Shown: positions 1-47,759 of the stretch, piece by piece
Numbering within the stretch: the first letter of the stretch is position 1
Layout: every line of letters begins with the position of its first letter
Source of the DNA: Rubritepida sp.
GTDB lineage: Bacteria > Pseudomonadota > Alphaproteobacteria > Acetobacterales > Acetobacteraceae
Assembly (NCBI GenBank): GCA_028291455.1
Contig: JAQGHY010000117.1
Coordinates: forward strand, 1-47,759
DNA: 47,759 nucleotides
Direction of reading: 5' to 3'
Notes under the pieces: generated by a model
What the model saw: the letters and a program-made list of their open reading frames with translations, nothing else
Told to the model about the DNA's origin: nothing
Database searches by the model: none
Translations under genes and position numbers: made by a program

Positions 1-1057
1 CGGGGCGCGCGGAATACTTGAACGAGAAGGACGAGGCGAAGCCGACGCGGCGGATCAGGTCGAGCGTGGCCTCGTGGTCGGCCTCGGTCTCGCCGGGATG
101 GCCCGAGATGATGTCGGTGGAGAAGGCCATGTCCGGCCGCGCCGCCCGCAGCCGGTCCACGAGGCGAAGGTAGTCGGCCGCCGTATGCCCCCGGTTCATG
201 GCCTCCAGCACCCGATCGGCGCCGGACTGCACCGGCAGGTGCAGGAAGGGCATGACGGCGGGGATGTCGCGATGGGCCGCGATCAGCGCGTCGTCCATGT
301 CGCGCGGGTGCGACGTCATGTAGCGCAGGCGTTCGAGGCCCGGGATTTCCGCGAGCGCATGAAGCAGCCGCGCCAGCCCCCATTCGGCGCCATCCTGCCC
401 CGCACCGTGATAGGCGTTCACGTTCTGCCCGAGCAGCGTGATCTCGCGCGCGCCCTGACCCACCAGCTTGCGGGCCTCGGCGAGTACGGCGACGGGCCCG
501 CGGCTGTATTCGGAGCCGCGCGTATAGGGCACCACGCAGAAGGAGCAGAACTTGTCGCAGCCCTCCTGGATCGTGAGGAAGGCGGTGACGCCTTGAGGCG
601 CGCTGGCCTCGGGCAGGTGGTCGAACTTCTCCTCGACAGGGAAGTCCGTCTCCACCACGGCACCCGCCGCACGGCCGGCACGGGCAACCATCTCGGGCAG
701 GCGGTGATAGCTCTGCGGTCCCAGCACGATGTCCACGTAGGGCGCGCGGGCGACGATCTCCGCGCCCTCGGCCTGGGCGACGCAGCCGGCCACGGCCAGC
801 ACCATCTCGCCGCCGGCCGCCTGCTTGTCCTGCTTCATGATCCGCAGGCGCCCCAGCTCGGAAAAGAGCTAGACGGTCGCCTTCTCGCGGATGTGGCAGG
901 TGTTGAGGATGATCATATCCGCGCCCTCGGGCGCATCCACCGGCACATAGCCGAGCGGCGCCAGCACGTCGGCCATGCGGGCGCTGTCGTACACATTCAT
1001 CTGGCAGCCCCAGCTGCGCACAAAGAGGCGCTTTTTCGTCTGGGTGGAATTCGTCAT
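1..1057 (-). pseudogene. miaB: tRNA-2-methylthio-N6-dimethylallyladenosine synthase MiaB, amber-interrupted and truncated by the window edge
   Basis: MiaB is a radical-SAM methylthiotransferase that converts i6A37 to ms2i6A37 in tRNAs. The first 62 residues show the N-terminal domain with two cluster cysteines (WGCQMN, C18; NTCHIREK, C54). An in-frame TAG then follows (complement of 869-871). Beyond it the same frame stays open to base 1 and is clearly MiaB: third cysteine in [10 protein letters not shown], radical-SAM motif [25 protein letters not shown] and SFKYSARP. No frameshift is visible, so one codon alone breaks the gene. An internal restart at the ATG at 838 would lose two of the three auxiliary-cluster cysteines. 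The 3' end lies outside the window. The gene follows plsC on the same strand, an order familiar from other alphaproteobacteria. A genuine nonsense mutation and an assembly error are both possible. Confidence 0.9.
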
Positions 1058-1352
1058 GGAGGGCCCTCGCTGTCCGTCGCGAGGACGGTCCAGGACGAGG
1101 AGATGCGGAGACTGAGCCGCGTGGTCAAGAAGAGCGGCCCCGTTCCGAAACTTGGGAGGGTCTCATGGGATAGGACGCTCCCAGAGGCATGCCGCGCCGG
1201 TCAAGAAGATTTGCTACGATTCACGCCGTTTTCCGGCGCCAGTCGCCCTCGCGGCACACGCACTTCGGACATGGCGCGCGAGTTGTAAAATCGCCCGACA
1301 TGCACAGGCCGTCTTCTCGGCAAACTCGCTAATGCCGTCTTGCTGGGTTGCG

Positions 1353-2285
1353 TCATGCCGCGCGGGGCTTCACGTCCCGGTTCTGCCGGAGTGCCGCCGC
1401 CGTATCGGTGACGGCGCGGCCGACCCGGGCGGCCAGGGCCTTGCGGTCGGGCATGGCATCGGGGGCGAAGCCCTCGTTCAGCACCACGCTCACCCGCGTC
1501 CCCGTCCGGCGCAGCAGGCGCCATGCGTGGCTGCCGGTCTCCATGTCGCCGTACCAGGCAAAGAGAGGGCGATCCCGGCGCCCGACCGGCAGGCCGCCGA
1601 GACGGTCATAGACCACCGTCACCGGCTGGATGCGCGAGGCCGCACCCGCCACCGAGAAGAAGGAGGAGCGGAAGGGCAGCACCCGCGCGCCGTCGCTGGT
1701 GGTGCCTTCGGGGAAGAGGATCAGGCTGTCGCCGGCATCGAGGCGCGCGCGCAATTCCTGCGCCTCGCTGCCCGTGCGGCCCCGGCTGCGGGTGACGAAC
1801 ACCGAGCGGCCGAGCTTCGCCACCCAGCCGATCAGCGGCCATCCCGCCACCTCGGATTTGGAGACGAAGCGCGCATCCAGCGTGGCGCCCAGCACCAGGA
1901 TATCCAGCCAGGAGGTGTGGTTGGAGACATAGAGCGTCCGTGTTTCGGGCGAAGGCGTGCCGATGACGCGCAGCTTCAACCCGATCAACCAGCAAAGCGT
2001 CCGGTGGTAGAAGCGCCCGAAATGGTTCTTGCCCTTGCCCGGAAGCTGGATCAGCACGGCCTGGACCGGGATGCAGAAGAGCGTGAAGACCAGCACGCAG
2101 AAGATGCGGCGTAGCGCCCGGAAGCGCCCGCCGAGCGGGCGGTCTCCCAGCACGTCGTTCCAGATCTGTCCGGGCAGCCTCGGGCGGAAGCGCAGCGAAG
2201 CGCCGCGCTTCATGCGCCGGGGGGCCGGCTTGCCGGTCGCGATCGCGGGGACGGCCATCGGGGCAGCTGGCGTGGTTGCGTTCAT
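1353..2285 (-). CDS. plsC: 1-acyl-sn-glycerol-3-phosphate acyltransferase (PlsC family)
   Basis: This 310-residue membrane-associated acyltransferase probably makes phosphatidic acid from lysophosphatidic acid in phospholipid synthesis. The family's catalytic block NHTSWLD (HX4D) and the glycerol-phosphate-binding block FPEGTTSDG are both present. A hydrophobic stretch (LRRIFCVLVFTLFCIPVQAVL) lies near residues 60-80. About 50 polar and basic N-terminal residues precede it, so the true start might be further in. It lies upstream of miaB on the same strand with a 295-bp gap. An OlsA-type lysolipid acyltransferase cannot be excluded from motifs alone. Confidence 0.85.
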   Translation of the reverse strand: MNATTPAAPMAVPAIATGKPAPRRMKRGASLRFRPRLPGQIWNDVLGDRPLGGRFRALRRIFCVLVFTLFCIPVQAVLIQLPGKGKNHFGRFYHRTLCWLIGLKLRVIGTPSPETRTLYVSNHTSWLDILVLGATLDARFVSKSEVAGWPLIGWVAKLGRSVFVTRSRGRTGSEAQELRARLDAGDSLILFPEGTTSDGARVLPFRSSFFSVAGAASRIQPVTVVYDRLGGLPVGRRDRPLFAWYGDMETGSHAWRLLRRTGTRVSVVLNEGFAPDAMPDRKALAARVGRAVTDTAAALRQNRDVKPRAA

Positions 2286-2428
2286 GCCAGTCCGCTATCT
2301 CGGGTTCCGCAACAGGGCAATGACGACATGGCGAATCCTGTGTGACAGAGTTGCTGGCCTCGGTTGCACTCGTCACCCTAAACGCCGATGCACGCTAACC
2401 TAGGCACCGATCAGGGGATTTTTGCTGC

Positions 2429-3358
2429 ATGAAGGTCGCCATTCTGGGGGCGGGGCCGGCTGGGTGCGCGATGGCGGCTCTCATCGCCAATCGGGAACAT
2501 GAGGTGACGCTGTGGTCGCCGCGCGGTGGAGGCACCCGGCATCTCGGTGCCAATCTGGTGACGCGGGGCGTGCTGGAGGGAAGCTGGCGGCTGCGCATCG
2601 CCGCCGATCTGGGCCGCGCGCTGGATCAGGCGGAGCTGGTGCTGGTGGCCCTGCCGGGGCATGTGCTGGCGCCGCTGCTGCACCGGCTGGCGACGGTGCT
2701 GGTCGGCAATCCCGATATTCTTCTCACCCCGCCCGGGGCGCTGGCGCCGCTGCTGCTGCGCAACCTGGCCCTCTCGCGCGGGATCTCGCCGCGGGTCGGC
2801 GCGCTGCCGGTGCCGCCGGTGGCCGCGCGGCGTGAGGCCGACGGCGCCACGCATATCGTCGCGATCCGTCCGCGGATCTGGCTCGGCAGCCTGCCTGTGG
2901 AGGCCTCGCCGCGGCTCATCGCCATTCTGGACGAAGCGTTCGGGCTGCCGGTGGAGCGGTTGGCCGACGTGCTGGCCGCGGCGCTGGCGGAACCGGCGCC
3001 GCTGATCGGGGCCGCGCAGCTCTTCGCGCCGCAAGGCGTGCCGAATGCCGCCGGGCGGCTGCTGCTGGGGCTGGCGGCGGAGCGGGACGCGCTGGCGGAG
3101 GCCTGCGGCCGGGGCAGCCTCCCCAGTATCGCGGAGCTGGTGATGGAGCAGGGTGGGCTGCCCGAGGCGGCGTTGCCGCTGGCGGAGGTGGCCGCCGGGC
3201 TGGCCTTTCTGGACGGGCTGGCCCGCGCGACGCGGACGCCGGCGCCGCTCATCGGGGCGGCGCTGCAATTGCTGGAAGGCGCTACGGGCGAGCGGCTTTC
3301 GCCGCATCCGCTGATGGCGGAACTGGATGCGGAAAGTCTCGCGAAGGCACTGGGCTAG
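2429..3358 (+). CDS. NAD/NADP octopine/nopaline dehydrogenase family protein
   Basis: The 309-residue protein opens with a Rossmann nucleotide-binding motif (VAILGAGPAGCAMA) in the arrangement of the NAD-glycerol-3-phosphate and opine dehydrogenase N-terminal domains. A mostly helical C-terminal half ends in TPAPLIGAALQLLEGA, which resembles the end of the octopine-DH domain. Opine dehydrogenases reductively join amino acids and 2-oxoacids, but the substrate here cannot be told, and the protein is shorter than classical opine dehydrogenases (350-400 residues). The gene is divergent from plsC. It ends tail-to-tail with the DUF938 gene, the two stop codons overlapping in one CTAG. Confidence 0.65.
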   Translation: MKVAILGAGPAGCAMAALIANREHEVTLWSPRGGGTRHLGANLVTRGVLEGSWRLRIAADLGRALDQAELVLVALPGHVLAPLLHRLATVLVGNPDILLTPPGALAPLLLRNLALSRGISPRVGALPVPPVAARREADGATHIVAIRPRIWLGSLPVEASPRLIAILDEAFGLPVERLADVLAAALAEPAPLIGAAQLFAPQGVPNAAGRLLLGLAAERDALAEACGRGSLPSIAELVMEQGGLPEAALPLAEVAAGLAFLDGLARATRTPAPLIGAALQLLEGATGERLSPHPLMAELDAESLAKALG

Positions 3359-3954
3359 GCCTTGCGCCGAAAGACGACCGTCAGATTGTTCGCCGGCATT
3401 TCCGTGACGTGTTCAAGAGTAAACCCCTCGGCCGCCGCCGCCACGTCCTCGAGCGCGCGGATGCCCCATTCGGGGTTGCGGGCGCGCAGGCTGGCGTCGA
3501 AGTCGAGGTTGCTGAACGCGGTCTCGACAGTCGCACGGATGTACGGACCGTAGAGGACCAGCGGTGCATGCGGCGGCAGGATCTCCGCCGCGCCGCGCAG
3601 CAGGCCGAGCGTGGCCGACCAGGGCGCGATGTGGATCATGTTCACGCAGAGCAGCGCCTCCGCATGGCGGATCGGCCAGGGCCAGGAAGCCGCGTCGAGC
3701 GCCAAAGCCGGACGAATGTTGGCTGACCCGGATTCCCGTGCCCAGGCGTCGCAACTGGCGCGGGCGGCGGCGTCGGGGTCGCTAGGCTGCCAGGTCAGGC
3801 CCGGCAGCGCGCCCGCGATATGGACCGCATGCTCGCCGGAGCCGGAGGCGATTTCCAGGACCAAGCCCCGTTCCGGCAGCACGCCGCGCAGCACGTCCAG
3901 CAGCGCATCGCGGTTGCGGGCGACGGCCGGCGCAAAGCGGCGCTCGTCGGTCAT
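3355..3954 (-). CDS. DUF938 SAM-dependent methyltransferase-like protein
   Basis: The 199-residue protein matches the DUF938 family, which has a class I methyltransferase fold. It begins with RFAPAVARNRDALLDVL, continues with the glycine-rich SAM-binding segment VLEIASGSGEHAVHIA, and has CVNMIHIAPW and the family-typical YGPYI further on. The substrate of the family is unknown to me. Its ATG overlaps the stop of the upstream reductase gene (ATGA), so the pair is translationally coupled. An acidic residue after the glycine loop is in the expected place for SAM ribose binding, but I infer this from the fold only. Confidence 0.85.
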   Translation of the reverse strand: MTDERRFAPAVARNRDALLDVLRGVLPERGLVLEIASGSGEHAVHIAGALPGLTWQPSDPDAAARASCDAWARESGSANIRPALALDAASWPWPIRHAEALLCVNMIHIAPWSATLGLLRGAAEILPPHAPLVLYGPYIRATVETAFSNLDFDASLRARNPEWGIRALEDVAAAAEGFTLEHVTEMPANNLTVVFRRKA

Positions 3955-4967
3955 CAGGCAGGCACACCCTTGCTGGTCGAGTACTCGAAATGCAGCGCCT
4001 GCCCGGGGAAGACGCGCGGGTGGATAGCATGCGCGGCCATCGCGGCCTCGGAAAACCCCTGCAGGATCAGCTTCAGCTTGCCGGGATAATTCGCCATGTC
4101 GCCGATCGCGTGGATGCCGGGGATATTGGTCTCGCAGGTGGCGGGGTTGATGGCGATGTGGCTGTGGTCCAGCCCCAGCCCCCATTCGGCGATGGGACCG
4201 AGCTCCATGGACAGGCCGAAGAAGGCCAGCAGGTGGTCGGCCGGGACGCGCATCTCCTCGCCCTTGAGTGTCGTCAGGACCACCGCATCGAGCCGGGATC
4301 CGTCGCCCTCCAGCCCGTGCAGCTGGTAGGGAATGGCCATCTCGACTTCGCCGTGCGCGGCCGCCGCTTCGAGTTGCGCGGCGGTTTCCGGCGCGGCGCG
4401 GAACTTCGGGCGGCGATGCACGACGATCACCTTGGCCGCGACATCCTTCAGGCTCAGCGCCCAGTCCACGGCGGAATCGCCGCCGCCGGCGATGACGACG
4501 CGCTTTCCGCGGAACTCCTCGCGCTTGGTGACCATGTAGCGCACGGCGCCGCTCGCCTCGTACCCGGGCAGGCCATCGAGCGGCGGGCGGTTCGGGCCGA
4601 AGGCGCCGGCGCCGGCGGCGATGATCACCGCCTTGGCCTGCACCGTGCGCCCCGCGCTGGTGACCAGGCGGAAGCCCGCCGCATTCGGCGTCAGCTGCTC
4701 GACGCGCTGGTTCAGCAGGAAGGTGGGCTCGAAGGGCGCAGCCTGCTCGGCCAGCCGGTCGATCAGGTCCGATCCGGCGATCTGCGGATGCGCGGGAATG
4801 TCGAAGATCGGCTTTTCCGGGTAGAGTGCGGCGCATTGGCCCCCGATCTCCTCCAGCGTATCCACGACCACGGCGCGCATTTTCAGCATGCCGCACTCGA
4901 ACACGGCGAAGAGGCCGCAGGGCCCCGCGCCAATGATGGCCACATCCGTCTCGATCATCTCGCTCAT
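3954..4967 (-). CDS. ferredoxin/flavodoxin-NADP reductase, thioredoxin-reductase-like type
   Basis: This FAD enzyme of about 337 residues moves electrons between NADPH and ferredoxin or flavodoxin. The FAD site is DVAIIGAGPCGLFAVFECG near the N terminus and the NADPH site is VVIAGGGDSAVDWALSL mid-protein. HAIGDMANYPGKLKLILQGF near the end is the second FAD contact. It has GGQCAALYPEKPIFDIPAHP but lacks the CxxC redox pair of thioredoxin reductase, which is what separates this FNR type from TrxB. The start at 4967 fits family length. An upstream in-frame ATG at 4979 has a purine-rich stretch only one base away, so it is less likely. It is coupled to the downstream DUF938 gene and divergent from tsaE. 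Confidence 0.88.
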   Translation of the reverse strand: MSEMIETDVAIIGAGPCGLFAVFECGMLKMRAVVVDTLEEIGGQCAALYPEKPIFDIPAHPQIAGSDLIDRLAEQAAPFEPTFLLNQRVEQLTPNAAGFRLVTSAGRTVQAKAVIIAAGAGAFGPNRPPLDGLPGYEASGAVRYMVTKREEFRGKRVVIAGGGDSAVDWALSLKDVAAKVIVVHRRPKFRAAPETAAQLEAAAAHGEVEMAIPYQLHGLEGDGSRLDAVVLTTLKGEEMRVPADHLLAFFGLSMELGPIAEWGLGLDHSHIAINPATCETNIPGIHAIGDMANYPGKLKLILQGFSEAAMAAHAIHPRVFPGQALHFEYSTSKGVPA

Positions 4968-5043
4968 GGTCGCGCCCATGCTCCCCTTTGCCGATGCAGT
5001 CCAGCCATTGCGCGAAGCGGTGCAGGCGGCAAGATGGCGGGAT

Positions 5044-5481
5044 ATGGAAATGACCCTGAACGATCTCGCCGCGACCGAGGCGCTGGCCGCGCGCCTTGCC
5101 GGGCTGGCGCGGCCGGGCGACGCGCTTTTGCTGCAAGGCCCGCTGGGGGCCGGCAAATCGGCGCTGGCGCGGGCCTTCCTGCGCTCGGCGACGGGGAATC
5201 CGGCGCTGGAGGTGCCCAGCCCGACCTTCACGCTGGTACAATCCTATGCTCTGCCCGAGGGGCGGACGGCGCATCATTTCGACCTTTACCGCTTGAGCGG
5301 GCCGGGCGGATTGATCGAATTGGGCTGGGATGAGGCGCGGGAGGGGATCGTTTTGGTGGAATGGCCGGAGCGGCTGGGCAACCTGACGCCCCCCGATGCC
5401 TTGCGCGTGACCCTGGCACCCGGCGGCACCGAAGATGCCCGCGAGGCGCGGGTCGAAGGCTGGGACGGCCGATTCGCATGA
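5044..5481 (+). CDS. tsaE: tRNA threonylcarbamoyladenosine biosynthesis ATPase TsaE
   Basis: TsaE is the small ATPase of the TsaB-TsaD-TsaE complex that makes t6A37 in ANN-decoding tRNAs. The 145-residue protein has the P-loop GPLGAGKSALARAFL, the family segment PSPTFTLVQSY, HFDLYRL, and the ending LIELGWDEAREGIVLVEWPERL. The length is normal. Several upstream in-frame ATGs exist, but the one at 5044 gives the family N terminus. It is the first gene of a coupled operon with amgK, murU, addB and addA, and overlaps amgK by ATGA. Confidence 0.93.
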   Translation: MEMTLNDLAATEALAARLAGLARPGDALLLQGPLGAGKSALARAFLRSATGNPALEVPSPTFTLVQSYALPEGRTAHHFDLYRLSGPGGLIELGWDEAREGIVLVEWPERLGNLTPPDALRVTLAPGGTEDAREARVEGWDGRFA

Positions 5482-6419
5482 GCGCGCGCTTCCTCGAAAC
5501 CCACGGCTACGGCGCGGCACGGCAGGAAATCCTGCCGGGGGATGCCAGTAAGCGCTATGCGCGGCTGACCGGCGGCCCCCGCGGCGCCCTGCTGATGCAG
5601 ACGCCCGATGCGGAGTACCTCGCGGCCTTCCTGCGGGTCGCGCGGCATCTTGCGGCCATCGGGGTCGCGGCCCCGGCGGTGTTCGCCGTCGAGGAGGCGG
5701 AGAACCTGGCGCTGGTGGAGGATCTGGGCACGGCCAGCATGGCCGATGCTCTGGATGCGGGCGCGGATGCCGAACCCCTCTACCTCGATGCGGCGAAGAC
5801 CCTGGCGGCCCTGCATGCGGAGGCCCCGCCGGCCGGGCTGCCCGCCTGGGACGCCCCGGCGATGGCGCGGGCGACCGCCGCCACCTTCCTGGACTGGTGG
5901 TGGCCGGCGGCTTTCGGCGCGCCGGCCTCCGATTCGGTGCGCATGGCCTTCAATGCGGCGCTGCATGAGATGCTGGCGCCCTTCGCCGGCACCGGCTTCG
6001 TGCATCGCGACTACTTCCCCGCGAACCTCATCCCCACACCGGGCGGCATGGCGGTGATCGACTTCCAGGACGCCGCCCTGGGCAACCCGGCCTACGACCT
6101 GGTCTCCCTGGTCGAGGATGCCCGGCGGGACGTGGCACCTGCGCTGCGGGACGCGGCGATCCGTGCCTATCTGGCGCAACGGCCGGGTCTCGATCCCGCC
6201 GCGTGGCGCGCGGCGATGGCGGTACATGGGGCGCAGCGGCATCTGCGGGTGGCGGCGCTCTGGGTTCGGCTCGACCGGCGCGACGGCAAGCCGCATTACC
6301 TGGCGCACGGGCCGCGTTGCTGGGCGCTGCTCGACCATGCCCTGGAGCATCCGGCGGCGGCGCCGCTGGCGCGGTTCCTGGACGCGCATGTTCCCCACCA
6401 CATCCGGAAGAATCCATGA
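5478..6419 (+). CDS. amgK: anomeric N-acetylmuramate/N-acetylglucosamine kinase AmgK (aminoglycoside phosphotransferase fold)
   Basis: The 313-residue protein has the APH kinase fold: the catalytic loop GFVHRDYFPANLI (HxDxxxxN) and the metal-binding segment AVIDFQDAALGNPAYDLVSL. In the peptidoglycan recycling route known from Pseudomonas and alphaproteobacteria, AmgK phosphorylates MurNAc and GlcNAc at C1 and MurU then makes the UDP sugar. The neighbour murU, overlapping by ATGA, supports this role over a drug-resistance kinase. The start at 5478 overlaps the stop of tsaE. Confidence 0.88.
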   Translation: MSARFLETHGYGAARQEILPGDASKRYARLTGGPRGALLMQTPDAEYLAAFLRVARHLAAIGVAAPAVFAVEEAENLALVEDLGTASMADALDAGADAEPLYLDAAKTLAALHAEAPPAGLPAWDAPAMARATAATFLDWWWPAAFGAPASDSVRMAFNAALHEMLAPFAGTGFVHRDYFPANLIPTPGGMAVIDFQDAALGNPAYDLVSLVEDARRDVAPALRDAAIRAYLAQRPGLDPAAWRAAMAVHGAQRHLRVAALWVRLDRRDGKPHYLAHGPRCWALLDHALEHPAAAPLARFLDAHVPHHIRKNP

Positions 6420-7144
6420 TCCGCCGCGCGATGGTCCTGGCTGCCGGGCTCGGGCAGCGGATGCGGCCGTTGACGGCCAAGACCGCCAAGCCGCTGCTGC
6501 CGCTGCTCGGCCGCTCGCTGCTCGACCATGCGCTGGACCGCCTGGCCGTGGCCGGCGTGGAGGAGGCGGTGGTGAACGCGCATTGGTGCGCCCCGCTCGT
6601 GGCCGCGGCACTGACTGCACGCGAGGGCGTGGCGCCGCGCGTGCGCCTGCAGCTCGAACCGGAATTGCTGGAGACCGGCGGCGGCATCCGCCGCGCCTTG
6701 CCGCGCCTCGGCGACGCCCCCTTCGCGGTGGTGAATGGCGATGCCTATTGGCTGGACGGGCCGACGCCCGCGCTGACGCTGCTCGCCCAGCATTTCGACC
6801 CCGAGCGCATGGATGGGCTGCTGCTGCTGGTCCGCACCTCGCAAATCCAGGGCGAGGTCGGCCGCGGCGATTTCTTCCTGGACGGGGCGGGCCAGCTGCG
6901 CCGCCCCGAGCCGGCCGAGATCGCGCCCTTCCTCTTCGGCGGCGTGCAGATCATGGCGCCCGCGCTGGTCGCCCCCGAGGCGGAGGGGCGCTTCAGCCTC
7001 AATCGCTGCTTCGACCGGGCGCTGGAGCAAGGCCGCCTCTTCGGCCTCGTGCATGACGGGGCATGGTTCCATATCTCGACCCCCGCGGACCTGACCCGCA
7101 CCGAGCGAAGGCTGCGCGACGGCCTCGCGAGCCACTGGCTGTGA
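6416..7144 (+). CDS. murU: N-acetylmuramate alpha-1-phosphate uridylyltransferase MurU
   Basis: The 242-residue nucleotidyltransferase has the sugar-phosphate NTP-transferase signature AMVLAAGLGQRMRPLT followed by KPLLPL, LETGGGI, and the metal-binding VNGDAYW. MurU uses UTP to turn MurNAc-1-phosphate into UDP-MurNAc and so bypasses de novo synthesis, which is the basis of fosfomycin tolerance in organisms that have it. Its position straight after amgK, with overlapping start and stop, identifies it among related nucleotidyltransferases. Its TGA overlaps the GTG start of addB. Confidence 0.88.
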   Translation: MIRRAMVLAAGLGQRMRPLTAKTAKPLLPLLGRSLLDHALDRLAVAGVEEAVVNAHWCAPLVAAALTAREGVAPRVRLQLEPELLETGGGIRRALPRLGDAPFAVVNGDAYWLDGPTPALTLLAQHFDPERMDGLLLLVRTSQIQGEVGRGDFFLDGAGQLRRPEPAEIAPFLFGGVQIMAPALVAPEAEGRFSLNRCFDRALEQGRLFGLVHDGAWFHISTPADLTRTERRLRDGLASHWL

Positions 7145-10100
7145 AGCTCTTTTCCATCGCGCCCGGCCTGCCGTTCCTGCCCGCTCTCGCACGCGGGGCA
7201 CTGGCGCGGCTGGGCACCGGGGAGCGGCTTGCCGCGGCGACGATCCTGCTGCCGACGCAGCGCGCCGCCCGCGCCCTGCAGGCCGCCTTCCTGCGCGAGG
7301 CCGATGTCCCGGCCCTGCTGCTGCCGCGCATGCGGGCGCTGGCCGGGCTCTCCACGGAGGATGCGGACGAGCTGGCCCTGCCCGCTTTGCTGCGCCTGCC
7401 GCCGTCGGTGGAAAAGCTGCGGCGCCAGGCGGTGCTGACCGGCTTCGCCATGCGCTGGCCGCGCTCCCGTGGCGGCCCCGCCAGCGCCGAGCACGCCTGG
7501 GCCCTGGGCGACGAACTCGGCAAGCTGCTGGACGAGATCGCGCTGGAGGAGGCCGAGCCGCTGCCGGACGACCCGGAACTGCTTGGACATCTGTGGCTTG
7601 AGCGGCTGGAGGCCTTGGCGCCCGAGGCGCTGGCCGTGCATTGGCAGATTACCACGACCTTTCTTCGCGCGGTCGTCGAGGAATGGCAGGGCTGGCTGGC
7701 GGAACAGGGCCTGCTCGATATCGGCGTCCGGCGCGTGCTGGCCCTGCGCGCCCAGCGCCAGGCCTGGGAGGATGCGCCGCCGGGCGATGCCGTGATCGCG
7801 GCCGGTATCGGCCTGGGCGGCACGGTGCCCGCCGCGGCCGACCTGCTCCGCGTGATCGCGACAGGGCTCGAACACGGTGCCGTCGTGCTGCCAGGCGAGG
7901 ATGCGGCGACGGCCGCCCTGCCCTTCCATGCGCTGGAGCAAGCGCCCACGCATCCCTTCGCCGGCCAGCGCGCCATGCTCCGCCGCATGGGCGCAACCAT
8001 GGCCGATGCGACGCCCTGGGCGGAGCCGATATCCGGCGAACGCGCGGCGCTGCTCGGCACTGCGCTTCTGCCGGCCGGGCAGCTCGCGCCCTGGCAATCG
8101 CGCGATCCCGCGCGATGGGGCGCTGCGCTGGCGGGTGTCTCGCGCATCGAGGCGACGGACAGTCAGCATGAGGCGGCGTCGATCGCGCTGGTGCTGCGCG
8201 GAGCGCTGGAAAGGCCGGGCGCGAGGGCCGCGCTGGTGACGCCGGATCGCGATCTCGCGCGCCGTGTCGCGGCCGAACTGCCCCGCCACGGCATCCTCGC
8301 CGACGACAGCGCAGGGCAGCCGCTATCTGACACGCCGCCGGGCGCGTTCCTCCGGCTGATCGCGCATCTCGCCGCGGGGGATTGCGGGCCGGTGCCGCTG
8401 CTCTCGGTGCTGAAGCACCCGCTCTGCGCAGCGGGCTGGGAACGCGGCGACCTGTTGGCCGCGACGCAGCTTCTGGAACGCGCGGCCCTGCGCGGGCCAT
8501 CGCCCAATGTGGGGGTGGCGGGGCTGCGATCGGTGCTCGCGGGGGTGCGCCCTGCGGAGACGGCGGCGCGGATCGAGGCGCTGCTGGTCGCGCTGGAAGC
8601 CGCGCTCGGCCCCTTCCACACCCTGCCGCGCAGCCCGGTCCGGCGGCCCGCCGATCTCCTCGCCGAACACCTCGCCGCCGCCGAGGCGCTGGCCACCACG
8701 CCCGCTCTGCCCGGTGGATTGCGCCTCTATGCCCAGGCCGAGGGCGAGGCGCTGGCGCGGCATCTGGCCGACCTCGCCCCCGCCATGGCCGAGCTGCCAC
8801 CACTCTCGCCGGCCGAATGGCCCGCGCTCTTCGAGGCAGCGCTGGCGCAGGGCACCACGCGCGCGCCGCGTATTTCGCGCGGGCGGCCGGATGCGGCGCA
8901 TCCGCAGGTGGAAATCCTCGGCCTGCTGGAGGCCCGGCTGCTGGATTTCGATTGTGTCGTGCTGGGTGCGCTGGACGAGACCATCTGGCCCCAGGCCAGC
9001 GACCCCGGCCCCTGGATGAGCCGCCCGATGCGGCGCGAATTCGGCCTGCCCTCGCCGGAGCTGCGCATCGGCCGCGTCGCGGCGGATTTCCTGATGACCT
9101 GCGCCTCCTCGCGTGAGGCCGTGCTGTCGCGCGCGGCCAGGCGCGGCGGCAGCCCGAGCGTGCCGGCGCGCTGGCTCACCCGCCTCGACACCTTCCTGGC
9201 GGGGCAGGAGCGCGGGCTCGCCGTGGCCAAGAATCCCTGCGCCGATTGGGCGCCGCTGCTCGACTTGCCGAACCGGGTGCAGCCCTGCGGCCGGCCCGCG
9301 CCCAATCCGCCCGCGGAAGCAAGGCCGGACCGGCTGACGGTCAGCGACGTCGCGACCCTCCTGGCCGATCCTTATGCCTTCCATGCGAAGCGGATTCTCC
9401 GCCTGTCTCCGCTCGATCCGCTGGAGCAGGAGCCCGGCGCGGCGGATTACGGCAACCTGATCCATGCCGCGATCCATCGCTTCCTCACCACCCTGCCGCG
9501 CCCCTGGCCGGGCGAGGAGGCGGCGGAGGCCATCTGGGAAACCGCGGCTCAAAAAGCGCTGGACGAGGCGGCGCTGCGCCCCGCCATCGCGGCACTCTGG
9601 ACGACGCGGCTGGCGCGCGTGGGCGCCTTCATCCGCGGGATCGAGGCGCGTCAGCAGCCGGGGCTGCTGGCGAGTTGGGCCGAACTGCGCGCGAAGCTCA
9701 CCGTGAAGCGGCCACGCGGCACGATCACATTGGAGGCCCGGGCCGACCGGGTGGATCGCCTGGCCGACGGCACGCTGCGCATCCTCGACTACAAATCCGG
9801 AACCGTGCCCTCGGAGAAGCAGGTGGTCGCCGGCACCGCGCCGCAGCTGCCGCTGGAAGCGCTGATGGCCGAGCGTGGCGCCTTCGAGGGCGTGACGCCC
9901 GCAGCGGTCACCTCGCTCGAATACTGGCGCCTGACGGGCGCCACCGAGCCCGGCGAAATCACCGTGCTGGGGCTAGAAGTCGCCGAGGCCATCCTGGCTG
10001 CCGAGGATGCCCTGAACCGGCTGGCGGATGGCTTTCTGCTGGGACACCGGCCCTTCCTCGCCAACCCGCATCCGGCGCGGCGGGCCTCGCCGGACTACCG

Positions 10101-10146
10101 GCATCTGGCACGGACGGCCGAATGGTCGGCGGAGGGCGAGGAATGA
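7141..10146 (+). CDS. addB: double-strand break repair protein AddB
   Basis: This protein of about 1,001 residues is the B subunit of the AddAB helicase-nuclease, which resects double-strand ends for RecA-dependent repair. The N-terminal inactive-helicase part includes ILLPTQRAARALQAAFL, in which the Walker A motif is not conserved, as in alphaproteobacterial AddB. FDCVVLGALDETIWPQ occurs mid-protein. The C terminus has a PD-(D/E)XK nuclease motif in RADRVDRLADGTLRILDYKSG. The start is GTG at 7141, inside the murU stop (GTGA), which gives the family N terminus VKLFSIAPGLPFL. The following addA start overlaps the TGA, so the two subunits are coupled. Confidence 0.95.
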   Translation: MKLFSIAPGLPFLPALARGALARLGTGERLAAATILLPTQRAARALQAAFLREADVPALLLPRMRALAGLSTEDADELALPALLRLPPSVEKLRRQAVLTGFAMRWPRSRGGPASAEHAWALGDELGKLLDEIALEEAEPLPDDPELLGHLWLERLEALAPEALAVHWQITTTFLRAVVEEWQGWLAEQGLLDIGVRRVLALRAQRQAWEDAPPGDAVIAAGIGLGGTVPAAADLLRVIATGLEHGAVVLPGEDAATAALPFHALEQAPTHPFAGQRAMLRRMGATMADATPWAEPISGERAALLGTALLPAGQLAPWQSRDPARWGAALAGVSRIEATDSQHEAASIALVLRGALERPGARAALVTPDRDLARRVAAELPRHGILADDSAGQPLSDTPPGAFLRLIAHLAAGDCGPVPLLSVLKHPLCAAGWERGDLLAATQLLERAALRGPSPNVGVAGLRSVLAGVRPAETAARIEALLVALEAALGPFHTLPRSPVRRPADLLAEHLAAAEALATTPALPGGLRLYAQAEGEALARHLADLAPAMAELPPLSPAEWPALFEAALAQGTTRAPRISRGRPDAAHPQVEILGLLEARLLDFDCVVLGALDETIWPQASDPGPWMSRPMRREFGLPSPELRIGRVAADFLMTCASSREAVLSRAARRGGSPSVPARWLTRLDTFLAGQERGLAVAKNPCADWAPLLDLPNRVQPCGRPAPNPPAEARPDRLTVSDVATLLADPYAFHAKRILRLSPLDPLEQEPGAADYGNLIHAAIHRFLTTLPRPWPGEEAAEAIWETAAQKALDEAALRPAIAALWTTRLARVGAFIRGIEARQQPGLLASWAELRAKLTVKRPRGTITLEARADRVDRLADGTLRILDYKSGTVPSEKQVVAGTAPQLPLEALMAERGAFEGVTPAAVTSLEYWRLTGATEPGEITVLGLEVAEAILAAEDALNRLADGFLLGHRPFLANPHPARRASPDYRHLARTAEWSAEGEE

Positions 10147-13100
10147 GCTCCGCGCGCGACCTCGCCCAAGCCAACCAAAGCCAGGGTTCCGACCCCGCCG
10201 TCTCGGCCTTCGTCACGGCCTCGGCCGGATCGGGCAAGACCAAGCTGCTGACCGACCGGCTGCTGCGCCTGATCCTCGGCGGCGCCCGGCCGGAGCGGCT
10301 GCTCTGCCTCACCTTCACCAAGGCGGCGGCGGCGGAGATGGCGACGCGGCTCAACCGCCGCCTGGGCGACTGGGCTGTGGCAACGCCCGAAGCGCTGGCG
10401 GCCGACCTCGCCGCCTTGCTGGTGCGGCCAGCGGACGCCGCCGAGACCGCCCGCGCCCGCGCCGCCTTCGCTGCCGTGCTGGAACTGCCCGGCGGCATGC
10501 GGATCGCCACCCTGCACGGCTTCGCGCAATCGCTGTTGCGCGGCTTTCCGCTCGAGGCCGGCCTGCCGCCGGGCTTCGCCGTGCTGGAGGAGATGGACGC
10601 CGCAGCCGAGCTCGCCGGCGCGCGCGAGGCGGTATTGCCGGGCCATCCCGCGCTGCCCTTGCTGGCCATGCTCGCCACCGGAAAGCTGCTCGGCCAGCTG
10701 ATGGGCGAATTGCGGCGGGCGGAACCGAGGCTGCAAAAGGCCATCGAAGGCGCTGGCGGGCCCGCTTTGCTGATGCCGCGCATCGCCAATGTGCTGGGCC
10801 TCGAACCCGATGCCAGCACCGCCACGCTGCATCACACGCTGGCGCATTCGCCCGACGAGCGGGAGTTGGCCCGCGCGGCAGCGATGCTCGTCGCCAGCAC
10901 CAACGAGAACGACCAGAAGCGCGGCGCCGCGATCCGCCGGTTCCTGGCGCTGGCCACGCCCGCCGCGCGCATCGCCGCGCTGGACGACTGGAAAATCATC
11001 TTCCTCACCCAGACCGGCAGCGTCAGGGCGGAGAAGTTCCTCGCGACCAAGGGCGGGCTTGGGGCGGCGATGCAGGCCGCTGCGCTGAAGATCCTCTGCC
11101 CGGAATGCGAGCGGGTCTTCGCGCATCTCGAGACGCTGAAGGCGCTCAATCTCTATGAGGCAACGCAGGCCGCGCTCACCCTCGGCCTGCCCGTGCTGGA
11201 GCGCTTCGAGCAGGCCAAGCAGCGCATCGGCCGTCTCGACTACGACGACCTGATCGCCGCCGCGCGGAAACTGCTGGAGAATCCGGGCGCCGCCTGGGTG
11301 CTGTTCAAGCTCGATGGCGGGCTGGACCACGTGCTGCTGGACGAGGCGCAGGACAGCAATCCCGAGCAATGGGGCATCGCCCGCGCGCTGACCAACGAGT
11401 TCTTCTCCGGTGCCGGCACACGCGAGAACGCCCCCCCGCGCACGGTCTTCGCCGTAGGCGACGTTAAGCAGTCTATCTACGGCTTCCAAGGCGCCGATGC
11501 GGGTGGCCTGCCGCGCGCGGAAATCCAGTTCGAGCATGCCGTCAGAGAGGCCGGTGAGACCTTCCGCAGCGTCACGCTCGACGTCTCCTTCCGCTCCGCC
11601 CCGCCCATACTGTCCCTGGTGGACCAGGTCTTCTTCGCCGGCCCGGCCTGCGCCGGCGTGACCCCGCCCGACAAGCCCCTGCGGCACCTGCCGGACCGCG
11701 CCGGGGCGGCCGGGCTGGTCGAGCTCTGGCCACTCCAGGCCCAGGGCGACCGCGAGGAGGCGCCCGCCTGGGAGGTGCCCGACGCCCCCACCGCCGAAAC
11801 CGGCCCCGATGCGCGCCTGGCCGCCGCCCTGGCCGCGCGCATCCAGCACATGATCCGCCACGAGCGCCTGCCCGCGCGCCATGAGGGCGACCCGTCCCAG
11901 GGCCGCCCAATCCGCGCCGGCGATATCCTGGTGCTGGTCCGCCGGCGCGATGCCTTCCTGGGCCAGCTGGTGCGCGCCCTGAAGGAGCGCGACGTGCCCG
12001 TCGGCGGCGTGGACCGGATGGTGCTGATCGAGCAGCTCGCCGTGGAGGACGTGCTGGCGACGCTGGACGCGATCCTGCTGCCGCAGGACGACCTGCAACT
12101 CGCCGCCGCGCTGAAGTCGCCGATCTTCGGGCTGGATGACGACGACCTCTTCACCCTCGCCTACAACCGCCCCGCCTCGCTGCACGCCCGGCTAATGGCG
12201 CAGCGCGGGGCCGAAACACCCGTCGGCAAGGCTGCCGACCTGCTCGCCGCCCTCGAAGCCCGCGCCGACCATCTGCCGCCGCATGCGCTGATCGCTGAAA
12301 TCCTCGGCGAGCGCGGTGGCCGGGCGAGGTTGCTGGCCCGCCTCGGCCCTGACGCCGCCGATCCGCTGGACGAGCTGCTGACCGCCGCGATGGCACATGA
12401 GCGGGCGCATCCCGCCTCGCTCCAGGGCTTCCTGCACTGGCTGCGCCGCGCCAGCGCCGAGGTGAAGCGCGAGCCCGACACAAGCGCCGACTTGGTGCGC
12501 GTGATGACGGTGCATGGTGCGAAGGGGCTGCAATCGCCCATCGTCATCCTGCCGGACACCACCGGCTCGCCGCCGCGCTCGGCTGGGCTGCGCTGGACCG
12601 AGGACGGCCTGCCGCTCTGGGCGCCGCGCAAGGAAGGCTTCGCGGCGACGGCCTACGAGGCCGCCGACCTCGCCCGCGCCGGACGCGAGGCGGAGGAGAC
12701 CAACCGCCTCCTCTACGTGGCGCTCACCCGCGCTGAGGACCGGCTGCTGGTCTGCGGCTGGCATCGCGGAAAGAAGCCGCCCGATGAATGCTGGTACCGC
12801 AAGATCGAAGCCGGCTTCGGCAATCTCAATGGACTGGAGGAACTGCCCTTCCAGCCCGAGGACTTCGGCGCCGACCCCGCCGGTTTTGCGCCCGGTCCGC
12901 TGCTGCGGCTCGCGTCGCAGCAGACCGATCCTCGGCGGGATGAGACTCGCCGCACCGCGAGCCTCACCGCCGTGCTGCCCGCTTGGGCGCGGATTCCAGC
13001 GGTGCGCGCGGAAGGGCCGGAGATCGCCACGCCCTCGCATATGGACGAGGCGGAGGTGGAACTGCCAGCCGCCGCGCCCCATGGGCCGAGCGATCCGCGG

Positions 13101-13601
13101 GGCACCCGCTTCCGGCGGGGCAACCTGATTCATGCCCTGCTGCAATCGTTGCCCGATCTGGAGCCGGCGCTCCGCGAGGCGGCAGGCCAAGCCTTCCTGG
13201 CGCGCCCAGGCCAAGGGCTGGAGCCCGCGCAGCAGGCCGAGATCCTGGCAGAGGCGCTCGCCGTCATGGACAATCCCGCCATCGCCGCCGCTTTCGAACC
13301 CGGCAGCCTGGCGGAAGCGCCCCTCGCCGGGCGTATCGGCGAGCGCCTGATCGTGGGACAGGTGGACCGCCTGCTGGTCGGTCCCGAAAAAATCCTGGTG
13401 CTGGATTTCAAGACCAACCGCCCGCCACCCGCCACAAGCCAGGCCGCGCCGCGCGCCTATCTGCGGCAGATGGCGGCCTATCGTGCCGTGTTGCGCGCGG
13501 CCTTTCCGGGCCGTGCAGTGGAATGCGTGCTGGTCTGGACCTATGGCGCGCGGGTCATGCCCCTGCCCAGTGCATTGCTCGATCAGCACGCCCCCGCTTG
13601 A
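10143..13601 (+). CDS. addA: double-strand break repair helicase-nuclease AddA
   Basis: This UvrD/Rep-type helicase with a C-terminal nuclease has 1,152 residues. Walker A is TASAGSGKTKLLTDRL, motif Ia LCLTFTKAAAAEM, motif II VLLDEAQDSNPEQW, motif III VGDVKQSIYGFQGAD, and motifs V and VI VMTVHGAKGLQSPIV and NRLLYVALTRAEDRLLVCG. The nuclease domain near the end has GRIGERLIVGQVDRLLV and LVLDFKTNRPPP. All catalytic motifs look intact. The start at 10143 overlaps the addB stop (ATGA). trxA follows after 54 bp. Confidence 0.96.
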   Translation: MSSARDLAQANQSQGSDPAVSAFVTASAGSGKTKLLTDRLLRLILGGARPERLLCLTFTKAAAAEMATRLNRRLGDWAVATPEALAADLAALLVRPADAAETARARAAFAAVLELPGGMRIATLHGFAQSLLRGFPLEAGLPPGFAVLEEMDAAAELAGAREAVLPGHPALPLLAMLATGKLLGQLMGELRRAEPRLQKAIEGAGGPALLMPRIANVLGLEPDASTATLHHTLAHSPDERELARAAAMLVASTNENDQKRGAAIRRFLALATPAARIAALDDWKIIFLTQTGSVRAEKFLATKGGLGAAMQAAALKILCPECERVFAHLETLKALNLYEATQAALTLGLPVLERFEQAKQRIGRLDYDDLIAAARKLLENPGAAWVLFKLDGGLDHVLLDEAQDSNPEQWGIARALTNEFFSGAGTRENAPPRTVFAVGDVKQSIYGFQGADAGGLPRAEIQFEHAVREAGETFRSVTLDVSFRSAPPILSLVDQVFFAGPACAGVTPPDKPLRHLPDRAGAAGLVELWPLQAQGDREEAPAWEVPDAPTAETGPDARLAAALAARIQHMIRHERLPARHEGDPSQGRPIRAGDILVLVRRRDAFLGQLVRALKERDVPVGGVDRMVLIEQLAVEDVLATLDAILLPQDDLQLAAALKSPIFGLDDDDLFTLAYNRPASLHARLMAQRGAETPVGKAADLLAALEARADHLPPHALIAEILGERGGRARLLARLGPDAADPLDELLTAAMAHERAHPASLQGFLHWLRRASAEVKREPDTSADLVRVMTVHGAKGLQSPIVILPDTTGSPPRSAGLRWTEDGLPLWAPRKEGFAATAYEAADLARAGREAEETNRLLYVALTRAEDRLLVCGWHRGKKPPDECWYRKIEAGFGNLNGLEELPFQPEDFGADPAGFAPGPLLRLASQQTDPRRDETRRTASLTAVLPAWARIPAVRAEGPEIATPSHMDEAEVELPAAAPHGPSDPRGTRFRRGNLIHALLQSLPDLEPALREAAGQAFLARPGQGLEPAQQAEILAEALAVMDNPAIAAAFEPGSLAEAPLAGRIGERLIVGQVDRLLVGPEKILVLDFKTNRPPPATSQAAPRAYLRQMAAYRAVLRAAFPGRAVECVLVWTYGARVMPLPSALLDQHAPA

Positions 13602-13655
13602 CCCGGAGCCGCCTCGACACGACGTTCTTCACAGCCAATTTCTAAGGACACTTCC

Positions 13656-13985
13656 ATGAGCGAACTGACCAAGGCCGTGAGCGACGACTCCTTCAAGCAG
13701 GATGTGCTGGAGGCCAAAGGTGCCGTCCTGGTGGATTTCTGGGCCGAATGGTGCGGCCCCTGCCGCATGGTCGCGCCGATCCTGGACGAGATCGCCAAGG
13801 AATATGAAGGCAAGCTGACCATCGCGAAGGTCAATATCGACGACAACCCGATGACGCCGAACAACTACTCGGTGCGCGGAATCCCCACGATGATCCTGTT
13901 CCAGGACGGCAAGCCGGTCGACACCAAGGTAGGCGCCATGCCGCGCAGCCAAATGAAAGACTGGATCGCTTCTAAGCTGGCCTAA
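13656..13985 (+). CDS. trxA: thioredoxin
   Basis: This is a classical 109-residue thioredoxin with the active site WAEWCGPCRM, the buried Asp in VLVDFWAEW and the cis-proline loop RGIPTMILFQDGKP. It reduces protein disulfides in the cytoplasm using thioredoxin reductase. A ribosome-binding site AAGGACA lies nine bases before the ATG. The gene follows addA by 54 bp, so it may be co-transcribed or have its own promoter in that gap. The addA-trxA order is common in alphaproteobacteria. Confidence 0.97.
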   Translation: MSELTKAVSDDSFKQDVLEAKGAVLVDFWAEWCGPCRMVAPILDEIAKEYEGKLTIAKVNIDDNPMTPNNYSVRGIPTMILFQDGKPVDTKVGAMPRSQMKDWIASKLA

Positions 13986-14083
13986 AAGATTATTTGACGC
14001 CCTCAAGCGGCGGGCGCGCGCTCCGGGCGCTTGCCTTCGCGCCTCAGGATTGGCGCGCCGGTGGGTAAGTTGGTCGCCGCGCG

Positions 14084-14103
14084 CCGGCCGCATTCGCGGC
14101 CGG
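14084..14103. other. perfect inverted repeat (8-bp stem, ATTC loop)
   Basis: CCGGCCGC-ATTC-GCGGCCGG forms a perfect 8-bp GC hairpin about 100 bp past trxA. No T-run follows on either strand, so it is not a typical rho-independent terminator. It may still help end or stabilise the trxA message. The remaining bases between trxA and the lipoprotein gene show no convincing gene. Confidence 0.4.
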
Positions 14104-14250
14104 ATTCCTGGTGGGCCTGCTGCTCTTTCACGGGTGCGCAGCCCCGCAGCCGCGGCCCCGAACCGCAGGCTCAGCCAGTCGACGTGTGCGTGGTCGGAGG
14201 AGATGACCCTAGATGCGAAGCCGGCCTACTCTATCCGCCAGCCGGCCCTC

Positions 14251-14517
14251 TTACGGCTGACGAGGCAGGCAAGTAAATTCGATACTGGCGCCACCGTAGC
14301 TGTAGATAGAGTAAGGCCTGGATGCGACGACAGATGTGTCCGCAATCCGGCCCATAGATGCGCAATGGTTGTTCGCCGCCCCAACAGCTGAACTCTCTGC
14401 CCCCGAGGCGGACCATTGATTGTCAGCCGTAATGCGGTAGCGGTTCGGACCGACCTGCATGACTTCGGTTTGAGAGCAGCCCGCGAGAAGCAGGACGACG
14501 ACAACGGCGCGTTTCAT
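14251..14517 (-). CDS. small putative lipoprotein of unknown function
   Basis: The predicted 88-residue product begins MKRAVVVVLLLAGC, a short lipoprotein signal with a lipobox (LAGC) and Cys14 as the lipid-attachment site. The mature part has YRITADNQW and two further cysteines, NNHCASMG and EFTCLP, which could form a disulfide. Small lipoproteins with a similar 'CAS-G ... F-C' layout are common in proteobacteria, but I know no function. No clear ribosome-binding site precedes the ATG at 14517, and an earlier in-frame ATG exists at 14529. It stands alone between trxA and the Bug genes. Confidence 0.6.
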   Translation of the reverse strand: MKRAVVVVLLLAGCSQTEVMQVGPNRYRITADNQWSASGAESSAVGAANNHCASMGRIADTSVVASRPYSIYSYGGASIEFTCLPRQP

Positions 14518-14780
14518 GCCCGGAACCATGGAGCATTGCGCTTCGAGCATCAATTGTATCGTAGGCCTGGAACTCGGCGGCTTTAGTTCCGACCACCCGC
14601 TGACGGATTTCTCGCGAGCATCCTGTCACAGCAATTAATGGCGAGTTCATGGACACGTCCGGCGCGCCGTGGCGCGGCGGTTAGCCATGCCCGCGCCAAA
14701 GCGTGTGAGCGGGCTTCTGCGCCGGCTGCGCTGAGAGGCGGATCATGCTCGGAAGGTTTACGCTTCCCTCTCCCCGCCCA

Positions 14781-15746
14781 TCACTCCAGCCGAATATTCG
14801 CCGCGCGCACCACAGCGCCCCACTTCTCGTTCTCGGCGACGATAAAGCGATCGAAGTCGGCGCCGTTCAGTGGCGAGGCAGTGGCGCCTAACTCGCGGAA
14901 GCGGGAAATCGTCGCCGGCTCGGCGCATATTTCCATGCATGCGGCGGTCAGCCGCTCCAGCGCGGGCCGCGGCGTCCGTGCCGGCGCCTGCAGGCCGAAC
15001 CAGGCCACCGCCTCGAAATTCTCGACGCCGGCTTCCATCACCGTCGGCACCTCGGGCACAGCGAACCAGCGATCGCGGCTCGTCACGGACAGGATGCGCA
15101 GCCGTCCCTCGCGGATATGCGGGATGTAGGAGGGCAGGTTGTCCACCGCGATCTGGACGCGGCCACCAAGCAGGTCGGCCATCAACGCGCCGGTGCCGCG
15201 ATACGGCACGTGGTTGATGTCGGTCTGGGTGCGGAACTTCAGGTACTCGCCGCACATATGGCCCGACGTGCCGTTCCCCGGTGTGGCGTAGTTCAGGCTG
15301 GCGGGCTCGCGCCGCGCGAGCGCGAGCAGCTCCTGCAGGTTGTTCGCGGCCACCGAAGGATGCACCACGATGGCATTGGTCACCTGGTTCACCAGCGCGA
15401 CCGAGGCGAAATCCCGCGCGGGATCGAAAGGCAGGCGTGGATAAAGGAACTGGTTGATGCTCGCCGTGCCGATGGTGGTCATCACCAGCGTGAGCCCATC
15501 GGGATCGGCCTTGGCCACCACCTCCATGCCGATATTCCCGCCCGCACCCGGCCGGTTGTCCACCACACAGGCCTGGCCCAGCACCTGGGAGAGCCGCTCC
15601 GCCATGATGCGCGCCGTCACGTCCGTGGCGCCGCCGCCGCTGAAGGGGACAACGATGCGCATGGGGCGCGTGGGAGCCCAGGGCTGCGCGAGCGCGGCGG
15701 CAGGAAGCAGGGCGGGCAACGCGAGAAGCGTGCGGCGGGCGAGCAT
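14781..15746 (-). CDS. tripartite tricarboxylate transporter (Bug family) substrate-binding protein, copy 1
   Basis: This 321-residue periplasmic binding protein has an N-terminal signal (ARRTLLALPALLPAAALAQ) and the family signature PTRPMRIVVPFSGGGATDVTAR, then VVDNRPGAGGNIGMEVVAKA, HVPYRGTGALMADLLGG and AVDNLPSYIPHIREG. Such proteins capture small carboxylates or other organic anions for TctAB-type carriers; the ligand here is unknown. GGAG nine bases upstream supports the ATG at 15746. It is the most distal of three tandem paralogues, 49 bp after copy 2. No TctA or TctB gene is in the window. Confidence 0.93.
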   Translation of the reverse strand: MLARRTLLALPALLPAAALAQPWAPTRPMRIVVPFSGGGATDVTARIMAERLSQVLGQACVVDNRPGAGGNIGMEVVAKADPDGLTLVMTTIGTASINQFLYPRLPFDPARDFASVALVNQVTNAIVVHPSVAANNLQELLALARREPASLNYATPGNGTSGHMCGEYLKFRTQTDINHVPYRGTGALMADLLGGRVQIAVDNLPSYIPHIREGRLRILSVTSRDRWFAVPEVPTVMEAGVENFEAVAWFGLQAPARTPRPALERLTAACMEICAEPATISRFRELGATASPLNGADFDRFIVAENEKWGAVVRAANIRLE

Positions 15747-15795
15747 GGCGGGCGTCTCCAGTAGATTTTCCACGGTGATACCGCCGATACCCCGA

Positions 15796-16785
15796 CTACT
15801 CCACCCGCAGATCGGCCTTGCGGATCACCTCGCCCCACTTGCGGATCTCCGCGGTGATGAACGTCTCGTAGGCAGCCGGCGTCGTGCCGCCAGCCGGCGT
15901 CAGGCCGGGCCCATCCGCGCCGAACTCGGCGAGGCGCGCGAGAAACGCCGGATCGCGCACAATGACGTCGATCTCGGCCCCGATCCGGTCGATCGCCGCC
16001 CGCGGCACGCGGGCGGAGGTCTGCACGCCGAACCATGCCGTCGCCTCGAAGCCGGGAATGGTATCGGCGATCACCGGCACGTCCGGAACCACACTCACGC
16101 GCCGCAGGCTGCTCACCCCAAGCGCGCGGACGAGGTTCTCGCGGATGAAGGTCAGCGACGATGGAATGTTGTCCATGCCGCAATCCACCCTCTCGGCCAT
16201 CAGCTCCGTGAGCATCGGGCCCGAACCGCGGAAGGGCACATGCACGAAGCGGATCCCGGTGATCTGGCCCAGCAGCTCCATGCAGACATGCGGCGAACTA
16301 CCGATGCCCGCGGTGCCGTAGGTGATCTCGCCCTGGCGGCTGCGGGCGAAGTCCAGGAATTCGGGCATGGTGCGGGGCGCCATGCGGTTGGCCACCATCA
16401 GCACGTTTGGCACCCGCGTGACCAAGCCAACGGCGGCCATTTCCTCCGGTCGCCAGGGCATGCGGCTGCCATAGACGGCGTAGTTCATCGCACCCGTGCC
16501 GATCGTGTTGAAGAACAGCGTGCTGCCGTCGGCCGGCTCGGCACGGACAACGCTGTCGCCGGCGATATTGCCGCCGGCGCCGGGCCGGTTTTCCACCACC
16601 ACCGGCTGGCCCAGCTTGGCCGCCAGACGCTCGGCGACCATCCGGCCCATCAGATCCGTCGTGCCGCCCGGCGGGAAGGGAATCACCAGGCGCATCGGGC
16701 GCGTGGGCGACCAGGCCTGGGCACTTGCAAGACCCGGCGCTGCCGCAAGGGCGGCCGCGAGGACGGCGCGGCGGGAAGCGCTCAT
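15796..16785 (-). CDS. tripartite tricarboxylate transporter (Bug family) substrate-binding protein, copy 2
   Basis: The 329-residue paralogue starts with a signal peptide (SRRAVLAAALAAAPGLASAQ) followed by WSPTRPMRLVIPFPPGGTTDLMG, VVVENRPGAGGNIAGDSV, HVPFRGSGPMLTELMAE and CGMDNIPSSLTFIREN. These are the family's ligand-loop motifs. Its ATG overlaps the stop of copy 3 (ATGA), so these two are translated together. The ligand is unknown. It differs from its neighbours in most non-motif positions, so it is an old duplicate rather than a recent one. Confidence 0.93.
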   Translation of the reverse strand: MSASRRAVLAAALAAAPGLASAQAWSPTRPMRLVIPFPPGGTTDLMGRMVAERLAAKLGQPVVVENRPGAGGNIAGDSVVRAEPADGSTLFFNTIGTGAMNYAVYGSRMPWRPEEMAAVGLVTRVPNVLMVANRMAPRTMPEFLDFARSRQGEITYGTAGIGSSPHVCMELLGQITGIRFVHVPFRGSGPMLTELMAERVDCGMDNIPSSLTFIRENLVRALGVSSLRRVSVVPDVPVIADTIPGFEATAWFGVQTSARVPRAAIDRIGAEIDVIVRDPAFLARLAEFGADGPGLTPAGGTTPAAYETFITAEIRKWGEVIRKADLRVE

Positions 16786-17795
16786 CCTTCCACCGAGGCG
16801 CCGGAGCGGCGCACGGCCTCGCTCCATTTCTCGACCTCGTTGCGGATGAAGGTGTCGAAATTCTCCGGCGTGCTGCCGCCGCCCGCTGCCAGATCGGCCC
16901 GCATGCCGCCCAACTCGTCGTAGCGGCGCCATAGGGCGGAATCGGCCAGGCTGGCCTCGACCTCGCGATTGATGCGCTGAATGGCGGCCGTGGGCATGCG
17001 AACGGGCCCGACGAGGCCGAACCATGCGGTGGCCTCGACGGCGGGAAATCCCGCCTCGGCCGTGGTCGGCACATCCGGAAGCTGCGGGCTGCGCGTGGCC
17101 GTGGTGACGGCGAGCGGGCGCAGGCGGCCCTCGCGCAGGTGGCCGATCACGCTCGGCAGGTTGTCGACGCCGACCTCGATGCGCCCGGCAATCATCTCCT
17201 GGAGCATGGGCCCCGCGCCGCGGAAGGGCACGTGCGTCAGCTCGATCCCGGTGGCGAGCTTCAGCAATTCGCCGGTCATATGCAGCGAGGTACCGACGCC
17301 GCTGCTGCCGATGTTCATCTTGCCGGGATTGGCGCGGACCAGGGCGACCAGCTCGGCCAGTGTATTTGCGGGCACCGCGTTCGACACGAAGATGGCGTTG
17401 GGCACGCGGGTGACGAGGCTGATGCCGGCGAAATCCTCCGGCTTGTACGGGATGCGGCCGGCGTAAAGCTGGTAGTTGATGGCGCCCGAGCTCACCGTCT
17501 GCATGAGGATGGTGTGGCCGTCGGGGTCGGCTTTGGCCACGACATCAGCGCCGACATTGCCGCCCGCTCCGGGGCGGTTCTCGATGACCACCTGCTGCCC
17601 CAGCCGCTGGGACAGCTGCTCGACCAACAGGCGCGCGGCGATATCGGTGGTGCCGGCGGGTGTGAAGCCTACGACGAGGCGGATCGGCCGGGTCGGCGAC
17701 CAGGTGCCCTGCGCCCGCGCCGCAATCGTGCCGAGGAACGGCGCGGCCAGGGTCGCCGACAGGACGACACGGCGCGAGGGGCGCGAACTCAACAT
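16782..17795 (-). CDS. tripartite tricarboxylate transporter (Bug family) substrate-binding protein, copy 3
   Basis: The 337-residue binding protein is first in the three-gene row. It carries a Tat-like or Sec signal (SSRPSRRVVLSATLAAPFLG...ARAQ), then WSPTRPIRLVVGFTPAGTTDIAAR, VVIENRPGAGGNVGADVVAKA, THVPFRGAGPMLQEMIAG and GVDNLPSVIGHLREG. A very good ribosome-binding site (AAAAGGAGA) lies eight bases before the ATG at 17795. An AT-rich stretch (TATATAAAAA) just before it is the likely promoter area. It is divergent from the glucan exporter gene. Confidence 0.93.
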   Translation of the reverse strand: MLSSRPSRRVVLSATLAAPFLGTIAARAQGTWSPTRPIRLVVGFTPAGTTDIAARLLVEQLSQRLGQQVVIENRPGAGGNVGADVVAKADPDGHTILMQTVSSGAINYQLYAGRIPYKPEDFAGISLVTRVPNAIFVSNAVPANTLAELVALVRANPGKMNIGSSGVGTSLHMTGELLKLATGIELTHVPFRGAGPMLQEMIAGRIEVGVDNLPSVIGHLREGRLRPLAVTTATRSPQLPDVPTTAEAGFPAVEATAWFGLVGPVRMPTAAIQRINREVEASLADSALWRRYDELGGMRADLAAGGGSTPENFDTFIRNEVEKWSEAVRRSGASVEG

Positions 17796-17897
17796 CTGGA
17801 CGTCTCCTTTTTATATATTTGCCGGAAGACTGGACCGGAGCCACGCGGGGTTCAAGGGTTACGAGTGCAACCTCCATCCGCGGTGCGGTGTTGGTGG

Positions 17898-17929
17898 CCA
17901 GATTGGAGTTCCCCCAGATTGGAGTTCCC
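17898..17929. repeat. perfect 16-bp tandem direct repeat in the divergent promoter region
   Basis: CCAGATTGGAGTTCCC occurs twice back to back with no spacer or mismatch, at 17898-17913 and 17914-17929. It sits in the 224-bp region between the divergent third Bug gene and the ndvA-like gene, about 90 bp before the latter's ATG. It could be a two-site operator or a recent slippage duplication. Confidence 0.9.
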
Positions 17930-18019
17930 GTTGCCGGGCCCCGGAACCAGAACAGGCTTGCGCGCCGCCCCATGGCCGCTACAGGCAATCGTCAAAGCCG
18001 GTGCAGGACATTCAGGCCG

Positions 18020-19777
18020 ATGGATTTTCTTCGACTTTACGCGCGCGTACTGAAACTGCTCGCCGCCGACCGCTGGGTGGCATTCGGGTTGACGGCCGCG
18101 GCGATCGCCCTCGCCGGGCTTCAGTTCCTCGAGCCCGTGCTGTTCGGCCGGGTGATCGACCTGCTCTCCAAGTCGGAACGCATGACGGTGGCGAACGTCT
18201 GGGCCGACGCCTATGTGCTGCTCGGCATCTGGTCGGCGGTGGGGCTCTCGGGCATCGCCGCCAATGTCGCCGTGTCGCTCCTGTCGGACCGGATGGCGCA
18301 CCGCAATCGCCTGACCATGATGTCGCGCTACTTCCAGCACGTGCTGGCGCTGCCGCTGGATTTCCATGGCGACGTGCAGTCGGGACGGCTGATGAAGGTG
18401 ATGCTCGTCGGCACCGACCATCTCTTCGGCCTCTGGCTCTCCTTCTTCCGTGAGCATCTCACCACCGCGATCGGCGCGCTGGTGCTGCTGCCGCTGACGA
18501 TGGTGCTGAACTGGCGGCTGGGGCTGCTGCTAATCGGCCTCGTCGTGGTCTTCACGCTGCTGACGACGGTCGTCATCCGCAAGACGCAGGCGGCCCAGGC
18601 CCGCGTGGAGGAGTTCCACACGCAGCTGGCCGGTTCGGCGCAGGATGCGCTGTCCAACGTCGTGGTGGTGCAGTCCTTCACCCGCCTCAACAGCGAGGCG
18701 AAGATGTTCGGCGACATCATGCGCCAGGTGCTGGACCATCAGTTCCCGGTGCTGAACTGGTGGGCCGTGGTCAACGTCCTGACCCGTGCGGCCAGCACCA
18801 TCACCGTCATCATGATCTTCATGCTGGGCACGCTGCTGCACCTGCGCGGCGAGGCCAGCGTGGGCGACATCGTCAGCTTCATGGGCTTCGCCACGCTGCT
18901 GGTCGCGCGGATGGAAGGCGGCGTCGCCTTCGTGTCGCATATGCTGTTCCAGGCGCCCGCCCTGCGCGAGTATTTCCGGGTGCTGGACACCGGGAGCACC
19001 GTGCCGGAGCGCCCCGGCGCCAAGGATATCGGCCGCGCGCTCGGCAATGTGCATTTCGAGGGCGTCGGCTTCTCCTATCCCAACAGCGGGCGGATCCTCA
19101 GCGGCATCGACCTCACCTCCCAGCCCGGCCAGACCATCGCGCTGGTGGGCGCGACGGGCGCGGGGAAGACGACCTCGATGCAGCTGCTGCAGCGGCTCTG
19201 GGACCCGACGGAGGGGCACATCACCCTGGATGGCGTGGACCTGCGGGACATCACCCTGGACAGCCTGCGCCGCAATATCGGCGTGGTCTTCCAGGAGAGC
19301 ATGCTGTTCAACCGCTCCATCCGCGACAACCTGCTGGTGGGCCGCGCCGACGCCAGCCAGCTGGATATCGAGCGCGCCTGCCGCATGGCCGAGGCGCACG
19401 ACTTCATCATGCGCCAGCCGCGCGGCTACGACACGATGGTGGGTGAGCGGGGTGCCACGCTTTCGGGCGGCCAGCGGCAGCGGCTGTCCATCGCACGGGC
19501 GCTCCTGAAGGACCCGCCGGTGCTGATCCTGGACGAGGCGACATCAGCGCTCGACGCGGCGACCGAGGCGAAGGTGGCCAAGGCGCTGCGCGCGCTTATG
19601 GCGGGGCGGACGACCTTCATCATCGCGCATCGGCTTTCCACGGTTCGCGATGCCGACGAGATCCTGGTGTTCGATCAGGGGCGGATCGTGGAACGCGGCA
19701 CCTTCCAGCAGCTGCTGACCATGGCCGGGCGCTTCGCCGACCTGGTGCGGACGCAGCTGACGGGAAACACCGAGTAG
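18020..19777 (+). CDS. ndvA: NdvA/ChvA-like glucan ABC exporter, fused permease and ATPase
   Basis: The 585-residue half-transporter has six predicted membrane segments in residues 1-310 and a C-terminal nucleotide-binding domain. The latter has Walker A VGATGAGKTTSMQLL, signature LSGGQRQRLSIARAL, Walker B PVLILDEATSALD and the H-loop IIAHRLSTV. The N terminus (FLRLYARVLKLLAADRW ... EPVLFGRVIDLL) and length match the cyclic beta-1,2-glucan exporters NdvA/ChvA of rhizobia. As a homodimer it would move glucan to the periplasm. No glucan synthase (ndvB) is in the window, so the substrate is inferred. The start at 18020 gives the family N terminus. Confidence 0.82.
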   Translation: MDFLRLYARVLKLLAADRWVAFGLTAAAIALAGLQFLEPVLFGRVIDLLSKSERMTVANVWADAYVLLGIWSAVGLSGIAANVAVSLLSDRMAHRNRLTMMSRYFQHVLALPLDFHGDVQSGRLMKVMLVGTDHLFGLWLSFFREHLTTAIGALVLLPLTMVLNWRLGLLLIGLVVVFTLLTTVVIRKTQAAQARVEEFHTQLAGSAQDALSNVVVVQSFTRLNSEAKMFGDIMRQVLDHQFPVLNWWAVVNVLTRAASTITVIMIFMLGTLLHLRGEASVGDIVSFMGFATLLVARMEGGVAFVSHMLFQAPALREYFRVLDTGSTVPERPGAKDIGRALGNVHFEGVGFSYPNSGRILSGIDLTSQPGQTIALVGATGAGKTTSMQLLQRLWDPTEGHITLDGVDLRDITLDSLRRNIGVVFQESMLFNRSIRDNLLVGRADASQLDIERACRMAEAHDFIMRQPRGYDTMVGERGATLSGGQRQRLSIARALLKDPPVLILDEATSALDAATEAKVAKALRALMAGRTTFIIAHRLSTVRDADEILVFDQGRIVERGTFQQLLTMAGRFADLVRTQLTGNTE

Positions 19778-19780
19778 CCG

Positions 19781-19945
19781 TTACTTCGCCGCGGCGGCCT
19801 GCCGCGCGGTCGGCAGCGCACTGCCGACGCCGTAGTCCAGGCGTTGCGCGGGGTCGCTTCCCGTGAAGCTTTCCTCGCGGGCGATGTCGAGCTTGCGCTC
19901 CATCACGGCCCGGTAGTTGCGCTCCTGCTCGGCGGATACGGACAT
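19781..19945 (-). CDS. small hypothetical protein, 54 residues
   Basis: The product starts MSVSAEQERNYRAVMERKLD and is charged and hydrophilic with no signal or membrane segment. I recognise no family. AAGGGGCG about eight bases before the ATG at 19945 is a good ribosome-binding site. A longer in-frame version from 20056 exists but would begin upstream of the EcfG-like promoter candidate and lacks a ribosome-binding site. It converges on the ndvA-like gene, three bases apart, and is divergent from the CBS-domain gene. Confidence 0.6.
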   Translation of the reverse strand: MSVSAEQERNYRAVMERKLDIAREESFTGSDPAQRLDYGVGSALPTARQAAAAK

Positions 19946-19975
19946 GTCGGTCGCCCCTTGGTCTTCCGGCGACTC

Positions 19976-20000
19976 AACATTCGCACGCGCAATAAGTTTC
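19976..20000 (-). promoter_or_regulatory. candidate EcfG-type promoter for the 54-residue gene
   Basis: Reading the minus strand, GGAAAC is followed 17 bases later by GTT. The alphaproteobacterial general-stress sigma factor EcfG prefers GGAAC-N16/17-cGTT, so this is one base off. The geometry is good: start of transcription near 19969, then the ribosome-binding site and ATG at 19945. Confidence 0.35.
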
Positions 20001-20113
20001 CGAATATTGCAAAGCGCGTTCTGCCGCATCGCAGCATCCAATTCCGTTGCAACCATAGCGGGTGGAGGAGCAGCTTACCGCTAGGCAATCTCTCTGATGG
20101 AGGAAAGAACGCC

Positions 20114-20551
20114 ATGGTCATTTCAAACATTCTGCGAGGCAAAGGCAGCCAGGTCATCTCGGTGCGAACCGGGGACTGCGTGGCCTCGATCACCCGAACG
20201 CTGGCGCAGCACCGGATCGGCGCGGTGCTGGTCGTGGAGCCCGACGGCACCGTGCTCGGCATCGTCAGCGAGCGCGATATCGTCCGCGCCATGGCCGGCG
20301 TTGGCGAGCCCGTCATGCAGATGACGGCGGGCCAGCTCATGACCCGCGTGCTCTACACCGTGACCCCGAACAGCTCCGTCCAGGACGCGCTGCACATGAT
20401 GACCGACCGGCGCGTGCGGCACCTGCCGGTGCTGGACCGCGACGGCGCCCTGGCGGGCATGGTCTCGATCGGCGATCTCGTGAAGGCCCGCATCGCCCAG
20501 GCCGAGCATGAGACGGAAGAGCTCAAGCAATACGTCGCCACGGCCGGTTAG
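20114..20551 (+). CDS. CBS-domain pair protein
   Basis: The 145-residue cytoplasmic protein is made of two CBS motifs only: GAVLVVEPDGTVLGIVSERDIVRAM (about residues 36-61) and RHLPVLDRDGALAGMVSIGDLVKARI (about 100-125). Such pairs bind adenosyl nucleotides and often act as energy or redox sensors. The partner is unknown. GGAGGAAAG eight bases before the ATG at 20114 fixes the start. It is divergent from the 54-residue gene and precedes the TRAP operon by 183 bp. Confidence 0.93.
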   Translation: MVISNILRGKGSQVISVRTGDCVASITRTLAQHRIGAVLVVEPDGTVLGIVSERDIVRAMAGVGEPVMQMTAGQLMTRVLYTVTPNSSVQDALHMMTDRRVRHLPVLDRDGALAGMVSIGDLVKARIAQAEHETEELKQYVATAG

Positions 20552-20734
20552 CGCCTTCGGCAGCGGCGCAGCATCTCGCGCCGCCGCCCTTGGCGCCAAA
20601 GGCCGGCTGCGTCTGCACACGGCGCGTGCAAACCCGGCGGGAGCCCGCAAGCACGGGGAATGCCGGGCTTGCGTCGGCCGCGAGCCTCGGCGGATGATCC
20701 GGATACATTGTTTCCTTCCGGAAAGGCTCGCCCC

Positions 20735-21715
20735 ATGACCGTGTCCCGCCGCGCCCTCATGGCCGCTGGTATCGCCGCGCCGCTGCTTCCCTCCCTCGGG
20801 CTTTCGCCCGCGGCCGCCCAGACGCGCTGGCAGATGGCGACCGCCTATCCGGACGCCAATTTCCACACGCGCAATATTCAGACCTTCGTCACCGACCTGC
20901 AGGCGGCCGATGTGGCAGTGCAGCTGCATTCCAACGCCTCGCTGCTGCCGATGGGGCAGATCAAGCGGGGCGTGCAGACCGGCCAGGTCCAGCTCGGCGA
21001 AATCCTGCTCTCGGCCTATGGCAACGAGGATGCGTTCCTCGAAGTGGACAGCATCCCCGGCCTCGTCGCCGACTTCGCCGCCGCCAAGCGCCTTTCCGAC
21101 CTCGCGAAGCCCTATGTCGAGGCGCGGCTGGCGCGGCAAGGGATCACGCTGCTCTATATGGTGCCATGGCCGCCCGGCGGCTTTTACTCCAACACACCGC
21201 TCACCTCGCTGGAATCCTTGCGCGGGACGAAGTTCCGCACCTTCAACGTCATGACGAACCGCTTCGCCACGCTGATTGGCGCCAACCCGACGCTGGTGCA
21301 GCAGGCCGAGGTGCCGCAAGCCTTCGCCACCGGCGTGGTCAATGCCATGGTGACCTCCGCGCAGACCGGCGTGGACACCCAGTCCTGGGACTATTGCCGC
21401 GTCTTCACCCCGGCCGGCTTCACCTTCACCCGCAACGCCATCATGGTGCAGAAGCGCGTCTTCGACGCCCTTCCGCCCGCCACGAAGGCCGCCGTCATGG
21501 CCGCCGCGGCCAGTGCCGAGACGCGCGGCTGGCGGATGTCCGAGGAAGCCACCGCCAGCACCGAGGCCACGCTGCGGCAGCGTGGCATGACCATCTCCCC
21601 CGCCACGCCCGAACTGACGGAAGGCATGCGCCGCATCAGTGCGCAGATGACCGAGGAATGGGTCGCGCGCACCGGCGAGGACGGGCAGCGGCTGATCGCG
21701 GCCTATCGCGGTTAG
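20735..21715 (+). CDS. dctP: TRAP transporter solute-binding protein DctP-like
   Basis: The 326-residue periplasmic receptor has a signal peptide (SRRALMAAGIAAPLLPSLGLSPAAAQ). It then shows the DctP fold, with WQMATAYPDANFHTRNIQTF, a central SLESLRGTKFRTFNVMTNRFATLIGA (holding the family arginine that binds the ligand carboxylate) and EVPQAFATGVVNAMVTSAQTG. TRAP receptors bind organic acids and feed them to the DctQM carrier using a sodium or proton gradient; the ligand cannot be named. GGAAAGG upstream of the ATG may serve as ribosome-binding site. dctQ follows after 9 bp. Confidence 0.92.
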   Translation: MTVSRRALMAAGIAAPLLPSLGLSPAAAQTRWQMATAYPDANFHTRNIQTFVTDLQAADVAVQLHSNASLLPMGQIKRGVQTGQVQLGEILLSAYGNEDAFLEVDSIPGLVADFAAAKRLSDLAKPYVEARLARQGITLLYMVPWPPGGFYSNTPLTSLESLRGTKFRTFNVMTNRFATLIGANPTLVQQAEVPQAFATGVVNAMVTSAQTGVDTQSWDYCRVFTPAGFTFTRNAIMVQKRVFDALPPATKAAVMAAAASAETRGWRMSEEATASTEATLRQRGMTISPATPELTEGMRRISAQMTEEWVARTGEDGQRLIAAYRG

Positions 21716-21724
21716 GGCCGGCAC

Positions 21725-22258
21725 ATGCGCCGCGCGCTGGACGCCCTCTACGCAGCCAGCGCCGGCCTTGCCGCGCTGTCGCTGTTTTCCATCTTCGTCG
21801 TGATGATGGCGCAGGTCGCGCTGCGCGAGACAAACCGGCAGCTGCCCGGCGCCGACGACCTCAGCGCCTATCTCTGCGTCGCCACCACCTTCTTCGCCCT
21901 CGGCGCCACCTTCAAGCGCGGCGAGCTGATCCGCGTCGGCATGGGGATCAACCGCCTCGGCCCCGCCGCGCGCCGCTACATGGAGCTGGCGGTGCTGGCG
22001 CTCGCCGCCCTGATGATCGCCTACATCGTCTTCTGGACCGCCCAGGACGTGATGTTTTCCTGGGAGATCGAGGAGGTGGCCCAAGGCACGGTGCCCTTCC
22101 ACCTCTGGATACCCAAGCTGGCCATGCCACTGGGCTCGGGCATCCTGCTGATCGCCGTGGTGGATGAGTTGGTCGCCGTGGCACGAGGCGCAATTCCGTC
22201 CTACGTCCGCGCTGCCGAGGAACGAGCCGCCGCCGGCGACTTCTCGGCGGAGGTCTGA
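21725..22258 (+). CDS. dctQ: TRAP transporter small permease subunit DctQ-like
   Basis: The 177-residue integral membrane protein has four hydrophobic segments. The first covers LYAASAGLAALSLFSIFVVMMAQVALRE and is followed by the DctQ-typical polar stretch GADDLSAYLCVATTFFALGATFKRGE. A later segment ends WIPKLAMPLGSGILLIAVVDEL. It lies between dctP (9 bp) and dctM (3 bp) in one operon. Confidence 0.93.
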   Translation: MRRALDALYAASAGLAALSLFSIFVVMMAQVALRETNRQLPGADDLSAYLCVATTFFALGATFKRGELIRVGMGINRLGPAARRYMELAVLALAALMIAYIVFWTAQDVMFSWEIEEVAQGTVPFHLWIPKLAMPLGSGILLIAVVDELVAVARGAIPSYVRAAEERAAAGDFSAEV

Positions 22259-22261
22259 GAC

Positions 22262-23683
22262 ATGGACCTTCTCACCTTCGCCTTGCTCCTGCTGGTGCTG
22301 CTGTGCCTGCTGCTGGGTACCGGCCTGTGGATTCCGCTGTCGCTCGCCGCCGTGGGCTACGTCGCGATGGCCTCGGCGCATCCCTCGCCCGGCCTGTACC
22401 TCGCCTCCTCCTTCTGGGAGGCGACCGGCTCCTGGACGCTCGCGGCGCTGCCGATGTTCATCTGGATGGGCGAGATCCTGTTCCGCACCAAGCTTTCGGA
22501 GGAGCTGTTCAACGGCCTCGCACCCTGGGTGCGCCGCCTCCCCGGCGGCCTGCTGCACGTCAATATCCTGGCCTGCGGCATCTTCGGCTCGGTCTCGGGC
22601 TCCTCGGCGGCCACCTGCGCCACCGTCTCCAAGATCGCGCTGCCGGAACTGAAGCGGCGCGGCTACGACGAGGACGTGGCGATCGGCTCGCTCGCCACAT
22701 CCGGCACCCTCGGCATCCTTATCCCGCCCTCGATCATCATGGTGGTCTATGCCGTGGCGGCCGAGGTCTCGATCGTGCGCGTCTTCATCGCGGGCTGCCT
22801 TCCGGGCCTGATCGTGATGCTGCTGTTCAGCGCCTATATCGTCGTCTGGGCCCTGCTCAACCCGAAGAAGCAACCGCCGCGGGATCCGCGCATCTCCTTC
22901 GCCGAGAAGATGCGGCAGAGCTCCAAGCTCATCCCCTGCGCCGTTCTGATCGTCGTCGTGATCGGCACGATGTTCGTGGGCTGGGCGACGGCCACCGAGG
23001 CCGCGGCCTTCGGCGTGCTCGGATCGCTCCTCATGGCGGCCGGCCGCTGGACCGGCGTGGGGCTGCTGGTACTGGACCTGATCGCCTGGGCCTTCGGCCT
23101 GATCCCCTTCTCGCAGTTCTGGCCGATCGCCTTCTTTGCCCTGCTCGGACTCGCCGCTGGCGAGCGCGTGCTGAGCTGGCAGAGCTTCGTCGACAGCGTG
23201 AAGGGCGCCACGCGCCTCTCCTGCATGATCATGTTCATCCTGGCGGGCGCGGCCTTCCTGACTAAGGCGATGGCGTTGACCGGCATTCCCTCTGCCCTGG
23301 CGGAAGGCGTGGCGCATATGCAGCTCGGCCCCTACGGGCTGATCGCGATCCTGACGGTGGTTTATGTGATCCTCGGCACGGCGCTGGACGGCGTGTCGAT
23401 GATCGTGCTCACCACGTCGATCGTCATTCCGCTGGTGCAGCAGGCGGGCTTCGACCTGGTATGGTTCGGCATCTTCATCGTGCTGCTGGTGGAGATCGCG
23501 GAGATCACGCCCCCGGTGGGATTCAACCTCTTCGTCATGCAAACGATGACGGGGAAGGAACAGTTCGAGGTGGCCCGCGCCTCGATGCCCTTCTTCATGA
23601 TGCTGGTGGTGACGGTCGTGCTGATCACGATCTTCCCGGTCACGCTGGTGACGGGTCTGCCGGACTGGCTGCTGAGCCGGTAA
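22262..23683 (+). CDS. dctM: TRAP transporter large permease subunit DctM-like
   Basis: The 473-residue carrier of the TRAP system has about 12 membrane helices. Family landmarks are FGSVSGSSAATCATVSKIALPELKRRGYDEDVAIGSLA, GTLGILIPPSIIMVVYAVAAE, a second half with VILGTALDGVSMIVLTTSIVIP, and EITPPVGFNLFVMQ. It imports the solute delivered by the receptor. It is the last gene of the dctP-dctQ-dctM operon. Confidence 0.95.
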   Translation: MDLLTFALLLLVLLCLLLGTGLWIPLSLAAVGYVAMASAHPSPGLYLASSFWEATGSWTLAALPMFIWMGEILFRTKLSEELFNGLAPWVRRLPGGLLHVNILACGIFGSVSGSSAATCATVSKIALPELKRRGYDEDVAIGSLATSGTLGILIPPSIIMVVYAVAAEVSIVRVFIAGCLPGLIVMLLFSAYIVVWALLNPKKQPPRDPRISFAEKMRQSSKLIPCAVLIVVVIGTMFVGWATATEAAAFGVLGSLLMAAGRWTGVGLLVLDLIAWAFGLIPFSQFWPIAFFALLGLAAGERVLSWQSFVDSVKGATRLSCMIMFILAGAAFLTKAMALTGIPSALAEGVAHMQLGPYGLIAILTVVYVILGTALDGVSMIVLTTSIVIPLVQQAGFDLVWFGIFIVLLVEIAEITPPVGFNLFVMQTMTGKEQFEVARASMPFFMMLVVTVVLITIFPVTLVTGLPDWLLSR

Positions 23684-23706
23684 CGCCAAACATTTGATGC
23701 GTTACA

Positions 23707-23731
23707 GCAACCGATAGGGCGAAAGCGGGTT
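23707..23731 (+). promoter_or_regulatory. candidate EcfG-type promoter for csbD
   Basis: GCAAC-N17-GTT lies 64 bases before the csbD ATG, one base off the GGAAC-N16/17-GTT pattern of the EcfG general-stress sigma factor. CsbD-family genes are frequent members of such regulons, which raises the plausibility of a weak match. Confidence 0.3.
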
Positions 23732-23794
23732 GAATTGGCAGGTGCCGCCTGGACATCAATCCCGATGTTCGCGCCGCCCAGAGAGGCCAAGCAA

Positions 23795-23977
23795 ATGGAC
23801 AAGGATCGTATCGCCGGCGCTGCCAATCAGGCTAAGGGCGCCGTCAAGCAAGCCGCCGGAAAAGTGACCGGCGACACCAAGCTTCAGGCCGAAGGCGTTG
23901 CCGACAAGGCCGCCGGTAAGGCTCAGAGCACCGTCGGCGGAGCCAAGGACGCCGTGCGCAACGCCACCAAGAAGTAA
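23795..23977 (+). CDS. CsbD family stress-response protein
   Basis: The 60-residue protein is rich in Ala, Lys, Gly and Asp with the repeated CsbD pattern MDKDRIAGAANQAKGAVKQAAGKV ... DKAAGKAQSTVGGAKDAV. It is small, soluble and probably intrinsically flexible. Family members are induced by general stress; the molecular role is unknown. GAGAGG before the ATG at 23795 supports this start over an in-frame ATG at 23765. A hairpin follows the stop. Confidence 0.92.
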   Translation: MDKDRIAGAANQAKGAVKQAAGKVTGDTKLQAEGVADKAAGKAQSTVGGAKDAVRNATKK

Positions 23978-23984
23978 CCGTCTT

Positions 23985-24012
23985 GGGGTCGGCCGGTTTT
24001 CCGGTCGGCCCC
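23985..24012. terminator. probable bidirectional terminator hairpin
   Basis: GGGGTCGGCCGG-TTTT-CCGGTCGGCCCC forms a 12-bp stem, with two G-T wobbles, starting 8 bases after the csbD stop. It stands between csbD and the convergent acetyltransferase gene and could stop transcription from both sides. There is no T-run after the stem, so its strength is uncertain. Confidence 0.55.
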
Positions 24013-24035
24013 ACCTGCTACTCCGGCCCCGCCTT

Positions 24036-24554
24036 CTATTCCGGCAAGCTCCGCTCGCCCTCGCCCAAGCCACGCTGCATGGTGACCACGTCCACCCACT
24101 GGCCGAATTTCAGGCCGACGGCCTTCATCGTGCCCACCTGCCGAAAGCCTAGCGCTGCGTGCAGGCCGATCGAGCCGGCATTCTCGCTGTCGCCGATCAC
24201 CGCGACCATCTGGCGGAAGCCGCTCGCCGCGGCCCGATCCAGCAGGGTCTGCACCAGGGCTTTGCCCACTCCCATCCCGCGCACATCGTCACGCACGTAG
24301 ATGCTGTCCTCCGCCGTGAAGCGGTAGGCGCTGCGTTCGCGGAGCGGCGAGAAATAGCCGTAGCCGACGATGGCCTCATCATTCTCCGCGACCAGCCAGG
24401 CGCAGCGGCCGCCCTGGATCTTCTTCAGCCGCGCGGCCATCTCCGCCTCGTCGGGCGGCGCCTCCTCGAAGGTGCCCATCCCGGTCAGGACGTGATGCGC
24501 GTAGATCGCGGTGATGGCCGGAAGGTCGGCCGCCGTGGCATCGCGGATGATCAT
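24036..24554 (-). CDS. GNAT N-acetyltransferase, phosphinothricin/methionine-sulfoximine acetyltransferase type
   Basis: The 172-residue acetyl-CoA transferase begins IIRDATAADLPAITAIYAHHVLTGMGTFEE, which is typical of the Pat/Bar/MddA group. The acetyl-CoA pyrophosphate loop is DVRGMGVGKALVQTLL, followed by VIGDSENAGSIGLHAALGF. Members acetylate phosphinothricin or the toxic side product methionine sulfoximine; the exact substrate here is not certain. Its ATG overlaps the amidase stop (ATGA), so the two are coupled. Confidence 0.88.
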   Translation of the reverse strand: MIIRDATAADLPAITAIYAHHVLTGMGTFEEAPPDEAEMAARLKKIQGGRCAWLVAENDEAIVGYGYFSPLRERSAYRFTAEDSIYVRDDVRGMGVGKALVQTLLDRAAASGFRQMVAVIGDSENAGSIGLHAALGFRQVGTMKAVGLKFGQWVDVVTMQRGLGEGERSLPE

Positions 24555-25741
24555 GCGAGGCGAAGCTCCTTGGCGAGGCGCGCAACGAGGTCGAGCAGCG
24601 CGCGGTCACGTCCTGGCGCGGCCACCAGCGAAAGCCCGACCGGCGCGCCGTCCACCCGCCCGACCGGCAGGCTGACCTCGCAAAGCCCGCCCAGGCCCGC
24701 GATGGCGGTGACGCCCATGGTCGCCTCGCGCACCTCATTCTGTTCGTCGGGGCTTGCCGCCAGCTTCGGAGCCGGGCCCGGGCTGGTCGGATAAGCCATC
24801 ACCGCGCCACCGGCGAGCAGCGCCGTGATGCGGAGCCGGAACCCGCGCCGGAAAGCGCGGCCGGCGGCGGCCTTGGCGGCGTCCATGCCGCGCGCGGCGG
24901 CGAAGCGCTCGCCCACGCCGGGGCCGAATTTCGGCTGCGTCGCCTCGATCCAGCTGCCGAGCGTGGCCCAGGCCTCCTGCGCCTGCATGCAGCGGAAATG
25001 CTCGTAGAGGCCCGGGAGCCCTTCCGGCGCCACCTCGACGCGCATCGGCGCACCGGCGATCCGCTCCAGCGCCGCCATGGCGGGGACCATGGCGCGTGCC
25101 GTGGCGGGATCTGCGTTGATCCAGACCTCCTCAGCCTTCAGCACCGGGCCCAGGCAGCCGTCGCCGGTCTCGGCGGGCAGCAGCACGGTGCCGACCGCCT
25201 TCAGCACGGCGGCGCTGCGGGCGAACCAGCCGCAGGTGTCGAAGCTCGGGCCGAGCCCGCGGGCGCCGGCCAGGCTGACCGCGCCCCAGCTCGGGCGGAT
25301 GCCGAAGACGCCGCAATAGCTGGCGGGGATGCGAACGCTGCCGCCGGTGTCGGAGCCCAGCGCGAAATCAACCAGCCCGGCGCCGACCGCCGCGGCCGAA
25401 CCGCAGGAGGAGCCGCCGGGAAAGCGGTCGGGTGCGGCCGGGTTGGTGGGCGTGCCGTGCCAGACGTTCTCACCGGTGAGGCCATAGGCGAGCTCGACGG
25501 TCTTGGTCTTGCCGACCAGCCGGGCGCCGGCCTCGAGCAGGTCCATCACGGCGGGGGCTGTGGCGGCGGCGACGGGGTTGGTGCGCGCCCAGTCGGGATT
25601 GCCGTAGGTGGTCGGCGCGCCGGCGACGTCGAAGAGGTCCTTCACGGCAAAGCTCATGCCGTCCAGGGCACCCAACCCGATGGGCGCATGAGTCACGCGC
25701 CCGCCCGGCATGAAGGCCATTACATTGTCGTTCATTGGCAT
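24551..25741 (-). CDS. amidase (amidase-signature family)
   Basis: The roughly 396-residue enzyme has the Ser-cisSer-Lys triad: FAVKDLFDV (Lys34), GGSSCGSAAAVGAG (cis-serine near 111-112) and GSDTGGSVRIPASYCG (nucleophile Ser134). It hydrolyses a carboxamide of unknown identity. The family's usual glycine-rich loop reads GGSSCGS, with Cys replacing one Gly. Starts at 25741, 25735 or 25759 are possible; I chose 25741 because a GGGG stretch lies eight bases before it. It is the first gene of a pair with the acetyltransferase, which hints at processing and then acetylation of amino compounds. Confidence 0.88.
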   Translation of the reverse strand: MPMNDNVMAFMPGGRVTHAPIGLGALDGMSFAVKDLFDVAGAPTTYGNPDWARTNPVAAATAPAVMDLLEAGARLVGKTKTVELAYGLTGENVWHGTPTNPAAPDRFPGGSSCGSAAAVGAGLVDFALGSDTGGSVRIPASYCGVFGIRPSWGAVSLAGARGLGPSFDTCGWFARSAAVLKAVGTVLLPAETGDGCLGPVLKAEEVWINADPATARAMVPAMAALERIAGAPMRVEVAPEGLPGLYEHFRCMQAQEAWATLGSWIEATQPKFGPGVGERFAAARGMDAAKAAAGRAFRRGFRLRITALLAGGAVMAYPTSPGPAPKLAASPDEQNEVREATMGVTAIAGLGGLCEVSLPVGRVDGAPVGLSLVAAPGRDRALLDLVARLAKELRLA

Positions 25742-25828
25742 TGGCGTAACCCCCAGCACAGCAACGCCATGCTAGGGCCGCTTTCAGGTCACGCAAGCAT
25801 CCTTGCGTCCAAGACTTTACACTTCGCC

Positions 25829-27199
25829 TCAGCGCGCGCGCAGGAGTTCCGGCACGCGGAGCAGGATGAACTCGTTGTCGTCGGCGCGCGTCAGGTGACG
25901 GCCGGCGCTGAACGGCAGGTTATTGTCGTTGCCCACGATGATGTGGTCCGCGTCGACCATCGCCACGTTCTCGATCGTGAAGAATGGGAAGGTCAGGCGG
26001 TTGGCCGGCGCGCCGGGGGGCAGGTCGCCGCGCTGGCGGGCGCGGTTGTCCGGGTCCTGGATCGCCATCAGGTCGATATGGCCGATCTTGCGGACGAAGC
26101 CCTCGGCATCGGCCGCGCCGAAATCCACCAGGTAGATGCGCTTCAGGCCGGCCGGCTGGACGAAGCAGGCCGGCGGCGTCACGCCGTCGCGGCAGGCGAG
26201 GCCGGGGTCGCCCTGGCCGTTGTCGCGCTCGATCACCAGTGCCCGGCGATCGTCGATGAAGTTGATGTCGCCGATGGAGACGCCGCCCGGCTCGAAGCGG
26301 TAGCGCAGGCTGCGGCCGGTGAACTCGGCGCGGGCGATGCTGAATTCCAGCAGGCGCAGGAAATTGCCCTCGGACTGGTCGGTGTTCGGGGTGAACAGCG
26401 GCTGCTCCAGCAGAGCCCAGAGCGTCTGGCCGTCCGGCGTCTGCGCCAGGCCCTCGAAACCGCCCGAGCGGCGGACGCGGAAGGGCGTGCCGGCGGTGGG
26501 CGTCGCAGGCATGGAGAGGGCCGGATGGTCGGGGGAGCGGAGCACCTCGCCGTCCAGGCGCGTCTCCACCAGGCGCGTGACGCGGCCTTGGGCATCCGCC
26601 TGGATCAGGTAGGGGCCGAATTCCTCACCGAAGTAGAAGCTGCCGTCGGCGAGGGGCTGGATGCTCTCCAGGTCGAAGTCCTGGCCGGTCAGGTAGCGCT
26701 CGCGGCTGCCCTCGGTGACGATTGGGAAGGGGACGACGCTGTTGGGGTCGCTGAGGAAGATCGTGCGCTCGACGGCGACGGCGCCGGTCGTGAAGTTCGG
26801 GCGGAGGCGGTGGAACATCAGCATCGAGTCCGCGCTGTTGCGGCGGGCGCCGAAGCCGTTGTCGGTCACGACCCAATAGCTGCCGTCGCCGACCGGCTTG
26901 ATGCCGGAGAAGCCCTGGATCGCCTGGCCCTGGAACGGCAGCGGGATGCCGGTGTCGCGGCTACCGTAGGCCGCGCCGGTGTTGCCCATGATGCTGCCGG
27001 GCTGGGCCGTGCGGAGGTTGCCCGGACCGTTGAAGCGGCCGGAGACCGCGAAGCCCGGCGGCGCATCGGCCGGCGGCGCCGTGAAGGTCGCGGCGGGCAG
27101 GATGGCGTGGCCCTCGAGGCGCGCTTCGAAACGCGTGTCGGCGAAAGCGGGAACGGCCATGGTCAGGGCGGCAACGGTGGCAAGCAGGACGCGACGCAT
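25829..27199 (-). CDS. secreted esterase-like activity of phytase family protein
   Basis: The 456-residue protein has a clear signal peptide (RRVLLATVAALTMAVPAFAD) and a beta-propeller-like body matching the 'esterase-like activity of phytase' family. Markers are GQAIQGFSGIKPVGDGSYWVVTDNGFG, the FDLESIQPLADGSFYFGEEFGPYLIQ segment, GGFEGLAQTPDG and NVAMVDADHIIVGNDNN. Acidic residues in the FDLES and GEEFGP segments probably bind metal. It would act in the periplasm or outside the cell on phosphate esters or lipids; the substrate is not known. Confidence 0.85.
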   Translation of the reverse strand: MRRVLLATVAALTMAVPAFADTRFEARLEGHAILPAATFTAPPADAPPGFAVSGRFNGPGNLRTAQPGSIMGNTGAAYGSRDTGIPLPFQGQAIQGFSGIKPVGDGSYWVVTDNGFGARRNSADSMLMFHRLRPNFTTGAVAVERTIFLSDPNSVVPFPIVTEGSRERYLTGQDFDLESIQPLADGSFYFGEEFGPYLIQADAQGRVTRLVETRLDGEVLRSPDHPALSMPATPTAGTPFRVRRSGGFEGLAQTPDGQTLWALLEQPLFTPNTDQSEGNFLRLLEFSIARAEFTGRSLRYRFEPGGVSIGDINFIDDRRALVIERDNGQGDPGLACRDGVTPPACFVQPAGLKRIYLVDFGAADAEGFVRKIGHIDLMAIQDPDNRARQRGDLPPGAPANRLTFPFFTIENVAMVDADHIIVGNDNNLPFSAGRHLTRADDNEFILLRVPELLRAR

Positions 27200-27279
27200 C
27201 GGCGGGAAACCCCTCGGAATGAAGGGCGCGGCCTAGCAGCGGCACATGACCGTCAGCTGACGGATTTATGTCAGCCCGA

Positions 27280-27438
27280 TCAAACCAGTTCGAGCAGGAC
27301 GGATTTGACGAGCATCGCAGCCAAGGCCGCCGTCGCGATCGCCGCACCGACCGGCATCCATCGGTGCGCCAAGGCGAAAGCGCCGCCGCCGACGATCAAG
27401 GCCCAGGCGAACAGGTCGCCATATTCGACATGATCCAC
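27280..27438 (-). CDS. small membrane protein with GTG start, 52 residues
   Basis: Starting at GTG (27438-27436), the frame encodes VDHVEYGDLFAWALIVGGGA, then a hydrophilic turn AHRWMP and a second hydrophobic helix ending in LVKSVLLELV before TGA. Two membrane segments fill nearly the whole protein. GGGAGG lies six bases before the GTG, a strong ribosome-binding site. The gene has no ATG at its start and so is easy to miss. Function is unknown. It lies between the phytase-family gene and a GNAT gene, all on the minus strand, but the 62-bp upstream gap with TATAGAT could hold its own promoter. Confidence 0.6.
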   Translation of the reverse strand: MDHVEYGDLFAWALIVGGGAFALAHRWMPVGAAIATAALAAMLVKSVLLELV

Positions 27439-27500
27439 GACAAACCTCCCGTTTTTGTAATGTTTCGGTAATCTATACGCCGGGGCTTCCTAAAGCCAGC

Positions 27501-28205
27501 CTATTTCCGCAGCGATGCCTTCGGCCGGCCAGCCGCGTCCCAGCTGGAATCCGCCAGCCAGGCCTCGATGGCGTTGCGGCGGGCAGGCCACTCCTCCTCG
27601 ATGATGGAGAACCAGGCGGTGTCCCGCCGGCGGCCCTTGATCGTCAGATGGGCGCGTAGCGTGCCCTCATAGGTGAAGCCCAGCCGGGCGGCGGCACTGC
27701 GCGAGGGAGCGTTCAAGGCGTTGCACTTCCAGGTCAGGCGCCGGTAGCCGAGGTCGTCCATCGCATGGCGCATTAATAGAAACATCGCCTCGGTCGAGGC
27801 GCGCGTGCGCTGCATGCGCGGACTGAACCAGATGTTGCCGAGTTCGATATGCGCGTGGGCGGGGTAGATCTCCATCAGCGTCAGCCAGCCGTCGACGGAA
27901 CCGCTGCGGTGCGGGCGCACGGCCCAGGCGATCGGGTCGTGGGTGGTGGCGAAATTGCCGACGAACGTGCGGAACGCGGCTTCGGTGGCGAAGGGCCCGT
28001 AGCCCATATAGGCCCAGCTCGCCTCCGACCCCTCGCCTTGCATGGCCTGCCAGAGGTCGGCCGCATGGCGGATGTGCAGCGGCTCCAGATCCACGCTCTG
28101 GCCGCGATGGGGGATGCGGGCGGGGAGCTGACGGGGCGTGGGATCGACCCGTGGGCCGACCGGCGGCGCGGTCTCGGGGTCATGCGGGGGCTGAAAATCG
28201 CTCAT
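27501..28205 (-). CDS. GNAT N-acetyltransferase, RimJ/RimL type
   Basis: The 234-residue protein belongs to the RimJ/RimL-like GNAT group. It has VDLEPLHIRHAADLWQAMQGEG, WLTLMEIYPAHAHIELGNIWFSPRMQRTRASTEAMFLLM, RRLTWKCNALNAPSRSAAARLGFTYEGTLR and DTAWFSIIEEEW. Related proteins acetylate protein N termini or small amines using acetyl-CoA. About 30 proline-rich residues at the N terminus are outside the domain. It is divergent from fpr, whose ATG lies 53 bases away. Confidence 0.88.
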   Translation of the reverse strand: MSDFQPPHDPETAPPVGPRVDPTPRQLPARIPHRGQSVDLEPLHIRHAADLWQAMQGEGSEASWAYMGYGPFATEAAFRTFVGNFATTHDPIAWAVRPHRSGSVDGWLTLMEIYPAHAHIELGNIWFSPRMQRTRASTEAMFLLMRHAMDDLGYRRLTWKCNALNAPSRSAAARLGFTYEGTLRAHLTIKGRRRDTAWFSIIEEEWPARRNAIEAWLADSSWDAAGRPKASLRK

Positions 28206-28257
28206 GCGGCATGATCGCCTGCTTGCGCCGCCGCGTCACCCACCCCAAAAACCCCCC

Positions 28258-29064
28258 ATGGACATCGCAGCAGAACCCATCGTCGCCGCCCCCCCGGGAT
28301 TTTTCGCCGAGGAAGTCTTCTGGGTCCACCACTGGACCGACAGCCTCTTCAGCTTCAAATGCCGCCGGGACCCGGGCTTGCGCTTCACCTCCGGCCAATT
28401 CGCCATGATCGGGCTGATGGTCGGCGGCAAGCCGCTGGTGCGCGCCTATTCCATGGTCAGCCCCGCCTGGGAGCACCATCTCGAATTCCTCTCCATCAAG
28501 GTGCAGGACGGGCCGCTGACCTCACGCCTCCAGCACATCCAGGTCGGCGAGCGCGTGCTGATCGGCCGCAAGACGGTGGGAACGCTGGTCCTCGACAATG
28601 TCCGGCCAGGGCGGAACCTCTGGCTGCTGGCCACCGGCACCGGCCTCGCCCCCTTCATGTCGCTGATCCGCGACCCCGACGTCTTCGACCGCTTCGATCG
28701 CGTGATCGTGGCGCATACGGTGCGCGAGGTGAAGGAACTGGCCTATCGCGACTACATCACCGGTGAGCTGCGGGAACACGAGTTGCTTGGCGAAATGGTG
28801 AGCGAAAAGCTGATCTACCTCCCCTCGGTGACGCGCGAGCCCTTCCCCGTCCAGGGCCGCATTACCACCCGCCTCGAATCGGGCGATGCCGAGCGCCAGG
28901 CCGGCGTGGAGCCGCTCGATCCCGAGCACGACCGCGTGATGATCTGCGGCAGCGAGGCCATGAACAGCGATTGCAAGGCGCTGCTGGAAGCCCGTGGCTT
29001 CATCGAGGGCACCAACCACGTTCCGGGCAGCTATGTCGTTGAAAAGGCATTCGTCACTAAATAG
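28258..29064 (+). CDS. fpr: ferredoxin-NADP reductase Fpr (plant-type FNR fold)
   Basis: The 268-residue FAD enzyme has the FAD-binding RAYSMVSPAWEHHLEFLSIKVQDGPLTS, the NADP-binding LLATGTGLAPFMSLIRD and the ending VMICGSEAMNSDCKALLEARGF. The C terminus HVPGSYVVEKAFVTK is typical of bacterial Fpr. It balances NADPH and reduced ferredoxin, often under oxidative stress. The start at 28258 gives the family N terminus, but no ribosome-binding site precedes it (the leader is C- and A-rich), so an upstream ATG at 28204 or leaderless initiation is possible. A second, unrelated FNR type lies at 3954-4967. Confidence 0.92.
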   Translation: MDIAAEPIVAAPPGFFAEEVFWVHHWTDSLFSFKCRRDPGLRFTSGQFAMIGLMVGGKPLVRAYSMVSPAWEHHLEFLSIKVQDGPLTSRLQHIQVGERVLIGRKTVGTLVLDNVRPGRNLWLLATGTGLAPFMSLIRDPDVFDRFDRVIVAHTVREVKELAYRDYITGELREHELLGEMVSEKLIYLPSVTREPFPVQGRITTRLESGDAERQAGVEPLDPEHDRVMICGSEAMNSDCKALLEARGFIEGTNHVPGSYVVEKAFVTK

Positions 29065-29074
29065 CCGGTCATTG

Positions 29075-29099
29075 GCAACCCGAGCCTCCCCACAGTGTT
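29075..29099 (+). promoter_or_regulatory. candidate EcfG-type promoter for otsB
   Basis: GCAAC-N17-GTT lies directly before otsB, the same arrangement as upstream of csbD. Trehalose genes are classic EcfG targets in alphaproteobacteria. The GTT is only 12 bases from the ATG at 29112, which would leave an almost leaderless message, so the site is doubtful. Confidence 0.25.
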
Positions 29100-29111
29100 A
29101 GGGTCTGCGCC

Positions 29112-29867
29112 ATGGAAACATTACCGCAACGCCCGCGCGCCGTACCGAGCCCGCGGGAAGTCCTCTCGCGGTGTGCACTCCTCCTCGATGTCGACGGGAC
29201 TTTGGTCGAAATCGCGCCGCGCCCCGACGACGTCTTTGTCCCCGATACGCTTCGTTCGGATCTCGGCGCCCTGTACGAAGCCATGGGCGGTGCCGTCGCG
29301 CTGATCACCGGGCGCGGGCTGGCCGATGTCGAAGGGCTCATCGCGCCGCTGCGGTTGCCGATCGCCGCCGAGCATGGCGGCGTGCTGCGCCCCGACCCTT
29401 CGGAACCTCCCCAGCGCGCCCTGCTCCTGCCTGCGCCGCAGGAGTGGCGGGACGCCGCCGCCGCCTATGTCGCGGCCCATCGGGGAATGGTCTTCGAGGA
29501 GAAGTCCGGCGGCTTCGTGCTGCACTACCGCCTCGCACCCGAGCAGGACCTGCCGGCCTTCGACCTCCTGCGGACCCTGATCGGCACCGCGAAGGAGTTC
29601 GAGATCCTGCGCGCGGCCATGGCCTGGGAGGTTCGCCCGCGCGGCGTGAACAAGGGCGGCGCGGTCCGCAAGATCATGAGCGAGGCGCCCTTTGCCGGTC
29701 GCAAGCCCATCTTCATCGGCGACGACGTGACGGACGAGGACGGGATCGTCGCAGCGAGGGAACTCGGCGGCGAGGGTTACCGCGTGCCGGAAGATTTCCA
29801 GTCGCCGGCGGCGGTCCGCGGCTGGCTCGCATCCCTGGTCGTGGGGCAGCATGCGGCAACCGCTTGA
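29112..29867 (+). CDS. otsB: trehalose-6-phosphate phosphatase
   Basis: This 251-residue HAD phosphatase has LLLDVDGTLVEIAPRPD (nucleophile and acid aspartates), LITGRGLADVEGL, PIAAEHGGVLR, the cap segment EEKSGGFVLHYRLAP, VRPRGVNKGGAVR and the metal-binding IFIGDDVTDEDG. It removes phosphate from trehalose-6-phosphate to give trehalose, an osmo- and desiccation protectant. otsA follows after 84 bp on the same strand. Confidence 0.95.
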   Translation: METLPQRPRAVPSPREVLSRCALLLDVDGTLVEIAPRPDDVFVPDTLRSDLGALYEAMGGAVALITGRGLADVEGLIAPLRLPIAAEHGGVLRPDPSEPPQRALLLPAPQEWRDAAAAYVAAHRGMVFEEKSGGFVLHYRLAPEQDLPAFDLLRTLIGTAKEFEILRAAMAWEVRPRGVNKGGAVRKIMSEAPFAGRKPIFIGDDVTDEDGIVAARELGGEGYRVPEDFQSPAAVRGWLASLVVGQHAATA

Positions 29868-29951
29868 GATGACGCCGCGCATGCAGAGCTATTCGCAGGT
29901 GGGGCTCACCCTGCCGGCGATGCGCCTTTCCCGCAGTTCGGAGGATGGATT

Positions 29952-31292
29952 TTGGCGCGCCTGGTGATCGTATCGAACCGCGTGCCGCCGCTCCGGGAAT
30001 CCGGCGCGGCGGCAGGCGGGCTGACCGTGGCTCTGCAGGAGGCGGTGAAGCGGCGAGAGCTGCTGTGGTTCGGCTGGTCGGGCGAAAGCTCCGACAGCAA
30101 GGAGCCGCGCATGTCCAGCGCCGGCAACACCACCCATGCCTTGCTCGATCTCACCACCGCGGAGCACCGGCTCTATTATTCGGGCTTCTGCAACGGGATG
30201 CTCTGGCCGCTGCTGCATTACCGCTTCGGCCTCGCACAGTTCCGGCGCACCGAGGAAGAAGCCTGGCGCGCGGTGAACCGCCGCTTCGCCGAGGCGCTGA
30301 TACCGTTGCTGCGTGAAGACGACACCATCTGGATTCACGACTTCCATCTGTTTCCGCTGGCCGCGATCCTGCGCGAGCTTGGCGCGAAGCAGCGGATCGG
30401 CTTCTTCCTGCACGTCCCCTTCCCGCCGCCCGCCGTCTTCGCGGCGCTGCCACGCGCGGAGGCGCTGCTCAAGGACCTCGCCGCCATCGACCTGATCGGC
30501 GTGCAGACCGACGAGGATGCCCGGCATCTGGCCGAGGCGATGCAGCAGCAGGGCGTGGACACCCCCGTCGGGGTCTTTCCGGTCGGGATCCATGCCGAAG
30601 GCTTCGCCCGCATCGCCGAGGCCGCGGTCGGACGCAAGGACGGCATCCGTTTCCAGGAAAGCCTCAGCGGCCGGCGGCTGATCTTCGGCGTGGACCGGCT
30701 GGATTACAGCAAGGGCCTGCCGCAGCGGCTGGCGGGCTATGCCGACCTGCTGAAGCGCTTTCCGCAGCATCGCGGCAAGGTGACGTTCCTGCAGGTCGCG
30801 CCAATCTCGCGGGGCGAGGTCTCGCATTACCGCATGCTTCGGCGCGAGCTGGACGAGATGGTGGGGCGCATCAACGGCGAATTCGCCGAGGTGGACTGGG
30901 TGCCGCTGCGCTGGACGACACGCCCGGTCCAGCGCCGCACCCTGGCGGGATTTCTCCGCATCACCCGCGTCGCTCTGGTCACGCCGCTGCGGGATGGAAT
31001 GAACCTCGTGGCGAAGGAATTCGTCGCGGCACAGCCGCCGGAGGATCCCGGCGTGCTGATCCTCTCGCGCTTCGCTGGCGCGGCGCACGAGCTCGAGGGC
31101 GCGGTGAAGGTTAACCCGAACGACCCCGACGAGATCGCAGAGGCGCTGGATTTGGCGCTGACCATGCCGCTCGCCGAACGCAAGGCACGCTGGCGGCAAG
31201 ATTTCGACAGGCTAGTGGAAGCAGGGCCGAGCGGCTGGTCGCGCGCTTTCCTCGCCGACCTGAACCGGGCGGAGTTCGCGGCACCAGGGTGA
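29952..31292 (+). CDS. otsA: trehalose-6-phosphate synthase
   Basis: The 446-residue GT20 glycosyltransferase joins glucose from an NDP-glucose to glucose-6-phosphate. Conserved blocks are LVIVSNRVPPLRESGAAAGGL, TIWIHDFHLFPLA, FFLHVPFPPP, FGVDRLDYSKGLPQRL (the arginine and lysine that hold the donor phosphate), VTPLRDGMNLVAKEFVA and LILSRFAGAAHEL. The start codon is TTG at 29952: it gives exactly the family N terminus and has GGAGG seven bases upstream. The nearby ATG at 29945 is in another frame. With otsB it forms a trehalose synthesis pair. Confidence 0.95.
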   Translation: MARLVIVSNRVPPLRESGAAAGGLTVALQEAVKRRELLWFGWSGESSDSKEPRMSSAGNTTHALLDLTTAEHRLYYSGFCNGMLWPLLHYRFGLAQFRRTEEEAWRAVNRRFAEALIPLLREDDTIWIHDFHLFPLAAILRELGAKQRIGFFLHVPFPPPAVFAALPRAEALLKDLAAIDLIGVQTDEDARHLAEAMQQQGVDTPVGVFPVGIHAEGFARIAEAAVGRKDGIRFQESLSGRRLIFGVDRLDYSKGLPQRLAGYADLLKRFPQHRGKVTFLQVAPISRGEVSHYRMLRRELDEMVGRINGEFAEVDWVPLRWTTRPVQRRTLAGFLRITRVALVTPLRDGMNLVAKEFVAAQPPEDPGVLILSRFAGAAHELEGAVKVNPNDPDEIAEALDLALTMPLAERKARWRQDFDRLVEAGPSGWSRAFLADLNRAEFAAPG

Positions 31293-31361
31293 GTGCGGCG
31301 CCCCTCTTCTGCATGGCGAAACGGCGCGGTAGCCTTCCCCGTCGTTAGAAGGGACAACGCC

Positions 31362-31685
31362 ATGATCGTCGAAGAACGCATCTACACCATGCATCCGGGC
31401 CAGATCGCCCATTACGTGAAGGCCTATGCCGCCGAGGGCCTTGCCATTCAGAAGCCCATCCTGGGCCGGCTGGTGGGCTATTACACGACCGAGTTCGGGC
31501 CCCTAAACCAAGTCATCCACATGTGGGCCTATGAGAGCCTCGCCGAGCGCGCCGAGCGCCGCACGAAGCTTTTTCAGGACCAAGCTTGGCTCGATTACCT
31601 CGGCAAGGTGCGCGGCTTCATCGCGACGCAGGAGAGCAAGCTGCTCATCCCGGCGGCGTTCCACCAGGTGAAGTGGCAGGACTGA
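31362..31685 (+). CDS. NIPSNAP family protein
   Basis: The 107-residue ferredoxin-like-fold protein begins IVEERIYTMHPGQIAHYVKAYAAEG and continues LGRLVGYYTTEFGPLNQVIHMWAYESLAERAERR, the NIPSNAP hallmark. Molecular function in bacteria is unclear. AAGGGA before the ATG at 31362 sets the start. The last 41 bases overlap the 3' end of flhG on the other strand. Confidence 0.92.
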   Translation: MIVEERIYTMHPGQIAHYVKAYAAEGLAIQKPILGRLVGYYTTEFGPLNQVIHMWAYESLAERAERRTKLFQDQAWLDYLGKVRGFIATQESKLLIPAAFHQVKWQD

Positions 31686-32454
31686 ACCTACCGCCGGGCG
31701 CCCTAATCGGGCTCCCGGCCGCTTCCGCCGTGAGAGCCTGGGCCAGCGTCCGCAGGTCCTCGGCCGCCGGGCAGTTCGGGTGCCGCGTCAGCAGCGGCGT
31801 CTGTGCCCGGATCGCGGCGGGGACCTTCACATCCCGGCGCACGGCGCCAAGCAGCGGCACGCCCGCTCCGAGAAACCCCCGGCAAGCGGCGTCCAGCGCC
31901 GCATGGACCCGCAGCGCCTGCGAGTGCTGCGCCACCATATTGACCAGCACGCCCGCGCGGCCTTCCGGCGCATCGCGGCGGTGCAGCTTCAGCACGGCAT
32001 AGGCATCGGTGAGGCTGGTCGGCTCCTCGCTCGCGACGACGAGGAGGAGATCGGCCACAGCCGCAAGCCGTCGTTGCGCGGCCCCCAGTCCGGCGCCGAG
32101 ATCGAGCACCACATCATCCGCGTCTGCGCCACGCAGCAGCGCGACGAGCTGCGCCAGGCCCGCACCCTCCAGCGCCGCCAATGCCGCCGAGCCGGAGCGG
32201 CCGGGCAGCACGCCGAAGCCCGCGGGGTGGGTGATCGTTGCCTGCGCGGCCGTGCAGCGCCCGGCAAGCACGTCGCCAAGATCCAGCCGCGGATCGAGGC
32301 CGAGCTGCACATCCACATTCGCCAGCCCGAGATCGCCATCCACCAGCAGCACGACCCGCCCCGCCTCGGCCAGGGCCTGTGCGAGGCCGATGGCGAGGCA
32401 GGTTTTGCCCACGCCGCCTTTGCCGGAGGCGATGGCGATCAGTCGCCGCGTCAT
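31645..32454 (-). CDS. flhG: FlhG-like MinD/ParA-family ATPase of the flagellar cluster
   Basis: The 269-residue protein begins directly with the deviant Walker A IAIASGKGGVGKTCLAIGLA, followed by VVLLVDGDLGLANVDVQLGL, VVLDLGAGLG and VLVNMVAQHSQA, as in FlhG/FleN/YlxH. These ATPases control flagellar number and placement together with FlhF. The N-terminal extension with the DQAxxLR-type motif that stimulates FlhF in well-studied species is absent. Its ATG overlaps the flhF stop (ATGA). It is the last gene of the fliF-fliG-fliN-flbD-flhA-flhF-flhG row. Confidence 0.85.
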   Translation of the reverse strand: MTRRLIAIASGKGGVGKTCLAIGLAQALAEAGRVVLLVDGDLGLANVDVQLGLDPRLDLGDVLAGRCTAAQATITHPAGFGVLPGRSGSAALAALEGAGLAQLVALLRGADADDVVLDLGAGLGAAQRRLAAVADLLLVVASEEPTSLTDAYAVLKLHRRDAPEGRAGVLVNMVAQHSQALRVHAALDAACRGFLGAGVPLLGAVRRDVKVPAAIRAQTPLLTRHPNCPAAEDLRTLAQALTAEAAGSPIRAPGGRFSPATSPGGTPPG

Positions 32455-33344
32455 GCCGTGTTCTCCCGATGGGGACCGTTGACGAGGCGCGCGGCCAGCC
32501 AGGCCGGCGTCAGCGCCTGCAATCCATTCGCGACCTGCGGGCCGATCCCAGCCTCGGTCAGCGCGAGGCCGGTAGCCGCCGCCGAGAGGATGCCGCCCAG
32601 TCGCCTCACGGTGTCGAGCCGCGTCGGCAACAGGTGCCGCGCGCCGAGCAGGTGAAAGGCCCGGGCCAGTTCGGCGCTTTCGTCGGCATCGAGGCCCGCA
32701 GGCAGGACCAGGACCGGAATGGCATCGGCGGCGCGGATCAGCCGGTGCAGGCGCTCGGCCTGCGCCCCGTCGAAGGGATCGCAGCCGAAGCCGTCGACGA
32801 AGGCCGGCTGGCCGGGCTTGCGGGCGTGCAGGACCTTGGCCAGCACCTCCGGCTGCGCGGCCACAGCCAGCGTCAGGCGCAGCAGCCGCGTGAAGGCGGC
32901 GAGCTGTTCCACCGCACCGGCCCGCGCGCCGTCGGCCGTGACCACGATGGGCGATTGCCCGGCCATGGCGGCACGCGCGGCGAGCTTGGCGCAGGTCAGC
33001 GTCTTGCCCGCCCCGGGCGGCCCAACGAAGAGGATCGGCCGGTCCTCCGGCAGCTTGGCGAAGCTGAGGCGGCCGGCGAGGGCTTCCTCGAGATCGGTCC
33101 CCGCAAAGTGCATGGCCAGCGCCGGCGGCAGGTTGTGCCGCTCCAGTTCGGGCGGCAGACCGCGCGGACCTGCTTCCGGCTCCGGCAGGATGAACTCCGG
33201 CTCGCCCTGGTCCAGCCCTGCGGTAACCTCGACGCCACCGCCCACGCGGCGAGTGCCGAGAACCACGGCCTCCTCGCCCAGCGCCTCGCGGACGGCGGCG
33301 AGGGCGAGGGTCGCATTGCGGGCGTGGAAGACGCGGAGGCGCAT
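32451..33344 (-). CDS. flhF: FlhF-like SRP-type GTPase, degenerate motifs
   Basis: The 297-residue protein begins MRLRVFHARNATLALAAVREALGEEAVVLGTRRV, like the FlhF N terminus. Its NG-type domain has G1 GPPGAGKTLTCAKLAA, a G2-like segment ADGARAGAVEQL, G3 FVDGFG in place of the usual DTAG, and G4 PTRLD. FlhF sets the flagellar site and recruits early parts such as FliF. The altered G3 suggests weak or lost GTP hydrolysis, which is my inference. It is also shorter than typical FlhF (350-450 residues). It lies between flhA (3-bp gap) and flhG (overlap). Confidence 0.8.
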   Translation of the reverse strand: MRLRVFHARNATLALAAVREALGEEAVVLGTRRVGGGVEVTAGLDQGEPEFILPEPEAGPRGLPPELERHNLPPALAMHFAGTDLEEALAGRLSFAKLPEDRPILFVGPPGAGKTLTCAKLAARAAMAGQSPIVVTADGARAGAVEQLAAFTRLLRLTLAVAAQPEVLAKVLHARKPGQPAFVDGFGCDPFDGAQAERLHRLIRAADAIPVLVLPAGLDADESAELARAFHLLGARHLLPTRLDTVRRLGGILSAAATGLALTEAGIGPQVANGLQALTPAWLAARLVNGPHRENTA

Positions 33345-33347
33345 GGC

Positions 33348-35404
33348 TCAGACGCTGCCCAGGCTGCGGATGCGGATGCGCGGATGGATTTCCGACTGCG
33401 ACAGCACCGACGTGCTGGGACGAAAGCGATCGACGATGGCGCGCAGATGCGGCCGCAGCGCGCCGGAGCACAGCAGCGCCGCCTGTTCGCCCTGGGCGGC
33501 CTGGGCATCCAGGACATCGCGCATCCGCTGCATGAAGACCTGGAGGCGCGCTGGTTCCATGGCGAGCTGGCGGTCCTCCGCCGGGCCGGTCAGGCATTCG
33601 GTGAAGGCGACCTCCCATTCCGGGGAGAGCATGACGATCGGCACATAGCCCTGCGGCCCCCGCGCCCCTTCCGATAGCTGGCGGCTCAGGCGCATGCGCA
33701 CGATGCCCAGCATCTGCGGCAGCGCGCGCAGATTTGCCGAGGCCGCCTCCTGCAGGCCTTCCAGGATCGTCGACAGGTCGCGGATCGAGACGCGCTCCGA
33801 CAGCAGCGCCTGCAGCAGCCGCTGCAGCACGCCCACGCTGACCTGCGAGGGGATGAGTTCCTGCACGAGCTTCTGCTGCTCGCGCGGCAATTCGTCGAGC
33901 AGCTTCTGTGTCTCGCTGTAGGAGAGCAGCTCGCTCATATTCTCACGCACGACTTCGGTGAGATGCGTGGCCAGCACGCCGGCGCAATCCACCACGGTGC
34001 AGCCGCGCATCAGCGCCTCGTCACGCAGCTTCTCCTCGATCCAGAGGGCGGGCAGGCCGAAGGCGGGTTCGCTGGTCTTCTCGCCGGCCATGTCTGGCAT
34101 GCCGCCCTCCGGATCGATCGCGAGATGCATAGGCGGGCGCAGCACGCCGCGCGCGGCCTCGATCTCCTTCACGCGCAGGACGTAGGTGTCGGGCGGCAGG
34201 TCGAGATTGTCCTGGATGCGGACCGAGGGCAGAACGAAGCCCATCTCCTGCGCGATGGTGCGCCGGAGGCCACGGATCTGCTCCGTCAGGCGCGGGGCGT
34301 CGCCCGAGGCCAGCGAGAGCAGCCCGTAGCCCAGCTCCAGCCGCAGCAGGTCCATCCGCAGCGCCTCCGAGACCGCGGGTTCGGTCGGCACGGCCGGCGC
34401 AGCGACGGGCGACGATGGCTCGACCAGCGAGGCCTTGCGCTGGTACCAGGCGGCGGCGCCCAGCAGCAGCGCCATGAGCAGAAAGGGCAGCTTGGGCATG
34501 CCCGGCATGGTGCCCAGCAGGACCGAGCTTCCCGCGGCGATGGCCAGCGGTTTCCAGCCCGCCAGTTCCCGCGCCATCAGCTTGTCCGCCGGTTCCTCGC
34601 GCGCCGCCTTGGTGACGATGATGGCGGCGGCGATCGAGACGAGCAGCGCGGGGATCTGTCCGACGAGGCCGTCGCCGACGGTCAGGATCGAGTAGGTCTC
34701 GACCGCATCGGAAAAGCCCATGCCGTGCCGGCCCACGCCGATGGCGAAGCCGCCCAGCAGGTTGATGAAGGTGGAGACCAGCCCCGCCGTCGCATCGCCC
34801 TTCACGAACTTGGCGGCGCCGTCCATTGCGCCGTGGAAGCCGCTCTCCTCCTGGAGCTCGCGGCGGCGGTTCTTCGCCTCGGCCTCGTCGATGGTGCCGG
34901 CAGAGAGGTCGGCGTCGATCGCCATCTGCTTGCCGGGCATCGCATCGAGGTGGAAGCGCGCCGCGACCTCGGCCACGCGGCCCGCGCCCTTGGAGACGAC
35001 GACATGGTTCACCAGCAGCAGGATGGCGAAGACGATCATGCCCACCAGGATGTCGCCGCCCATCAGGTAGCGGCCGAAGGTGGCGATGACGGCGCCCGCC
35101 GCCTCCGGCCCCTCATGCCCATTGGCGAGGATCGCGCGCGTCGTGCCGACGTTCAGGCCGAGCCGGAACAGCGTGGTGATGAGCAACAGTTGCGGGAAGG
35201 ATTGGAAGTCGAGCGGGCGGGAGAGCAGCAGCGTCACCATCAGCATCAGGACGGAGACGACGATGTTGAGCGCGAGGAACGCATCGAGCAGCGCGCCAGG
35301 CAGCGGGACGATCAGGATGACGACGACGAGCGTGATGCCCGCGATCAGCGCTGCCTCCGAGGAGATGCGAAGCTTTGCCAGCCAGGAAGGAAGCGCGAAC
35401 GCCT

Positions 35405-35408
<4 letters not shown>
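33348..35408 (-). CDS. flhA: flagellar type III export gate protein FlhA
   Basis: The 686-residue inner-membrane export-gate component has an N-terminal half with about eight helices, including [21 protein letters not shown], the cytoplasmic loop segment [31 protein letters not shown], and [29 protein letters not shown]. The C-terminal cytoplasmic domain (from about residue 345) docks export chaperones. The length is normal. The start is GTG at 35408, inside the flbD stop (GTGA). No flhB, fliP, fliQ or fliR is in the window. Confidence 0.96.
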
Positions 35409-36774
<1,366 letters not shown>

Positions 36775-36778
<4 letters not shown>

Positions 36779-37098
36779 ATCCCGCGATCCGCCTTCACGA
36801 TCTCCGTCATGGTGATGCCGAGGCGGTTGTCCTCCACCATCACCACCTCGCCGCGCGCGACGAGGCGGTTGTTGACGTAGATATCCACCGCCTCGCCCAG
36901 CTTGCGGTCCAGCTCCACGACCGCGCCGCGGCCGAGCTTGAGGAGCTGGCTCACCTGCATGGTCGCGCGGCCCAGCACGGCGCTGACCTGGACCGGGATG
37001 TCGTAGACCGCCTCCAGATCCCGCGCGATGGGCAGCGCCTTTTCGGAACCCGGCGGTGCGCCGGGCATGGCTGGCGTGAAATCGGATGCGTCGGTCAT
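36775..37098 (-). CDS. fliN: flagellar motor switch protein FliN
   Basis: The 107-residue protein is the C-ring subunit FliN: a variable N terminus of about 25 residues, then [69 protein letters not shown], the complete SpoA/FliN domain. It forms the bottom of the switch complex that sets rotation direction. It follows fliG by 24 bp without the fliH gene found between them in Caulobacter, and overlaps flbD. Confidence 0.95.
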
Positions 37099-37122
37099 GG
37101 GATATTCCCTTGGATCCGGAGA

Positions 37123-38127
37123 TCAATCGACAAGCTGGTCATCCTTGCCCTCCGAGAGCTGAATCTGGCCTTGGGACGCGAGGTCCTTGGCGGCGGCGAC
37201 GATCGTCGCCTGGGCTTCGTCGACATCCTTGAGCCGCACGGGGCCCAGGGATGCGATGTCGTCGCGCAGCAGCTTGGCCGCGCGTTCGGTCATGTTGCGG
37301 AAGAAGAGCTCGCGCATCTCCTCGGCGGCGCCCTTGAGCGCGAGGGTCAACCGCTCCTTCTCGACGCTGCGGAGCAGGACCTGCAGCCCCTGCGCATCGA
37401 GGCGGCGGAGGTCGTCGAAGGTGAACATCAGCGCGCGGATGCGTTCGGCCGCCTCGCTGTTGCGCTCCTCCAGGGCGGCCATGATGCGGCCCTCGGCCTG
37501 GCGATCGAGGCCGTTGAAGATTTCCGCCATCATCTCGTGCGCATCGCGGCGCGTGGAGCGGGCGAGGTTCGACATGAACTCCATCTTGAGAGTGCGCTCG
37601 ACGCCTTCCAGCGCCTCCTTCTGCACGTTCTCCATGCGGAGCATCCGCATCACGACCTCCATCGCGAAGCCTTCCGGCAGGATGGAGAGCACGCGTGCCG
37701 CATGGTCTGGCTTCACCTTGGTGAGCACGACGGCGACGGTCTGCGGGTATTCGTTCTTCAGGTAGTTCGCGAGCACCGTCTCGTTCACATTGCCGAGCTT
37801 GTCCCACATCGTTCGGCCGGCCGGGCCGCGGATTTCCTCCATGATCTGCGCGACGCGCTCTCGCGGCAGGGTCTTGAGCAGCAGCCGCTCCGTGCTCTCG
37901 AAGGAGCCGACCAGATGCCCCGCCTTGCCGAGATGCGTGGCGAATTCGTCGCAGATATCCTCCACGGCTTGCGCCGAGATCGTACCCAGCTGCGACATGG
38001 CGGCGGAGAGGTCGCGGATCTCGTCCTCATGCATGCGGGCGAAGAGGCGCGCGGCGTGCTCCTCGCCCAGCGCCAGCATCAGTACCGCCGCCTTCTGCGG
38101 CCCGCGCATGGTCCGGGTGACGCTCAT
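37123..38127 (-). CDS. fliG: flagellar motor switch protein FliG
   Basis: The 334-residue rotor protein links the MS ring to the stator. The N-terminal part binds FliF, and the middle has [27 protein letters not shown] (the EHPQT-type motif, here EYPQT). The C-terminal torque domain has [34 protein letters not shown] and [25 protein letters not shown] with the conserved charged residues. Its ATG overlaps the fliF stop (ATGA). Length and layout are normal. Confidence 0.96.
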
Positions 38128-39836
38128 TCCTCATCCTCCGGTGTCAGCCAGCGGCGAACGACGAGCAGCGCCTGGTCGGGACTTTCATCGACCAGCGCCG
38201 TGATGCGGGCGATGGAAGAGGCGCGCATCCGGCCCTGCACATGTGCCAGGTGGATCATGCGGTCGCTCTCCGTCTCGCCCTCCGCGCCAGGCAGCAGCTC
38301 GTTGACGTCTCCGGCCAAAGCGGCCGCGCCGCCGGCGAGGGCAGTCCCTGCCAGCACTGGCGTCGGGTTCAGCGTGAGCGACAGCTTGCGAGCGACCGGC
38401 CGCGCGACCAGCAGCAGCGTCAGCAGGATCAACACGCCGATGACGCCGGTTTCCAGTAGCCGCGCCAGCGTCGCCTGGGTGATGTCGAGTCCGAAGGTTC
38501 CGGTGTCCCGCTGCACGGTTTCGGGCTCGGCGAAGCGCATGGAGACGACCTCCACACGGTCGCCGCGCTGCTCGTTGAAGCCGACCGCGTTGCGCACGAG
38601 GCTGACGATGCGCGCCAGCTCGTCGGCCGTGCGCTCCCGTACATTGGGCGGGCCCTCGGCCTGGACTTCGGCCACGCCGTCCACCAGGACGGCGACGGTC
38701 AGGCGGCGGATGACCGGGTGCTCGCGCAGCACATTGCGCGTGGTCCGGCCGATCTCGAAATTCGTGGTCTCTTCCTGCTTGCTTTCCTGGTTGCCGCCGC
38801 CGCTCGCCGGCGGTTCGGCGCCGGGCAGGTTGTTCGCCACGCTGACGTTCGCATTATCCTGCGTGCGGTTCGTCTCGGTCGTGGACTGCGTGCTGCGCGG
38901 CACCTGATTGTCCGGATCGAAGCGCTCCTCGCGGGTTTCCACGCGATCGAAGTCCATCTCGAGCGAGACCTCCGTCCGGACGCGGCCCGGGCCCAGCACC
39001 CGTTCCAGCATTTCGTCCACATTGCGGGCGAGACGCGCCTCCTGGCCGCGCCGCAGCTCGTCCTGGGTTTGCGCGCCGGCGGGGCCGGAGAGCGCCTGCC
39101 CGCCACGCGCCAGCAGCTCACCGCGGCTATCCACGATGGAGACATTCTGCGGGCGCAGGCCGGGCACCGCCGCCACGACCAGATGCAGCACCGCCTGCAC
39201 GCCCTCGCGATCGAGCCGTTGCACCCCTTGCATGGTCAGCAGCACGCTGGCCTGGGCTTCGGCACGCTCGCGGGAGAAAGCCTCGCGGCGGGGTAGGACG
39301 AGGTGAACGCGCGCGGCGCGGACGCCCTGCAAGGCGCGGATGCTGCGGGCCAGCTCGCCTTCCATCGCCCGCAGGCGGTTCATTTCCTGCTGGAAGGGCG
39401 TGGTGGTCAGGCTCTCACCGCGATCGAACAGCTCATTGCCGATCGAGCCGCCGGAGGGCAAGCCTTCGCGCGCCAGGGAGAGACGCAGGCGCGGCACATC
39501 CTCAGCCGGGACCAGCACCTGCGTGCCGTTGGAGGCGAGGCGGTAGGGCACCCGCTGGCGCTCCAGCGCCGCGACGACCGAGCCGGCGTCGCGGGCTTCC
39601 AGGTCGCCGTAGAGCAGGCCCATGGGCGGCGTTCCCGCGCGCAGCACCAGGAAGGCGATCAGCCCAAGCACGCCCAGCCCGACGCCGCCGAGGGCCAGGA
39701 GCCGCACGCGCCCGAGCGCGCGAAGCTGCCCGATCAGATCCTGCACAGCATCCCCGGAGCCAGGCTGCGTGGCATCGGGTGGCGTGAAACGCTGCGCGCT
39801 CGGCAACGGGACATCCGAAGTTCTCCAGAGGCACAT
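38124..39836 (-). CDS. fliF: flagellar MS-ring protein FliF
   Basis: FliF forms the membrane ring on which the flagellum assembles. The 570-residue frame has a first membrane helix (about residues 47-66, [20 protein letters not shown]), the ring-building motif domains with [20 protein letters not shown] and [19 protein letters not shown], a second helix ([22 protein letters not shown]) and a C-terminal FliG-binding tail ending [13 protein letters not shown]. The start is uncertain. A GTG at 39746 would give the family-like N terminus [17 protein letters not shown] (540 residues) and would fit a sigma-54-like site overlapping the ATG at 39836. It begins a seven-gene coupled row. Confidence 0.93.
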
Positions 39837-39845
39837 CCTGTGCCC
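39831..39845 (-). promoter_or_regulatory. weak sigma-54 promoter candidate for the fliF operon
   Basis: Reading the minus strand, GGGCACAGGATGTGC matches the -24/-12 pattern TGGCACG-N4-TTGC at 8 of 11 fixed positions, with GG and GC at the required distance. It overlaps the ATG at 39836. A CGGCAA element, like those in the flgE/fliK repeat array, lies 11 bases upstream (complement of 39856-39861). If real, fliF must start further downstream, for example at the GTG at 39746. Confidence 0.35.
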
Positions 39846-39901
39846 TGGGCAGAACTTGCCGCATGACCAGTTTCCGGATGGTTAACGGAACCGGGGAAGG
39901 A

Positions 39902-40561
39902 TCAGCTGCCGTCCAGCCCGCGGACCTTGTCGAAGTCCACCGAAATCGCGCCGAGGTTCAGGCGCACCTTGCCGTCCTGCCGGTCCACGCCGGTCGCCCG
40001 TGCCAGGACGCCGGCCGTCAGCTCCACTTGCGTGCCGTCCGCTCGCGCCCCCGCGATGACGTATTTATACGCCCCGTCGGGCAGCTGCTCGCCGCTCAGG
40101 TTGCGCCCATTCCATTGCCAGGTGGTTTGCGCCGCGCCGAGTGCTCCCTCGCTGGTCGCCACCACGCGGCCGGCCGAATCCTGCACCTGGATGAAGCCGT
40201 AGGCCGCCGCTCCCGCTGCCGGAAGCCGCAACGCCGCCACGCCGTTCTGCAGGGAGAGCTGGTCGCTTTCGACCTCGACCATGCGCCCCATCAGCGGCGC
40301 CGCGCTGACGAGCTGGCTGCCCTGCTGCACCGAGATCAGCGTCTCCAGATTCGTGTTCACCTTGAGCTGCTGCTCGACCGAGGCGAACTGCACGAGCTGC
40401 TGCGTCATCTCCTGCGGGTCCATCGCGTTGGTTGGATCCTGGTTCCGCAGCTGCGTCGTCAGCAGGGTCAGGAAGGTGTTGAAGTCCGCGCCGATCCCCG
40501 TCCTGTTGGTGGCGGGCGCGGGGGTGTTCGTGCCGCTGGTGTTGGTGATGGCTCCGCTCAT
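39902..40561 (-). CDS. flgD: flagellar hook assembly scaffold protein FlgD
   Basis: The 219-residue hook-cap protein has the conserved N-terminal domain DFNTFLTLLTTQLRNQDPTNAMDPQEMTQQLVQFASVEQQLKVNTNLETL. This is followed by the FlgD Ig/tudor-like part with TWQWNGRNLSGEQLPDGAYKYVI. It caps the growing hook while FlgE subunits are added and is exported itself. It lies 18 bp after fliK on the same strand, so fliK-flgD is an operon and its control probably comes from the promoter at 41911-41925. Confidence 0.95.
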   Translation of the reverse strand: MSGAITNTSGTNTPAPATNRTGIGADFNTFLTLLTTQLRNQDPTNAMDPQEMTQQLVQFASVEQQLKVNTNLETLISVQQGSQLVSAAPLMGRMVEVESDQLSLQNGVAALRLPAAGAAAYGFIQVQDSAGRVVATSEGALGAAQTTWQWNGRNLSGEQLPDGAYKYVIAGARADGTQVELTAGVLARATGVDRQDGKVRLNLGAISVDFDKVRGLDGS

Positions 40562-40579
40562 CGAGGTTCTTCCTTTCCG

Positions 40580-41839
40580 TCAGATGTTGAGGTCGAGCAG
40601 GCTGCGCATGACGCGCGGGGGCGGGGCTTCGGCCACCGGCATCCGGCTGGTGCCGCCGGAATGGCCGCCGCGCCGGTCATCGCCGCGCGCACTGTCGTGC
40701 TGCCCGGGGCGGGCATCGCCCCCATGGGTTTCGAGCGAGAAGTCGATCCCGCCCGCATCCACTCGCAACCCGGCCTCGGCCAGGTTGCGGTCGAGTTCGT
40801 GGCGGTCGCGCTGGAGCAAGGCGAGGGTTTCCGGCCGCTCCGCCGTCACGCGGACGCTGTGGCTGTCGCCCTCTCGCTGTACGCGGATCTGGACACGCCC
40901 CAGTTCGGGCGGTTCGAGCGAGAGATCGAAGCCGTTGGACGGCCCCGGCGTGAAGGCGAGCGCGATGGCGACGGACGCGACCTGCCGCGCGGGAGGTGGC
41001 GGCGGGCTGGGGCTTGCGGAGGCCAGCGGCGAGGCTTCGGCCAAGACGGGACGCGCTGCCGCGCCCTGATAGGCGGCGATCTCTGCCGTGGGCGCGCCCA
41101 GCGCTTCGGCCTGCCATAGTGCGGAGGTGAGCGAAGGTGCGGTGCGCTGGGGCGCTGGAATGGCGACGGCAGGCACTTCCGGAAGCTCCGGCACCGGCGC
41201 AGCCGAGGATTCGGACATGGTCTCCTCCTTGACCCGCGAAGCGAGCGGCCGCGCTGCTTGCGGCGCCGGTGCGGACGTGGCCTGCGCAATCGGCTCGGCG
41301 GGCGTCGCGGCTGCGGAGACGATGACCGGCATCGCGATCACGGGAATCGTGTCGGGATCGGTGGCCTCCTCGTCCGATTCCGGTGGTGCGGCTGCAGGCA
41401 TGCGCGGAGGCATCGGCGGGGCGGAAGCCGGCACAGGAATCCCGGTCGGCAAGGGCAGCAGCTGCGTAGTCTCCGCCGGCTTCAGCTCCGGCGGGATGGG
41501 CAACTGATCCTCTTCGGCAGGCTCCGGACCGCGGGTCGCCTCATCGAGCTCCGGAATGACGTCCGCGACAGGCAGTTCAACGAGCGGCACCGGCATTACC
41601 GCCGCCTCCTCGATCGGAACCGGTATCGGCGCCGCGATCGTGATCTCCGGCATCTGGGCGGATGCAGCAGCCACCACCACAGTGGAAGGTGCCACGGGAG
41701 CCGCCGCCGTCGAAGCATCGCCGGCTGCCAGGCTGCGCGTCAGCGCCTCGGCGAAACCCCCCTCGCCCTCCGCGCATGGAGCAGCGCCAGCGGGAGCAAT
41801 CGGCGGCGACGGCGCTCCTATCGGTAAGGCGGCATCCAT
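40580..41839 (-). CDS. fliK: flagellar hook-length control protein FliK
   Basis: The 419-residue protein has a long, low-complexity Ala/Pro-rich N-terminal two thirds, as expected of the ruler part. The compact C-terminal hook-length domain reads SNGFDLSLEPPELGRVQIRVQREGD ... RVTAERPETLALLQRDRHELDRNLAEAGLRV. FliK measures the hook and switches the export gate (via FlhB) to late substrates. GAGGA eight bases before the ATG at 41839 fixes the start; a longer in-frame reading to 41992 has no support and would cross the candidate promoter. It is divergent from flgE. Confidence 0.88.
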   Translation of the reverse strand: MDAALPIGAPSPPIAPAGAAPCAEGEGGFAEALTRSLAAGDASTAAAPVAPSTVVVAAASAQMPEITIAAPIPVPIEEAAVMPVPLVELPVADVIPELDEATRGPEPAEEDQLPIPPELKPAETTQLLPLPTGIPVPASAPPMPPRMPAAAPPESDEEATDPDTIPVIAMPVIVSAAATPAEPIAQATSAPAPQAARPLASRVKEETMSESSAAPVPELPEVPAVAIPAPQRTAPSLTSALWQAEALGAPTAEIAAYQGAAARPVLAEASPLASASPSPPPPPARQVASVAIALAFTPGPSNGFDLSLEPPELGRVQIRVQREGDSHSVRVTAERPETLALLQRDRHELDRNLAEAGLRVDAGGIDFSLETHGGDARPGQHDSARGDDRRGGHSGGTSRMPVAEAPPPRVMRSLLDLNI

Positions 41840-41910
41840 GGCTGGGATCCTCGCGGCGGATGGCCCGGTTGACGCCGGGGGCGGACCCGATGCCCACCGC
41901 AGGCCGCTTC

Positions 41911-41925
41911 GCAAAGCACGGGCCG
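41911..41925 (-). promoter_or_regulatory. sigma-54 (-24/-12) promoter candidate for fliK-flgD
   Basis: Minus strand CGGCCCGTGCTTTGC fits TGGCACG-N4-TTGC at 9 of 11 fixed positions, including the invariant GG and GC and their spacing. It lies 71 bases before the fliK ATG and 17 bases from a direct-repeat array. It faces away from the flgE promoter. Confidence 0.55.
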
Positions 41926-41942
41926 CGGCGTGAAGCCGCCAA

Positions 41943-42005
41943 CCCGGCAAACCGCGTCGGGCAGGCGGCAATATCCGGCCGGCCCCCGGCAATCCTTACC
42001 GGGCA
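41943..42005. repeat. three 21-bp direct repeats between divergent sigma-54 promoters, proposed FlbD enhancer
   Basis: Units start at 41943, 41964 and 41985, each exactly 21 bases apart. Every unit has CGGCAA at positions 3-8. Units 1 and 3 share CCCGGCAA-N7-CGGGCA and 16 of 21 bases; unit 2 has GGCGGCAA-N7-CCGGCC (12 of 21 with unit 1). The 21-bp period, two helix turns, puts equivalent bases on one DNA face. The array sits almost centred between the two promoter candidates, 17 and 15 bases away. Binding by FlbD is inferred from context. Confidence 0.65.
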
Positions 42006-42020
42006 AAGCCGCCAGGATGC

Positions 42021-42035
42021 TGGCACGCATCCTGC
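42021..42035 (+). promoter_or_regulatory. sigma-54 (-24/-12) promoter of flgE
   Basis: TGGCACGCATCCTGC matches the sigma-54 consensus TGGCACG-N4-TTGC at 10 of 11 fixed positions, with perfect GG and GC spacing. It lies 62 bases before the flgE ATG, giving a leader of about 50 bases. Hook-operon control by sigma-54 and FlbD is known in Caulobacter, and flbD is in this cluster. Confidence 0.75.
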
Positions 42036-42097
42036 CTCAGACCCGCTGCAGTCCCGAATGCCTCGGGCGACGATCCATGGCGAAGAGGTCTACCCCC

Positions 42098-43399
42098 ATG
42101 TCTCTTTTCGGTGCGATGAACACGGCGATCTCGGGCCTCAACGCCCAGTCGCGCGCGCTCGGCCATATCTCGGACAATCTGGCGAACAGTCAGAGCACCG
42201 GCTTCAAGCGCATCGACACCAACTTCACCAATCTGGTCACGCAATCCGGCCAGACGATGCATGAGCCGGGTTCGGTGATGGCCCGGCCCGACTATACCAA
42301 TTCTGTGCAGGGCACGGTGGAGCAGAGCGACAATCCGCTCGCCCTGGCCATCGGCGGCCAGGGCTTCTTCAGCGTGGCGCAGTCTCGCGGCACGTCGAAC
42401 GGCCTGCCGGCTTTCGACGAGCGGCAATTCTATACCCGCGCCGGCGATTTCCGGATGGATCGGGACGGCTACCTCGTCAACGGCGCCAACTATTTCCTCC
42501 AGGGCTGGCCGGTGAATTCGGATGGAACGGTCGATCGCACGACGCTCGATCCGGTGCGGGTCAGCCAGCAGGTGTTCAACCCCATCGCCACCTCCACCAT
42601 CGAGATGGCGGCCAATATCCCAGCGCTCGATCCGCCCGCGACGCCGGCCGACGCTAAGAGCTTCAGCACCCAGGTGCAGGTCTACGACCAGCTCGGCACG
42701 CGGCACGCGGTCACGCTGACATTCTCGCAGACGCCGGGCGCCGTGGGTCCGCCGGCAACGCCGGGTGCGGCGCGAAGCTGGCAAATGAGCATCTCGCCCA
42801 ATCCGGTCGGCGGCGCGGTGAGCATCCCCATCACCTTCGGCACCAACGGCACGATCGAAACCCTGGACGGCGTGACCGGCACGGCCAATACCCCGGCTGC
42901 GCTGGACTTCGCGATGGACTTCGGCCTGGGCAACCAGGACATCAAGCTGGACCTCGGCCGCTTCGGCGTGGCGCAGGGCATCACGCAGCAGGCCGGGACG
43001 GATTTCTCGCTTCGGACCCTGCACCAGAACGGCGTCCCGCCCGGCTCCTATTCCGGCCTCGCCATCCGTGAGAACGGCGACATCGCTGTCAATTACGACA
43101 ACGGCGAATCCCGCGTCATCGCGCGCGTGCCGCTCGTCTCCTTCAGCGATGCGGACAAGCTGCAGCGCCTCGACGGCCAGGCCTTCATGCGCACCATCGA
43201 AAGCGGCGAGGCGCAGGTGACGGACTCCGCGACGAACGGCGTCGGCAAGCTGGTGGTGGGCGCGACGGAGGGTTCCAACGTCGATATCGGCACGGAGTTC
43301 ACCAAGCTGATCGTCGCCCAGCGCGCCTATACGGCGAATACCCGCGTCGTCACCACCACCGACGAGATGCTGCAGGAAACCATCAACATGAAGCGGTAG
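42098..43399 (+). CDS. flgE: flagellar hook protein FlgE
   Basis: The 433-residue hook subunit begins MSLFGAMNTAISGLNAQSRALGHISDNLANSQSTGFKRIDTNF, the rod/hook N-terminal signature. It then has LAIGGQGFFSV, FYTRAGDFRMDRDGYLVNGANYFLQGW, and the C-terminal NVDIGTEFTKLIVAQRAYTANTRVVTTTDEMLQETINMKR. It polymerises into the hook under the FlgD cap. GAAGAGG nine bases before the ATG at 42098 selects this start over an in-frame ATG at 42077. It leads flgE-flgK-flgL under a strong sigma-54 promoter match. Confidence 0.96.
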   Translation: MSLFGAMNTAISGLNAQSRALGHISDNLANSQSTGFKRIDTNFTNLVTQSGQTMHEPGSVMARPDYTNSVQGTVEQSDNPLALAIGGQGFFSVAQSRGTSNGLPAFDERQFYTRAGDFRMDRDGYLVNGANYFLQGWPVNSDGTVDRTTLDPVRVSQQVFNPIATSTIEMAANIPALDPPATPADAKSFSTQVQVYDQLGTRHAVTLTFSQTPGAVGPPATPGAARSWQMSISPNPVGGAVSIPITFGTNGTIETLDGVTGTANTPAALDFAMDFGLGNQDIKLDLGRFGVAQGITQQAGTDFSLRTLHQNGVPPGSYSGLAIRENGDIAVNYDNGESRVIARVPLVSFSDADKLQRLDGQAFMRTIESGEAQVTDSATNGVGKLVVGATEGSNVDIGTEFTKLIVAQRAYTANTRVVTTTDEMLQETINMKR

Positions 43400-43445
43400 C
43401 CGGGCGACCCCTCGTCAACAGGCATCCTTATAAGGTTTCTCCACC

Positions 43446-44981
43446 ATGAGCCTCGATCTCGCCTTCGGCATCGCCAGGAGTGGGTTGCTCGCCACCCAGC
43501 GGGCGCTGGCCAATGTGGCGCAGAATCTCAGCAATGCGGATACGGTCGGCTATACCCGCAAGACCTCCTCTGCGAACGCGCTTTCCGTCAACGGCATGCC
43601 GCTCGGCGTCCGGCTGGGCGAGGCGAGGCGCCAGGTGAACGATGCCCTGCTGGCCGAGCGCGACGCCCGCGGCGGCGAGGCCGCCGGTGCCGCCGTGCGG
43701 GAGAGCCTGCTGACCGGGATCGAAGCCGTACACGGCGCCCCCGATTCGGGAGATAGCCTGGGCGATACCATCGCGGCCTTGCGCGGCACCCTGATCGGGC
43801 TGCGCGCCGCACCCAACGACACCGGCCTGCAGCGTGACGCCGCACAGGCCGCGCAGACCGTCGCCACGCGTTTCGGCGAGATCGCCGATGCCGTCGGCCA
43901 GGCGCGCCAGCAGGCGCAGGACGGCACCCAGCAGGAGGTCGCCGGCATCAATGCCGGATTGCGGGAGATCGCCGACCTCACCAACCGGATCAAGGGCGAT
44001 ATCGCCCGCGGCCTGCCGGTCGGCGACCTGGAGGACCAGCGGGACATGGCGCTCTCCAGCCTCTCGGAGAGCCTGCCGGTCCATGCGCTGCACCAGTCCG
44101 ACGGGGGGCTCGTGCTGGTCACCAAGGGCGGGCTCGGCCTGCCGCTGGACATCAGCGGCGACGCGCTTTCCACCAGCATGGCCTCGGTCGGGCCCAATTC
44201 GTTTTACGGCACCGGCGGCACGATCCCCGGCATCACCCTTGGCGGCGTCGACGTCACGCGGCAGCTCTCCGGCGGGAGGCTCGGCGAGTACCTGACGCTG
44301 CGGGATGTCACCCTGCCGCGCTACCAGGCCGAGCTGGACGTGGCGGCCTCGCAGCTCGCCGCCCGCTTCGACGCGGAGGGGCTGACGCTCTTCACCGGCA
44401 GCTCGGGCCAGGTCCCCGATACCTCGCTGGGCTATGCGGACCCGGCGAGTGGGCAGATGGGCTTCGCCAATCAAATCCGCCTCAACGCCGCCGTCTCCTC
44501 CAACCCCGCTTTGCTTCGCGACGGCACCCACGCCGTAACCGCTACGCCGGGCGGGCCTACGGATTTCACGCCCAATCCGGCGGACGGCCCCTCGGGCTTC
44601 TCCACGCTGCTCGACCGCGTGATCGACCACAGCATGGGCGAGACCTCCGCCGAGGGCGCGAACTGGCCGCCGATCCCCTCCGGCGGCCTCGGCCCCGACG
44701 GCAAGCTGACCTCGCCCTTCATTCCCGGCCGCTCGATCGAAAGCTACGCGGCCACGCTCACCGGCGCGCAGACCTCCGACCGCGCGGCTGCCACGGGCCT
44801 GCGCATCCGGGCCGAGGGGCTGAAAGCCGGGCTGGAGGCGCGCCTCCAGGTCGAATCGGGTGTCGACCCGGATGCGGAGGTGGCGGCGCTCATCCAGCTG
44901 CAGAACGCCTATGCGGCGAATGCGCGCGTGATGAGCACGGCGCAGCAGATGTGGGACGCCTTGCAAGGCATCGGGCGATGA
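43446..44981 (+). CDS. flgK: flagellar hook-associated protein FlgK
   Basis: The 511-residue first hook-filament junction protein begins LDLAFGIARSGLLATQRALANVAQNLSNADTVGYTRKT, contains INAGLREIADLTNRIKGDIARGLPVGDLEDQRDMALSSLSE, and ends VDPDAEVAALIQLQNAYAANARVMSTAQQMWDALQGIGR, the conserved coiled-coil ends of HAP1. It follows flgE by 46 bp and is 10 bp before flgL, so it is probably in the hook operon. Confidence 0.95.
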   Translation: MSLDLAFGIARSGLLATQRALANVAQNLSNADTVGYTRKTSSANALSVNGMPLGVRLGEARRQVNDALLAERDARGGEAAGAAVRESLLTGIEAVHGAPDSGDSLGDTIAALRGTLIGLRAAPNDTGLQRDAAQAAQTVATRFGEIADAVGQARQQAQDGTQQEVAGINAGLREIADLTNRIKGDIARGLPVGDLEDQRDMALSSLSESLPVHALHQSDGGLVLVTKGGLGLPLDISGDALSTSMASVGPNSFYGTGGTIPGITLGGVDVTRQLSGGRLGEYLTLRDVTLPRYQAELDVAASQLAARFDAEGLTLFTGSSGQVPDTSLGYADPASGQMGFANQIRLNAAVSSNPALLRDGTHAVTATPGGPTDFTPNPADGPSGFSTLLDRVIDHSMGETSAEGANWPPIPSGGLGPDGKLTSPFIPGRSIESYAATLTGAQTSDRAAATGLRIRAEGLKAGLEARLQVESGVDPDAEVAALIQLQNAYAANARVMSTAQQMWDALQGIGR

Positions 44982-44991
44982 GGACTGAACC

Positions 44992-46068
44992 ATGAGCATC
45001 AACATGATGAGCCGGCTCGCGAGCGAGACGCTGGTGCTGCGCACGCGGCTCGAGACGCTCACGCGCCAATCGGCCGACGGGCTGCGTTCCGATAAGCTCG
45101 GCGATCTCGGGCCCGACGTGTCGCGCCTGGTCTCGCTGCGCGGCGAGATCGGCCGGCGCGAGGTTTATGGCAAGTCCATGGACCAGGCGCTGGGCCGCAC
45201 CGGCATTGTGCAGCAGAGCCTGAGCCGGATGACGGAGATCGCGCGGGAATTCCGCACCACCGTGGTGCAGCGGATCTCCAGCGACGACCCGAACTCGCTC
45301 ACGACGGTGGCGGCCCAGGCCCGGTCGGCCCTCAGCGAATTGGCGAATCTGTTGAACACGCAGAATGCCGGCGAATTCCTCTTCGGCGGCGCCGATCTGG
45401 CCAATCCGCCCATTCCCAACCCGGATGCGCTGGCGACGGGCCAGATGGCGCAGGACGTCGCGGCCCAGGTAGGCGGCCTCGGCACCATCGATGCCGCCAC
45501 CATCTCGGCGGCGACGCTGGGCATCGCGAAGAGCACCGCCGCGGGTGTCTCGCCCTTTTCGGATTTCCTCAACGCGGAGGAGGCGCTGGCCCCCGCCGAT
45601 CGCGCGGCACGGCGGGGCGTGCCGTCGCAGGACGGCGAGATCATCGGCTACGGCGTCATGGCCAATCGCAATGCCGAGGCCGTCAGCTCCGGCGACACCA
45701 CCGGCGGTTGGGCGCGGGACCTGATGCGCGGGCTGATGACGCTCGCCGCCCTGACGCCCGCGCAGATGGCCACCGACCCCGTCCAGTTCGACAAGCTGAT
45801 AAGCAATGTCCGCGAAGGCCTGCTCGCCTCGGAGAACGCGCTGGGCGAGGAGGCCGGGGCGCTCGGCCATGTCGAGGCACGGATGGCGACGGTGCAGACG
45901 CGGCACGGCAGCATCTCGACCGTGCTGGAGGGCCAGGTCTCCGACATCCAATATGTCGACATGGCCGAGACGCTTTCGCAGCTGGAAGCCACGCGCACGA
46001 CGCTGGATGCGAGCTACCGCGCCATCGGCTCGATCAGCGGCCTGACGCTCGCCAATTTCCTCAGATGA
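44992..46068 (+). CDS. flgL: flagellar hook-associated protein FlgL
   Basis: The 358-residue second junction protein begins INMMSRLASETLVLRTRLETLTRQSADGLRSDKLGDLGPDVSRLVSLRGEI and has LANLLNTQNAGEFLFGGAD, a segment typical of FlgL. It ends EGQVSDIQYVDMAETLSQLEATRTTLDASYRAIGSISGLTLANFL with the flagellin-like C-terminal helix. It joins FlgK to the filament. It follows flgK by 10 bp. Confidence 0.94.
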   Translation: MSINMMSRLASETLVLRTRLETLTRQSADGLRSDKLGDLGPDVSRLVSLRGEIGRREVYGKSMDQALGRTGIVQQSLSRMTEIAREFRTTVVQRISSDDPNSLTTVAAQARSALSELANLLNTQNAGEFLFGGADLANPPIPNPDALATGQMAQDVAAQVGGLGTIDAATISAATLGIAKSTAAGVSPFSDFLNAEEALAPADRAARRGVPSQDGEIIGYGVMANRNAEAVSSGDTTGGWARDLMRGLMTLAALTPAQMATDPVQFDKLISNVREGLLASENALGEEAGALGHVEARMATVQTRHGSISTVLEGQVSDIQYVDMAETLSQLEATRTTLDASYRAIGSISGLTLANFLR

Positions 46069-46193
46069 CCCCCCAAGTTGGCAATCTTCAAGCCGCGTTA
46101 ACCTCGCGGAGGGACAATGCCCCCACGGCAGGTAAGGACCCCGCCGTCGGAAGCACGGCACGATGCCAGGATGGCATAGGCCGGCCGCGCCTG

Positions 46194-46208
46194 CGGCACG
46201 CTTGTTGG
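46194..46208 (+). promoter_or_regulatory. possible sigma-54 promoter before flbT
   Basis: CGGCACGCTTGTTGG matches the -24 element well (GGCACG) and TTG of the -12, but the invariant final C is G. It is 22 bases before the flbT ATG. A second, weaker candidate with correct GG/GC spacing, TGGCAATCTTCAAGC, lies at 46079-46093. Neither is convincing alone. Confidence 0.3.
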
Positions 46209-46230
46209 ACCGAAGCTCAAGGGGAACAAT

Positions 46231-46674
46231 ATGTCCACGCTCGTGTTGGAACTGCGCCAGGGTGATCTGATGGTGGTGAATGGCGCGCCGATCCGCTTCC
46301 GGAACCGCGCGCGCATCGAGCTCGCGGCCAAGGCCCGCTTCCTGTTCGGCAAGCAGATCATGGCGCCCGACAGTGCCAATACGCCCGCCCGGCGGATCTA
46401 TTTCGCGCTGCAGACCGCCTATATCGGCAGCGACGAGGAGCGCGAGCCCGGGCTGGCCTCCGCCCGCCGGCTCATCGGCGAATTCATCGAGGCCACCACC
46501 TCCCCCACGGTACGCGAGATGCTGGCCCATGCGATGCAGGCGGCCGAGGCGGATGACTGCTACCTCGCGCTCAAGATCGCCCGCCGCGTGATGCGCCATG
46601 AGGAGGAGGTTCTGGGCCTGCCCCCGCTGCCCGCCCCCCGCCGCGACGCGCCGGATCCGGCGAGTCGTGGGTGA
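46231..46674 (+). CDS. flbT: flagellar biosynthesis repressor FlbT
   Basis: The 147-residue protein matches FlbT, the alphaproteobacterial post-transcriptional regulator that binds flagellin mRNA leaders. It has TLVLELRQGDLMVVNGAPIRFRNRARIELAAKARFLFGKQIM, NTPARRIYFALQTAYIG and a helical C-terminal half. In Caulobacter it couples hook completion to flagellin synthesis. AAGGGGAAC before the ATG is a good ribosome-binding site. The usual partner flaF and any flagellin gene are not in the window. Its end overlaps the DUF1217 gene start. Confidence 0.87.
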   Translation: MSTLVLELRQGDLMVVNGAPIRFRNRARIELAAKARFLFGKQIMAPDSANTPARRIYFALQTAYIGSDEEREPGLASARRLIGEFIEATTSPTVREMLAHAMQAAEADDCYLALKIARRVMRHEEEVLGLPPLPAPRRDAPDPASRG

Positions 46675-47422
46675 TATCGGCAGCGCCATCGCCGCCCTGC
46701 GCCGCGCCACCGCGCCCGGCGCGGAGGAGAAGGCGCTGGCCCGCATCGCCAGCGAGCCCATGCAGAAGCGTGCGATGGACCAGTTCAGGAAGGCGGTCGA
46801 AAAGGCGCCGGATATAAGAACAGCCCTGCGCGATCCGCGTATACTCCAGGTCGTCACCACCGCGCTCGGCATTCCCGAAGGGGTGGATCAGGCGGGCCTG
46901 GCCATCCAGGCACTCCTCTCCGATCCGAAGGACCCAAAGAGCCTGGTGAACCGCCTCGCCGATACGCGGTGGAAGGCGGCGGCGGAGGCGTTGCAGCTGG
47001 GAACGCAGGGCCTCGATGCCCTCAAAAATCCAAAGGTGCAGGCGACGCTGGATGAAGGGTTGCAACGGGCCCGCTGGCGCGACGATCTCGAGACGCAGCA
47101 GACGGGCCTCGGCGACGTCATCCTCTTCCGCGAAAGGGCCGGCAAGGTGGGCGGCAACGTCTACAACGTGCTCGGCGATCCTATCATGCGGCGCGTGGTC
47201 ACCAGCGCGCTCGGCCTGCCGCTCACCATCGCAATCCAGCCGGTGGAGACGCAGGCCCGCGCCGTGACTTCACGCTACAAGCTCGACAATTTCAATAAGC
47301 CGAAGGAGGTCGAGAAGCTGAGCGAGCGCTACCTGCTCAACATCGCCTTGCAGGAGGCCGATGACGGCGGCACCAGCGCCATGGCCATGCTCGGCTGGTC
47401 CTCGGGCGGCTTCAGCGTCTGA
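46667..47422 (+). CDS. DUF1217 domain protein, flagellar-cluster associated
   Basis: The roughly 251-residue protein shows two DUF1217-type units: IRTALRDPRILQVVTTALGIPEGVDQAGLAIQALLSDPKDPKSLVNRLADTRWKAAAEAL, then VILFRERAGKVGGNVYNVLGDPIMRRVVTSALGLPLTIA and KPKEVEKLSERYLL. DUF1217 proteins occur in alphaproteobacterial flagellar loci, but their role is unknown. I chose the GTG at 46667, overlapping the flbT end by 8 bases, because upstream residues look like frame noise. The FRER segment normally sits near the N terminus of the family, so the arrangement is worth a domain search. Confidence 0.82.
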   Translation: MGDIGSAIAALRRATAPGAEEKALARIASEPMQKRAMDQFRKAVEKAPDIRTALRDPRILQVVTTALGIPEGVDQAGLAIQALLSDPKDPKSLVNRLADTRWKAAAEALQLGTQGLDALKNPKVQATLDEGLQRARWRDDLETQQTGLGDVILFRERAGKVGGNVYNVLGDPIMRRVVTSALGLPLTIAIQPVETQARAVTSRYKLDNFNKPKEVEKLSERYLLNIALQEADDGGTSAMAMLGWSSGGFSV

Positions 47423-47738
47423 TACCCGAGGATTGCTCCGGATCGAGGCCGATGCGCTGTGCCCGCCGGTAGGCGCGCAGCTCGGGCTCGCTCGGTCCGC
47501 TGCGCGGGAGCCGGCCGGCGCTGCCCCGGAACTCCATCACCATCACCCCCAGGACCGGGTCGATGCGCTGGCTCGGATTCATGCCCGTCGGCCACGGCGG
47601 CGAGGCGGATGCGGGCGCCGCGGACGGCGCGCCGGCGGGTCTGCCGGGCCGGGTCGCCGACATTATACGGATTGGGGATATCGGTTTCACGGGTTGGGGT
47701 TCCTGTCCGGGGCGTGTCACAAAATCCGCCACAAACAT
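47412..47738 (-). CDS. hypothetical small protein, possibly FlaG-like
   Basis: The frame encodes up to 108 residues. The C-terminal part NPSQRIDPVLGVMVMEFRGSAGRLPRSGPSEPELRAYRRAQ resembles the 'D-x-x-x-V-v-x-f-r-d-x-x-G ... iPse-e-L-r-l' layout of FlaG-type proteins; this is a pattern impression, not a firm match. An ATG at 47663 would give 83 residues, and no start has a clear ribosome-binding site. Its end overlaps the DUF1217 gene by 11 bases on the other strand. It lies at the window edge, so an upstream partner cannot be seen. Confidence 0.45.
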   Translation of the reverse strand: MFVADFVTRPGQEPQPVKPISPIRIMSATRPGRPAGAPSAAPASASPPWPTGMNPSQRIDPVLGVMVMEFRGSAGRLPRSGPSEPELRAYRRAQRIGLDPEQSSGIRR

Positions 47739-47759
47739 TAACGGGCGATTAACCCCGGC

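Follow-up and report, generated by a model that had tools for sequence, protein, structure and literature searches.

A probable compact FlbD enhancer shared by the divergent sigma-54 promoters of fliK and flgE in Acetobacteraceae

The gap between the divergent flagellar genes fliK and flgE of Rubritepida sp. (assembly GCA_028291455.1, contig JAQGHY010000117.1) probably acts as a compact FlbD (ftr-type) enhancer that serves both genes, making the region one bidirectional sigma-54 module. The window, meaning the whole stretch of 47,759 nucleotides that was analyzed, contains two outward-facing promoters in this gap, with a series of inverted repeats (dyads) between them. The promoters, the dyads, their symmetry, the phasing of their distances and the set of matching sites are all directly visible in the DNA. 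An earlier note on this stretch had suggested a shared, compact FlbD enhancer, and the phased, compact and symmetric sites between the fliK and flgE promoters agree with that idea, while the definition that it gave of the site had to be replaced.

The gene for hook-length control, fliK, lies on the minus strand (40580..41842; Pfam Flg_hook, 1.1e-15), and the hook protein gene flgE on the plus strand (42098..43399; NCBIfam NF004242, 372 bits versus a cut-off of 365). Further flagellar genes in the window are fliG, flgD, flgK, flgL, and fliF (38124..39836, minus strand; TIGR00206), the true start of which is uncertain, the alignment of most relatives beginning at around residue 21-31. A sigma-54 enhancer-binding protein is encoded by flbD (35405..36778, minus strand; NCBIfam NF050807, E 1.2e-194, 647 bits and below the cut-off of 750). 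Its product carries Sigma54_activat and Fis-type HTH_8 domains (Pfam) and is the presumed ligand of the dyads. The host genome encodes FliX as well as FlbD (FliX 81.8 bits versus a cut-off of 25). In relatives, 12 ORFs divergent from flgE were read and eight of these were scanned; all eight matched Flg_hook (FliK), seven exceeding the gathering score and one falling just below it.

Both of the outward-facing -24/-12 promoters that the earlier note had described were present. The promoter of fliK (CGGCCCGTGCTTTGCG, 41926 to 41911, minus strand) agreed with 9 of 12 consensus positions and that of flgE (TGGCACGCATCCTGCC, 42021-42036, plus strand) with 10 of 12, and we infer transcription starts near 41900 for fliK and near 42047 for flgE. 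No sigma-70 promoters or terminators were found in 41700-42200. Between the two promoters, CGGCAA occurs at 41945, 41966, and 41987, so that the three repeats with an exact 21-bp period reported earlier are confirmed for this 6-mer, and this is the sole 21/21 triple among the 38 CGGCAA and 34 TTGCCG of the window. The longer form that had been proposed, CGGCAA-N7-CGGGCA, fits copies one and three and fails at copy two, the only CGGGCA copies within the gap being those at 41958 and 42000. Likewise, of the margins of 17 and 15 bases claimed on either side of the array, we measured 16 and 15 when the repeats were taken as 41943-42005, such that only the second holds. As a definition of the site, CGGCAA-N7-CGGGCA was rejected, because the gaps of relatives show an inverted repeat, CGGCA-N5-TGCCG. 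What had been noticed was the good left half of each of the three dyads, and CGGGCA is incidental.

These three dyads differ in quality within the window. The fliK-proximal dyad (41945..41959, center 41952) scored 2.2 bits with the family matrix, with a good left half, CGGCA, and a degenerate right half, and its position fits that of the -21 dyad in the 111-bp class of relatives described below. The central dyad (41966..41980, center 41973), at most 1 bp from the midpoint of both promoters, also combines a good left half with a degenerate right one and scored 2.6 bits. Only the third, flgE-proximal dyad (41987..42001, center 41994; CGGCA-ATCCT-TACCG) is near-complete, at 15.8 bits, or 16.6 bits when the matrix came exclusively from other genera. 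Counting with the -24 GG set at -25/-24, the dyad centers fall near -53, -74, and -95 relative to the inferred flgE start, and near -52, -73, and -94 relative to the inferred fliK start.

Conservation of this layout was pursued in the flgE upstream regions of 142 Acetobacteraceae genomes from 56 genera, a promoter on either side being accepted when 9 or more of the 12 consensus positions agreed. The divergent -24/-12 pair was found in 127 of the 142 regions and in 46 of the 56 genera. Seven of the remaining regions had a flgE-side promoter only, six had none, and two were short contig ends, so that the pair was absent from 13 of the 142 family loci without a short contig to explain it. In a small class-level sample of nine upstream regions from outside the family no divergent pair was found, and one region had a candidate flgE-proximal promoter. 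When the 35 distinct gaps of 111 bp were averaged, three CGGCA-N5-TGCCG dyads emerged at -21, 0, and +21 about the promoter midpoint, the central one with two strong halves and the outer ones each with one stronger and one weaker half. Compared with its reverse complement, the column profile of 33 gaps fitted best at the center (r 0.82) and second best at a shift of 21 (r 0.70), the latter being what three repeats predict. Because the family matrix had first been trained on gaps that it then scored, we repeated the scoring with left-out matrices, and the dyad exceeded the 99% dinucleotide-shuffle level in all 64 short gaps, in 54 of the 57 long ones, and in all 15 gaps from the host genus itself.

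As to whether the repeats and their period persist in relatives, the literal CGGCAA triple is hardly kept, while the underlying dyad grid is. Specifically, among 48 regions scanned, a triple evenly spaced within 1 bp was present only in the window (21/21) and in one relative (L002; 21/20), and three others (L031, L037, and L042) had three CGGCAA copies with uneven spacing. Over all gaps, we also noted 23 dyad pairs 14 bp apart, as against 37 at 21 bp.

Promoter-to-promoter distances clustered at intervals of roughly one helical turn (101, 111, and 122 bp), with a second series near 147, 158, 169, 180, 190, 201, and 212 bp. In a list of 157 distinct regions with a pair, for which 8 consensus positions were allowed on the minus strand, the clusters lay at 101, 110-112, 119-124, 136-137, 143-150, 155-161, 164-172, 178-182, 187-191, 199-202, and 211-212 bp, with seven outliers (one of 75 bp and six of 240-285 bp). 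With one distance per genus, picked once at random from those of 95-215 bp, a range that left out six of the 127 pairs, we found R 0.78 against a jitter mean of 0.22 (n=45, p<=0.00025), while the control distance from promoter to flgE ATG was unphased (n=46, R 0.18, p=0.55). With the jitter nulls, p could not fall below 1 in 4001 for these tests and for those of dyad-to-promoter distance, nor below 1 in 10001 for the contrasts between relatives given below. The best spacing period of the pooled distances was 11.4 rather than 10.5 and is no helical repeat; separately, and again with one value per genus, short gaps gave 10.85 (R 0.94, n=17) and long gaps 11.2 (R 0.72, n=28). The short (101, 111, and 122 bp) and long gaps (from about 143 bp) form two series with an apparent offset of about 4 bp. 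Distances from the best dyad to each of the promoters were tightly phased when the gaps were short (R 0.95 and 0.96, period 10.45-10.55 bp) and more loosely when they were long (R 0.74 and 0.76 near 11).

Among nearest relatives by FlgE, the spacing was either equal within 2 bp or, in 32 pairs, different by at least 3 bp. These 32 contrasts, from nearest-neighbor pairs that are partly non-independent, had a best period of 10.6 (R 0.53, p<=0.0004). In size, 28 of them were 10-14, 24, 31-36, or 42-44 bp, and the other four were 5, 50, 60, and 65 bp. Because those of 5, 13, 13, 14, and 14 bp and three of 24 bp fit whole turns badly, we regard the turn-wise rule as a tendency. A parsimony count over a tree of 89 FlgE proteins came to 31 changes of spacing; as these were assigned to preset bins, we rely on the unbinned contrasts.

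The dyad by itself was rejected as a genome-wide marker, occurring at 972 places with at most one mismatch versus 1188 for a reversed control. Together with a -24/-12 promoter pattern, it gave 52 matches in 18 of the 21 host-genus genomes, versus one match for the reversed pattern. A match was missing from G011 and G016, both lacking a FlgE match as well, and from G002, which is incomplete and has FlgE; the strict pattern also misses the site in the window, the right half of which is TACCG. Downstream of all but two (L249 and L256) of the 29 pattern loci fetched lies flgE, flgI, or what we read as the rod gene flgF, so that a -24/-12 promoter precedes several hook or basal-body operons (flgE, flgI, and flgF-like). 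Eight of these 27 were placed through neighboring coordinates, the first long ORF being out of frame, and the Pfam check covered L253 (FlgI) and L260 (FlgE/F/G family). Within the allowed range of 19-49, dyad-promoter distances were 25-28 (21 cases), 36-40 (six), and 48-49 (13), with orthologous loci counted repeatedly.

The observation that CGGCAA recurs before fliF was correct, the 6-mer being part of a full, single strong dyad there (39847..39861, center 39854, 17.2 bits). Across the host genus a dyad of 13.5-19.5 bits was located upstream of fliF at 16 of 17 loci (70-105 bp before codon 30 in 15 of the 16), the miss being a second, divergent copy in G020. The site is thus common to fliF and to the later flgI and flgF-like operons; at fliF it stands alone, whereas the flgI and flgF-like dyads are accompanied by a sigma-54 promoter. 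Lying in a gene run that includes flbD, the fliF dyad suggests feedback by FlbD on that run. Additionally, a dyad with a sigma-54 promoter (G000:C285:9607-9654) was seen beside fliX (9753-10106), pointing away from it, and in five of the six flgI/fliX gaps read in relatives a second dyad was present 43-53 bp off toward fliX. A sigma-54 promoter facing fliX was represented by one weak candidate among the six loci, and TTAA boxes, which we take to be the CtrA core, were absent from the 330 bp around the flgI promoter in the six loci read.

Co-occurrence and the gene set make FlbD the likely binder of the dyads. In a set of 80 relatives, three flagellated family genomes without an FlbD-level match (G029, G042, and G045) were also without the promoter pair and without FliX. 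Exceptions were G024, which has the pair and FliX and yet no FlbD-level match in its assembly of 480 contigs, and G014 and G047, which have the pair and FlbD and yet no FliX match; separately, G011 and G016, with neither a FlgE nor an FlbD-level match, still had a FliX-like match. Genes for other sigma-54 activators belonging to this broad family are present, and the product of one of these could be the ligand instead. We consider such a substitution improbable, given the joint absences in the three flagellated relatives, the dyad-promoter modules at flagellar operons and the dyad at fliF, where Caulobacter FlbD acts. It is far less probable still that the repeats are functionless and owe their likeness to chance in GC-rich DNA. 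When the 94-bp gap was shuffled 5000 times with dinucleotides preserved, 13 shuffles did contain some 6-mer in three equally spaced copies, as did 13 of the 4767 native segments of this length taken from the window at a step of 10, a few of which must include this very site, and the dyad alone is common; the layout, however, recurs in 46 genera, as seen with left-out training and a flat control.

The strongest competitor, albeit an unlikely one, is a pair of abutting but separate enhancers, one for each promoter and with no shared complex. The best dyad is flgE-proximal in 10 of the 35 gaps of the 111-bp class, the window included, and in some long-gap relatives two dyads occupy separate portions of the gap, both of which speak for this reading. 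Against this, the central dyad, about equidistant from both promoters, is the best in 24 of the 35, and 15 of the 35 have one dyad only above 6 bits for two promoters. A looped enhancer is to be weighed as well. The motif WATCAANNNNTTR, which we take to be the IHF consensus, was not above mononucleotide shuffles in the 64 short or the 57 long gaps. Although a passage about genes under FlbD control in Caulobacter names IHF, with references (PMC3096577), this result, together with the mere 18-19 bp between an outer dyad and its promoter in the window, makes a loop that needs an IHF bend in the Caulobacter fashion quite improbable, somewhat more so than a different regulator. With the nearest dyad less than 70 bp from the inferred start and no apparent IHF site, we judge a rigid and phased contact likelier than free looping.

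Under the shared FlbD enhancer that we favor, FlbD dimers would occupy the three dyads, 21 bp or two helical turns apart and all facing the same side of the helix. The three dimers could then form one hexameric activator placed about equally for both promoters, such that both holoenzymes would see near-mirror images of one activator cluster. FliX would let FlbD act after early basal-body assembly, and flgE and fliK would be turned on together. Because the arms would be too short to twist freely, selection would keep dyads and promoters in register, and spacing would tend to shift by whole turns. In this scheme, the assembly of a hexamer, the activation of both genes together, and the signal through FliX are borrowed from Caulobacter work and from general knowledge of such activators. 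More tentatively, and with rather less than even confidence, we propose that one rigid hexamer serves the two opposed promoters in a fixed torsional register, with neither loop nor IHF, that this may account for the turn-wise spacing across the family, and that the promoters may share or compete for the ring.

The closest known arrangement is in Caulobacter crescentus, where the divergent sigma-54 flagellar units flaN and flbG share ftr2 and ftr3 (Mullin and Newton 1993, as cited in PMC3096577). Both systems have divergent sigma-54 flagellar units with common nearby ftr elements, a likeness that rests on arrangement and gene set rather than on a comparison of site sequences, the accessible parts of PMC3930126, PMC3096577, and PMC12421884 giving no Caulobacter ftr consensus. 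However, the title of Mullin and Newton places ftr2 and ftr3 downstream, and PMC3096577 mentions IHF in connection with these genes, whereas here three central dyads lie near-symmetrically about the midpoint and no IHF signal was detected. Caulobacter FlbD represses the early gene fliF through ftr4 and activates later genes (PMC3930126, accessible part), to which the FlbD-type site upstream of fliF, as judged from one conserved dyad, would correspond. The NtrC sites of glnA are located some 90 and 140 bp upstream, 70 bp being given as the least distance, and a system built on two NtrC sites showed dependence on the face of the helix (PMC7408454, accessible part). The present gap resembles that enhancer in placing multiple activator sites ahead of a sigma-54 promoter, and differs from it in that the nearest dyad is near -53 of the inferred start and one array serves two promoters. 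It also departs from distant enhancers of the NtrC type in that the enhancer-promoter distance is phased and not freely variable. Since divergent Caulobacter units already share such sites, the sharing itself is not new; the three-dyad symmetry, the closeness, and the turn-wise spacing look new. The available parts of PMC12421884 and PMC5263251 contained nothing on site sequence or phasing at FlbD promoters, and among the titles and abstract openings of the open-literature matches listed, a set with most subscription papers outside it, no report of a three-dyad module or of turn-wise spacing change was found.

In these bacteria, the hook protein and the control of hook length are tied to one probable switch. 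Enhancers of sigma-54 promoters are textbook examples of distance-tolerant control, and the family-wide turn-wise spacing would provide natural evidence for close-range, torsionally constrained control by sigma-54. The Acetobacteraceae gaps offer dozens of natural spacing variants in which such torsional constraint may be tested.
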